A DNA stretch of 64,000 bases, taken from contig NC_090189.1 of assembly GCF_024679245.1 (NCBI RefSeq), forward strand, positions 37,594,889 through 37,658,888, written 5' to 3'. A program made the position numbers and the translations under genes. Of the stretch, positions 1 through 64,000 are shown one piece after another. The notes under the pieces are model-generated. The model was not told the DNA's origin. It saw nothing but the letters and a program-made list of their open reading frames with translations, and did not search any database. How positions within the stretch are numbered: the stretch's first letter is position 1; every line of letters starts with the position of its first letter. The stretch comes from Pseudorasbora parva (lineage: Eukaryota; Chordata; Actinopteri; Cypriniformes; Gobionidae).

Positions 1-1377
1 TCCGCTGTGCCATTAATCACAGTATTTCCTGGCTAAAAGGGCACTGAATAGGTCACCAAAAAATGAAAATCCTGTCACAATTCACTCACGCTTTGGACAT
101 TCCAAGCTGGTATAATTTATTGAAGTAAAGAAATTAGATTTTCTTCTTATAAACAAACTTGTTAGAGCACTTCAGGGTTGTACAATATGTCCAGAAGGGT
201 CTGTTTCAATCAAGGCTAGAGCTCAACAGCCAAATGTTCCTGCTGATAGTGGTGTTGATTGCTTCTCTTTTATTTCAATGCCCCATAAAGCATAATTCTC
301 TGATTGAGCTCTACCTCTCAAGAGCCCTTTGTAGAGTTCCGGCCTCCGGGATACAGTCCACCCTGATTGACAGGTCAGAAAAGGTTGCAGACGCACCACT
401 GTGGTGACTGGCCTCAATCTCGCCCTGCAGCTGAATTGCTGAGTGGCTGGAAGATACAAGAAACTCCCGAGGGAAGCTGTCTTGGTCGCTCCCTGGCTTA
501 TCTCTCTTCATCTTCACACTGGCAATGTGGCAAAAAGGAGAAGTGGTGGGTGGCAAAAGCTATTCGCCACTTAATACAAGCTAAAAGACTAAACTCTTTG
601 TGACAGTCGATTTCTGTACCTGCCATAGCATTTCCAGTTTGTGCTGCTGATGCGAAAAAAGACAAGAAGACAGGGACAGTCAATGACAGATGGAGAATGA
701 CCTCCTAAAACTCTTTTCCTTCCCTCCAGCATGCGTCATTTGGCAGTACTGCTGTTTTAGCACAGTTAACACCCAAATTAATGAGCTTTTGTCTGTGGTT
801 AGAGGCTAATCCAAATTACGGTGTCTCTTGTGGCTGGAGCCATACAGAATCTGCCACAGACAGCTCAGCAGATTTCTAAAGAATTAGAACATCCATCATT
901 TTCCAAATGCATTCGCAATGTTGACGCAAGAGAGACGTTATTACAGGCATTGTTTTTTCCTTATGGTCGGTTTTCTCTTTCGTGTCAACTACTGTCATTG
1001 CAGACTTGATTAAAGCAGGTTAGTTCAATTAAATATGTTTATAGCATTGTTTCTCAAAGTGTGTGACTGTAGTATTGCAGAATTTCCTAGCTCTTAAATC
1101 TCACTCACTTTCACACATTAAAATCCCACGACGATGATACATGTGATGTTTGTACATCTCTGTGGTACTTTTATGTGCCTTTTAGAGTTTGACGGTTACA
1201 CTCACCATCCTCTTTTCCATTATCTTTGTTTTGCACCGATGAAAGTGCTTTGAAGTGAGAAAATGAGAAATGTGTTTTTTTTTTTTTACTTTGGGCAAAC
1301 TATTATTTTTAAAATGCTCTGGCAAAGCAGCATAACTGTATGGTAGGGATGTGACAGTCAGGAAATTTTCCCACAGG
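1..1377. other. Unassigned A+T-rich sequence
   Basis: I recognise no gene, RNA or repeat family here. Short open frames on both strands show no protein-like composition or motif. There is a T homopolymer near 1276-1287. It could be intronic or intergenic host DNA or decayed repeats. Confidence 0.4.
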
Positions 1378-1947
1378 TTAAAGCGATACTTCACTGCCTT
1401 TTCATATTAAACTATGTTATTCCCTTAACTTAAACGAGTTGATACATACCTCTCTCGTCTCAGTGCGCGCACTTAATCGCTCTGACACACAGTGACGATC
1501 TGATAGCATTTAGCTTAGCTCCCTAAGCCCAGTTCATTCACTATGGAACCAAACCGAGATCAAGTTAGAAGTACCAAACACCTCCACGTTTCCCCTATTT
1601 AAATACAGTTACACGAATAGTTGAACGATCAAGTATGGTGACAAAATAAAACGTGGCACGTTTCTAATCGGATTAAAAAGGAGAACTATAATGTATGGCA
1701 GAATAGCACTTCTGAGAGTACTTCGGCTCGGTGCAGTAAAAAGTCCCAGCCAAAACATCTTCCCTCACATCTCCCTATTGACAGAAATGAGAGAGTGAGG
1801 GGGAGGTGAAGCTAAATGCTATCAGATCATCACCGCGCGTCAGAGATATTAAGTGCACGCACTGAGACGAGAGAGGTATGTATCAACTCGTTTTAGTTAA
1901 GGGAATAACATAGTTTAATATGAAAAAGCGGTGAAGTAACCCTTTAA
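1378..1947. mobile_element. Non-autonomous inverted-repeat element (MITE), 570 bp
   Basis: The two ends are inverted copies of each other for roughly 100 bp. The left end runs inward from TTAAAGCGATACTTCAC, and the right end reads GTGAAGTAACCCTTTAA outward. The shared block continues through the motif around GAGACGAGAGAGG. Both outer ends carry TTAA (1378-1381 and 1944-1947), which fits a transposase that duplicates TTAA (piggyBac or Kolobok type). The interior has no meaningful ORF, so it would depend on a transposase made elsewhere. The superfamily is inferred from TTAA only. Confidence 0.75.
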
Positions 1948-2347
1948 TCTGCGTGGGACAACACTGGTAATACCGGTATCACTGGAGGGGGCTTTTAGAT
2001 TGCTAATTCTAAACCGAAAGTATAACGCGCACGGCCGCTCGAATTCGCAGCAACGCAAGTGTTTTCCATGAATTCCTATGAGAGTTAAGCTTCCATAGGC
2101 ATGAAATTAATACGCTCACTCTCCTCTTCATCCGCACTCCGCACCAGTGGACTTGCTTGAATGACCTGTTTAATATATTTTAATGAAAAAATAGGTGCTT
2201 TTACATTTCGCTATGACTCCAAATCTTCCGATATCTTCTTGTCATTCAGCTCCTCACTCTCGTGATGAATGAAATCTGACTCTTGCTGTATGTTTCGACA
2301 CTCGTTCAGCTCACATTGTATTGAGCATGTTCACGTTCAGTTTTTAT
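1948..2347. other. Unassigned sequence between two elements
   Basis: No gene or repeat is recognised. It separates the 570-bp inverted-repeat element from the hAT-like shell that begins near 2348. Confidence 0.3.
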
Positions 2348-2594
2348 TAGGGATACGGCATTATTTGCCAGATCGGGTATCGGAGAAACAGGACTGATCC
2401 AAATTCGATACTGTGCGTATAATATTCTGTGTTACTGTTAAGCCCCAGTGCCCCACAAATGGCACAAAACATTATAAAGCATCATCAATGATTCGTGCAC
2501 AATATAAGTGTTCTGAAGCCATTCCATAGTTAAATGCGAACTACAGATCAATATTTAAGTCATAAACTCAAGTTCACATCAATGCTTGCTTCCC

Positions 2595-2693
2595 TCAGTC
2601 GAGCGACTCTGTGAGCATGTGACTCTGTGTTAATTCAAGCGCATCATCCTGCGCACGGGATGTGCATACACACTTTGAGCCGCTCTCCATTCA
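2595..2693 (+). repeat. Direct repeat, copy 1 (about 100 bp)
   Basis: This segment, containing GTGAGCATGTGACTC followed by CATCATCCTGCGCAC and GATGTGCATACAC, recurs at 3000-3098 in the same orientation with scattered differences. The spacing is about 400 bp and both copies lie in the hAT-like shell. It is most simply an old local duplication. Confidence 0.7.
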
Positions 2694-2999
2694 GCTTTCA
2701 AACTGTGTCGCGTTCGGTAACGACAGTCAACACGATGAAACTCCCTTTAAGATTATTTATTGTTTCTGTTATGATGTTATTATTAGCTCTATGGTTTCTC
2801 ATAAAATGGCTTTATCTTGCTGCCATTTATTGCTGTAAATCGTGTTACTTTCTACCGGGTGTCTTAGATCACAACACTGGACTAGTTATTGTATTGCTCT
2901 TCACACACAGCAACTGAAATGTTATTGTTAAAAGAAACACTTATAAGAATACTGCATAGATACACCACGTGTCTATATCTTGTTTTGAACTTCTCAATG

Positions 3000-3098
3000 C
3001 GAGCGGAGCCCGGCACGCTGTGAGCATGTGACTCCGTGTTGCTTCAAGTGCATCATCCTGCGCACTGGATGTGCATACACGCTTTGAGCTGCTCTATA
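3000..3098 (+). repeat. Direct repeat, copy 2 (about 100 bp)
   Basis: This is the second copy of the 2595-2693 segment, diverged at several positions. It lies about 200 bp upstream of DIRS-B. Confidence 0.7.
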
Positions 3099-3543
3099 TT
3101 ATAATACATTGCGCTATGAAAGCCTTAATAATAGCCTTTATTGTTCTGTCCTATCTATAATATGTTGCTGCCTCATTAAAAAGATGCGCTATACATTTAA
3201 AATAAATGTAATTTCTTAGTAAATAGGCCCTATTTTTATAAATATACTATTTACTTTTTTTTTCATGAATATATTTTGTGTAACATTTTACCAGTTCCCT
3301 TTCAGTCGGTCATGTTCGACGTACGTCGAACTTAGACCTACGAATTGGGATCTGATCTCAGAGACCTATCTACTTCGAGTGTATGAAAACGAGCAAATCG
3401 GAGATTGGCTGTCTCCAATGCAATGATTTTTGATCAATGCAGCAGAGTGCTGCTACTCTGGCTGACGGCTTGGTTGGGGACCTGAGGGTGACGGTCAGGG
3501 CAAACACGATGGGTCAGATGGCGAGCCAGTTCCTCCAGCCGAG

Positions 3544-4236
3544 ATGAAGACAGGGTTCTACAGCCCCTATTTCATCGTGCCCAAGAAAGGGGGTGGGCTA
3601 CGACCAATCTTGGACCTGCGTGTCCTGAATCAGGCCCTGCACAAGCTCCCGTTCCGGGCATTGGCCTCCATCAAGAGGGTAAGGGACCTGCATGCACTTT
3701 CGGTCAACGAATCGTGCATAGAGTTCGGGCCTGGTAACTCCCCGCCCGGATACCCCGCCCGGATACGTGCCCAAGGTCCCCACCACTCCCTTTCGGGATC
3801 AGGTGGTGAACTGCAAGCGCTGCTTTCGGAGGAGGCAGACCCAGCCCTGGCTTTATTGTGTCTGGTCCGCGCTCTTTGCGCTTACATTGACCGGACTCAA
3901 AGCTTTCGGACCTCAGAGCAACTCTTCGTCTGTTACGGAGGCCAGCAGAAGGGAAAGGCTGTCTCCAAGCAGAGGTTAGCCCACTGGACAGTGGATGCTA
4001 TAGTCTTGGCTTACCAGTCCCAAGACGTGCCTTGCCCGTTCGGGTTGCGAGCACACTCCACAAGGAGTGTAGCATCCTACTGGGCGCTGGCTCAAGGCGC
4101 CTCGCTGACAGACATTTGTAGAGCTGCGAGCTGGGCAACACCTAACACGTTTGCTAGATTCTATAGCCTCCGTGTAGAGCCGGTATCTCCTGCATTCTTG
4201 CCCCTAGTGGCCAGTAGGGCTAAGTGCCCGTTCTAA
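3544..4236 (+). pseudogene. RT-start / tyrosine recombinase fusion ORF of DIRS-B (230 aa)
   Basis: Residues 1-36 match the start of the DIRS RT domain (GFYSPYFIVPKK, then LRPILDLRVLNQAL). From about residue 40 the protein is tyrosine recombinase: IKRVRDLHAL holds the first catalytic Arg, RAHSTRS gives the HxxR box, and RFYSL gives the nucleophile Tyr. A deletion of about 2 kb relative to DIRS-A joined the two without breaking the frame. The core-binding N-terminal domain of the recombinase is lost, so normal activity is doubtful although the catalytic residues remain. The ATG at 3544 is the first in the frame. It is called a pseudogene because it is a deletion product, but the frame is fully open. 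Confidence 0.8.
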
Positions 4237-4807
4237 GTGTCGGCTTGCAACGCCACTCCCGCCCTCTGGGCCGGATATGTGGGTCTATTGTCTCCAGTTG
4301 TGTTCCCCTGTAAAACGGTTAACCCAGTCGAGCTCCTCCGTCACCCCTACGGTGTCAGACATTGCGGACCGTCTGACGCTAGGCCTGCACCCGTATGCTT
4401 GTGGAACGTGGCTGTAGGCTGGGTCCATATGTAGCGGTTCCCTCACGGCAACCCCATATGTGTATTCTCCACGGTACCTGCTACCCTAACGGCTAGCTCT
4501 GTGTCTTCCCTTGACAGAGCTCACTCTGTCGTCTCTGGGTGTGTTCTTTCCCCCCTACAATTAGGTTGGAACCACCCCAGAGACTGCCATATGTTGCACT
4601 ACCCTGCCAGGTTAGTCCTTATGTGTATACCGCCACCAGGCCTTCTCTGAAGGACGTAGCCCCGCAGCGTACCTTCTCCCGAGACGGGCACGCTTCCCAG
4701 CATTCAGTGGTCACTCTGAGTGGGTCTCGCAGAAACTGCATTGACTGACCTCCCTGCTTGGAGCCCTGACTTCCGTACCATACTAGACGGATTCAATAAT
4801 CCTGGCG
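4237..4807 (+). other. 3' untranslated part of DIRS-B
   Basis: This is the sequence between the fusion ORF and the internal complementary region. No coding signal is seen. Small open frames here are chance. Confidence 0.5.
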
Positions 4808-5551
4808 TTTGTCTCGGTTACGTATGTCACCCTCGTTTCCTGAAGAAGGGAATGGAGAGGTACGTCCCGTTGCCAGGTGCTGTGCCTCCACTAGGAGCCC
4901 AGTCACTAAGTCGGCTCCTCAGCAGAAAAAAGCATTGATCTGCCATTCCACTTCCTATTTATACCTGCAATGCAGGGCGGAGCGTGGAATGTGCGGATCA
5001 CAGGCCAATCTCCGATTGGCTCGTTTTTATACACTCGAAGTAGATAGGTCTCTGAGATCAGATCCCAATTCGTCGGTCTAAGTACGACGTACGTCTCCGT
5101 TCCCTTCTTCAGGGAACGAGGGTTACATACGTAACCGAGACGATTTACTACAATTATTCACATTTGTGGTTTGCTTAATTTTTTCCCCACTAAATGTTTA
5201 GATTTTATACAATTATTGTGCACTCGTGATTTTGTAATTTTAGCTGCTGAATTATCCACTAATCTAATTAATTCACCATCTATAGTAGAAGGCTATTTTT
5301 GTCACAGATTGTGATTTTATATATTTTTGTTATTTGTTGTTTTTCTTTATAATGAAGCCTGTATTTAGTTGATTGTGTTTAACTCACAAAATAGTGATTT
5401 TCAATTCAACACAGTAAGGTTTAGAAATTCTACATAGAATTTTTAAACAAAACTGCATTGGTATCGGATCGGTTTAGTATCAGTATCGACCAATACTCAG
5501 ATTTTTTTTATATCGGATCGGTTCTGAAAAAATGGTATCGGTGCATCCCTA

Positions 5552-5844
5552 GTTTATATTTTATAGTTTCTGTTCTCTAACTGAACTAAATTAATTTATT
5601 AATATAAAAAATCAAAATGATGGTGGGAGCGGTGCAACCATAGGCAAGTAATGTAACCGGTATTGTGTTTGAATCGCAGAAAACCTACTGTATATTTGAT
5701 ATTTTATTTAAAATGTTTAAAATTATTTAAAATGTATGTTTTTGCTGAAGTAAATAACAACATGTAAAGGCTGTACTGACAAGAATACACCTAAAAAAAT
5801 TTTTTTTTTGTCAGTCAGATTTTGGGGGTTTGAATATCATACTC
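5552..5844. other. Unassigned A+T-rich sequence
   Basis: Nothing is recognised beyond A and T runs. Confidence 0.3.
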
Positions 5845-7101
5845 CAGGGCTTTTTTCTTGAGGAACACATGTGCTCCTAATTAAAAAAAATAGGAGCACA
5901 GTAAAAAATGTAGGAGCACATTCTAAATCCAGCAAACACATTCCAACTATAACTTTCCCATTACAGGACGATATTTGTCCTCTTAAATTAATGTCCAGGG
6001 GTATTTTTACCATTATAAGAGCAATATTTTCTAATCTTATTAAATGTATGCATCATCTGTCAATTTCTTAAATTAAAATAGAAAGTTGTTTTTAAAATGT
6101 TAATTTAAATAATAATTTCATTTAGAACAATTAGACACAGTCAGACTGTTTCCAATCAAATGAGAGAAGATTTAGACACATTTACATAGTGTTTAATGCA
6201 GCTCATGGGTAAATGTTGTATGATTTTTTTTACATATAAATTTTGGAATTTAAAAATATGTACAAATTAAACTTTAAATGTTTAATATTTTAAATAAAAA
6301 AGTCCAAACTAAGTATAAATATGAAAATAAAACCGCCAGTAGGTGGCAGCCATTCATTCAGTCAATAGTTCAAAACACAGAGTCATTTGAATCGAATCGC
6401 TTGGAGATTTGAATCAGTTCTGGTGAGGCTTTGATTTTCACAAATAGACAGTGTCAACTTGTCCATTGGATTTTTTTACAAGATCAGTATTACATATGCA
6501 ATCTATAATCTGAGCAATAGCAAGCCGTATCTTTTGGTGCTCTGGCGCTTACATAAACAGAACCGCATGCATCTTGCGGAAGAACATTGCAGCCGGATCT
6601 ACTTATCTGTGTCTATGGCGAGTCTCGGAGATACGGTGGTAATCCGCAGCGGGACTATAAACCATTATTTTATGTGTACCATCGTGATTCAGAATAAGAC
6701 AAAAACACGGTTTGGAAAAAATCTTCACGATATACTTGCTCATTGTATGCATTTAGTATTTTTTTTTAAATAGAATGTGTGATAAAGATTAAACTCAAGG
6801 GCTTTTTAAATGTATTATTAATTTTTAAAAAAATTATGGAATTTATGCCCCAAGCATCCGCTGATTTCTGTGTTTGTTTATGATAATCCAAATGTGGTAT
6901 TTCCAGTTCATTTTGATTTGGCTGTAAACAAACATCGTGCTGCGTGACGTGTCTGGTAAAGTGTGCATGGCTGCGTCGTCACAAAGTTTCACCTCGTAAA
7001 CAATCGTTGTTTGAAATGTAGTCCGTCGCACACGTTTTTGCACTTATTCTGCTGACTGAAGGCATGAAAAGCAGTTGATTGCAGTAGGAAACGTAGCCCT
7101 G
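5845..7101 (+). mobile_element. hAT-like non-autonomous element, copy 1 (CAGGGCT ... AGCCCTG)
   Basis: The ends are CAGGGCT and AGCCCTG, a perfect 7-bp inverted terminus of hAT type. A near-terminal motif TGTGCTCCTAATTAAAAAA is followed by a second GGAGCACA word. The same sequence order recurs at 30523-31765 in the same orientation, including a block around AAAACCGCCAGTAGGTGGCA and another around GAACCGCATGC. No transposase frame is present. An 8-bp target duplication is not evident. Confidence 0.7.
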
Positions 7102-8424
7102 TACTGTATTTCTACTGTGCATATGTACTATGAAGGCACCCAACATGCCTTCCAGCAGCATGAATAGTTAAGATTATGCTGTGGAGTTTCTTGATCCTTG
7201 CTGGTTTTATCTGTATTGCTGAACTTATTTTTGGTTCACTTTTATTAGTTTGTGTTGTTTATTTGTTGAGTGTCACCATTGTTGCGATTTGTATGTTGAT
7301 TATTGATGCCTGAACATCATTAGGTGATGGAAGAAAAACATATCTTGTTAAAAGATACATCTCAGCAGCTTGCTTTACTATTGTGAAAAATCCATCCACA
7401 AACAATTATGAATTTGAAGATATTGGCAAATCTTTATGTTGAAATAACATTAATAATAGTATAGTTTGACTAACTTAAAAACAGCCAATCATCTTATTTT
7501 ATATTCTAGCTTGTCCTTATATACATCAACATATGCTTTCATTTGTCACACTTGTGACTTGGCTAGTTTAGAAATTTGAATATGAACAAGGTCCAAGATT
7601 CCAAGCGAATAGAATACTGATCACCATCATGGTGACTTCAAAACAATTACAGTACTAAACAAGATCATTTCTTACAGTGGCATTGTTAAAGACAACATTA
7701 TCACAATATCATGTGAATATAAAACAAGAGCAGTAAATTACTGTGATGTCAGCATCATTTTGATAGTAATTCATAAGAAGTTGACTGAGCATACATCAAT
7801 TTCACTGTAAATTTCTGACTACAGTAATTTATTGTAAAATATTTCTCTATTACTGTAAATCCCTGCCATAGAACATCAACCAATCAGAATCAAGCATTCA
7901 ACAGCATAGTATTTGAAAAACTTGACAGACGTCACAGTAGTTAGGTGCTGCCCATCATTTCTGCCTCTCTTGAAAAAAGCTGAACACTTTACATTTACAC
8001 TTTCAGTACTTGCTATGCTATCTTTCAATTCTGCAGAAATGTGAGTCTGCCTCTCAGCTCCTAAAAATGAATTGAAAATGACCGCTCCAGTAGACGCATA
8101 CAGTGAAGCTCAGTTTAACACATTTTACCATATTTAAATTCTGCAATCTGTGGATTTCGGCAGAATGCATTAAGTATGCACATTCCATCTGTGCTCTTAA
8201 ACGTTTATGAATACCTTATGAAGTGTTTAACGGAACATATATGTTTATTGGTTTTGTATCTGAACATATTTTTTCTCATGCACTTTAAAGTTAGGTAACC
8301 AAAATATGAATACCTTAGTGTGTCTGCAGGTGGATAAATACATAAAACATATAGCCCCCCCCCCCAATACGTTGTCTTTTATTCAGGAAAAATACTTGTC
8401 CCTCCTAGTGATATGACTGTACAG
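7102..8424. other. Unassigned A+T-rich sequence
   Basis: I see no gene and no clear element boundary. There is a C homopolymer at about 8356-8365. Confidence 0.3.
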
Positions 8425-8770
8425 TGCATCTTTGAGAACTAACAGTCTGCAGTGGTCATCTATCTAAAAGTGTGGACCGACGAGCAGGGTCATGGGCGGC
8501 CAAGGCACATTGATGCATGTGGGGAGCGAAGGCTGGCCCATGTGGTCTGATCAAACAGACGAGTTACTGTAGCTCAAATTGCTCTAGAAGAAAGCTGTCA
8601 GAATACACAGTGCATCACAGTTTGTTGCGTATGGGGCTGCATAGCCGCAGACCAGTCAGGTGCCCATGCTGACCCCTGTCCATCAGAACTGGACCACAGA
8701 GCAATGGAAGAAGGAGGCCTGCTCTGATGAAGTACGATTTCTGTAACATCACGTAGATGGCCAGGTTTTA
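8425..8770 (+). mobile_element. Tc1-like transposase relic, internal fragment
   Basis: The nucleotide sequence runs parallel to the longer Tc1-like relic at 59868-60445. Both contain GTGTGGTCTGATCAAACA, AATACACAGTGCAT and CATCAGAACTGGAC in the same order. Read in the coding direction this corresponds to the HTH-to-DDE part of a Tc1/mariner transposase, with a damaged version of the WSDESRF segment near 8720-8740. It has no terminal repeats and is frameshifted. It is dead. Confidence 0.7.
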
Positions 8771-8778
8771 ACCCACCC

Positions 8779-9180
8779 TTAAAGTGTCATATACTGACTT
8801 TAAAAAAAAAAATTATACTGTTGTCTGAGGTCAACTAATGATGTTTGTGTGGTTATTACATTCAAAAACATCATAACTAATAAGTAATAGGCTATTTTCT
8901 ACACTGGTTTTGAGGCTCTCTCCTAAACGCTGGGTTTTGATGGGCAAGCCGCACTGGAGACTTGGAAGTAAACGCCCCTGGCTAGGATTGGAGAAGATTT
9001 GCATATTTAACGAGCTTCAGCTCCGCTGTCATATCTAGCACCTGTCAGTTTAGTTCATATGAAGGAGCAATTTTTTTGAAAGCGGCAACCGGAATGATTC
9101 TCTGGATCACAGGGCTCGTAAATGTCTTTATCAAACAAACACAATGATTTATCTCTCATCCACCAGCGATTAATTGAAAC
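8779..9180 (-). mobile_element. TTAA/THAP-family element fragment (3' part, inverted)
   Basis: This is the reverse complement of the right part of the element at 15414-17846, starting at its TTAA end (8779-8782) and running past the block around GATTTGCATATTTAACGAGC. Unlike that copy it lacks the 1.24-kb hAT insertion. The site ACTGGTTTTGAGG is intact here at about 8904-8915. Confidence 0.75.
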
Positions 9181-10417
9181 ATTATTTTTGTATTAATTGG
9201 ATGTGAGAGTGAACCGTGTGGTTGTGGTTTCTTTATTTGCATCGGTGGTTTCTTTATTTACAAATAGAATCCTTATGGAACATCCATGGAATCTTTCCAT
9301 TCTGAAAAACTTTCTTTATAGTGGAAAATGTTATGTAGATTACTAAAAGGTTATTTACACTAAAAAAAAATTAATTAAAATTAGTTATCTGAAAGGGGAA
9401 CCAAAATATTTCTTCTATGTCATCACTGCAACTCCCCTTAATTTTAAGAGATATTTTTTCTTAATTTGTTTTCTGCTGTAATCAAGAGCTTAAAAACATC
9501 ATTATAGTTGAACTTAGATAATGAAGTTGCATGATTCCTAAACAAACAATCAACTTGCATCATGCACGTTTCTTCTCGATTGACTGCTTGCTTGCAGTCT
9601 TTCTGTTTAATCGATCATCTTGACTCTGGTGGAGGAGGCTATAGCAAATTGCCTCAGTAAGCCCAGCGGGATCTCCGATACACAAAAACCAATATGAGGG
9701 GTATTCAGTAAACACAGAGCACCGCAAGGGACAGATAAAAGTCTTCCCTTAAGTTGTTGTCACAAGATTTTCTTTAGCTTGTGAAGCATTCCTAGTTCAT
9801 CTCTTTATTGCACTAAAGGGACATGTTTGATCGGACTGCTAAGGGGTATGTAAACCTCAGCGGTCCCATCAGACATCTGGCCACTGTTGTTCATGACACC
9901 ACTGGGTCTAAGGAGGTGGGGACCTTTGCTTTCACAAGCACATTCATGCCAGGATGGGAAGAATAAAAAAAACCTGACATATCAGAATCAGAAATTGCCT
10001 CTCTTGGAACATACCTGGTTCTAGTAAAATTAATAAGAATAGAAATGAAATGATGAAAGAGTGCCTCACTCCACCCAAAACATATTGGAAACAGACAGTG
10101 GAGGACAAACAATCACTTTAAAACAGTATGGACCCCTTTTACAGCTATTGATAAGTGTAAAAAAAAATTGATATTTCCCTATGCATTGATACTGAAGTAT
10201 CTGAAACGGTTCCAATGCATTTCTTACATACAGTGATTTGCATACACCTCTCTTTAAGGAGGAGCATGTTTTTCACTTCTGTAATACAATATAATTAATA
10301 TATTATAAAATATATATTTTTTTAAAGACTAAAAAACTACGTAGTTTTAGAATTTAATTGCAAGGTGATCAACCTAGCCCTACATTCACAAATTCACATG
10401 AGCCATGGTGAAAACGG

Positions 10418-10425
<8 letters not shown>
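9181..10425. other. Unassigned A+T-rich sequence
   Basis: No gene or element is recognised. Open frames on the minus strand around 9891-10112 have no recognisable protein features. Confidence 0.3.
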
Positions 10426-10452
<27 letters not shown>

Positions 10453-10453
10453 G
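10420..10453 (+). repeat. (CAT)n microsatellite
   Basis: An uninterrupted run of CAT trinucleotides. Confidence 0.95.
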
Positions 10454-10458
10454 ACTAA

Positions 10459-10560
10459 AGCATTTTTTTTTCATAAATGTTAATTTATTTTATACTTATA
10501 GCATTTTTTATTGTATTATTATAAGTATAAAATAAATTAACATTTATGGGAAAAAATGCT
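10459..10560. repeat. AT-rich palindrome with about 41-bp arms
   Basis: The left arm 10459-10500 and right arm 10520-10560 are inverted copies with about two mismatches, separated by 19 bp. A third partial copy of the arm (AGCATTTTTTTTCCATAAATG) follows at about 10588. It would form a strong hairpin or cruciform and may be a remnant of a miniature element. Confidence 0.85.
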
Positions 10561-10917
10561 ATGTTATAATTCCTATAATTATAATATAGCATTTTTTTTC
10601 CATAAATGTTTTTCCATGTTGTTTTTCCAATTTTCCATAAAATCGCGGGGCGCACCTGAGTTCAGAAGACCTCTGACGTCAATCGAACCCGGGTGCGCAC
10701 CAAAAGTGCTAGTGTGGAAGCACCCTTAGACTATGAGCCAGGCACAACACAAAAGTGCTAGTTTTCTCAATTTTCTCCCTCTTTTCGGAAAGCGATCTAT
10801 CTGGTAGTTTGGGTTTTTGACGAATTTGATAACATGCGCAAGGGGTGAACAATGTTTGTGTAAGCCTAATTATAAAACATTTTGGAGGTGTTAAAACATA
10901 GTTTGTAATGCACACAC

Positions 10918-11304
10918 ACACTCACTCACTCACTCACTCACTCACTCACTCACTCACTCACTCACTCACTCACTCACTCACTCACTCACTCACTCACTCA
11001 CACACTCACTCACACACTCACTCACTCACACACTCACTCACTCACTCACTCACTCACTCACTCACTCACTCACTCACTCACTCACTCACTCACTCACTCA
11101 CTCACTCTCACTCACACACTCACTCACTCACTCACTCACTCACTCACTCACTCACTCACTCACTCACTCACTCACTCACTCACTCACACACTCACTCACT
11201 CTCACTCACACACTCACTCACTCACTCACTCACTCACTCACACACTCACTCACTCACTCACTCACTCACTCACTCACTCACTCACTCACTCACTCACTCA
11301 CTCA
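10918..11304 (+). repeat. (CTCA)n array 1
   Basis: About 390 bp of CTCA repeats with occasional CACA and CTCT variants. Open frames across it encode Thr-His-Ser-Leu repeats and are artefacts of the 4-bp unit, which stays open in all phases. On the minus strand it reads (TGAG)n and directly follows the 3' end of the LINE fragment at 11305-12067. Confidence 0.97.
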
Positions 11305-11401
11305 CTCAATTCAATTGTGCTTTATTGGCATGACATACATGGGTACATATTGCCAAAGCATTTCACAAAGCAAAACAGAAACATACATCAAACATATTCA
11401 C

Positions 11402-11499
<98 letters not shown>

Positions 11500-12067
11500 C
11501 AATACATATATTATTAATCAGGATGTGTTCACTCAGTACATCTCAATTTGTGGCATTTATAGATATGCTGTGCTATATAAGTGGAAGCAGGTCCTTCACC
11601 AAGTAAGACCTTCAGTTTTTGGGGATGGTGTAGTGACTGGAAGTCAGGGATAATGTGTTGTATTTGCCCATACAGTGAGTCTCTTAGGGCGGTATATTTA
11701 TCACAGTGGAGGAGGAAGTGTGCCTCTGTCTCCACTGCTCCTGATCTACAGCCATGTCAGCCGTGTCTTCTTATGCCGCCCTCTTCCTATGGCCAGCGTG
11801 TGGTCACTCAGCCTGTACTTCGTTAATAACGCTCTGTGTTGTGTTTCTGACTGAGATGAGATAGTTAGCCAGACTGTACTCTCTGTTTAGTCCCAGATAA
11901 CACTGGAGACGGCTTTGCTCTTTGGTTTGATGTTTCCAATGCTGCATATACGCCTCTCTCTCATTTTTCATTATTTCTTTGATTTTTGCAGATTTTACAG
12001 GAGCAGTGGTATACGCTTTGTTCATCAGTTCTGACACCATTACACAGAGATTACTTTTCTCACTCAC
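11305..12067 (-). mobile_element. LINE 3' fragment (RT C-terminal region and 3' UTR)
   Basis: On the minus strand two open segments are visible. About 12067-11804 is Lys/Glu-rich. About 11735-11529 contains ETEAHFLLHCDKY and [10 protein letters not shown], typical of the Cys/His-bearing C-terminal region after the reverse transcriptase of non-LTR retrotransposons. Downstream lie an AATAAAGCACAATTG 3' end and then (TGAG)n. The RT core is absent, so this is a truncated copy. A (TA)n run at 11405-11493 interrupts the 3' UTR. The clade cannot be assigned by eye. Confidence 0.65.
11405..11493. repeat. (TA)n microsatellite
   Basis: About 89 bp of uninterrupted TA within the LINE 3' UTR. Confidence 0.97.
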
Positions 12068-12718
12068 TCACTCACTCACTCACTCACTCACTCACTCACT
12101 CACTCACTCACTCACTCACTCACTCACTCACTCACTCACTCACTCACTCACTCACTCACTCACCCACCCACCCACTCACTCACTCACTCACTCACTCACT
12201 CACTCACTCTCACCCACCCACTCACTCACTCACTCACTCACTCACTCACTCACTCACTCTCACCCACCCACTCACTCACTCACTCACTCACTCACTCACT
12301 CTTGCTCACCCGCCCGCCCACCCACCCACTCACTCACTCACTCACTCACTCACTCACTCACTCTTGCTCACCCGCCCGCCCACCCACCCACCCACTCACT
12401 CACTCACTCACTCACTCACTCTTGCTCACCCGCCCGCCCACTCACTCACTCACTCACTCACTCACTCACTCACTCACTCACTCACTCACTCACTCACTCA
12501 CTCACTCACTCACTCACTCACTCACTCACTCACTCACCCAGTCGCTTGCTCGCTTTCTCACTCACTCACTCACTCACTCACTCACTCACTCACTCACTCA
12601 CTCACTCACTCACTCACTCACTCTTGCTCACCCGCCCGCCCACCCACTCTCACTCACTCACTCACTCACTCACTCACTTATTCACTTACTCACTCACTCA
12701 ATCACTCAATCACTCACT
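12058..12718 (+). repeat. (CTCA)n array 2 with higher-order interruptions
   Basis: About 660 bp of CTCA repeats interrupted by recurring blocks: CACCCACCCACTCA, and a CTTGCTCACCCGCCCGCC block that occurs four times (about 12301, 12362, 12421 and 12623). The recurrence shows expansion of longer units as well as single CTCA steps. Long Thr-His-Ser-Leu frames are artefacts. Confidence 0.95.
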
Positions 12719-15413
12719 CTACTTCATGCTTACACTACATCCCATTTTTTATAGTCATTACATTTAAAGAGATATCTAAGAGTTTCTAAGCTCAGTATTA
12801 AAGCCCAGTAGATTATAGAAGAGTGTATTTCCCATCACACCAGCCCCCAGTTGGAATTGCTTAGGCACTGTGATGATTGGCACTCAATTTTCTTGTTTTG
12901 TACGGTCTGTCACTTTAGCTTTATTCTCCTGCTGACAAACCCAAAGTCATCATATACACACTAGGGCCCCGCCACACGTGAATCAGAAAAAAAAGCACAG
13001 AGAAAAAGGATCTTTTTCCAAACGTCCCAGCAATAAGCATGCTGGATTTTATTCCCTCCCACCAGTAACAACTGCATAGAGTTAAGACGAATGGCATTAA
13101 AAGGCTTTAGTCCCAACAGTGTCTGATTCTGCAGTTACAATGTTTATTTGAGAAACTGTAAGTGGTTATCACACACACAATGTGGTAAAACCTTGTTTAT
13201 GTGTCACTGCCTATTAGGTTAAAGCTGTTGAATACTCTGCCGCTGTGTGACAAATGAATAGCTCAAATGTGTTTTTAAGACATTCCTGCTGTTAATATTG
13301 CTTTTGTTTCTTTTATTTTTCATATCACCAGGGCTGCTAGAAAATATTCCATTAGTGTAAATCCATTAGTGCGAAACATCGGGTAATATTTATAGTGATT
13401 ATTATTCTTCATATTTTGTAAAATCACATTTATAGGTATTTAGTAGATTTTTTCACAAGGACAACAGCATTTTTTTGTAATAGTACTTTTTTTTTTTGTA
13501 TATGTGTGGATTTCTCTTTAACAATTTGCAAAATAGGCCCTTGGAGAATTTATGCAGATGTGATGACAGAATTAATTTCTCAATCATCACATCATTATGA
13601 AACATGAGGAGTCAAGAGTCAATTATGTTGATATTAAAGATCACCTTATTTCGGGAGTTCGTTTTACATTTAACAGTAATTTTCTCTGCCTCTTACAAGT
13701 CTCCATTTGTCCTTAAATGTATATCTAAAGCTGTTAAGACTAATCATAGCTCTTTAAAACAGATTGAATATAATTGCAGCTCCCTGACTGGAGTAGTCCT
13801 CTAAATTGTCATCTTCATTTAATTTCCTTCACACAATTTGCTCACCCTGTAGGATTAAACTGAGCAGAGGAGCACAGGGTGTCACAGTTGACCCTCGGCT
13901 CGGAGCAGAGGAGCAAGGAGAATATTACAAGAGCATTTGCTGCATCCACTCTGAACTTCCAAGAAATACAGGGAAATGAATCACCGCATAACTTTATTTT
14001 TTTATATTACTGTCAGTAATAATCTTATTGCATGAGTTAAATTCAAAGCCATTGTAATAAAACAAATATAAAGACACCTATAACAGCACATTATTTCAGT
14101 TTGAATTCAATATTAATTCATTGGTGAAACTGATTATTACTTAGCGGAATCCTTTTTCAGTAGTGGTACAGTAATGTAGTGGTGATACCCTACTTTTTAA
14201 TTAAAAAATTTTTTGTTTCGAGGGATCTTCTATACTGTGTCAGCTGCTGGCGCTATGGGGTCTAAGCATGTGATGGTATCAAATTTTCCTGTTGCAATAA
14301 TTTCTGAAGCTTTTATCACAGTATAGCAGGGGTCGCAAGTAAGTTTGGCATTGTGCCAAAAATAAAATTGCCACTAGATGGCGGGCCAGAACATAGTCAA
14401 GAAATTATTTATGAAATGAATTGATGAAAAATGCATACTAGAATTGCCTGACAGATTGCTACAGTGTATTTTGTAACTGGTAGTGAGCTGTTACTCTTTA
14501 AAAAAAATGGATGAATTAATATAGCATTAGAGACACGTAACCTGGCAAGTATCTTCATTCACCACCGCCTTGCTAAAACACACATATGTGGGAGATGCGG
14601 AATGGATAAAATTACTCAAAAATAAAAGAGGACTTGAATAAGCCCATTAATGGCAAGTTATATTTCCTCTTTCCATATTGTGAATAATAAATGTGTATTT
14701 TAATTTGCTTGTTACACAATGTTATTTGACTACTTTTATGGTTTTGGTTTTGTGATTGCAAAGCCAGTGTGTCTTATCTGCAACAAAGTTATAAGCAAAC
14801 CTTTCAATGGTTCCCTGTTCGTTCAAATTAAATGGTTCACGGTTGTTCAAATTAAAGGAAGTGTATGCAAAATTGTGGCCAAAACTGGTACTGCAAACAC
14901 TTTCAAATGAGTGTAGAGCGGTGTATCCCCTCTCCCCCTCACTCGAGGTGATGTGATCCACCAGGAACGTTTGCATCTGCAGCTGTGGTAACTAGAGCAG
15001 ATCTGGCAACCCGGATGCCGAAACACTTCTAACTTTGGGATTGGTTGATTAGGTGGAGGGCGGAGCTTCAGGCCAAAACACAACATGTCAACATTAACAT
15101 CAGTTGAGGGCTGCAACAACAACTTTTAAATGACAATATCCTGGCCGGACTGTTGTCAGTGATAGAAGTATTTGAAATTAACATGATTTCTTAATGTTTC
15201 TGTGTGCTCTGTATTTCTTAGCTTATCATTGTAACCCAGTTTTAGCTTAGCTCATGTAGAGCGTTTAAATATCATAACTTTTCATATAAGATTTCCAATT
15301 CAGGTGATTTTAACTGCTACATTATCAATTCATGTCATGGATGCAAATCCAATTTCTTCAAGTTTCAATCTTTATATGATCTGTAAAAATAAATGACTTT
15401 TCAATCTGCCTGC
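12719..15413. other. Unassigned A+T-rich sequence
   Basis: No exon, RNA gene or complete element is recognised. A fragment near 12962 (CTAGGGCCCCGCCACACGTG) resembles the outer end of a GGGCCCCGTCCAC-type element also seen at 62340. CAGGGGTCGCAAGTAAG at about 14328 resembles a hAT terminus, but I find no partner end. Confidence 0.35.
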
Positions 15414-15692
15414 TTAAAGGTGTGATGAATTGAGAAATCAACTTTCCTTTGAGCTTTTGATATATAAAAGGTCATGGTAATATAAGACTATCCTGTAAGT
15501 TTCAAAGCTGAAATGTTCCTTGTCAGTCAAAGAAAAGCTTTTATAGACACCAGGCTCAGCAAACGGTCATGTGCTTGATACTGACGTCATAGCGCTACGA
15601 AACACCGCCTCTACCGCGCGTCTAATCCAGTAGCCCCGCCCACTGACTCATAGAGCTGATCGGCTGGTGCAAGCTAGCCAACAACAATAAAC

Positions 15693-15842
15693 ATGCCAAG
15701 GAAGATAGGAAGGTATTGCGCTATTCCTGGTTGTGGAAGAACACAGTCGCAGCATAAGCTTCCTTCAGATCCTAATATTAGGAATGTGTGGTCGAACTTT
15801 ATTTTTAATGAAGTTCCAGCTCACGTGGGGAAGACATATTAA
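15693..15842 (+). pseudogene. THAP-like zinc-finger remnant (49 aa)
   Basis: The frame starts MPRK and has a C-x4-C pair (CAIPGC), a conserved-looking Trp (VWSNF) and then a stop at 15840-15842, before the second C-x2-H pair that a THAP domain needs. Sequence after the stop still reads HQFTAGSFVN and DAGFGS, comparable to the FxxxxFxNLGQY..A.. region of the frame at 48762-49193. It is a truncated THAP coding remnant of the surrounding element. The frame is open in this copy but too short to fold. Confidence 0.5.
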
Positions 15843-16472
15843 CATCAGTTCACTGCAGGATCGTTTGTAAACAAATCTACAGTCGATGCTGGATTTGGAT
15901 CCAACAGGAATGGTGCAACACACCATGTGAGTAAAACGTGTTTTTATATGTAATAGTACTACATTGTTATAGATCGTTTTGCGTACGTGTCTAACAGAGC
16001 ATACCTTTAGCACGCTGGACTCAGACACGTATGGGTCAGACACTCGCAAAGCCCGGCAGGCAGATGACTCTCATTAAATTCTGTTCTTGTTCTGTGTTGT
16101 TGTCTCTTGAGTCTCGTCATTTGAAGGGCGGCGCACGTATGTGTGTGTGTGTGTGTCCGTGCGGTTCACACTTATATTGACCGATCTAGCGGGCTATGTA
16201 ATATAAAAATAGTAGTCCAATCAATCGCGGGTTGTTTTAAAATAAAACATTGTCTTTGTGTGATAAAGATGTTTACGAGCCCTGTGATCGAGAAAGTCAT
16301 TCCAGTTGCCTCTTCCCTTCTCCCTCAATCTCTCCTCTCCCTCATGTGAACTGAACTGACAGCGGAGCTGAAGCTCATTAAATATGCAAATCTTATCCAC
16401 TCCTAGCCGTGGGCGTTTACTTCCAAGTCTCCAGCCCATCAAAACCCAGCGTTTTGGAGAGACCCTCAAAAC

Positions 16473-17715
16473 CATACCTGTCAACATTGGGTATCAAAAT
16501 CAAAAATGTGTAGATGTGTAGAATCCAAATCAAAAGTGTAGATGTGTAGTTTTAAAATCTAAAATTAATACATATTTTTTTATATAAATACATTTCGTCG
16601 TTTTTTAATTAACTATATCGATATTTTGTTCCTGTGATTCATCTTAATAAATTGCCATTAAAACATATATATAATAGGCTACGTATATTAGCTCCAAATT
16701 AATGTAGAAACAACAAAAAATTTGTTTATTGGAACCTTTTTATCTTTTTAGGCCAGTATCACTGATAGTAATACAGCTTCTGATGTCTCTTTGAAATAAT
16801 ATTTAATTCACACTTAAATGAAATAACACATTAACATTTATTTAGCTTCAAAAAACATAACTTTTAATTTAATTGAATAAAAAAATTAAAAAAAATCCTC
16901 ACATTTCATTTGTACCAGTGCTCAAGAAGTTAACAAGTAGGAAAAATACATGTTATCAGTTTGCACTACATACATTATGAATTATATATAGATTAATCCT
17001 TATTAAAGGTACTAAAGGTTTTTAGTCAAGAGCAGAGCATATTTAGTGAGCAATTACTTTTGTTCTTTACATTGTCATTATAAGTGGTTACTGTCACTTT
17101 AAAAGATCTTCCGATCTCACACACATCTCATTTTCTCACACCTCTTTAAACTCATTTAAGATGTTATTTAACTTTTTAAGGCTGCTCTTACGAAGAAACT
17201 TGTGTTATGATTTGTTAAAGCGAGAAATAGAACTTGAATCTGGGCGTTGTGTGAGTTTTTCATACAGCACATTCTCTTTGTCTTGTCGCTCTTAAATGGT
17301 TTAAAAGCATTTGCATGAATAAACTCGTGATCATATAATGTAACAGTCAGGGGATTACAGAAAATAAATATTTACCAGTGGAGTCTTCTCTCGTTTCTAC
17401 CATGGTTTCTACTAATGATGCTTGATTCAACTTCCTGCACCCTGCGCAGATATCAACAGCGCAACTAGGTTACCAGGTCGAGGCCACAAGGGTTTGAAAT
17501 TTGTGCAATGTGTCGATTGTATGAGTCGCCATTTCATACAAGATCTGGCAACTGAACAACCTTGGCATAACATATTTGTGATTATTCAAAGAACGAGGTT
17601 TGGGCTATACAAATTACGGGAGATTTCCGGGAGAAATTACAAAACGGGAGGGGTGCGGGAGATGGGTCTGAAATACGGGAGACTCCCGGCAAAAACGGGA
17701 GTGTTGACAGGTATG
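16473..17715. mobile_element. hAT element, 1243 bp, with perfect 8-bp target duplication
   Basis: The ends are CATACCTGTCAACA and TGTTGACAGGTATG, perfect inverted repeats of 14 bp. The 8-bp direct repeat CTCAAAAC flanks it (16465-16472 and 17716-17723). An empty version of this site exists in the related copy at 8907-8914. The right end carries several GGGAG words (17617-17700). No transposase frame is present. The internal block 16996-17170 resembles blocks in two other hAT-like elements in this window. Confidence 0.95.
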
Positions 17716-17846
17716 CTCAAAACCAGTGTAGAAAATAGCCTATTACTTATTAGTTAAGATGTTTTTGAATGTAAAAACCACACAAACGTCATTAGTTGAC
17801 CTCAGACAACAGTATATTAAAAAAAGTCAGTTCATGACAACTTTAA

Positions 17847-18513
17847 ACATAATCACTTAGCCTTGCATTTTACGCCAGGTTATACATCTCAAAACAGTCT
17901 GCTCAACACACACTAATGGCAATTCATGTTAATTACTTTAACTTTTTGTTATTGGCTAATTTGTACAATCTTATTTGTACATTTTCATACAATCCTCTTC
18001 TGCTCCACTGATGGTTAGGCTTAGAGGTGGACTGTCATGCTTACAAATTAATATGAAACTGGCACCTCGTAAAATGAGATCTGGTTGATCTGCTTGCTAG
18101 TGTTCCTGGTGGGACACGACGAGATCCCATCCCAGTGCCATATTTTTTTCCCCTGTGACTTCACCCACATACCATTAGGGAGGTTTTGCATAGCAGCATC
18201 AAACAGCTTTCTTTGCCTAATCTTGTTTGAAGTCTTGAGAGACAGTTTTCAACTGAAGTTTTCCATGGTACTTTGCTACATCAAAGCTCAGGGAGGTTTC
18301 AGTGCTTCAGAGGGAGAAAGGAACACATGGCAGTAACGCTGATGATCTGCCATGAACAGGATTGGCACCGCTGACCAAATTAGCTTTGTGGTGTGTCACT
18401 GTTCCCGTAGAGAGGTGATATTTCTATAGTCTGGTGCTTTTGCTCTCTGGACTTCAAAGAGTAACAACCTCAGTTGGTAGAAATGTCTAAAGTTTGAAGA
18501 AACACACTGTGAG
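17847..18513. other. Unassigned sequence
   Basis: No gene or repeat family is recognised. Confidence 0.3.
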
Positions 18514-18870
18514 TTCGCTTAATGGAACATGCACTTTTTAAAACAACATTGTCCAACTCCCCTAGAGTTAAACAGTTGAGTTTTACTGTTTTCGCATCCA
18601 TTCAGCCGATCTCCAGGTCTGGCGGTAGCACTTTTTTCATAGCTTACCATAGATCATTGAATCTGATTAGACCAATAAAAATTACCAAAGAGGTTTTCAT
18701 ATTTTTCCTATGCAAAACTTGACTCTTCTGTAGAACATCATGTACTTAGACTGACATAAAATTCAAATTTGTGTTTTTCTTGGCCGACATGGCTAGGGAC
18801 TACACTCTCATTCCTGCGTAATAATCACCTAACTTTGCTGCCGTACCAGCGGCACAGGATACACAGCATC
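18514..18870 (+). repeat. Common cyprinid-type interspersed repeat
   Basis: The order GTTTTCGCATCCATTCAGCC, GATCTCCAGGTCTGGCGGTA, TTGACTCTTCTGTAG and GACATGGCTAGG matches a repeat I recall as abundant in cyprinid genomes. The class is unknown to me and the boundaries are approximate. No coding capacity is seen. Confidence 0.5.
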
Positions 18871-19675
18871 TGAAAAAAGGCAAACTTCCATCAACATAAC
18901 CAACGTGTTACCTTACTAGTAAACACTGGCAAACGGTGGTCTTTCCAATCAGATTTGGCCATGAGCCCACAACTCTGGAAGACTTGGAGTTGAGCTTTTT
19001 TTATAAGAAAAGAACAAAGAACGGCACTGAAGTCATTCTTAAGAAGGCAAGATGTGTTCTGAGTTTTGTTGACCGGATACGGCGAAAGTTTAATCCGTCA
19101 ACGAGCACTATTGCTCTGGTCGGTTGTAGCTATATCCAATTGCGTGCAGAGGGAGTTTGAAAGACAACCGTTTATTAAGGGCTCAAAAACCTGCCTGGAA
19201 TGGAGCATAAGATTAAGGGGCTTGAGTAATCAATTATCAGTATTTAACCTGATGAAAATATATTTATTTTTTATATTTAAACACATGAGTGTCTGCATTA
19301 AAGACCCACAGATAGCAGATCAACATGCTAATGCATTTCTCTCCGATACGTTAGGAAATTAGGCCTAGTCATTACATACACAGGCATTTTTATACCCTGA
19401 GTTTTTCCACCTCCGTTTAAGAAACAATCGTGTCCACACAAGCACGGTTACAAAAAACATCTCTGTCCACATGAAAACGGAAAAACACACTATGATTGGC
19501 TGCCTGATTTCCACATGGCAACGATCCACAGAGGAATGCTATTGGCTCAGTGAAAGTGACAGGTGACTGTAATAGATTCGCGCACTTGCCTTACTATTTT
19601 GTATTATTGCAATCTGGCGCCTCTGTTCTGCAATACAAGAGATAACTGCGCATGTATCTGTATGCATGTGATAAG
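18871..19675. other. Unassigned sequence
   Basis: No gene is recognised. A stretch near 19420-19500 with CCACATGAAAACGG resembles the interior of a hAT-like repeat. Confidence 0.3.
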
Positions 19676-19793
19676 TAAGGGATAATGTACACCCAGCTAT
19701 TGCAGAATAATTCCCGGCAGAGTGATCAGTTGCGTCGGGGTCTTGCATCACTCTGAAGGGGTTTATTCTGCGATAACAACCGGCTGGGTGTAC
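19676..19793. repeat. Inverted repeat (foldback) around a short spacer
   Basis: GGGATAATGTACACCCAGC (19680-19698) is the inverse of GCTGGGTGTACATTATCCC (about 19783-19801). A second inner pair, GAGTGAT/ATCACTC, brackets a spacer of about 20 bp. The pairing is imperfect between these blocks. It is likely the end-to-end remnant of a miniature element. Confidence 0.7.
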
Positions 19794-19962
19794 ATTATCC
19801 CGGTTATTACACGGCTACTAGTCTCAAATAAATTAGACACAAAATATTGTCTTGAGATTAAATACTTTATTAGCTCTTACGCAAAGCTTCCACGAAGAAA
19901 AACAGTTCCAAACTGCTTTAAGCCTTTATCTATTGCTGCTAAATGTTGAAATTGAATGCTGA

Positions 19963-20330
19963 AAGGGTTAGTTCACCCAAAAATGCAACCAAGCCTATGA
20001 TTTACTCACCCTCAAGTCATTATAGGTGTATGACATTCTTCATTCAGAAAAATACAATCGGAGTTATATTTAAAAAGTCCAGGCTAAAGTTAATCCAAGC
20101 AGTAGTTGTAGCTGTTTTTGAAGTCCATAAATCATTGGATAAGAAGTCCAATGCAACTGTCCGTCAAATAACGTGCTCCACACGGCTTCGATGGGTTAAT
20201 AGAGCCTTCTGAATGGTGTTTGCATTTGTGTAAGAAATATATCCATATTTAAAACTTTATAAAGGAAATCCGCCTTGAAGTCTTCCATTGTAGCCATGAC
20301 TGTTTAAGTATTTAACAGCCACAAGATGGC
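19963..20330 (+). mobile_element. Non-autonomous element of the GGGTTAGTTCACCCAAAAATG type
   Basis: It begins GGGTTAGTTCACCCAAAAATG and continues through ATTTACTCACCCTCAAGTCA, a signature I recall as very common in teleost genomes. The right boundary is uncertain. No transposase frame is present. Confidence 0.5.
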
Positions 20331-21038
20331 GCCAGCATTAATCATAGAAGTAGTACCGGTCAAGATAACTCGTAGTACCCGTATGAGCGGGTGTTATCTG
20401 GAAATAACATACCGCTGGAATGCGCGATTGACCAATCAGAGTATTTCACAGAGCCGTGTAATAAGCGCTGTTAGCAGAGTTATTAAACGCTTTGTCCGCC
20501 ATTGACTCGACTCATTGAAACAAAAGAGATAATGGCGCAAGATCTGGTGTCAAACAAAGGAAAGAATGGCGCCGCAGAAGAATGGCGAAGTGGTCAACTT
20601 CAAATTTTTAATGGACCATAATTAATGGACAAATAGTATATAGTACCAAAAGATCTCCTCAAAATATTCAATAAATATTACTACACTAAAATATAGTTTA
20701 TTTAATAACATTTATTTAATTGAAAAATGGTGTACGGTGTATGGTGTATGGTGTATGGTGTTCACATTTGACTATGATAGTAAGGAATATCTCAGGGCTA
20801 AATACAAGAAGAGCATAACATTACAATGTTGCATCTCCGTCACTCTCCATTTTAAAATGACACTGTAAATGTGGTTGATGAAATAATCAATGCACACTAT
20901 GCTGTACTGTTTACCAAAAATTGCTGCAAATACCTGTATAGTGAAGCTGTTGTTACAGTGTTTCCCAATCTATTTTCAGTCATGGCACCCTTTGAAAATG
21001 TCAAACATTTTGTGGCACCCTCTCACATAAGTTGCGCT
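20331..21038. other. Unassigned sequence with a short GTATGGT tandem
   Basis: About 20727-20762 holds four to five near-copies of a GTGTATG-type heptamer. No gene is recognised. Confidence 0.35.
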
Positions 21039-21914
21039 AGAGGTGTAACGGTACAGATTGCTCACGGTTTGATTTATATCACGATTTTAGGTTAAAGATT
21101 TCAGTACGGTTTGGTATTTGCTTTGTTCAGGGGAAAAGGGACTACTGTCAAATGAAAATAAAGAAAATAAGAACAAATAACTTAAATACAAGCAGCAGCA
21201 CAAATAAATACTATTGAGCAAAGATACTAATAAAACAAACAATGTTTTTCAGGTAGGTCTAACATTAGTTTTTAGGTAAAATAACTGCATATTTATCTGT
21301 TTAAATTAAAAATCAATCCTTATTAAACTTACAAAAGCTATTCAATCAAGAGCAGTGAGTTTTGTCTTTATCTTTTGTTTTACATTAAACAGACAGCAGT
21401 AAAGGCTACTGTCCCTTTAAGACCTAACGCAAGGACAGTCGTCGTATTTTTTTGTATAAAGTTCACTTAAGGCATATTCAGACTATGTCTTCTTGGATAC
21501 TAATCAAGATGGACATGTTAACGTACTTTTTGTGTGAGTTTGTCCGTTCAAGCGCTTGAAAGATAATTCAATATTTGTGCGCTGTGAGACATTTGCGTTC
21601 TCTCGGATGAGTGCTCAGAGATATATCTTATCAAAGTGTGCGCGAGTTCTCACTCACGTCTTCTGGCTCTTCACCTGGGTGATGGCGGCAAAAGTGGTCA
21701 TATTCAGACATGCAGCAGCACTCGCATGCAATGAACAATTTACAAAGAGAGACCGCTTTGCCCACTTTTTTCTTTTATTAGCGCTGATGTTGTAGTAGTG
21801 TATCACTGAGACACCAGCACATGTATCCATCAACAGAAACATACATAAAGCATTATGTTCAAGTTATAACCCATATTAAAGATGCGTCATCAGATGTGAG
21901 CTGAACCGCGGTAT
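21039..21914 (+). mobile_element. hAT-like fragment (GGTGTAACGGTACA end)
   Basis: A TAGAGGTGTAACGGTACAG end resembles hAT termini of the TAGGGGTGTAACGGT group. The block 21304-21430 (AATCCTTATTAAA, then AGAGCAGTGAG, then CTGTCCCTTTAAGA) is shared with the elements at 16473 and 24076. The right end is lost where DIRS-C begins. Confidence 0.5.
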
Positions 21915-22912
21915 TTAAATGTGGAAGCAGACATCCTGTTGAGGCAGTGGCCGAGGCCCCGGGAATGGAGACTCTACGCCAAGGTGGTGGAGCTCCTCTG
22001 GGAGATCTTTGACAGAGCAGAAGTAGATCTGTTTGCGTCATAAGAGAATGCTCATTGTCACCTTTGGTTCTCCCTAACTCCTCCAGCTCCATTGGGACTG
22101 GATGCTATGTACGAATATTGTAAGACCTGTTATACTGCAGGCCTTTTGTCCTCCTCCCTTTCGGACATCAGACCCGGACACTCTTAATCTGCTTTGCCCT
22201 CTTCCGGCTTTAGATGCCTATGTCCACAGAGCTGTCCTGTGGAGAAAGGCAGAACAGTTGTTTGTGTGCTTTGGTTCACCCTCAAGGGGGTGCCCTGCAT
22301 CTAAGCAGAGAATGAACAAGTGGGTGTCTGAGGCCATTTCACTTGCTTATGAGGCGACCGACCAGCCTTCTCCTTTGGCTGTACGGGCGCACTCTACTAG
22401 GAGTGTGACTGCTTCTAAAGCTTTACTAGCAGGGGCCTCCCTGCAAGAAGTTTGTAATGCGGCAGGTTGGTCCTTGCTGCACACTTTTGTGAGGTTGTAT
22501 GACCTTGATCTTAACTCTACTTCGGGGCAAGGGTGCTCATCCCGTAGACAATGTCACGGACGGGCATCTTGCTCATATGGAGACATGGGGATTTTCATTC
22601 CCACAGCACTGACGCAGCTCGAGTTCCCATGATAGGGAACGTCTCAGTTACATATGTAACCTTAGTTCCCTGAATAGGGAACGAGACGCTGCATCACCCG
22701 GCCATACTCCCTGCATGCCCGCATTTCGTCTTGCTTCGGCATTTGAGGAGCTACTGCAGTTTATACTTCCTGGTGTATGACGTCACCCGCTTATGACACT
22801 CCATCACTCCATTGGACAGATTACATACGTGCTTCACGACGCAATCACGCAGAGGCGTTCCCACAGCGGTGACTCAGCGTCTCGTTCCCTACTCAAGGAA
22901 CTGCAAAGAATC
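21915..22912 (+). mobile_element. DIRS-C: DIRS relic, RNase H end + recombinase + 3' terminus
   Basis: It starts inside the RNase H region (VEADILLRQ at about 21918, WRLYAKVVELLW, EVDLFAS then a stop) and runs to about 22105. It then jumps to the recombinase at about 22130. The 3' part is intact. It has an internal complementary region (about 22620-22700, with GTTACATATGTAAC and CCCTGAATAGGGAACGAGACG) and the terminal repeat to 22912 with TGACGTCA at 22778-22785. It is the same family as DIRS-E. The left terminus and most of gag and RT are missing. Confidence 0.8.
22102..22632 (+). pseudogene. Tyrosine recombinase C-terminal half of DIRS-C
   Basis: The frame covers the catalytic half of the recombinase: QLFVCFGSP, the HxxR box in RAHSTRS, ALLAGASLQEVCNAAGW and the Tyr in FVRLYDLDL. 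The first catalytic Arg region is lost to the deletion. It runs past the normal end into the 3' terminal repeat. The first residues from 22102 are RNase H-side sequence in a foreign frame. It is non-functional. Confidence 0.75.
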
Positions 22913-24075
22913 CATTACAGCAATCAGCGACATTTACCAGAAAGCCCTTGGCTGTGCTGCTTGAACAATGCATTCATGGCACAGAGAGCTAAAAATGTGT
23001 TGATGGCAAAAAGATGTGTACCCAGATTACTCCATTAGCACTGATCACTTTCTTGTGCTATGGTGGTTTGTCCAATGGGTTCTGGCAGCCCACTTTCCCC
23101 AAACTCAGGCCAGGAATAATGAAACAATCAAGTTGGCTGCAGTTAAATCGATGCATCTAACGTGCTAACCAACAAAGTTGAAATAAATAAATAAACTGCC
23201 TGCTCTGATTGTCTCACAGCATGCATTTAGTCCCTTGCTTCAGCCACATTCAATGGCAATATGATTAGAGGGCCTTGAATAGCCTCTCAGTTGGAGGTTC
23301 CCTTCATTATGTGTGTTAAGGTGGTTGAATGTAGGTAGAGAGGTGACTGCTGGACTTAAGTCTTTCCAGAGCTTGTGCATTAGCCACACTAAAAATCTGC
23401 TAGACTTGCATTAAGTCTGCAGTCCCTTTGTTTTCTATGGATGGAAATCATAAGGACCCTGGTTCAGGTTCCAATTCCCCCCAGTCTTTTTGATGTTTTC
23501 AAAAGAACCAGCTTATGAGAGCTCATTAGAACACGCAAGCTGTTTGTCTATATTAGTGTATTTGTACGTTGCGTTATATTGTTTTAGTGGAGTCATTGCA
23601 CTGGACTCATACTGCAATTTTACAAATCTTCCATAATGTTTTTTGTTGAGAAACTAGATTCAATAGCAGGAAATACTTTGTAAAATTTCAATAAATTTTT
23701 CAAGAAACAATAAAGGCACAATATGTAAGTCCAAAAACAACTAAAACAGTGTTAGATATTTAGGTGACTTGCATACTTACTTTATCCCAAATGTTTCCAG
23801 TAATGCTTAAATCCTGAGAAATAAGCAAATGTGCTGCAGTGTTTATTTATTCTAGACCAGTTTTCTTTGCTATTTTTTTCAGGAGAGTCACACTGATTGG
23901 GCAAAATCAAGAGTAGAGCCACTTTTACCGCAAAGTATCAAAATTTACATCCAATCATAAGTCATACCTGCTTATTAATCTGTCATCCCTGAACATACAA
24001 AATGCAATGCAATAAACACAACATTTTGATGAATAGTGGCTATGCATAATATATTTTTTAAAGTAAACTTTATTT
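22913..24075. other. Unassigned sequence
   Basis: No exon, RNA gene or element end is recognised. Confidence 0.3.
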
Positions 24076-25300
24076 TAGTGCTGTCAATCGATGAAAAATA
24101 AATAAAAATATTAATCGCATTTTCAGGTTAATTGCGATCAATCACATGCAATTAAAAACAAGTGTTTATATGTTTTTATATATTTTATGATGTAATAATT
24201 TCACAGTAATAATTTCGCAATAATGTAGAAAAAAAAATAAAAACAGTATATTTTAAATATTTTTTCAATGGCATCTTTTTATAAATGAAGGCCAGTAGAC
24301 CTATCACTGACTAGATATGTCTCTATTAAATACCCGCCCCCCATTAAACATTAATTATAGCCATTTAACATTACAGTGTAACTGAAAGGTTTTTAACATT
24401 TATTAGGCTTCAGACTTCAGCTTAAAACAATCCTCTCATAAACCCATGTCATATTTACCTGTGCTCTTCCTGTAGGAAATAGGCTACAAAAATTGAATAA
24501 AGTTATCAGTAATTAGTATAAAGTTAACAGTATGCACGGCATAAATTATGAATTAAATATAGATTAATCCTTATTAAAACTACAAAAGTTATTTAGTCAA
24601 AAGCACTGAGTGATTAATATTAATGGATGCTGTCACTTTAAGATCTACCACTGCCGAACTGACATGCTGTCTCACGCATCTCATTGCCTCACAACTTTAA
24701 GTTCATTTAAGACGTTATTTCCAATGAGAATACTTGACAAAACGGACATTTTGGCACATTTCTTTTTGTGTGTTAGTTTGTTCAAGCGCAAAAGAGAACC
24801 AGATGCTGGCGTGCTCTCTGATCTCATGATGCTGGTTAGTAACCCACTAATTCTAGTTGACAATGCATATCATATGCACGTAAAATGTCATTTTGCCATA
24901 TAAATCGCACGATAAATACAAATTTTGTTATAGATATGCATTTCATGAGAATGTGTTGATCTATGAAAGCACATTCTGAGTTAAGAGCAGGAAAGACAGC
25001 CAAAACGGCCATAACTGGCAACCCTGCAGTGAGTCATGGACGTAAGGGCAGAGCAAGTTTAAATATCCTTTCTAGTCTATGTTTTCATCTTGTAATGCAG
25101 CTGTTTTTTTTTTTTTTAAAGTATATATAAATTGTAATTGAGCAGGCATTTTGAGTTTTTAATGGATAGGCTTGTTTTTATGAAATATATTTATTGACTG
25201 AATGGTCATTTCACTGTATTATTTACTACCATGCGAGCCGCGAATTAAGCTGGGCAAGCTGCATGAGGCTTGCGAGCCGCGCACTTTGTAACACTGTTCT
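24076..25300 (+). mobile_element. hAT-like element (TAGTGCTGTCAATCGAT end)
   Basis: The left end TAGTGCTGTCAATCGATG followed by AATCGCATTTTCAGG and AATTGCGATCAATC is typical of fish hAT elements with ATTAATCG words near the ends. Block 24552-24720 (ATTAATCCTTATTAAA, ACTACAAAAGTTATTTAGTC, TGTCACTTTAAGATC) is shared with the 16473 and 21039 elements. The right end is not clear. No transposase frame is present. Confidence 0.55.
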
Positions 25301-25779
25301 AGACAAAAAAAAACATAAATTTATACAAATAAGATCCCTAATAAAATGCCACAGTTTCTGACCTCTTCCAGCGCCTGCTGTAAGCTTCACAACCTTTGCA
25401 TCTTTCTAGTGACAGGGGAACTTGCGTCAGGAAAGCCGACAGCTGTTCCGCATGTCCCAAAACAGTCAGACTTTGACAACACTGGGAAAGCGTGCCCAGG
25501 GGGAACACTGCGGAAACCACATCCTGCCCATAGGGAGGTATATGTGGTAAAAACACACATGACAACATCTGACAGGGATGACAGAGTGGACTCTGTTTAG
25601 GGAAAGACATGGGCTCGCCGTACCATGGAAGAATATTCCACAACACAACGCTATTCAGTGCCGACCTAGCGACAGACACTCCACAATGTCTGAAGCTGCA
25701 GAGGGTGGAGGAGATGTTTAAAAGGGTTCGCCAGAGGGGAATTTACTCAAACAAAATAGTACACTTATCCGCTCTGGAG
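25301..25779. other. Unassigned sequence, possibly DIRS-D 3' flank
   Basis: Open frames exist on both strands (about 25338-25679 minus and from 25609 plus) but neither shows a recognisable domain. It may be untranslated 3' sequence of DIRS-D or host DNA. Confidence 0.3.
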
Positions 25780-25887
25780 AGGGGAATGGTGCAGCAAGTT
25801 GCCACAGAAAACGGTGCTCCCGGTGGGGGCGAGCATGCAGGAAGCAATTATTTCTACAAGGAGGCTATAAAATCTAGCGACCGTCTT

Positions 25888-26256
25888 CTATGTTGCCCAG
25901 CCCGCAGCTCTACATATATCTGTCAGCGAGGCACCATGTGCCAGTGTCCAGGAAGAAGCTTCTCCTCTCATGGAGTAAGCCGTCAACCCGAGAGGGCAAG
26001 GCACGCCTTGGACCTGGTAAGCCAAAGTGATGGTATCCACTATCCGGTGGGCCATCCTGCTTGGAGACAGCCTTTCCCTTCTGCTGGCCTCCGTAACAGA
26101 CGTAGATCTGATCTGAGGTCCTGAAGCTTTGTGGTCAGTCCACGTATACTCGCAGAGCGTATGTTTATAGGACTTTGTACTGATAGGCCTGTCCCTCGAA
26201 CACAAACCGTAGAAAGGGTCTGTGTCAAGGGAGAATCGAGACATGAAAGTAAGCAT
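25888..26256 (-). pseudogene. RT-recombinase fusion remnant of DIRS-D
   Basis: The upstream part is RT sequence in a shifted frame. From about residue 28 it is recombinase (ALAYQ-like segment AYQVQGVPCPLGL, then GASLTDICRAAGWAT). The catalytic His of HxxR is replaced by Tyr and the frame ends before the nucleophile Tyr. Stops lie on both sides. It is an independent RT-to-recombinase junction compared with DIRS-B. Confidence 0.65.
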
Positions 26257-26579
26257 CCTTCAGGTCGATTGCTACAAACTAATCTTGAGGACGGATGCTT
26301 TCAAAAATGAGTTTCTGCATTAACATCTTGAACGGCAGCCTATGTAGGGACCGATTTAAGAATCCAAGCCAAGATTGGCCATAACCCACCGCTTTTCTAG
26401 GGTATGATGAAGTAAGGGCTGTAGAACTGGCTAGATTGCGAAAAATCTTCTTTTGGTGAGACATTTGGGAACAGAAAGAAGAAGAAACAAAAGATTTTCA
26501 AAAGATTTTCTCTGGGGTAGAGAGAGGTGGCTTCACCGTCTCCCAAAGAGCGGATGTCCAAACCTCCGGGTCGCCTGAC

Positions 26580-26936
26580 TCAGGGCCGCTTATGTGTCCG
26601 TTTGCCACCTGGCTTGACTGCGGCCTGAGCAGGCTGGGCACCACATCCGTACCCGGCTCCCTGCTGTTTGCTGAGGGGAGCCTGCTGCTTTGCCGACTTG
26701 GCAGGGGTGGAAGACAAGGCAGGCGGGCGGGCGGTCTCGGGACGAGCAGGATGAGGAGCTGCGGCTGGTGGCTGGGTGGAGGCAACAGCAGGCCACCGAG
26801 GCAGGATGTGCCAGATCGCCTCCATCTGCTTCTGGGCAGCTGAAAACTTTATACATTTCAAAGCCGCGCCGAGACACCAATCATCCAACCGGGACAGTTC
26901 GGAGCACGAATCGAGGGTTCCACTCAAGCCTGACAC
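26580..26936 (-). pseudogene. Gag-like remnant of DIRS-D
   Basis: The frame contains SRLDDWCLG, comparable to SRLDDRFLA in the DIRS-A Gag, then an Ala/Pro-rich and basic tail. The central helical region seen in DIRS-A Gag is missing. It is a decayed copy. Confidence 0.6.
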
Positions 26937-27896
26937 CCCCAGCAGCCTTGAAAAGCATAGCTGCCAGTTCGGGGCAACGCCACTCTCCCGGAAGGAGGCA
27001 ACACAGCTGAGTCGTCATCTCCCGATGACAGCTCGCCTTCCGATGCCGCGATCACAATCTGATCATTGGCCATTGCACCAAAAGAGACGGTTGGTCACTC
27101 AGCAGAGGGTCTGCCATGCTCTTCCGGCAACACCACGGGGTTCAGTGTGGAAGGAATAGGGGTCCATAGAGGTTGTGATGCCGGGGAAGCCCTAAACGTA
27201 ATCCTCAGGTCCCCCGGTCTATTCGCCGTTTGCACCAGAGGGAGCACTAGATTCCATTGGGGTGGGTGCTTGGTCTGGAGAACTGAGGTAAACAAGCCTG
27301 GACCATAACATTGAGATCAGTCATGTTCCCGCAGTGAGAATACGAACTATCAACGAGCGCTGTTTCAGCGGGCTGAACCAGATGCAGCGATCATCAGCCG
27401 GTGATAGGGAAGGACCGCATCCAGAAACACATGGACGGAATGACATCTTGAAAAAGAAGAAGTGTCAGCCTGTAATTTGCTCTTTTAGATTGAGCACACA
27501 GGCGAACAGCCACGGTGTTGCTACAGGGGATAGTGCAGCCTGCGCACTATCACCCGGCAATGCACCAACTGATGGATCAGTACTTTGAAGTAGCGTGAGC
27601 TCGCGGCCGTCGCTGACGTGCCTTCTCACCAACACAGGAACTCTTTTTCTCTCACTAGCTCTGTAGTCACACTCTCAGGCTTCACAGCAACGCACTGTTT
27701 GGCTCTGAAACAAATGTGCATTTTCTAGCACTTATTTATACCTGCGCTGCGGGCGCGGAGTGCTGCATGCAAATTCTGCACGCCAATGTTCATTGGCTGG
27801 TTAGTACACACTCGAAGGTGATAGGGCTCTTATGTGATATCCCAACTCATCGGTTTACATTCTGACATACGTCGAACGCGACCGACTGAAAGGGAA

Positions 27897-28849
27897 AGTA
27901 CCATATGACAGAAACAATATAGTTACTAGGTTTTTTTTACAATAAAAAGTGAGGTGCAATGCTTGGTTTTGCCTGTGGTTAACATGATCCAAATACTATT
28001 TAACAGACTTTTAAACAAAATTTTAGCCTACATAAATGAGGTTGTTACATTTTATACAGACTTTGCTGTTTTAGTTACTGAACATAAATTTACATCTGCA
28101 TCCAAACTCAAGCTACTAATACTGTCACTCAACTCAAAGGGGCATTTCTAAGACAAAATCATGTAATATCAATTTGGCAAGTGTTTGTCATGTTCTGATG
28201 ATAAAACCACAATTAAGGGTCAGTTTTTTTTTTTTTTCAGATTTCAAATTATTATAATCGTATTATAACTGACATATGGTACATGTCAAATGTCCCATTA
28301 TGTAAATGTTCATTTATTTTATAGCCCAATTGAATATAATAGGCTCATCAGCAGTCATTTTGCCTTTAGTATTTTAAGTAATTTCCCTCCCAGACATGAA
28401 ATGAAGAGGTCAAGTTGTGCTCCACATAAAACCCTGTCCTTCTTAGTGGCTACGTGACACACAGCCCATCACTGCCACTCTGCCAAGCAGAAACGTTTTT
28501 TTCTTTCCACACCTCTTTTTACACTCATTGCTTGAAGATTTTCAGTTAGCAGGTGTCAGTCAGAAAGCTTCCTTCAGGGTCCTTGCACAATTTCAGTCTT
28601 TGTAGATTCACATTCTTTGGGTTGGCTTCTTTGGCAGGCTCGAGGGCTCTGAGGAAGTGGTACGTGGTTGACAGGATTATGGTGTCAGGTTCACTCAGAC
28701 TTAAACTTAGTCGATAACTTCATTCCGACAACCTCCACTCCTGTCCTTCCACACTTCCTCTAAAATAAGTAATCTGCTGGCCAGACAAGTCATTTCACTC
28801 AAAGCAGGTTTAATATATTTGGGATTTTTCATTACAGTCCTAAATGCTG
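27897..28849. other. Unassigned A+T-rich sequence
   Basis: No gene or element is recognised. Confidence 0.3.
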
Positions 28850-28935
28850 CCTGCATTGATCACAATGCACTTTGAGATTCTTCGGAATGAAAAGTGCATT
28901 ATAAATAAAATCTATTATTATTATTATTATTACTG
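28850..28935 (+). mobile_element. L2-like LINE/SINE 3' tail
   Basis: CACTTTGAGATTCTTCGGAA followed by AAAGTGCATTATAAATAAAA and (ATT)n is the usual 3' end of L2-type LINEs and the SINEs that borrow their tail. Only the tail is evident. Confidence 0.7.
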
Positions 28936-29594
28936 TTGGCTGCATGAGGATGTTTTTTCCCCCTTACTATAGCGCAATATTTAACAACCTCAACAAAAAA
29001 GCTGATTTGGTTTGCATTCTTATTCAAATTTGACCAGAACTTAGACATAACATTGCTTTCTGGGAAATTGCTTTAGACAAAAAGCTAAACTTAGCATTTG
29101 CCAGTTTCCTGAACTTCATTAAAAAATACAGGATTTTCATCAGAAGCCAATTTAAAAAAAATGCTTGCCTGGGCAAAACTCATAATCACAATTGTTGTGT
29201 TGCTATGCAGTTTCTAAAATGTATTAGGTTGTTGCTTACCCAAGTCAAAAGAGTACACGGCTCGTATAACTTCTTTGTTCAAGTATGGTTTAAAACTTAA
29301 AGGTGCAGTGCGTAGTATTGATGAGGGTCTATAGACATAAATGCAATATAATATACATAACTAAGTTTTCAGTGGTGCATAAATACCTTACATAATCAGC
29401 CGTTATGTTTTTATTACCTTAGAATGAACCGTTTCTGTCTGCACACACCTTACATTGAAGACACCATTTTGTGCCATCATGTTTCTACAGTAGCCCTAAA
29501 TGAACAAACTTCTCTTCAGAGTGCTAGCCACTCTCTGCTGTTTCAGAAAACGACACTTTGTCCTGTGTTGGCCAAAGTAGCGTCTCTATGAGGT
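28936..29594. other. Unassigned sequence
   Basis: No gene or repeat is recognised. Confidence 0.3.
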
Positions 29595-30340
29595 TTAAAG
29601 GGGTGATGAATTGAGAAATCAAATTTCCCTTGAGCTTTTGATATATAAAAGGTCATGCTAATATAAGAATATCCTGTTAGCTTCAGAGCTGAAAACTTCC
29701 TCGTTAGTCAAAGAAAAGCTTTTATAGACACCACACTCTTAGAAGAAAAGGTTCTATCGGTGCTACGTATTTGGAACCCTTAAAAGGTTATATATAGAAG
29801 TATAGTTGAGTATACTCCAAACACCCTTTTATGCTAAAAGGATTCTATAATGACAAGAAAAAACTCTTTTGGCACTTTAAAAGGGTTCTATATAGAATTT
29901 TTTTTTTTTTAATGCATTTCTTATCAAAGAAAAAAATGCATTTCTTATCTTAGAGTTATTTTTCCCCAAAATAAGACAATTACTTTTGCTTGTCTAGTAA
30001 ATACTTCTTGTTTTAAGAATGTTTAGATGTTTGGACTAGAAACAAGACAAAATACTAAGTAAGAAAAGCATTTTTTGCAGTGAACCTTTTAAGGGTTCCA
30101 ACTATGTAGCGCCGATAGAACCTTTTAAGGTTCTATATAGAACCTTTTCTTCAGGCCCAGAAAACAGAAAACAATCGTGTGCTTCATCCTGGCATCATTG
30201 TGCGACAAAACACGCCTCTACAGAATAATAAGCACGTGTAGTTCAGTAGCTTGCCCACCGACTCATCGGATCACATCAGCCAGCAGCGATAAACATGCCG
30301 AAGAAGATAGCAAGATATTGTGGAGATATTGTGGTTATAA

Positions 30341-30375
<35 letters not shown>

Positions 30376-30522
30376 AGTTATATCCACAGATTGTGCGAGT
30401 CGATGTAATACAGAAATAATGGTCCAGTCAATCGTGGGTAGATGAGAAATAAATCATTGTGTTTGTTTGATAAAGACGTTTACGAGTCCTGAACGAGAGA
30501 TTAATTCTGGTTGCCGCTTCTC
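29595..30522 (+). mobile_element. TTAA/THAP-family element, copy 2, interrupted by a MITE
   Basis: It starts at TTAA (29595-29598) with GGGGTGATGAATTGAGAAAT and follows the 15414 element closely, including CAAAGAAAAGCTTTTATAGA and ATAAACATGCCGAAGAAGAT (start of the THAP remnant, MPKKIARYC). A MITE at about 29733-30155 splits it. The right half is missing: at 30523 another element begins. A (TG)n run lies at 30345-30371. Confidence 0.7.
29733..30155. mobile_element. MITE with AAAGGTTCTAT ends, nested in the TTAA/THAP copy
   Basis: AGAAGAAAAGGTTCTAT at the left is inverted at the right as ATAGAACCTTTTCTTC. Inner inverted words (CGGTGCTACGTA / TATGTAGCGCCG) support a foldback structure. The element interrupts the family sequence after TTATAGACACCA. 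Confidence 0.7.
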
Positions 30523-31765
30523 CAGGGCTCTACGCTAACTTTTTTCTTGAGGAGCACTTGTGCTCCTAATTAAAAAAAATTAGGAGCACAGTCAAAAATT
30601 TAGGAGCACATTCTAATCCATCAAACACATTCCAATTATAACTTTCCCATTACAGGACGATATTTGTCCTTTAATGTCCAGGGTAATTTTTACCATTATA
30701 AGATCAATGTTTTCTAATCTTATTAAATGTATGCATCATCTGTCAATTTCTTAAATTCAACATAATTCTGACATAATATTATCATTAACTTCTAAGAGTA
30801 CAGCACAAATACACAAACACAAAAAAAGCAGAACTGGACTTCATATAATCAAACACTTATGCATTTAAGGCATTAATGCATGGGTTAATGTTGTATGAAT
30901 GTTTTACATATAAGTTTTTGAATTTAGAAATATGTACAAATGAAACATTAAAAGTTTAATATTTTAAATAAAAAGCAATGCATGCAAAGTATAAATATGA
31001 AAATAAAACCACCAGTAGGTGGTGGCAAGTCATTCAGTCAATAGTTCAAAACACAGATTCATTTGAATCGAATCGCTTGGAGATGCGAATCAGTTCTGGT
31101 GTGGCTTTGATTGACACTAATAGACAGTGTTGTGGCTAAAACTTTGTTACTTAATATCAACTTGTCTATTTGATTTTTGTACGAGATCAGTATCACACAT
31201 GCAATCATGCCTATACTCGGAGCTATAGCAAGCCTTAACTTTTGGCGCTCTGGCTCTTCATAAACAGAACCGCATGCGGCTCGTGGAAGAACATTGCTGC
31301 CGGATCTACTTCTCTCTGTTTGTGGTGAGTCACGTAGATATTGTGCTAATCCGCAGCGGGAATAACTTATTTTGTGTGTACAGTGATTCAGAATAAGACA
31401 AAAACCCAGTTTGGAAAAAAATCTTCATGATATACTTGCTCATTATATACATTTAGTATATTTTTTTTTTAAACAGCATGTGTGATAAAGATTAACTCAA
31501 GGGCTTTTTAAATTTATGCCCCAAGCCTCCGCTAATTTCTGAGCTTGTTTATGATAATCCAAATGTGGTATTTCCAGTTCATTTTGATTTGGCTGTAAAT
31601 CAACAGCGCGAGGCGTCTGGTAAAGTGCGCATGGCTGCGTCGTCACACATGTTTCACTTTGTAATTTTTTTTTGTTTGAAGTGTAGTCCGTCGCACACGT
31701 TTTAACACTTTTTCTGCTGACTGAAGGCATGAAAAGCAGTTGATTGCAGTAGGAAACATAGCCTA
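30523..31765 (+). mobile_element. hAT-like CAGGGCT element, copy 2
   Basis: This is the same order of sequence as 5845-7101: CAGGGCTC, TTGTGCTCCTAATTAAAAAA, the CCACCAGTAGGTGG block, GAACCGCATGCGG and GAAGGCATGAAAAGCAGTTG. The right end has decayed (AGCCTATCA where copy 1 has AGCCCTG). It abuts the truncated TTAA/THAP copy, so it inserted next to or into it. Confidence 0.7.
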
Positions 31766-31858
31766 TCAGTTTCTTAGTGTTGATTCACTCAGTGTTGTAG
31801 TTTTTATTCCGATTGTATTACACATCCATTCATGAGAATCGATCGGGTCACTCGCACC

Positions 31859-32073
31859 TGTTACAAACTGTGGTGCAAATGTCAAACTCACGAAGGCGCA
31901 GCAGAACTTGGAACAGGAATCTTTAATATAACAGTCAGGAACATATAGAACACCACTTGACATGAACGTCGACGGACAAACACTGAGGGGAAACTGAGAA
32001 CTAAATACACAGGGCTAACAAGGTGAGTGACATGACACAGGTGATAGACATTACTAATTAAGAAGACTGGGGA
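31859..32073 (-). repeat. Direct terminal repeat, left copy (candidate 3' LTR)
   Basis: About 215 bp, beginning TGTTACAAACTGTGGTGC and ending AAGAAGACTGGGGA, are repeated in the same orientation at 33713-33930 with few differences. Relative to the minus-strand ORF between them this would be the 3' LTR. It contains TGT...ACA-like borders, but the exact ends are not defined. Confidence 0.7.
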
Positions 32074-32077
32074 GAAA

Positions 32078-33643
32078 CTAGGTCATGGGCGCTGAACTCA
32101 AAACAAACAGACAGGTATACATGTAACATAACGCCCCCCTCCGAATAGGCGCGTCCTCGCGCCATAACCATAACATCAGAGGAGGGTGGGAGGGGGCTCT
32201 GGAGGAGGGCGTGGAAACAAAGGGGAGAGTCCAAAACAACGAAAACCAGTCCAACTGAAGAGGGAAGTCCATGGGGGCGTGGAAGGAAGAAGGAACCAGT
32301 AGGGAGCCTGGAGCAGGAGCCAGATGATCATGAGACCAGCCACGATAACGACCCAGGGCGGAGTCGAAGGAGGTAGGAGCCATGGGGTCGATGATACGGT
32401 AGGAGACACCCTGGGGACGACCGACGAGGAAGCAGCCACTGATGGAGCCCCCCGGAGGAGCAGCTGGGTCGATGAGCCCACACGAGACCGGTGGCCCAGG
32501 AGACCAAGGTGGAGCCATGGCGACGAGCGTCCGAGGTGGAAACGGACAACCGCAGGACAGAGGCTGAGCTGGTGGGAGCGAGGATGAAGGCGGAGCAGAA
32601 GGGAAGGAGGAGACAGACAAAGCCGAAGGTGGAGGAAGGACGACGACTGACCAAGGCGGAGCCGGAGAGACGAGGGAGCCCGGAGAAGCCGTATGGCCGA
32701 GGTTGTCCAGTGGAACCGAGGGAGGGAGGAGCCAGGGCGTAGCCGAAGTGTCGATGGGCCGCGGTTGAGTGTAGGGGGAAGAGGCCAGCAGTGACGATGG
32801 GGGATCCTCTGGGCGAGGTGCCACTGCTGGACAGACATCTCGAGGCGTATCCACACTGCCAGTGGGAGGAGCCGAGGGGATGAAGGGCAGCATTGTGGTC
32901 GACGCAGAAGGGCTGGTAGACAGAGGCGGAAGAAGAGGGAGGGTGGGAAACTCTGAGGGCACAGGAGAACCTTGGAATACTGGAGACACAGGGGTTACTG
33001 GAGAGACAGGGGTAGTGGGAGAGTACCAGTCAATGAGGTCTGCCTCGAAGATGTTGCGCAGTTCCTCGAGATGGCCGCCAGAGGTCCTCATCACATCCAC
33101 TGCAGCGGGCTGATGGGTGGGGCTCCTGTCCCAGCCCTCAAGCTCCACGAGGACTCCCTCCACGACGGATGATGTTGCCGGCTCACACACTTGGTCAGAC
33201 CCTCGCTGTGGTGCGGGCTCCGGGGCGATGACTCCTCTCAACCTCTGCCTGGGTTCGGGCTCATCAATCGCGGGAGGCCGATCTCCACGGTCTGCGGTGG
33301 GCTCAGGCACTTCCTTCATGCCGGTTGTGGTCAGTGGTGGATGGCTGGTCTCTGGCGGTGGTGGAGTGGGACTGGTACCGCTGTCCTCTTCAGCGGGGCC
33401 GATGGTGAATGGCGATTGGTTGTGTACCAGTACCCACTCCACGAATGCGGCAAAGTCTTCCCTTGGACCGCCCGCTGGAACACGTGCCTTCGACCGCTCG
33501 CTCAGCCCGGCGTAGTAGAAAACGCTGAGCGAGCAGTCCGGGAAGCGGGACAGGCACGCGAGCTGGAGGAAGTCCCGGGTGTGTGTCTCCAGCGAGCGGT
33601 CTCCCTGCTCCAGGCAGAGAAGCTGGACGTCGGGGAGAGCCAT
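32078..33643 (-). CDS. Gag-like, Pro/Ser-rich ORF (521 aa)
   Basis: Residues 1-80 read like a retrotransposon Gag capsid segment (LETHTRDFLQLACLSRFPD, then FYYAGLSERSKARVP and FVEWVLVHNQSPFT). The remaining roughly 440 residues are very rich in Pro and Ser with no zinc knuckle or protease motif. The ATG at 33643 is the first in the frame, and the ORF ends only a few bases from the left direct repeat. The G+C-rich, purine-rich plus strand here differs sharply from its A+T-rich surroundings. Whether it is expressed is unknown. The frame is intact over 1.57 kb, which suggests a young copy or selection. Confidence 0.6.
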   Translation of the reverse strand: MALPDVQLLCLEQGDRSLETHTRDFLQLACLSRFPDCSLSVFYYAGLSERSKARVPAGGPREDFAAFVEWVLVHNQSPFTIGPAEEDSGTSPTPPPPETSHPPLTTTGMKEVPEPTADRGDRPPAIDEPEPRQRLRGVIAPEPAPQRGSDQVCEPATSSVVEGVLVELEGWDRSPTHQPAAVDVMRTSGGHLEELRNIFEADLIDWYSPTTPVSPVTPVSPVFQGSPVPSEFPTLPLLPPLSTSPSASTTMLPFIPSAPPTGSVDTPRDVCPAVAPRPEDPPSSLLASSPYTQPRPIDTSATPWLLPPSVPLDNLGHTASPGSLVSPAPPWSVVVLPPPSALSVSSFPSAPPSSSLPPAQPLSCGCPFPPRTLVAMAPPWSPGPPVSCGLIDPAAPPGGSISGCFLVGRPQGVSYRIIDPMAPTSFDSALGRYRGWSHDHLAPAPGSLLVPSSFHAPMDFPLQLDWFSLFWTLPFVSTPSSRAPSHPPLMLWLWREDAPIRRGALCYMYTCLFVLSSAPMT

Positions 33644-33712
33644 GGGAAGATGGGGAAACTTGAAACAAACAAAGAAAACGCTGCAAAAAAAAACTGTTTA
33701 GGTCCGTCGATC

Positions 33713-33930
33713 TGTTAAAAAACTGTGGTGCAAATGTCAAACTCACGAAGGTGCAGGAGAACTTGGAACAGGAATCTTTAATATAAACACTCAGGAACAT
33801 ACAGAACACCACTTGACATGAACGTTGACGGACAAACACTGAGGGAAAACTGAGAACTAAATACACAGGGCTAACAAGGTGATTGACGTGACACAGGTGA
33901 TAGACATTACTAATTAAGAAGACTGGGGAA
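33713..33930 (-). repeat. Direct terminal repeat, right copy (candidate 5' LTR)
   Basis: This is the partner of 31859-32073. It lies about 70 bp upstream of the gag-like ORF on the minus strand, the expected place for a 5' LTR. Confidence 0.7.
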
Positions 33931-34164
33931 CTTTAAAAGGGAGGGGTGAGCATTGGGCAGTTGTAACTACCTCACCGCTAGATCACTGTGTGAGAGCACG
34001 TGGAAAGTGTAAATTGCGTGAGTTTCACGCTGAATGCACGAGTTGGCAGTCCTGTTAAAAATGGATAAATGCACATACATAGAGCACATCAAACATGTAA
34101 ACACAGACGCTTAATCGACGCTTAATCGCTTGACCTACGAGAACCAATGAGGTTTGTAACATTC

Positions 34165-35340
34165 TAAACAATATGGTGCTAAATAGCACTAAAAGTTGTT
34201 ACTTGGCTTGTAATCATAGGGGAACTACTTTAAGTGCTATATAGCCAAATTTATCTTGCCAAATATGGTGCTTTGTAGAGGCATAAGAGGTGCATTCATT
34301 CAAAGACTACAGCCAATCACCATGTCTTAGCCTTCTCTCATCCTCTAATCGTATTCCTCCTCTGAATCTCGTTGTATCCCACCACCAAACCACGTTATCT
34401 TCAGGGAATACACTGTACACTTCTTTCCCCAACTAAACAAAGAGACTAAAGCACTATTTGCACGGGATTATTATTATCTAGGGACAACAGACGTCCTTTA
34501 GTGCTTTAGAAATCACTCCGCCACATCCACACACGGGATAAGCAACGCCTGTGATTTTACTTGAATTTAGACTCTTCTCCCGGATATGATGTCAAGACGT
34601 CATGGATATAGCTGTATGAAATCATAAACAGTCATATGTATCAATATCGTTTTGATTGTTTTATAGTAATACAAATTATTTCATTCATTCAGTTAGAGAA
34701 CAGACGTTCTAATTAAAAACTGAACTGAGCACAGACCAGCGGCAGGAATCTGATTTCATTTATTACGAGTGAGAAGTTGACAATATACGGCGGAAGATTC
34801 AGTTTCAAAGCTAAATGTAAAAGCGCCCATTTAAGTGACCTTGTCATTGTACTGTTCTGTTGTTATGTTTTTCATTAAGAATAGTATTGATATTAATATT
34901 TAACACACCATTCAATCAGTTTGCTCCCAAATTGGTACTTATTCTAAAGTCAAAATAATCCGTGCGGCCCAATGGGAATTCACAATGGTGCGCATTATGA
35001 ATGCAACCTCCATTCTTCATGAAAGATAAAAATAGAAATGCGCACAGGAAATCCCAGTCCTGGCCAAATCACAGAGATGACGATTCGCACGGGACAACTA
35101 TTATCACAGGACCTCAGTGTTCAACAAAAAATTTTTACTTTAAAAATTACAGACATGGCCGATTCGCACGGGATTAAGATCACAGACATTCTCTGCAATT
35201 ATTACAAATCACCAGAGGTCCCTAGATAATACTAGTCCCATGCGGATAGGCCTTAAGAGAGTTAGAGAACCTTTAAAGAACTATACAGCAGCTTAACAGG
35301 TTCTTTATATGGTAGCTGTGCTATATAGCACCTCAAGCAC
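34165..35340. mobile_element. MITE with GTGCTAAATAGCAC-type ends, interrupted by a second MITE
   Basis: The left end ATGGTGCTAAATAGCACTAA and the right end GCTGTGCTATATAGCACC are similar inverted words. The material between is mostly the nested element at 34457-35246. The outer ends are approximate. Confidence 0.5.
34457..35246. mobile_element. MITE with about 29-bp inverted ends, nested
   Basis: The left end GCACGGGATTATTATTATCTAGGGAC is matched inverted at the right by GTCCCTAGATAATACTAGTCCCATGCGG (35219-35246) with a few mismatches. Internal copies of ATTCGCACGGGA (about 35084 and 35162) repeat the terminal word. There is no coding capacity. Confidence 0.7.
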
Positions 35341-35885
35341 GCCAAAGAACCACTGAAGAACCAATTTTGTGTGTGTGTGTGTGTGTGAGTGTGTGTGTGG
35401 ACTTGTACCTCATGAGTACAGCATTTTCATTTTGTGAACAATCCCTTTAAGGACAGTATAAACATTAGTGATGCTTTATTATAAACACATTAACATCAAT
35501 GATCAGTCAACAGATCTTTGTCTGGTGAACTTTAGAGAAGCTTTATTCAGCAGGATAATGACTCCACCAAACGAAAGTACATAGAAAATGAAGACGGCTT
35601 AGTTTGCCCCTTGCCATTTTACTTTGACATACTAAAGAGCTTTGTTCAGATTAGCAGTTGATTACCAGTGGTATTTGTGAATACTGGCAAATAGTATCCA
35701 GTGTCTCTGAGGTTCAAAGGGCGGTTCTGATGAGCAAATCCGCTCAAGTGTGTGGTGGGCGTACTCTGGCTGTTAGTGATCTAACACTCTTTCAGTGCCT
35801 TTTGACAGGGATAATACATCTTACCAAAACAGTAAATATGCTAGAATTAGGCAAATGGCTGCATCTCACCTGCCTTTGCCTTTCA
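35341..35885. other. Unassigned sequence
   Basis: A (GT)n run lies at 35371-35398. No gene is recognised. Confidence 0.3.
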
Positions 35886-35886
35886 T

Positions 35887-38800
35887 ATGGAAGATTTTTA
35901 TTCCGCCACAAAATAAAATATTTTGCGACTTTTTATCTCACAATTCTGACTCTTTTCTTTTTGCAAAATAGCATGATATAAAGTCAGAATTGTGAGAAAT
36001 AAAGTTAGAATTGTGAGATACAAAGTCAGAATTGTGAGAAATAAAGTTAGAATTGTGAGATACAAAGTCAGAATTGTGAGAAATAAAGTTAGAATTGTGA
36101 GATACAAAGTCAGAATTGTGTGATATAAAGTCAGAATTGCGAGATATAAAGTCAGTATTGTGTGAAATAAAGTTAGAATTGTGAGATACAAAGTCAGAAT
36201 TGTGTGATATAAAGTCAGAATTGTGTGATATAAAGTCAGAATTGTGAGATATAAAGTCAGAATTGTGTGATATAAAGTCAGAATTGCAAGATATAAAGTC
36301 AGAATTGCGAGATACAAAGTCAGAATTGCGAGATACAAAGTCAGAATTCTGAGAAATAAAGTCAGAATTGCGAGATACAAAGTCAGAATTGTGAGAAATA
36401 AAGTCAGAATTGCGAGATACAAAGTCAGAATTCTGAGAAATAAAGTCAGAATTGCGAGATAAAAAGTCAGAATTGTGTGATATAAAGTCAGTATTGTGTG
36501 ATAAAAAGTCAGAATTGTGTGATATAAAGTCAGAATTGTGTGATATAAAGTCAGAATTGTGTGATATAAAGTCAGTATTGTGTGATATAAAGTCAGAATT
36601 GTGAGATATAAAGTCAGAATTGCGAGATATAAAGTCAGAATTGTGAGATATAAAGTCAGAATTGCGAGATATAAAGTCAGAATTGTGTGATATAAAGTCA
36701 GAATTGTGTGATATAAAGTCAGAATTGTGAGATATAAAGTCAGAATTGCGTGATATAAAGTCAGAATTGTGAGATATAAAGTCAGAATTGTGTGATATAA
36801 AGTCAGAATTGTGAGATATAAAGTCAGAATTGCGTGATATAAAGTCAGAATTGCGATATAAAGCCAGAATTGTGTGATATAAAGTCAGAATTGTGTGATA
36901 TAAAGTCAGAATTGTGTGATATAAAGTCAGAATTGTGTGATATAAAGTCAGTATTGTGTGATATAAAGTCAGAATTGTGTGATATAAAGTCAGAATTGCG
37001 ATATAAAGCCAGAATTGTGTGATATAAAGTCAGAATTGTGTGATATAAAGTCAGAATTGCGATATAAAGCCAGAATTGTGTGATATAAAGTCAGAATTGT
37101 GTGATATAAAGTCAGAATTGTGTGATATAAAGTCAGAATTGTGTGATATAAAGTCAGAATTGTGAGATATAAAGTCAGAATTGCGAGATATAAAGTCAGA
37201 ATTGCGAGATATGAAGTCAGAATTGCGAGATATAAAGTCAGAATTGCGATATAAAGCCAGAATCGTGTGATATAAAGTCAGAATTGTGTGATATAAAGTC
37301 AGAATTGCGTGATATAAAGTCAGAATCGTGTGATATAAAGTCAGAATTGTGAGATATAAAGTCAGAATTGTGAAAGTCAGAATTGCGATATACAAGGTCA
37401 GAATTGCGAGATACAAAGTCAGAATTCTGCGAAATAAAGTCAGAATTGCGAGATACAAAGTCAGAATTCTGAGAAATAAAGTCAGAATTGCGAGTTAAAA
37501 AGTCAGAATTGTGTGATATAAAGTCAGTATTGTGTGATAAAAAGTCAGAATTGTGTGATATAAAGTCAGAATTGTGTGATATAAAGTCAGAATTGTGTGA
37601 TATAAAGTCAGTATTGTGTGATATAAAGTCAGAATTGTGAGATATAAAGTCAGAATTGCGAGATATAAAGTCAGAATTGTGAGATATAAAGTCAGAATTG
37701 CGAGATATAAAATCAGAATTGTGTGATATAAAGTCAGAATTGTGTGATATAAAGTCAGAATTGTGAGATATAAAGTCAGAATTGCGTGATATAAAGTCAG
37801 TATTGTGTGATAAAAAGTCAGAATTGTGTGATATAAAGTCAGAATTGTGTGATATAAAGTCAGAATTGCGATATAAAGCCAGAATTGTGTGATATAAAGT
37901 CAGAATTGTGTGATATAAAGTCAGAATTGTGTGATAGTCAGAATTGTTAGATATAAAGTCAGAATTGTGAGATATAAAGTCAGAATTGTGTGATATAAAG
38001 TCAGAATTGCGTGATATAAAGTCAGAATTGTGAGATATAAAGTCAGAATTGTGAGATATAAAGTCAGAATTGTGAGATATAAAGTCAGAATTGCGAGATA
38101 TAAAGTCAGAATTGTGTGATATAAAGTCAGAATTGTGTGATATAAAGTCAGAATTGCGTGATATAAAGTCAGAATTGTGTGATATAAAGTCAGAATTGTG
38201 AGATTTAAAGTCAGAATTGCGAGATATAAAGTCAGACTTGTGTGATATAAAGTCAGAATTGTGTAATATAAAGTCAGAATTGAGAGATATAAAGTCAGAA
38301 TTGAGTGATATAAAGTCAGAATTGTGTAATATAAAGTCAGAATTGAGTGATATAAAGTCAGAATTGAGTGATATAAAGTCAGAATTGTGTGATATAAAGT
38401 CAAAATTGAGTGATATAAAGTCAGAATTGTGTGATATAAAGTCAGAATTGAGTGATATAAAGTCAGAATTGTGTAATATAAAGTCAGAATTGAGTGATAT
38501 AAAGTCAGAATTGAGTGATATAAAGTCAGAATTGTGTGATATAAAGTCAGAATTGAGTGATATAAAGTCAGAATTGTGTGATATAAAGTCAGAATTGTGT
38601 GATATAAAGTCAGAATTGTGTAATATAAAGTCAGAATTGAGTGATATAAAGTCAGAATTGAGTGATATAAAGTCAGAACTGTGTAATATAAAGTCAGAAT
38701 TGTGTGATATAAAGTCAGAATTGTGTGATATAAAGTCAGAATTGAGTGATATAAAGTCAGAATTGAGTGATATAAAGTCAGAATTGAGTGATATAAAGTC

Positions 38801-39579
38801 AGAACTGTGTAATATAAAGTCAGAATTGTGTGATATAAAGTCAGAATTGTGTGATATAAAGTCAGAATTGAGTGATATAAAGTCAGAATTGAGTGATATA
38901 AAGTCAGAATTGAGTGATATAAAGTCAGAATTGTGTGATATAAAGTCAGAATTGAGTGATATAAAGTCAGAATTGAGTGATATAAAGTCAGAATTGTGTG
39001 ATATAAAGTCAGAATTGTGTGATATAAAGTCAGAATTGTGTGATATAAAGTCAGAATTGTGTGATATAAAGTCAGAATTGTGTAATATAAAGTCAGAATT
39101 GAGTGATATAAAGTCAGAATTGAGTGATATAAAGTCAGAACTGTGTAATATAAAGTCAGAATTGTGTGATATAAAGTCAGAATTGTGTGATATAAAGTCA
39201 GAATTGTGTAATATAAAGTCAGAATTGAGTGATATAAAGTCAGAATTGAGTGATATAAAGTCAGAATTGAGTGATATAAAGTCAGAATTGTGTAATATAA
39301 AGTCAGAATTGTGTGATATAAAGTCAGAATTGTGTGATATAAAGTCAGAATTGTGAGATATAAAGTCAGAATTGTGTAATATAAAGTCAGAATTGAGAGA
39401 TATAAAGTCAGAATTGAGTGATATAAAGTCAGAATTGAGTGATATAAAGTCAGAATTGTGAGATATTAAGTCAGAATTCTTATTATTTTTTAAATATTTA
39501 AATATTTATTTTTATATTTTAAAAGTTTATATTTTATTTTCATGAATGTTTTATTCTGTGGCAGAAACAAGCTTCCATA
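35887..39579. mobile_element. Inverted-ended element expanded by a minisatellite
   Basis: TATGGAAG followed by a CCGCCACAAAATAAAA block (35887-35919) is matched inverted at the other side by TTTTATTCTGTGGCAGAA then CTTCCATA (39549-39579), with a few mismatches and a 2-nt length difference. A TA dinucleotide sits at each outer edge. Nearly everything between is the 21-bp tandem array. The simplest reading is a TA-target MITE whose interior expanded. Confidence 0.65.
35974..39478 (+). repeat. 21-bp minisatellite, about 3.5 kb (roughly 165 units)
   Basis: The unit is AAAGTCAGAATTGTGTGATAT, with variants at the middle positions (TGTGAGAT, TGCGAGAT, TGAGTGAT, TGTGTAAT, CTGTGTAAT). Some short units (GCGATATAAAGCC) shift the phase. 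The 5' half is rich in GAGAT and GCGAT types and the 3' half in GAGTGAT and GTAAT types. Because the unit is 21 bp, heptapeptide open frames arise on both strands (DIKSELC on plus, ILTLYHT on minus). These are by-products, not genes. One inverted unit lies just outside at 35936-35957. Confidence 0.97.
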
Positions 39580-39810
39580 GTTTCATGTTTAGATTTCATA
39601 CAAACATTCAGATTTCAGATCTGAAAGTGTCACTGGATTCATTGGGATTGATGAAAATGAGTGCATGTAAACAAACCTACTGTGTAGGCCTGTCGCGATA
39701 GTCGATAAATCAATTAATCGTACGATTAAAAAAATGAGGTCGATAATTTTTCCGGCCGCAATAATTGCCATTTGAATAGTTTTTTGTTCCCTTATCGAGG
39801 GAACTTCCCA

Positions 39811-39964
39811 CTGCGTCGAAACGCTTTGGGGATGCTCCCTAAGCATCAGCGAATCTGAAGCCTGAATAAACACTAGTCCAATCCGATTGGTCGTGCGTGA
39901 TGACGTCATTGTGACGGCGTACCCGGAAGTATAAAAGGGGAGCCGGCGCATAATGGCGGCAGTT
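39811..39964 (+). repeat. DIRS-A left inverted terminal repeat
   Basis: These 154 bp are exactly inverted at 44928-45081. The repeat includes the TGACGTCA site and TATA box noted separately, both pointing inward. Confidence 0.95.
39901..39938 (+). promoter_or_regulatory. Inward promoter of DIRS-A: CRE-like site and TATA box
   Basis: TGACGTCA (39901-39908) is the palindromic CREB/ATF consensus, and TATAAAAGG begins at 39930. The Gag start codon lies about 130 bp downstream. The inverted copy (TGACGTCA at 44984-44991, TATA about 44954-44962) points inward from the right end, so antisense transcription is possible. Function is inferred from consensus only. Confidence 0.6.
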
Positions 39965-40062
39965 ATTGCTCTTCAGCATAGCGCTCTCTGTTTGGTCTGT
40001 CTATTTACTGTTGTCTGTCCAGTTGCGAGTGTGTGTGTGAGTGAAAACTTTATAGTAAAAGT

Positions 40063-41541
40063 ATGGAAGGAAAGAGCGGATTTAGACAGTGTGTGCATCC
40101 GTGTCCCCGCTTCATCTCGGGATCGGATACACACCTGTTATGTGTGCAGTGTCTGGGTGTGCAGCACGCTCGGGCGGCTCTCGAGGGAGCCGCCTGTGAG
40201 CACTGTGAGCGGCTGACACTCAGGCTGCTCCGCTCTAGGCTGGCCGTGTTCGATGAGACCGGCCAGCCTCGTGAGCCCCAGGGTTCTGGACCCGCGGTCG
40301 CTGAGGCGTCGCGGCGTCGCAGATCATGGGGCTCACAGCGGGATCTGTCCGAGGGCTTTGGGACTGCTGCGGCACTTTCCCAATCCTCCTCGGACAGTTC
40401 CGATGATCTTCCTCCCCGTGTGGAAGCCCGCTTTGCGGCTTCTTCCCCCGGGGCGGAGGGTCCGATGCTCGTTCTCTCCGGTTCTGAGGAGCCGGAGGGC
40501 GCGGGCATCGGGGCGGGGGATGAGGTTTTTCCATCGCCTCATCCGCCCGCCCAGGAGGAATTGGTCGAGGTGTTGACCCGGGCTGTGGCTAAACTCAACA
40601 TTGAGTGGCCACAGGAGGAACAGGAAGTTCGGCCACCCAGTAGGCTGGATGACCGGTTCCTCGCACACCGGGTCCAAACACCGCGCCGGGGTTTGCCTTT
40701 TTTCCCCGATCTGCACACCGAGGTGTGTAGATCGTGGAGGAAGCCCTATTCCTCGCGTGTCTCTAATCCCCCACTGTTGGACTATTCCAACGTTCTGGGG
40801 GCACGCGAGGCGGGCTATGGGGCGATGCCGCGGGTGGAGGATGCTCTCGCGAGCTATCTTTCGCCCGAATCGGCATCGTCCCTTAAAACCCCGGTGCTGC
40901 CCACCAAACCCTGTCGGGACACCTCAGGGCTGGTGGGCAAGGCTTATATGGCGGCTGGGCGGGCTGGTAGTGCGCTGCACACTCTGTCGATCTTGCAGGC
41001 CTACCAGGCTGACCTTCTAAAAGAGCTGGATGAGGGCGAGGGTCCCTCTCCGGAGGACGTACTGGAACTCAGGAAGGTCGCGGATTTGTCTCTCCGTGTT
41101 ACCAAGGAGACGGCCCGTGCCATCGGCCGCTCCATGGCAGCTATGGTGACAACGGAGAGACATCTCTGGCTGAATCTGTCGGGGATAAAGGAGAAGGACA
41201 GATCCTTCCTCCTGGACTCCCCGATCTCGCCTTCTGGTCTGTTTGGGGACGCGGTTAACTCCGTCGTCTCCAGACACCAGGAGGCGAAGAGACAGTCAGC
41301 GGCCTTCCAGCAGTACCTCCCTCGCCGCTCTAAGCCCGGGAAGGCTGGCCCTAGCGGGCAGCCTCAGCCGCCGACCAGCTCCTCCTCGCATCGTCAGATG
41401 CAAAAAGAGAGCGTCGCCTCTAGAGCCCCTCCTCCGGGAGCTTGGCAACAGAGGCGGCGCGCTCAACAGCAGCCTTCCGCTCCGAAGGGCGATCTGAGGA
41501 ACGTCCTTCAGGCGCGAAAGGCTGCCGCAAAGAAGTCCTAG
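40063..41541 (+). CDS. DIRS-A ORF1, Gag-like protein (492 aa)
   Basis: This is the presumed structural protein that packages the retrotransposon RNA. The N-terminus has paired cysteines (C10-x3-C14, C27-x2-C30, C45-x2-C48, with His between), a possible zinc-binding fold. Residues 60-180 are acidic, Ser/Pro-rich and probably disordered. SRLDDRFLA (about residue 193) and the Ala/Leu-rich helical stretch from SGLVGKAYMAAGRAG to RSMAAMVTTERHLWLNL (about 290-385) are the conserved Gag core, also recognisable in the relics. The C-terminus is basic (ending KAAAKKS). The ATG at 40063 is chosen because it precedes the Cys pairs. An upstream frame from 39953 is short. The end overlaps ORF2 in the -1 frame. 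Confidence 0.85.
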   Translation: MEGKSGFRQCVHPCPRFISGSDTHLLCVQCLGVQHARAALEGAACEHCERLTLRLLRSRLAVFDETGQPREPQGSGPAVAEASRRRRSWGSQRDLSEGFGTAAALSQSSSDSSDDLPPRVEARFAASSPGAEGPMLVLSGSEEPEGAGIGAGDEVFPSPHPPAQEELVEVLTRAVAKLNIEWPQEEQEVRPPSRLDDRFLAHRVQTPRRGLPFFPDLHTEVCRSWRKPYSSRVSNPPLLDYSNVLGAREAGYGAMPRVEDALASYLSPESASSLKTPVLPTKPCRDTSGLVGKAYMAAGRAGSALHTLSILQAYQADLLKELDEGEGPSPEDVLELRKVADLSLRVTKETARAIGRSMAAMVTTERHLWLNLSGIKEKDRSFLLDSPISPSGLFGDAVNSVVSRHQEAKRQSAAFQQYLPRRSKPGKAGPSGQPQPPTSSSSHRQMQKESVASRAPPPGAWQQRRRAQQQPSAPKGDLRNVLQARKAAAKKS

Positions 41542-43709
41542 CCTCGGCAGGACTTCTCAGGGCGGTCCCTCCCGCGAGGGGGCAACCGAGGTTGCTTCCT
41601 TCGCGGCGCCCTGGGGAAATCGATGTGGTAATCCCGCCGTCTACGACGCTTCGGGCCACATCGATTTCCCGCGAACGCACGCTGCTCCAGCCGCCTCTGG
41701 AAAGACCTGCGGCTGGGCAGCTGGCGCGTCCGCACACAGAGACTCGTCCCCAACCACTTCCTGCCGGGCAACCGCTTCAGGGGGTCGGGGACGAGGCTCG
41801 TGTAACACCCGACGCCAGCCTCGAGAGGCTGGTTCCCTTAGTAGATTATCTCGGCGCATGGAAATGCCTTCCGAGTGTATCCACATGGGTCCTGCGCATT
41901 GTAGAAAATGGGTACAGACTGCAGTTCGGTCGGCCTCCCCCTGGGTTCAGGGGGGTGACCTGGACTACAGTGGTACCAGAGCGGGGTCGGGTAATGGAAC
42001 TAGAAGTAAAGACCTTACTGGCAAAGGGGGCCATAGAACATGTTCCTCCGCCAGAGAGGGAGTCCGGCTTCTACAGCCGGTACTTTATAGTTCCCAAAAA
42101 GGATGGAGGGTTGCGTCCGATTATAGATCTAAGGGATTTGAATCGGTCTCTAAGGAGGTTCAGATTCAAAATGCTCACTATCCCCATGATCGTGAGTCAG
42201 ATCCAGTCCCAGGACTGGTTCGTCACGATAGATCTGAAGGACGCATACTTTCATATCTCCATCCTTCCATGTCACAGGAAGTTCCTGAGGTTCGCTTTCG
42301 GGGGCGAAGCGTACCAATATCGAGTTCTTCCCTTCGGCCTAGCCCTCTCCCCACGCACATTCACAAAGTGCATGGATGCAGCCCTGGCTCCTATGAGGCT
42401 TCAGGGCATCCGTGTACTGAATTATATCGACGACTGGCTCATACTGGCCCAGTCGTACGATATGGCGGTTCGGCATCGAGATGTCGTTCTAGCCCACATA
42501 AAGTGCTTGGGGCTGAGACTCAACACGAACAAGAGTGTGTTGACGCCGTCCCAGAGGACTACGTTCCTAGGGGTAGTATGGGATTCGACGACGATGCGGG
42601 CACAATTGTCTCCCGCGCGCGTCGAGACCATACTGGCGATGGTCTCAGGAATAAGGCTAGGCCACACCATCACTGTGAAGCACTTTCAGAGAGTGCTGGG
42701 GCACATGGCAGCAGCGTCCAACGTGATACCGTTCGGCCTGCTACACATGAGACCCCTCCAGTGGTGGTTGAAAACCAAGGGGTTTTCCCCCAGAGGGAAT
42801 CCTTTTCGTATGATCAGGGTAACGCGCAGATGCCTTCGTTCCCTAGTCATATGGAAGAAACCTTGGTTTCTGTCCCAGGGACCAGTGTTGGGAGCGTCCT
42901 GTTGCCGGAAATCCGTTTCAACAGACGCCTCCCTCACTGGTTGGGGCGCGGTCATGGACGGCCGCTTTGCGAGGGGCCCATGGGAGGGCCGTCATTCCTC
43001 CTGGCACATAAATTGCCTGGAGATGATGGCGGTCTACAAAGCTCTCAGGAGTTTTTTCCCGGACCTCCGCGGCCAACATGTCCTGGTGCGGACAGACAAT
43101 ACGGCTGTCGTAGCGTACCTCAATCGCCAGGGAGGGGTAAGATCGCGCCCTCTGTGCAGATTGGCGCATCTAATCCTCCTGTGGTCCCAGGGGAAACTGT
43201 TGTCCATCAGGGCAATGTATGTCCCGGGGGTTCAAAATCAGGGAGCAGACATCCTGTCGAGGCAGGGGCTGAGGCCCGGGGAGTGGCGGCTCCACCCCGA
43301 AGTGGTGGAGGCCATATGCGAGAGGTTCGGCCCAGTGGAAGTGGATCTGTTTGCGTCTCAAGAGACGTCCCACTGTCCACTGTGGTTCTCCCTCACGCAT
43401 CCAGCCCCGTTGGGGTTGGATGCCATGGTGCAGACGTGGCCGAGGCTGCGTCTGTACGCATTTCCCCCGATTGCTCTGCTCCCGGGAGTCCTGGAGAGGG
43501 TCCGTCGGCAGGGGGTCAGTCTACTTCTGGTAGCACCCCGTTGGCCGACGCGAGTTTGGTTCTCGGATATCATAGCCCTGCTGGCAGGTCATCCATGGCA
43601 GATTCCTCTGAGGAGGGATCTCCTGTCTCAGGCGGCGGGGTCGATTTTCCACCCCCGGCCGGAGATATGGAACCTTTGGGTTTGGCCCCTGAGGGGGCCA
43701 GGTACCTAG
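41424..43709 (+). CDS. DIRS-A ORF2, reverse transcriptase / RNase H / C-terminal domain (about 761 codons)
   Basis: This frame copies element RNA into DNA. The RT begins about 42060 (GFYSRYFIVPKKDGG). The catalytic Asps are in VTIDLKDAYFH (codon 42231) and YIDDW (codons 42429 and 42432). RNase H residues are visible as STDAS (Asp codon 42924), CLEMMAV (Glu 43020), RTDNTAV (Asp 43095) and GADILSRQG (Asp 43248). The last about 125 residues (VEVDLFAS... PRWP... WPLRG) occupy the place of the methyltransferase-like domain described in DIRS elements. I cannot confirm its motif. The frame opens at 41424, with no ATG until about 41995 (RVMELE), so initiation is by a non-AUG codon, frameshifting from ORF1 or splicing. 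It overlaps ORF1 by 118 bp and ORF3 by 115 bp. Confidence 0.9.
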   Translation, partial: SPSSGSLATEAARSTAAFRSEGRSEERPSGAKGCRKEVLASAGLLRAVPPARGQPRLLPSRRPGEIDVVIPPSTTLRATSISRERTLLQPPLERPAAGQLARPHTETRPQPLPAGQPLQGVGDEARVTPDASLERLVPLVDYLGAWKCLPSVSTWVLRIVENGYRLQFGRPPPGFRGVTWTTVVPERGRVMELEVKTLLAKGAIEHVPPPERESGFYSRYFIVPKKDGGLRPIIDLRDLNRSLRRFRFKMLTIPMIVSQIQSQDWFVTIDLKDAYFHISILPCHRKFLRFAFGGEAYQYRVLPFGLALSPRTFTKCMDAALAPMRLQGIRVLNYIDDWLILAQSYDMAVRHRDVVLAHIKCLGLRLNTNKSVLTPSQRTTFLGVVWDSTTMRAQLSPARVETILAMVSGIRLGHTITVKHFQRVLGHMAAASNVIPFGLLHMRPLQWWLKTKGFSPRGNPFRMIRVTRRCLRSLVIWKKPWFLSQGPVLGASCCRKSVSTDASLTGWGAVMDGRFARGPWEGRHSSWHINCLEMMAVYKALRSFFPDLRGQHVLVRTDNTAVVAYLNRQGGVRSRPLCRLAHLILLWSQGKLLSIRAMYVPGVQNQGADILSRQGLRPGEWRLHPEVVEAICERFGPVEVDLFASQETSHCPLWFSLTHPAPLGLDAMVQTWPRLRLYAFPPIALLPGVLERVRRQGVSLLLVAPRWPTRVWFSDIIALLAGHPWQIPLRRDLLSQAAGSIFHPRPEIWNLWVWPLRGPGT
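41858..43594 (+). other. Long open overlap upstream of ORF3, in another frame of RT
   Basis: The recombinase frame is free of stops for 579 codons across the RT/RNase H region. The predicted residues are Ser, Gly, Pro, Arg and His rich, with no domain I recognise. It may be an N-terminal extension of the recombinase, or a by-product of high G+C and codon bias in RT. See findings. Confidence 0.4.
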
Positions 43710-44713
43710 AGGCTGGCCTGTCGGCAGAGGTGGTAGAGACCTTACTCAGCTCCAGGGCTCCGTCCACAAGGAGACTGTACAGCCTCAAGTGGAATGTATT
43801 TTCCACTTGGTGCAGGAGGCGTGAGGAGGACCCAGTTAACTGCCCAGTGGCTTCAGTGCTGGAGTTCCTCCAAGATCGCTTCTCTGCGGGCCTAACCCCG
43901 TCCACACTCAAGGTGTACGTGGCTGCCATTGCGGCTTTCCACACTCCTCTGGGTGATGGGCCTTTGGGTAGGCACCAGCTGGTTGTACAGTTCCTCCGTG
44001 GGGCTCGGAGGATGAGGCCTGTGGCTCAGTCCAGAGTTCCAACCTGGGACCTGGCAGTGGTTCTCGAGGGATTGGCTGAGGCCCCCTTCGAGCCACTAGA
44101 GTCAGCAGAACCTAAGAATCTGACCCTTAAGGTGGCCTTTCTACTCGCCATTACCTCTCTAAGGAGAGTAGGGGATCTCCAGGCCTTGGCAGTAACGCCG
44201 ACTTGCCTGGAGTTTGCCCCGGGTGGAGTAAAGGCCATCTTGCACCCTAGGCCGGGCTATGTGCCCAAGGTCCCATCAAGGGTGGTCAGGTCTTTGGTTC
44301 TGCAGGCATTTCATCCTCCGCCTCACGTGACGGCGGAAGAGGGGAGGCTTCACCTACTCTGCCCGGTCAGGGCACTCAGGGTGTATCTGGCGAAGTCCGC
44401 ACAGTGGAGGAGATCGCAACAATTGTTGGTGTGTTTTGGCTCACCCAAGAAGGGGTTGCCTGCGTCTACCCAGACTATCAGTAACTGGATAGTCCAGGCA
44501 ATAACCATGGCTTACCAGGTGCGCAGTTTGCCTTCACCTGTAGCCGTGAGGGCACATTCCACCAGAGGCATGGCCTCTTCGGTGGCCCTCCTTTCTGGGG
44601 TCCCCCTGCAGGATATCTGCGAGGCGGCGGGGTGGGCTACTCCACACACTTTTATCAGGTTTTATAGCCTGGATCTCCCTGCGACGCCTGGCGCGAGGGT
44701 GCTCCAACCCTAG
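43595..44713 (+). CDS. DIRS-A ORF3, tyrosine recombinase (372 aa from this ATG)
   Basis: This protein integrates the circular DNA copy in place of an integrase. The N-terminal core-binding domain starts around SSRAPSTRRLYSLKWNVFSTWC. Catalytic residues are the Arg in TSLRRVGDL (R190/R191), the HxxR box in RAHSTRG (H321, R324) and the nucleophile Tyr in RFYSLDL (Y357). The length is normal for a YR protein. The ATG at 43595 has a good context (A at -3? no: ATCC before, G at +4) and lies just before the conserved region. The same frame stays open upstream to 41858, giving 951 codons, so a longer product cannot be excluded. It overlaps the end of ORF2. Confidence 0.88.
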   Translation: MADSSEEGSPVSGGGVDFPPPAGDMEPLGLAPEGARYLEAGLSAEVVETLLSSRAPSTRRLYSLKWNVFSTWCRRREEDPVNCPVASVLEFLQDRFSAGLTPSTLKVYVAAIAAFHTPLGDGPLGRHQLVVQFLRGARRMRPVAQSRVPTWDLAVVLEGLAEAPFEPLESAEPKNLTLKVAFLLAITSLRRVGDLQALAVTPTCLEFAPGGVKAILHPRPGYVPKVPSRVVRSLVLQAFHPPPHVTAEEGRLHLLCPVRALRVYLAKSAQWRRSQQLLVCFGSPKKGLPASTQTISNWIVQAITMAYQVRSLPSPVAVRAHSTRGMASSVALLSGVPLQDICEAAGWATPHTFIRFYSLDLPATPGARVLQP

Positions 44714-44781
44714 TTGTGCCCGGTTTCCGGCTTCACACTAGGACAGGCGCTACCCTCGGTGTGGCCTAGTGGGTACTCGTT

Positions 44782-44882
44782 CCCCAAAGCGTTTCGACGC
44801 AGTGGGAAGTTCCCTCGATAAGGGAACGGCTCGGGTTATGTATATAACCCTTGTTCCCTGAGAGGGAACGAGCACTGCGTCG
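44782..44882 (+). repeat. DIRS-A internal complementary region (ICR)
   Basis: 44782-44827 is the exact reverse complement of the left terminus (39786-39831). 44828-44882 is the exact reverse complement of the right terminus (45074-45128). In the DIRS model this region templates joining of the two ends into a circle. The junction AAC|GGC contains AAC, the complement of the GTT at both insertion boundaries. Confidence 0.95.
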
Positions 44883-44927
44883 TACCGCCACACCTCGGCA
44901 CGCCTGGAGCGCATGCTTCAGAGCAAG

Positions 44928-45081
44928 AACTGCCGCCATTATGCGCCGGCTCCCCTTTTATACTTCCGGGTACGCCGTCACAATGACGTCATCACGCACG
45001 ACCAATCGGATTGGACTAGTGTTTATTCAGGCTTCAGATTCGCTGATGCTTAGGGAGCATCCCCAAAGCGTTTCGACGCAG
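44928..45081 (-). repeat. DIRS-A right inverted terminal repeat
   Basis: Exact inverse of 39811-39964. The 47 bp beyond it (to 45128) are unique to the right end and are mirrored only in the ICR. Confidence 0.95.
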
Positions 45082-46147
45082 TGCTCGTTCCCTCTCAGGG
45101 AACAAGGGTTATATACATAACCCGAGCCGTTTTCCTCGTCTCTCTCATTGACTGCGCGCACCTCGTCCGTTTGGGGAGGTGTTTATACTCGACGCGCAGA
45201 CCGGGTGCGGCATGATGAGACATCATTCTCGGCCAGCAGATTCGTCTGGAACTCGTGACTCTTCAGTTGCGGAGCCACACGCAAAGTTACGAAATTTGAC
45301 GTGCACAACGCCAACGAAATGGGGTCTCGCGCACTCCGCGTCAACATGATTTTTGCCGCCCGCATCCTCGCGCTCGAACGTCATGAATAAACGAGGCTTA
45401 AAGCTACACTGAAGTTTGATAAACGCAAATTAATTCTTCAGTTCAATCTTTGTGTGCTAAAAAGGCACATAAGTTCCTGTAGAGATAGCAACACATTCTC
45501 CTTTTTTTGCCAAATAAATGAAAAGCATGTCATGTCAATGTCTTCTCTCTTGCTGTATCAAAATATAACTTTCCTCAGAGATGGTCAAGTTCAGTTTGTG
45601 CATGATTAGGCTATGATATAATATTTTTTTTTAATACTGTGTCCTAAATTGTGGATAATTATTTTATCATATGCTGAAGTACATTTCTGGATAAAAACAA
45701 ACAAAAAAAAAACAAGAACCATACAGAACGGAAAAATGTGACCCTAAAACCGTGATACGAGCTGAACTGTGGGTTTTGTGAACCGTGTCGCCCCTAATAT
45801 GCTCCTAAAACACAATCATTCGTTGCAGTTTTCATCCATTTTATTTATTTATTGTGGTACTTATTTAAATGCATTTTTTAAACAGACTTGAGTCCATGCT
45901 TTTATTGTTTTTGGTTGTTTTGTTCATTTATTGTGGTTATTTAAAATGTTTTCCATTTTTAGTGTTAAATAGTCTTTAGAAATTAACGTTTATTGATCTT
46001 TGAAAAGGTGTACCTGCATTTTTATGCCATTATCATTATTTTAGATGAAAATGGTCTCAGAACGACAATATCATAGTTTATCGCAACAATTTCTTGGCCA
46101 ATTTATCGTCCAGCAAAATTTGTTATCGTGCCAGGCCTACTACTGTG

Positions 46148-48662
46148 TTCAAATTTTGGTTCTTCCTTTCCCTCCTCACAAAAAGGCAGTTCCAAAAGAT
46201 GAGACCTTCTTCTGGCTGATTTCTAATGTAAAGTTTTAGGATCTGTCCAAATCTATTCAAGATAGCAGACAAAGCCAAATAAATGCTATACAGTAAACAG
46301 AAAGAGACTTTATTATAATACAACATTTAATATATTCTCGTTCTTTTAATAATTATTTTAGTTCTTGTAAATAATATTTTAAAAGAAAAAAAATTCAATT
46401 TTAATGCCAAATATTTAGATAATTGTAATAATTAAGAAATTCTCAGTCTTTCATTGTGACATCCATTTTTTTTTATAAATATAATGTTACTGAAAACTTC
46501 TGCAAACTTGTACTTACAAAATGTTATTCATCAATGAAATGACAAAAAGATCCTAAAGCATTGTTCATTTTTGTGCATTTACTGTTGAATGTTAAATGCT
46601 ATATAGTTCTACACAGACAGCATACTGTTTGTTATTCCAAACGACATTACTAATCAGAATGATAGAATGATTTTCTCTCTGGTTATTTGTTAAGAGGTTT
46701 GCCGTACGTGATACTTAACACGCACCCGTTTCCTTAACCAGAGGAAAACATCAACATCAACAGGTTTCTGATCTCAGAGGCCCAGATGTTTTCACCACCT
46801 CTCCTATCCTCTGCGGTAATGAGATTTCTCTTTGCGTAAATTAGCAATTTCCAATACACCTTTATGGTCTGTCTGTGATGGCCTCGGGATCAGGGTCTTT
46901 CAACCATACCCATAAAAGTTGGAATGAAGGAATAAAGCAAAGCTCTCACTTATGTCAAGGGCCTCCCTGCCTCCGACGAGTGAAACAAAGCAAAAGACAG
47001 TTTGCATCGGCACTGAGAGAGCGCTTGGAGAGGCACTTGGCTGTAATTGCAAAGGCGGGACACAGGGATCCGTAAACACAGACAGAAACGGCAAGTTCTC
47101 ATTCATTCATGTTCTGTCAAGACGTCCTCTATCCTATTAGCGTCATATTGTAAGAAGATGGAGAAACGTTTACTGTCAGGATGAAATATGAGACCAAAAA
47201 CAATGAGCTTGTCCCTATTCTTGCACCCCATTTCCATTTTCTTCATCAAATATGTCATTTCAAATTCAAAGCTATTTCAAGACTGCTCATAAAACACCAC
47301 GACAAGTGAGTGCATATGAATACAAGAGTAATGATGTTAATAGATGCAATTAGAGTTGTTCATAATGACTTCATTTGCTTCTGGCTCATTTCTCTTTAAT
47401 TCAAAGTCGGTCGCCAGTGATATGCACAAACTTACTTCCTCCAGGTAAGTCCGTTTCATTTCCATTTCACCCTGTCTGTCATTACCACAACACAAATCAG
47501 CCTCAGAAAAACTCACCCATGGACAGTTTGCTGATCGGCTGACATATTTTACATGCAAAACTGTTAAGCTCCAATCTGTTTATTATTGTAGTAAAATCTA
47601 TTTCAATCTATTTGCATCCCAAATGATTTACTATGCCTTGTGAAAATAAGTTTTGATCATGTGTATTGACTGTGCACTTTTTATTTCACAGCTACAGCTG
47701 TGATCGAGTTCATAAATTGTCCAACATTTCATTATATCTTGAAAAATGACAATAGCCATCCAGTTTCCATCCAAAGTCACAAATTTAACTAATGTGCAAA
47801 ATATATTACTCTCAGAGTAATCAGGCGATCTGACCAATAAAAATCCGCCAAATACACCATTCTGTCCAAAAAAGCATTTAGGAGAGTTAGTAGATTAAAG
47901 TCAATGGAGTTGAACTTGAGAGATAACCCACTATGTTTGCGAGAATTATTGCAGACTCTGGTATTTTGGAATTGAAAAACAGGTCCCTGTGCGCGCTTTG
48001 AGTGTATCCAGCTGTGTGTACAGATAAACGAATTACAGAATTAAATTCTCTTTTGTCTCTTCTAGTGCTGGAATTGTTTAAAATCTATTGAATGTGTAAA
48101 CTGGCAAGACAAAACACTTACAAATTATAAACTTTCACTCTATGGTGGTTAAACTTGTAATTAATCCGTTAAGCACGTGTACTGAATCGTGGAGCCTGGT
48201 CCGTATGGATCACAGATCAACTACGATCCGTTTAACCCCTATCGTCCAGCTTTTATGTGATATCCCAAAATGTGCTATATTTCCTTGTGTATCCTTGTGG
48301 AAATTTTTGTCTCTTTCAGTTTTTTTTTTATTTTTTATTATGTGTGGGTGTGCATGCGTGTGCTTGTAATATGTGAGAGAGAAAAACTCAACTGTATTGC
48401 ATATCACAAATCCAAATGCTGTGTGTATCAGTGGAGTTTTACTGGCAGCTAATGGGGAAAATGTGGCACTGTGCCAAAACAAAATCTGTTAACAATTACT
48501 GTAAGCTAATTTTTTGAAGTGTCAACCTCAAATTTGGAACGCAACTTCTTTAGATTTATGGTTTTGATTTCCTGGCAGTTTTAGAGTTCAACATGTTTCA
48601 TAAAATATATATTTTATATAAAATATTATTTATGAATCATTTTCATAAACAAATTTGAAGGC
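46148..48662. other. Unassigned A+T-rich sequence
   Basis: No exon, RNA gene or element ends are recognised over about 2.5 kb. Small open frames on both strands (for example 46875-47075 plus) show nothing protein-like. Confidence 0.35.
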
Positions 48663-50143
48663 TTAAAGGTGCCCTAGAATAAAAAAATTAATTAACCTTG
48701 CCATAGTTAAATAACAAGAGTTCAGTACATGGACATCACATAGTGTGAGTCTCAAACTCCATTGCCTCTTACTTCTTATGTAAAACTTGTTTGTGAAAAA
48801 CACAACAGAAAAACAGGCTATTTTCAACATAACACCACCTGTGTCGCAATTGGTGGGATCCTTAATATGTATGGCCCTAACATTTGCATGTCAGCCCAAG
48901 TTCATTTTCAGGAAGAACGCAGCCGTCGGGAGTTCAGTCAGATAAACAAGTGTCACGCGAGGATAGCGAAAACGGCAGATCATGGAAATAAATGTCATGT
49001 TCCAAGCTGTGCAGGGGACGTGAGGACTTTTCATAGCCTTCCCACAGATAAACAATGTCAACATTCATGGTTGATGTTTGTTTACAATCGGATACCGCAA
49101 CAATTTAACTCAAAGCTGTTTGTTTGCTCGGCCCATTTCACCACGGAGAGATTTTCTAACCTGGGACAATATCAAGCTTCGCTCAGGTTCTAAAACTGAA
49201 GAAAGGGCCGATTTCAAAAGTATTCCTGCAAGCAGTAAGTAGTGATTTTATCCACTTCTTGACCTATCGAACCCATTTCGATTAAATTTAAATTTTCTTA
49301 GTAAGACAACATTACGATAATATCCCCTGTGCTAACTAGTTCTACCGCAAGATGCTAATATTGGAAACTCCAAGTAGCACACAACAGTCAAATGACAATG
49401 GCTAATATTATTTCCTGCCAGTGTTGTCATAAAATACAACAGTACGTATGTCGATCCCTTTTGATGGATTTAAATCTAAATTAGCCTATATTTCATCATT
49501 AACACATAACTCAGAAACTAACTATGTTTTCTACTACTGTTTAGTTGCTTACAGATCACTCAGTCGATCCTTGTAGCTAACGTCACCTTCTCCACCATCT
49601 AAGTTAAAACGATAGTCATTTGACAAGGCTTCTAGTCAATTTGTTAAATAAATATACATTTTTAAGAACTGAAGTATGATTATTTTGCAGCGGGTGTTTA
49701 GTAAACATGACACTGACAATTTTGAGTGGCTTCTACATTATTTTGTTTGGCTAAATAAATCAACTTTTAAATCAGTACTCTACTGTCAAACTGTAACGTT
49801 ACTGTACAAACAACATATTTATGCGCTACCCAGTTCAGTTCGTGATTCAAAGTTGAGAAGCTATCATTGTAATATCATTGCCATGACGGATGGTATAGAT
49901 GTGTGAGCTGTCATTGAGCAGCAGTGCAATGAAACAGCCAATCAGAGCAGAACTCTGCATTAATATTCACAACTCTTCCAAATAGGGCAAAAACAGAGCA
50001 TTACATCCTAGAGACAATTTATAGGGTTGTAAATGGACCTGTAAAACCGCATCTGGACATTTTTTTTAACCTTAAATAAGCCACACACCCTCTATTTAGA
50101 TATCAGAGAACAAAATATTGTTTCAAATCATTCTAGGGCACCT
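48663..50143 (+). mobile_element. TTAA-type element with a THAP-domain ORF (Kolobok-like)
   Basis: AGGTGCCCTAGAAT (48667-48680) is exactly inverted as ATTCTAGGGCACCT (50130-50143). TTAA precedes the left end (48663-48666), but the right flank reads ATCAA, so the second TTAA has decayed or is absent. It is about 1.48 kb and encodes only the THAP part of a transposase. The Kolobok assignment is inferred from THAP plus TTAA. P-element-like families also use THAP. Confidence 0.65.
48762..49193 (+). pseudogene. THAP zinc-finger domain ORF (143 aa), truncated transposase
   Basis: Residues 78-125 fit the THAP C2CH pattern: C78-x4-C83 (CHVPSC), 38 residues, then C122-x2-H125 (VCSAHF). A Trp lies at 103 and a Pro-containing loop (RIPQQF) before the second pair. 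THAP domains bind DNA at transposon ends or in host genes. The catalytic part is absent: the frame ends shortly after FSNLGQYQAS, before the AVPxx box expected at the domain end. The start is uncertain, because residues 1-75 look like untranslated sequence read through, and the Met codons inside it are weak. Confidence 0.6.
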
Positions 50144-50289
50144 ATCAACAATAATCTGCCAAGGGTCTTCTTTAAAATGAAACCAACCTGTGTTTTGTGC
50201 TCCCAATATTATTATTTTTTATGACCGTTTTTTTGACATGGACATTGTTATCCTCTATATACCTATGTGTAACTTTTGTCACATGCTTA

Positions 50290-50700
50290 TAATCAATCAA
50301 CCAACTTTATTTATATCGCGCTTTTACAATCACGATTGTGTCAAAGCAGCTTCACAGTGTTAAACAGGATAATATTGCGACAAAATTAGATTTGGCTGTA
50401 CAGTCGTACTGGAGAAAACAGTGATGTTATCAGCTTATTTTAATTTATCATATAGCGACAATGTTGGCAGATCAGTATTATAGTTTATAGAATTAAATAA
50501 GACCTAATTCATACATTTTATTTGTATAATAAGTTGAATAACTTTAATCATATTTTTAGTGTCCCCAACTGAGCAAGCCAAGCCAAAGGCGACAGTGGCA
50601 AGGAACCAAAACTCCATCGGGGCATGATGGAGAAAAATAAACCTTGGGAGAAACCAGACTCAGTCGGGGTGCCAGTTCTCCTCTGGCCTATTAACACCCC
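50290..50700 (+). mobile_element. Common teleost LINE-type 3' fragment
   Basis: TTTATATCGCGCTTTTACAA, CAAAGCAGCTTCACAG, then CCAAAGGCGACAGTGGCAAG and TTGGGAGAAACCAGACTCAG form a sequence order I recall as abundant in fish genomes. No ORF is retained. The clade is not determined. Confidence 0.6.
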
Positions 50701-51564
50701 GTGTAAGATTATTATTCTGGCAACCTTACAGGTCAGAAATCATATTAGATTGGAATATTCAAAATTTCAGGGTATCACGCAAGAGATACCTTGAAATATA
50801 ATGCACTATATCTTTCTGCTGCATTTTTTAATGCAAACAAATTGAATAAATGCTGGGTTAAAAAAATATTGCTGAGTTGTTTATTGCTGAGTATTGCCTT
50901 GGTACCAGTCTAAATATCTAAGGACATAAGTTGAGAGAGGTTTGAAGTGGAGAGGTTTGATGGTTGGGTTTCAAAGCTGTAATGTCTTATGCAAATGTTA
51001 AACATGCAGCTTATGCTAGGAGGCCTTTAGACTCTACAGTCTTGTTAGTACATGTATTTTGCATTCATTAAGCAGAATTGCTTCAGATACTTAATTAAGC
51101 CCTCAAGTTGAGTGTGTAAGTTGTTGTTAAGTTCTTAACATCAGCATCTCTGCAAGTGGAGACCATGAGTCATCTTCAACTGCTGCAAGCATGTTAAATA
51201 CAACCTGTCATCTCAGCCAGAAATGCCTTTTATCTGCTTAATTGTTCTACCTGCTTCCTTGTTGTATTGGGGTTTAATTGCAACGGCAACATCATATTTT
51301 GCTAGCAATGCACAATCCAGTGTCAGTCTGTCTGGGGTCGTATCATGTGCCCTATACACTTGCATGCAGAGGAGGTATAATGGGACAGTAACACTTTAGT
51401 ATGGGGAACACATATTCACTATTAAATATGGCTTTTTCCTCAATAAACTAATTTAAACGAATTTACTGCCTGTTAATAGTAAGTAAAGTTTCTGTAGTGT
51501 TTAAGTTTATGTATTGGGTATGATTAAGGAAAGTAAATGTCATGAATTGTTTATTAATTCGTAT
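50701..51564. other. Unassigned A+T-rich sequence
   Basis: No gene or repeat is recognised. Confidence 0.3.
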
Positions 51565-51750
51565 ACACTCCTGAACAAAATCTTAAGACTGGGGGAAACA
51601 TTACAAGTATTTGCATTTTGCGCTGGTGGATCATAACCGGGTTGTAAGTACTGCTTAAAAATGCCAAAAGGAGAAACAGGAGCAAGAGACAAAAACATAG
51701 AGTGAAGGCAATTTATTGAAAACTGCATTTTAACTGGATTTTGTTCAGTT
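51565..51750 (+). mobile_element. Tc1/mariner-like terminal fragment
   Basis: TACACTCCTGAACAAAATCTTAAGACTGG is a terminal motif of fish Tc1-like elements. CTGGATTTTGTTCAGTTTGTCAGTGTA at 51735 looks like an inverted partner of the CTGAACAAAATC word. It is about 190 bp with no transposase, either a solo-end or a MITE-like derivative. Confidence 0.6.
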
Positions 51751-52428
51751 TGTCAGTGTATCAGTCCCTCCAGAAAAATGAAATTATGCGATCGCCTGAA
51801 TTAATGCATAATCAGCCAAAGTGCGCACATTAACTTTTACTCTTACATATTTACAAGGGACTTTCGACATATTAATTGCTGCACACAAAATATGCAGGAA
51901 AATATGCATGATTTCATAATACCCATATTTTCATTGCAAAAAAGTCACATATATCTTAGCAGAAAGTTGAAAAATGTTGCATTTCAGTACTCACACAAGA
52001 GCAGCCCTGGGAACGTATATAAAGTGACGTAATTGCGCGACGTGCACATTATCGAAAAGCTCCAAACCCCCGGTCAGATGGATGTTGAGGGAGAGGGAAT
52101 GGAGGATAAGGATGGCGGATGATTGGCCAGTGTTAGAGGCTATGCAGTTATAGTTTTAATGTTCACAGTGGACTGTTGTAGTTTCATTCAGGAGTTCATG
52201 CAGCTTTACAGTTGTAAGATTTAACTTTTTTTCCAGTGGGTTAAATCATACTTGTTTCAAAAACCTTACAGTTGTCAAAATCAAACGTTTTAGGAAAAAA
52301 CCTCTGGCGCCTAAAGGGTTAAGTGCTTCCAATGCACAAAGTGAAATCTCTTACTGTAACGTAAATTTGCATACTTCTAATATACTTTTCTACATAATAT
52401 AATTTTTATTTAATATACTTATATATAT
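51751..52428. other. Unassigned sequence
   Basis: No gene is recognised. Confidence 0.3.
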
Positions 52429-54371
<1,943 letters not shown>

Positions 54372-55198
54372 AGGGGTTGCACCGACTAGCCGACTAATCG
54401 ACTAGTCGACCTTAATGCTCTGTCATGACACTTTAAGCTTGACGTTGACTAGTCACTGGCCTATAGAGGGCGCAACAGGATAAGCAATTTCCTGACACGC
54501 AGGCTCTGTTTTGAACAGTTAAAAATGACAAATAAATGCATACTCCAAGAGCTATCCACAAGACATGATTGATTACCATTTTGATGCTCAAAATTGATCG
54601 GGATGCACGCTTATTGTACACGTAAGTTAATAATCGCGCTAAACTGCGTACTGCATTGCAACGCACACACACACATAGCCTGATCGCGTGCACCCCACAC
54701 AAAACCATTCAGTAGCGCAAAAATGTATTGTTAACACAGTTCTTGGATTTATCAATAAAATAGCTTAGAAACTGAAAAGTTCTAGCATATATTTCTTGAT
54801 AACTAAAACTCACAGCTTCACTATCAGTAGAGAGACACTGCCAGGTAGAATTAATTCACACACAATCACTCACTAATACATGTAATCTTTATTGTGCTAC
54901 TTTATCTGTATCTTATTCAGAACAAGCAGAAATCTGTGAGAACTATAACGACCATAAGACAAAAGAACTGATACAAAAGCTGTTATGTAGGTCCAATAAC
55001 CTTATGAGCAGTGCTGTGTCATATGACAAAGCTGTACTGTGCACAAGAAGACCCGAGTTCAAGTCTCTCAGCTCGAGGCTCAGGTTTATTTGTTAATAAT
55101 TAATGACTAATTAATGATGTCATCAGCGACTAGTCGATGTCGACTCAACTTTCATCACATAAATGTCGACTTTTAAAAATGGAAGTTGTTCAACCCCT
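54372..55198. mobile_element. hAT-like element (AGGGGTTG ... CAACCCCT), 827 bp
   Basis: The outer ends AGGGGTTG and CAACCCCT are inverted. Subterminal words CGACTAATCGACTAGTCGAC at left and CGACTAGTCGATGTCGAC at right are typical of a fish hAT group. No transposase frame is present. A target duplication is not clear because the right flank is a TA run. Confidence 0.7.
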
Positions 55199-55214
55199 AA
55201 TATATATATATATA

Positions 55215-55274
<60 letters not shown>
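55199..55274. repeat. (TA)n(CA)n compound microsatellite
   Basis: A short TA run followed by about 56 bp of CA, directly at the right end of the hAT-like element. Confidence 0.95.
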
Positions 55275-55276
<2 letters not shown>

Positions 55277-55495
55277 ATCAGGCATACCATTATGACAGGT
55301 GAAGTGAATAACACTGATTATCTTTTCATCACAGCACCTGTTAGTGGGTGGACTATATTAGGCAACAAGTGAACATTTTGTCCTCAAAGTTTATGTTGGA
55401 GCAAGAAAAATAGGTAAGCATAAGGATTTGACCGAAATTTCGAGTTTGACAAGGGCTAAATTGTGATGCTAGACGACGATGCTAGGGCAGGGCTC
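55273..55495 (+). mobile_element. Tc1-like element, 5' fragment
   Basis: CACTGATCAGGCATACCATTATGAC is the terminus of the same Tc1-like family as 59868-60445, whose right end reads GGTCATAATGTTAGGCCTGATC. It continues through the leader (CACAGCACCTGTTAGTGGG) to the start of the transposase coding region (AAGGATTTGACCG, GAGTTTGACAAGGGC). It is truncated at about 55495. Confidence 0.75.
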
Positions 55496-56279
55496 CATAA
55501 TAAGGATTGCCCTGGCCAGTCGACGGAAGAGTTACCTGCCCTCTCGGGCCAGCGCTGCATCTTCACTGATAAATTCCGCATTTGTAAGCTTTGCCTATTT
55601 AAATATTCAAGTGCACACAGACGAGAAAGTGCCCGTGTCTCTCAGTTTGGTTCTCAAGCGGCAAAGCAACATTAGCTTTACCGCACACACACGTCTCACA
55701 AAGCGTGAATATTCACACAAAATTATGTAAAAATGCCTGTCTTGTCAAATAGTCTCGTAAACATAGTCGTTTATGTCTTTTAAATGAATGTAAACATGAA
55801 ATATGCCAGTCACTGCCAGTGTTTTTGTCATTTCATTTTTGTCGTTTCATGGCCCACAGGATATCAGAACGCAATATATCAAAAGAAAGAATAGACCATC
55901 TGTTTTATTCGTGCTTTATGCATTATTTTTAATCAACACTTGAATGTGGGTAAGTGTCATTAAAAAAAGCAACATTTTGAGTAAAAAGCTGAGAAAATCG
56001 AAAGAAAAACTAATGTTACATCCAGTTTGGATTCATAACGGTGATTAAACACAGATCGAGTAACAGATCGAGTCCATCAACATCTTCAAAGTTTCAGTCC
56101 TAGAGCTCGCTCTGGGTTGACATTTCATTCAATAACACAGCCCTATTGATTTAGGTGCTGTTTATTGCTGATGATTGCATTTTTCATATGCATCTGCTTA
56201 TATGAGATCGCATGGTTCTGCTTCTTATTGACCTGTGTTTTGATCAAGAGATTCTGTACTCAATAAGAGAGAGACGGTG
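55496..56279. other. Unassigned sequence
   Basis: No gene is recognised. The open frames at 55463-55730 are not protein-like. Confidence 0.3.
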
Positions 56280-57359
56280 TTAACATTAAGTGACATGGCA
56301 TCTGACGCACAGGAGCCAATGGCACATGTCGCGACACACGCAGTGCACTTCCGGTTCTCATTGGCATATGTCAGTGGATAGTGACACGAAACGCTGACAC
56401 TGGCAGTGACACGGAGTCGCGGAACATGTCGCTGTATGTGACACTCACTGGCAGATGAGCTGAACAACTATACTCACGTAATTGTGGCACAAAAGCCAAA
56501 ATAAATATCCTATTTTCGTGACTTTTTTCCCCTCTTAAAGAAATGTTAATCTAACTTGTTAAATTTAGTAATATGTGTTAGTTTGTGACAAGCAGTATCT
56601 GAGTGGCATGTGCCACTGAATGATTTATGCAATGCCAATATAATTAGTTGTGAAATATTAAAGCCATGACTGAGTAGGCCTAAGTATGCAAAACATTAAT
56701 TTGATAAAGTATTTACAAATTTACCTTAACATATCAGACTCTGATACTATCAGATAATTTTGCTACCGTCAAACTTGCAAACAAAATGTCAAATACACCA
56801 CCCGTTGATGTTCCTCAACTTTCTTAAGTTATGGTGTATCTTTGCGCTGGCTATACTGACACCTAGAGGAGAGCGTGCAGCATGATGCAAAATTAAAGCT
56901 ATACTACAGTAACGGATGCGACTGTTAATGCGATATTAGTGACTTATGATGGTTTGAACGTGTTTTCTAGGACGTGCAGTTTGCGTGATCAACAACATTG
57001 GCACCAATATTGGCATTGCATAAATCATTCAGTGGCACATGCCACTCAGATACTGCTTGTCACAAACTAACACATATTACTAAATTTAACAAGTTAGATT
57101 AACATTTCTTTAAGAGGGGAAAAAAGTCACGAAAATAGGATATTTATTTTGGCTTTTGTGCCACAATTATATTTACAATTCATCTGCCAGTGAGTGTCAC
57201 ATACAGCGACATGTTCCGCGACTCCGTGTCACTGCCGGTGTCAGCGTTTCGTGTCACTATCCACTGACATATGCCACTGAGAACCGGAAGTGCCACTGCG
57301 TGTGTCGCGACATGTGCCATTGGCTCCTGTGCGTCAGATGCCATGTCACTTAATGTTAA
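56280..57359. mobile_element. Foldback element with about 355-bp inverted arms
   Basis: Arms 56280-56642 and 57007-57359 are inverted copies with scattered differences and a small gap, separated by a 364-bp spacer. The outer ends are TTAACATTAAGTGACATGGC and its inverse. No transposase is present. Predicted peptides from the arms appear twice on opposite strands for this reason and are not genes. Confidence 0.9.
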
Positions 57360-57927
57360 TACTGCTACTGCAATAAGAGTAAATCTATATTTATTCCAGT
57401 GATGAATATGCAGTGATATTTTATATTTGATTTCTGTTTTTGTACCAGGAAACGTAGTTTAGACCTACATGAAAAAACAGAAAATAACTGTTTTTCATTT
57501 GTATGTTTGTTCTGTTGTATTTTTGCTGTTGCTCTTAATTCTATGAATTGTTTATTTCATTACAGACTTTAAGAATATTTAAATTTATATAAGTTAGGCT
57601 TTTTAGAGTCAACCCTATGAATTAAGGTTACATGGATCAAAAACGTCTCGTTACATATGTAACCTTAGTTCCCTGAATAGGGAACGAGACGCTGCATTAC
57701 CACTGTGGGAACGCCTCTGTGTGATTGCGTCCTGAAGCACGTATGTAACCAACTAATGAGATGACGGAACATCATAGGCGGGTGACGTCATAGACCCGGA
57801 AACTATAAAGCACCCGTGAACACAAACAGAAACTAGCTTCTGAAACAGCCTGAAGTAAGCGCTCATGGGCATGCAGGGAGTATGATCGGGTGACACAGCA
57901 TCTCGTTCCCTATTCAGGAAACTAAGG

Positions 57928-58314
57928 TTACATACGTAACCGTGTCGTTCCCGTTTCAAGGGAACTCGAGCTGCAGTGGGCCGTCTCTGACAACGCGAAC
58001 AGATCTACTTCTGCCCTGCCGAAGTTCTCCCACAGGAGCTCCACCACCTCGGTGTGGAGTCTCCATTCCCCGGGTCTCGGCCCCTGTCTCAGCAGGCTGT
58101 CTGCTTCCACATACCGTGGGATGTAAACTGCTCTGATCAAACTCAGTTTCCCTTGGGCCCACAGGAGGAGCTGGCGAGCCAGCTTGTATAACGGGGGCGA
58201 CCTCAACCCCCCCTGATGGTTTATGTAGGAGACCACCAATGTGTTGTCAGAGCGAACTAACACATGATGTCGAACGATGATGGTCCTGCCACTGGCCCTG
58301 GGCTGAGCGACCAC
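57928..58314 (-). pseudogene. RNase H and following domain of DIRS-E
   Basis: VRSDNTLVVSYINHQGG and EADSLLRQGPRPGEWRLH match the RNase H end, and EVDLFALSETAHC matches the next domain. It stops at the deletion junction that removed the rest of ORF2 and the whole recombinase. Confidence 0.75.
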
Positions 58315-58904
58315 TCATGACCGCTCCCCAACCGGTGAGGGAAGAATCCGTCGTTAGAATGACTCGACGACAAGGAACTCCCAACACTGGGCCTTGAACC
58401 AAGAATCAAGGCTCTCTCTATATCATCAACACACGAAGGTAACGCTGCGTGACCTTGATAACACAAAAAAGATTTCCCCTCTGTGGAAAATCCCTTGGTC
58501 TTGAGGCACCAATGCAACGGCCTCATGTACAACATGGGGCTAGGAATCACGTTGGACGTTGCTGCCATCAGATCCAACAGTCTCTGATACTGTTTGACAG
58601 TAAGTGGTTGATCTAGTTTACCCCTTTGACTGCTGAGAGAATCGACCCCACATGAGGCTCTGATAGGCAGGCCCGCATGGTGGTCGAATCCCACACAACC
58701 CCAAGATATGTAGTTCTCTGAGTTGACAAAAGAACACTCTTCTTGGGGTTCAAGCTCAGCCCCAGCTTCTCGATGTTGAACCGTTAACTGCGCTGAATGC
58801 GCTAAAATCAACCAATCATCGATGTAGTTGAGAATTTGGATCCCCTGCATATGCAGAAGAACCAGAGCTGCGTCTACACACTTTGTGAAGGTGCTGGGTG
58901 ACAA
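58257..58904 (-). pseudogene. RT palm segment of DIRS-E
   Basis: SPSTFTKCVDAAL and LNYIDDWLILAHS carry the catalytic YIDD of RT. Downstream the frame changes into shadow sequence and returns at QYQRLLDLMAATSNVIP. The copy therefore carries at least two compensating frame changes. Confidence 0.75.
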
Positions 58905-59136
58905 ACCTAGACCGAACGGAAGAACCCGATAACCTCAAGAACTTCCTGTGTTGTGGAAGGATGGATACATGGAAATATGCATTGTTTAGATCTATTGTTA
59001 CAAACCAGTCCTCGGACTGATCTGTTTGAGTGTAAGCATCTTGAAACTGAGTTTCGCTACTGCTCGATTGAGAATGCGCAGATCTAAAATGGGCCGCAGC
59101 CCTCCATCCTTCTTTGGCACAATGATGTACTGGCTG

Positions 59137-59538
59137 TTAAACCCTCTCTATAGCCCCCTTTTGCAAAAGAGTCTGTACTTCTTGAGACATAACCAGAACC
59201 TGCTCGGGGGCCACCACTGTGGGCAGAACCCTGTTGAAACTGGGTGGACGACACCTGAACTGGATGGCGTACCCCTTTCTTATAATACTCAGGACCCAAC
59301 AAGATATATTTGGAAGATTCTCCCACTCTGCCAGAAATTCTACTAAGAGTACCAGCTTCTTGAGGCTGGCCTCTGATGTACTCTGCACAGCAGGTGCAGT
59401 GAACTGGCAGGGAACAACTGGCCCGACTGCACTATAACCCTCCTCGGAGGGAGCGAGCCATCCTCGAATGACTCCCGAGGGCTCTCCACGCCCTGGCATT
59501 GCGGCGGGGTTAGCAGATCGACACTTTGAGGGCACCAA
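59137..59538 (-). pseudogene. RT N-terminal segment of DIRS-E
   Basis: LKKLVLLVEFLAEWENLPNI and the WVLSIIRKGYAIQFRCRPP region align with the segment before the RT palm in DIRS-A (LERLVPLVDYLGAWKCLPSV). It ends at QKGAIERV, beyond which the frame is lost. Confidence 0.75.
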
Positions 59539-59867
59539 AGGGAGACGGGCACTGTATGCTGAGGTGAACGTTGCCTGCCTCCGGAGGGGACCGCCCTCAC
59601 GATCCTGACCCCAATTGCGTCAGGATCTCTTCGGCGCAGCCTTCGTAGAGATAATGATAATCCTCAGATCCGTCTTACCCTTCTAAGGCTGCGCCCGAGA
59701 GCGTCGTCCCCTGCCCCACCCCTTTTGTGAGGGAGTACAGGTGGCGACGCTGCGGTGACGCAGCTCAAGTTCCCTTGAAATGGGAACAACAAAAACAATA
59801 ACTAGCCATTTTAGTCATTACTTTTTTGTGGTGGGGCCAGTAAAAAAAATAATCACTGGCCTGACCT

Positions 59868-60445
59868 TGATCTCTTCTGAGTCAGAGCATCTCCAAAACT
59901 GCAGCTCTTGTGGGGTGTTCCCAGTCTACTGTGGTCAGTATCTATCAAAAGTGGAAGGAACAGTGGTGAACCGGCGACAGGGTAATGGATGGTCAAGGCT
60001 CATTTATACACGTGGGGTGTGAAGGCTAGTCTGTGTGGTCTGATCAAACAAACAAGCTAATATTGCTAAAATTGGTAATGTTGGTTCTGATAGAAAGGTG
60101 TTAGAATACACAGTGCATTGCAGACCAGCCAAGGTGCCCATGCAAACCCCTGTCCACCGCCGAAAGTGCCAACAGTGGCACGTGAGCATCAGAACTGGAC
60201 TATAGAGCAATAGAAGAAGGTGGCCTGATCTGATGATTCATGCTTTCTTTTTTACATCACATGGATGGTGAGTTTGAATCGCTCACCTGAGGAACACATG
60301 GCACCAGGATGCACTATGGGAAGAAAGCAAGCTGGCGGAGGCAGTGTGATGTTTTAAGCAATGTTCTGCTGGGAAACCTTGGATAGGAAAAGGGGGACCA
60401 ACACAATGTTAGGTCATAATGTTAGGCCTGATCTATGTATACACA
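59868..60445 (+). mobile_element. Tc1-like transposase relic with right terminus
   Basis: CAGAGCATCTCCAAAACTGC (HTH region) through CTGTCCACCGCCGAAAGTGC and GGACTATAGAGCAATAGAAG (degenerate WSDESRF region, with a stop in place of Trp) to GGTCATAATGTTAGGCCTGATC, the inverted terminus. The 5' third is missing here but is represented by the fragment at 55273-55495. Multiple stops are present. It is dead. Confidence 0.75.
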
Positions 60446-61679
60446 AGTACATTTTAAGTAAATGCTGTTCTTTAAAAATAAATAAATAATAATCAAATAA
60501 ATGCAGTTTTGGTGAGCATAAGAGACAGACAAAAACAGACAAAGACAACAAACTTTTGAACAGTAGTGTATATTTTCTTTTTTTATACACTATTAAGCCT
60601 TACTTGTCATGCAGTATATATCATCACTGTTAGGCTACATGGTAAAATGTATCTTAAATTGTTTAATTAATAGCAAAAAAAAAAAAAAAAAAATACCTTT
60701 TCAATCAGTATCAATATTACATTAACAGATTTCTACAATTACTTCCCAGTTAGTATGTTTACTATAAACCAATTTGTTTCTATCATGCTGATGTCCATAG
60801 TATTGGACAATTAGCATCAATCATGCTAAACATGTGACATCTCAGTCAGGATTATATGCTATTCATTCTGTTCTTAGCTATTTCTACCAGAAAGACTGGG
60901 GAGACAAGATGAAGTACAATAAAGTAACAAGTTTATTAACCAACCAGCAGGTATTATAATTAGAGGTTCTTCGGCATAGGCCCTGAACGTAGCTCTCGTC
61001 TCGAGGGTAATGGACTCTGCATTTACTCCATTAAGATGAAGACAGGGGCGCAGCCGAGCCCCTGGGAGATGGTGGGGAGGATGGAGGTTATGTTGGTCTC
61101 GTGTAAGTGACATGTGTAAGTGACCATCTTTTATAGTCTGAGAACTAGGATATGATTGGTTAGGTCTGAATGTGATGAGTGACTTAACACTGAAACTTCT
61201 TGGCAGAATTTAAGCTAGAGCTTTCATTTTTGTTTGCCCTTCAGATCAGATTCAAGTTGCTGATAGTGTATCAGGTACAAATAGTAGGCATGAACTACAC
61301 TTCCATCAATAACCACGGCATTGTGTCCTCATCTTGTTGTCAGAGAGAACAGTCAAGGTAAACCATACCTCTACTAAGTAATAATCTGCTTCATTTGCTC
61401 TTAAATGACCTCATATCAGATTTCTAGAATAATTAATTGAATTGATCAGATGATGCTACAGTGAACATGGATAGTTTGAAAAACTAAAGGCTTTTCAGTT
61501 TATTAAGAAAGGTCAATCCATTGACAAGGTCCTACAGATAATTCCTTTTTGAAAGCATTTCAGCACAAATAGTTGTGTCCTTAATGTTAATTAATTTAAC
61601 ACCAGAGGAACAGAAGAGCGTTGTTTATTTAGGTTTTTATTTTCTTATTTAAGTAAATCAACCAACGTTATATATCACA
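60446..61679. other. Unassigned A+T-rich sequence
   Basis: There is an A homopolymer at about 60675-60692. No gene or element end is recognised. Confidence 0.3.
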
Positions 61680-62339
61680 GATTGTTCCATGATTAAGGGA
61701 ACTGAGACATTTTGTCGAAATACTGACACTAGGGGTCACCCTTGAGCCCCAAAATTGGATTTGAGATGTAGAATTTGCATGCTAGAACATTTCAGGTTTG
61801 TTCTGAATAGCCAAGAAGGCATGGCAGTCCAAGTTAAAGCAGGAGGGATGCAATGTTTTTATTCCCTTCACCAGGGAATGAGGGTTACACCAGACATTCC
61901 CTTTCTGTCGGTCACTTTCAATGTTGTGTTGAAGTGTTGACTCTGGGAGTCCCTATACTAAACGCCACAACTTGAACTGTGTCACGAGTCATGGAGGTGA
62001 TGTGGGCAAGCCTCTGCATGCCAATAGCAAGTACATCTAAGCTTACTTGCAACCTGCCAATGCCCAGTATAATGAGCTCAGGTTTCCATATCAAGGGGAC
62101 TTAAACCTCAGTTATATTCAGTACACGATGCATGGGTGCGGACTACTTGTATCAATACTAGTAAATGTGTATGCTGGGGTCCACTTGGCGGATAATCTGT
62201 TCCACACATGCGCAGTAGATCGGCATGTACACTTCAACACTGGAAAATACTTTATATGGACTCATTAGTGGGAAGTAAAACATAGGGAAGAGTCCCTGTG
62301 GTGGTTCCACAGCTAGTTCCGTCCAGGTGAAGACACTAG

Positions 62340-62945
62340 GGCCCCGTCCACATGAAGCCAGATCTTTCCCAATCCTATCTTTTTTTCACCTTGTTTTAAT
62401 TAATATCTTTAATTAATATCTGCGTACACACAAGAGCAATGAAAGCGATTTTAAAACAATGTAGTTTACATGCCAGCCAGTGTGTGGTGCTGTAATTCTG
62501 CCACAGAAATACACTAAAAACGGAGAAGAGTTGTGGCTAGAAAGGGGTATAGCAGTGGTAGGAGGTGAGGCAAAATCTCGAAATAAAATAACAATAAATA
62601 TGTTTTCTACTTAACAGATGTGTTTTATTAACGCCCACACATACCCCAACTCTAAACCTACCCTTACAATAATGCAAATACGTAATTAAATGATGCAATA
62701 TTGATGTGCACATGCCCAGTGCCCGTAGTTGTATCCCTTAACTCTATCACCGTGCTGGACGTAGTGTGATGACATCACTGTTTCACAAAATATACGGATT
62801 AGCTGTACACACACAAACGTAAGATTGTCGTTTTCAAATTGATCTACTCTAGGACCTGGTTAAAAAAAAAAAAAATAGATTCATGCTTCAAAAAAGCCGG
62901 ATCCGTGTGGACGAAACGCTGATACGGTACAAAATGTATACAATG
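62340..62945. mobile_element. Non-autonomous element with GTCCACA...GTGTGGAC ends, nested in DIRS-F
   Basis: The left GGGCCCCGTCCACATGAAGC and right GCCGGATCCGTGTGGACGAAACG are imperfect inverted repeats of a fish hAT-like type. No coding frame is present. The duplication is not clear. Confidence 0.5.
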
Positions 62946-63270
62946 TACATGCATACAGCTAAACACGTCTCAGAGGGGATGGGGCCTCGGTTCACCAAGA
63001 GGGAAACTGAACAGTGGAACAATACATTGTACCACTACATACAGAGCACTAGCCAGCTAACAAGGATCACCTGAAAAGGGGCATACCATGAGTAATGGTC
63101 CTTTCCTCGTTTTGAATTCCTTCACCAAACTCATCTACTGCAAGAGTGCTAAATGATGTCGTGGTGGAAGGATGGCCCAGAGCTTACTATTCAATGGAAG
63201 CTCTAACTGGACCTAAAAATCACACCAACCAGTTTGTCTGAGTTTTACCTCATACGAAGACTAAAGACGA

Positions 63271-63522
63271 TTATAAGAACTCACAAAAGCGTTCAGACCC
63301 CAGGAACCAATCCAGCCAGGAGTGTTCGTAACAGGGCAGAGGAGTCCAATCAACCTCGAAGCCCATGTCCTCCGGGGAAAGCACGGCTGCCAATTCTGTG
63401 TCAGCATCAGACTGTGCTGTCACACCCAAGGGTGGAAGCACAGACGAGTCATCCAAGATTGCGATTGATAATTTGTCTTGCTCAAAAGCTGAGAATGAGA
63501 AATTAAGCTTGCCTGTGGGCAA
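63271..63522 (-). pseudogene. Gag-like remnant of DIRS-F
   Basis: The segment DTELAAVLSPEDMGFEVDWT, then HSWLDWFLG, is comparable to EVLTRAVAKLNIEW and SRLDDRFLA in DIRS-A Gag in order and spacing. The rest of Gag is not recognisable. Confidence 0.5.
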
Positions 63523-64000
63523 GGAGCCAAACTCATCTGGAAACTCGACCGGGGGGACTAAACGTGCTGAGGAAAGAGAGGCATGCAGGGACTGACCCCG
63601 GTGGCAGCCCTCTCATTGTAATCCTCAAATCGCCCTAAGTGCTCTCTGCCGAGGTCTAGTACCCGGAGATAGAAGGACAAGGAGGGGAAGCAGCTGAGCA
63701 GATTTTCTTTTTGTAAAAGTGCAAGATTCACAACCGTAATGTCCCAATGGGCATGCTCTTTCGGTGAGAGCACAAAACATCCACAAATGCTGTTTCAGTA
63801 TAAGTGTGGCCTAAACACTAAAGACAGTGATCTTGCCTGTCTGAGGGAGAGAGAAATCCCCACATCCACAACGGCACGGCCGGAACGGCATATTTAAAAA
63901 GACGTGATCTGCCATGTAACTCTTTTAGAGGAATTTGCTCTTTAAAAGGAAATTTGCCTTTTTCAGAATGCCGCTGATGCACCCAGGAGAACTCTCTGCA

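What the first reader, a model, noticed from the sequence alone, without database searches (positions are those of the whole stretch)
39786..45128. Structurally complete, probably young DIRS retrotransposon with exact ICR logic
The 101-bp internal region equals rc(left 46 bp) joined to rc(right 55 bp) with no mismatch seen. The 154-bp inverted repeats are identical by eye, and all three frames are open with catalytic residues present. Complete, intact DIRS copies are far rarer than relics. This one could be active.
Basis: partly seen in the sequence, partly recalled or inferred. Interest (0 to 1): 0.75.

Follow-up and report, generated by a model that had tools for sequence, protein, structure and literature searches.

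The report
Young, complete fish DIRS1 retrotransposon family
This is a complete jumping gene of a known kind (DIRS1-like) in a minnow-like fish, copied so recently that many insertions elsewhere in the genome are letter-for-letter identical, and its copies show how it inserts and hint at an unusual way of translating its enzymes.

Summary
Window 39786-45131 holds a complete DIRS1-like tyrosine-recombinase retrotransposon. Its inverted repeats are identical over 156 nt. Its internal complementary region (ICR) is an exact 102-nt match to the two ends, overlapping in AAC. Gag, pol and recombinase frames are open.

It is young. Of 40 copies fetched from the window's own 1.23-Gb fish genome (Pseudorasbora parva, inferred from a contig length), 36 are full length. 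14 of these equal the window copy over all 5,346 bp, and 32 have all three frames open. Two unoccupied sites show one GTT where the element has GTT at each end. The right trinucleotide deviates in 3 of 37 copies, the left in none. One copy carries the same one-base insertion in left repeat, ICR and right repeat. All this fits the published circle model.

In kind it is known: the anatomy matches published fish DIRS1 elements closely. New here is evidence that the pol/recombinase overlap (736 codons) is kept free of stops (0 seen, about 20 expected), with no conserved start codon. Entry by recoding at the gag stop is a testable, unproven hypothesis.

The parts
39786..39788 (+). left terminal trinucleotide GTT
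   Evidence: GTT in 37 of 37 copies with both termini, window included
39786..39832 (+). left terminus complementary to the left part of the ICR (47 nt)
   Evidence: exact reverse complement of 44781-44827
39809..39964 (+). left inverted terminal repeat, conserved part, 156 nt; TATAAAA at 39930
   Evidence: exact reverse complement of 44928-45083; TATAAAA
40063..41541 (+). ORF1, gag-like, 492 aa, ends TCC TAG C
   Evidence: no Pfam family; 474 homologous proteins reported, best 120 listed, the named ones mostly cypriniform fish; stop context the same in 39 of 40 copies
41424..43709 (+). pol frame (RT, RNase H, methyltransferase-like), 761 codons, no ATG before 41994
   Evidence: RVT_1 3.7e-28, RT_RNaseH 6.4e-6; alignment A1; residues; ATG
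41498..44713 (+). recombinase (YR) frame, open 1071 codons; 736 codons overlap pol
   Evidence: R 44165, K 44267, H 44555, R 44564, Y 44663
41536..41542 (+). gag stop context UCC-UAG-C, candidate recoding site
   Evidence: same in 39 of 40 copies; a +1 shift here enters the YR frame (sequence); function inferred
44781..44882 (+). internal complementary region, 102 nt, AAC circle junction at 44825-44827
   Evidence: concerted indel with both ITRs in L046
44928..45083 (-). right inverted terminal repeat, conserved part
45084..45128 (+). right terminal tip (divergent ITR plus right extension)
   Evidence: complementary to the right part of the ICR, not to the left end on the ITR diagonal
45129..45131 (+). 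right terminal trinucleotide GTT, apparently contributed by the target
   Evidence: GTT 34, GGT 2, GAT 1 of 37 copies; two empty sites with GTT

Best explanation
It is an autonomous-looking DIRS1-like retrotransposon from a family that has amplified very recently in this fish genome. Inferred cycle (DIRS1 model, PMC3266345): transcription from the inverted repeat (TATAAAA at 39930), reverse transcription, and use of the ICR as a template that pairs with both ends to make a circle with one GTT/AAC junction. Shown here: the ICR is exact; changes in the repeats are concerted; the ends are constant across different insertion sites; each of two unoccupied sites has a single GTT; the right trinucleotide can keep a non-GTT sequence while the left never does in the copies seen. 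So the recombinase most likely recombines the circle's GTT with a GTT target, preferring GTT-T-T-C, without a target-site duplication. Inferred: the recombinase is made as an extension of Gag, by a change of frame or readthrough at the gag stop, through a long second frame inside pol.
For: Anatomy exact and equal in kind to fish GaDIRS1 (GTT/GTT/AAC, conserved ITR 148, ICR 46-56, long ORF overlap). 14 of 36 full-length copies identical over 5,346 bp, at 14 sites on 10 contigs, and 18 of 36 without a substitution. 32 of 36 with gag 492, pol 761 and YR 1071 codons open. Flanks differ, ends constant. Empty sites: the L043 site is found unoccupied in a related repeat beside L047, and the L040 insertion lies in a 31-bp tandem array whose intact units are empty sites; both read one GTT at the junction. 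Concerted change: L046 has the same one-base insertion in left ITR, ICR and right ITR; four copies (L028, L029, L036, L040) share a paired insertion in both ITRs. Apart from the right trinucleotide, only 2 substituted sites lie in about 515 nt of ends, ITRs and ICR, of 90 in the element (P 0.007). Overlap frame: 0 stops, 16.6 expected over 41858-43706 (P 6e-9) and 19.8 over 41498-43706 (P 2e-10); gag control 24 observed, 20 expected.
Against: No expression, protein, circle or polymorphism data. The copies come from one assembly; identical repeats can be artefacts of assembly. I fetched the 32 other loci with an identical recombinase plus the 8 next-best ones, so the sample is biased to young copies. 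In the four copies with the paired ITR insertion the ICR did not follow at its inner edge, so they fail the 102-nt test. The recombinase fold could not be modelled and sequence models match it weakly.
Confidence: 0.94

Rival explanations
1. The copy is structurally complete but dead or only mobilised in trans; other copies do the work.
For: A rearranged derivative lacking the RT core but with exact ITR and ICR (L026, 5,236 bp) was seen; by my count 24 of the 108 rows, L026 included, have its 745-codon open frame, so trans-mobilisation may occur (only L026 was read as DNA). Gag to pol is -1 here and no -1 slippery heptamer of the form X XXY YYZ lies in 41424-41541.
Against: All three frames are open, and SNPs among copies point to constraint: YR-only region 24 synonymous, 5 not, where about 26% synonymous is expected. 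The window copy equals 14 others base for base, so it equals a recent source sequence.
Confidence: 0.15
2. The long pol/YR overlap is a by-product of G+C-rich codon usage, and the recombinase starts at an internal AUG near its own domain.
For: The overlap-encoded peptide is poorly conserved: eight fish relatives 40-73% in the blocks from 41858 to 43706 against 61-88% in the YR block. SNPs in its frame are N 21, S 10, near neutral. The window frame has 14 Met codons, and the distant element L003 has five.
Against: Stop depletion P 6e-9 with matched codon usage, all three stop types absent, no depletion in gag or in the non-overlapping YR part. The same in three distant elements picked by pol similarity, 0 seen, 15-18 expected each. 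L001 has no Met in its whole 994-codon frame and L002 one. Pol-synonymous SNPs are fewer in the overlap than elsewhere (P 0.006, post hoc).
Confidence: 0.15
3. It is another tyrosine-recombinase element (Ngaro, PAT or Crypton) or a Ty3/Gypsy element.
For: RT resembles Ty3 RT.
Against: Inverted, not split direct, repeats; ICR present; conserved region after RNase H; recombinase residues at the 3' end.
Confidence: 0.01

Closest known systems
GaDIRS1 and GaDIRS2 (stickleback), DIRS1-like superfamily, PMC3266345 Table 3
   Same: GTT ends, AAC junction, conserved ITR 148/144 (here 156), ICR 46-56/38-57 (here 47-58), long ORF overlap, length 5,322/5,782 (here 5,346)
   Different: different host and family; numbers compared from the table only, no sequence of GaDIRS1 was available; divergent ITR and right extension were not measured here by the authors' rules
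Unnamed DIRS-like gag, pol and YR proteins of cypriniform fish in public proteomes
   Same: gag up to 75%, pol up to 77-78%, whole YR frame up to 76% identity
   Different: below 80% for gag, pol and whole YR frame (YR block alone up to 88%), so a different family; annotated names (Ty3 Gag-Pol and others) are misleading
DIRS-1 of Dictyostelium (founder)
   Same: three ORFs, pol/YR overlap, inverted terminal repeats, circular intermediate (PMC5633606 passages)
   Different: TTA ends and 304-nt conserved ITR for DIRS1-2 in Table 3
Ornithine decarboxylase antizyme +1 frameshift site UCC-UGA (recalled; an analogy only)
   Same: Ser codon UCC directly before the stop; +1 shift enters a downstream frame
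   Different: UAG instead of UGA in this family; no frameshifting was measured

Membership tests
DIRS1-like (DIRS order) | inverted terminal repeats | tested here: met
   156 nt identical
DIRS1-like (DIRS order) | internal complementary region made of the complements of both ends, overlapping in a 3-bp circle junction | tested here: met
   102 nt exact, AAC; exact in 32 of 36 other full-length copies if the right trinucleotide is set aside, 30 of 36 if not
DIRS1-like (DIRS order) | RT and RNase H of the Ty3-related kind | tested here: met
DIRS1-like (DIRS order) | methyltransferase-like region after RNase H | tested here: inconclusive
   region conserved with relatives including the invariant block around F674-P676, but no family model matched it; the motif name is recalled
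DIRS1-like (DIRS order) | tyrosine recombinase with R, H-x-x-R, Y | tested here: met
   residues invariant in 14-row alignment A2; weak Pfam and Cre matches
DIRS1-like (DIRS order) | no target-site duplication; insertion at a sequence equal to the circle junction | tested here: met
   two empty sites with one GTT, right trinucleotide variants; tested on sister copies, not at the window site itself
DIRS1-like (DIRS order) | circular DNA intermediate | not testable with these tools
   needs junction reads or PCR
Ngaro / PAT | split direct repeats | tested here: not met
   of four direct-repeat families one is the flanking 21-bp array, one (24 nt) is part of ICR and ITR, two are 21-24-nt pairs at 79-86%

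The most novel reading that the evidence does not exclude
The gag stop codon of DIRS1-like elements is a multi-way recoding site. Termination gives Gag, one recoding event gives Gag-Pol, and another gives a Gag-recombinase fusion read through a second reading frame of more than 600 codons inside pol. In the window family the site is UCC-UAG-C and a +1 shift gives the recombinase frame. In the 59.6-kb relic and three distant elements gag and recombinase share a frame separated by a single UGA-C, and a +1 shift gives pol. This would explain the puzzling long ORF overlap of DIRS elements.
Probability: 0.35. Interest if true: 0.7.

Novelty: new member of a known kind. Interest (0 to 1): 0.5.

Why it matters
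It is a recent, complete, multi-copy DIRS1 family in a vertebrate, with empty sites, a target preference and concerted changes of ends and ICR: a natural system in which the proposed circle-and-recombinase mechanism can be checked. The overlap result makes an old oddity of these elements, why recombinase and pol share DNA in two frames, directly testable with a small reporter.

Full report
WHAT IS THERE. One search compared the ends base by base. The element occupies 39786-45131 (5,346 bp with GTT at both ends). Conserved inverted repeats: 156 nt identical. Internal complementary region: 102 nt exact, the complements of the left 47 and right 58 nt overlapping in AAC. Gag, pol and recombinase frames are open and the expected residues are in place.

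HOST AND COPIES. The window lies in a 1.23-Gb genome of 79 contigs. Contig C17 is 45,115,010 bp, exactly the longest contig given for a Pseudorasbora parva protein (P0189), so I infer this species (Gobionidae). The recombinase gave 108 scored matches out of 14,501 first-look candidates, 33 of them (window included) at full score over 380 aa. Pol gave 59 scored matches out of 21,981 candidates, 26 at full score (window included) and 58 of 59 without an internal stop. These are lower bounds, as the tool scores only the best.

AGE. I fetched the 32 other loci with an identical recombinase and the 8 next best. 36 of 40 have both termini (exact 30-nt matches) about 5.3 kb apart. 14 of 36 are identical to the window copy over 5,346 bp, on 10 contigs; one more (L034) differs only in the right trinucleotide; 18 of 36 have no substitution. 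The rest carry 1 to 46. 32 of 36 have gag 492, pol 761 and recombinase 1071 codons open. Among 37 pairs of 250-bp flanks only one pair of loci shares sequence at E 1e-5, so these are separate insertions and not segmental duplicates. At a neutral rate of a few per billion sites per year (recalled) one difference in 5.3 kb is tens of thousands of years, so many insertions are very recent. The sample is biased to similar copies.

INSERTION MECHANISM. Left trinucleotide GTT in 37 of 37, right GTT 34, GGT 2, GAT 1. A duplication would make both sides equal, so the right one seems to be the target's own. Next to it T is found in 31 of 37, T in 31 of 37 and C or T in 28 of 37. Two unoccupied sites were found by comparing flanks. 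The L043 site exists empty in a related repeat beside L047 (...TGGTGA-GTT-TCCAGACC...). L040 lies in a 31-bp tandem array whose intact units read ...GAGTTA-GTT-ATATAGG. Both hold one GTT. This is what the published model predicts (PMC3266345). The window site itself was not found empty.

CONCERTED CHANGE OF THE REPEATS. Substitutions are few in ends, ITRs and ICR: 2 sites besides the right trinucleotide in about 515 nt, of 90 in the element (P 0.007). Indels are more telling. L046 carries the same one-base insertion in left ITR, ICR and right ITR, and still passes the ICR test. Four copies (L028, L029, L036, L040) share a paired insertion in both ITRs; the ICR did not follow, and the place is at its inner edge. 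So the three repeats are copied from one another, as the template model requires, with the left ICR edge as the limit. This rests on one copy for the three-way change and on one shared event for the two-way change.

THE OVERLAP. The recombinase frame is open from 41498, 736 codons inside pol. Shuffling synonymous pol codons (2,000 shuffles) gives 16 (sd 3.1, minimum 6) stops in that frame over 616 codons, where none is seen. Position-wise the probability of none is 6e-9, or 2e-10 from 41498. The third frame shows 44 (38 expected), and gag, in the same relative frame, 24 (20 expected). Three distant elements found by pol similarity (L001-L003; RT 34-36% identical; eukaryote-like contigs filed under a bacterial MAG) also show 0 where 15-18 are expected. 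A fourth, decayed contig (L004) shows 2 where 8.8, 2 where 4.5 and 0 where 2.5 are expected in three segments. Eight fish proteins of this frame were found by searching with the frame itself, so their openness is not independent evidence. The peptide itself is little conserved and SNPs in its frame look near neutral (N 21, S 10, stops 0), while in the same 31 SNPs pol has S 18, N 13. Pol-synonymous SNPs are fewer per base in the overlap than synonymous SNPs elsewhere (P 0.006, post hoc). The frame seems to have to be readable more than it has to encode a particular sequence.

HOW THE FRAME MAY BE ENTERED. No conserved AUG; L001 has no Met in 994 codons, L002 one, L003 five. In L002 and L003 gag and recombinase are in one frame, separated by a single TGA followed by C. 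In L001 the gag C-terminus and recombinase frame are related the same way, although its upstream gag lies in another frame. The fish relic at 59.6 kb reads TCC TGA C at the gag end, and its zero frame continues into recombinase-frame peptide while +1 is pol (peptides matched to frames by eye). Four fish proteins (P0028, P0046, P0047, P0158) run from gag into the recombinase frame with Trp where the stop is, and close relatives of them (P0192, P0195) end in ...KRS. Of the 120 listed gag relatives, 59 had a recognisable C-terminus by my pattern; 35 of 59 end in Ser and 6 in Pro. In the window family the stop is TCC TAG C, same in 39 of 40 copies; there +1 gives the recombinase frame, pol is -1, and no -1 slippery heptamer was found before the stop. 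By hand inference from its overlapping peptide, one Chanodichthys protein (P0017) shows the window's frame relation and another from that species (P0014) the relic's. So the frame relation varies among families, which weakens a single simple rule. RNA structure gives no support. I hold recoding at the gag stop at 0.35.

WHAT IS KNOWN. The superfamily, its ends, ICR, circle junction and the frequent pol/YR overlap are published. PMC3266345: abstract and the sections Background, In-depth characterization and Identification read, plus passages. Passages only: PMC9210276, PMC5633606, PMC5941688, PMC3783388, PMC6681497, PMC2685390, PMC5009743, PMC9341512. On recoding in DIRS, the listings (14 of 14; 1 of 1; 1 of 1; 10 of 435 shown) showed no title about it; [quoted passage not shown] Subscription papers are not held. 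In one search none of the ten papers shown (of 326) names P. parva.

VERDICT. A new family of a known kind, complete and very young. The specialist interest lies in the empty sites, the concerted repeats, the burst and the testable overlap question.

Noticed in passing
window 3523-4191 (+), 21906-22527 (+), 25861-26438 (-), 57973-59766 (-): Four decayed relics of other DIRS-like elements lie in the same window; the last keeps a gag end with TCC TGA C.
   Followed up: partly
L026 426-5661 (in G000 C1:24223594-24229594): A 5,236-bp rearranged derivative with exact ends, ITR and ICR but no RT core; 24 of 108 rows (my count, L026 included) share its 745-codon recombinase frame, suggesting a non-autonomous family mobilised in trans.
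   Followed up: partly
window 35974-39478: A 168-copy array of a 21-bp repeat ends 307 bp upstream of the element; part of it is open as a repetitive DIKSEL frame.
   Followed up: no
L001-L003 (NZ_JASJAV010000045, 52, 47): Three near-complete DIRS-like elements, presumably eukaryotic, sit in a Breoghania MAG of the GTDB species collection: probable contamination.
   Followed up: partly
L005 (NZ_CP087956.1): A 5,332-bp circular record called a Wolbachia plasmid carries retropepsin, RT and RNase H genes and looks like a circle of a host LTR element.
   Followed up: no
L025: A copy with no substitution but a 48-nt deletion beginning at 40155 of the window numbering.
   Followed up: no
window 53002-53154 (-): UnaL2 LINE 3' element next to a tRNA-like match, probably a SINE/LINE tail.
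   Followed up: no
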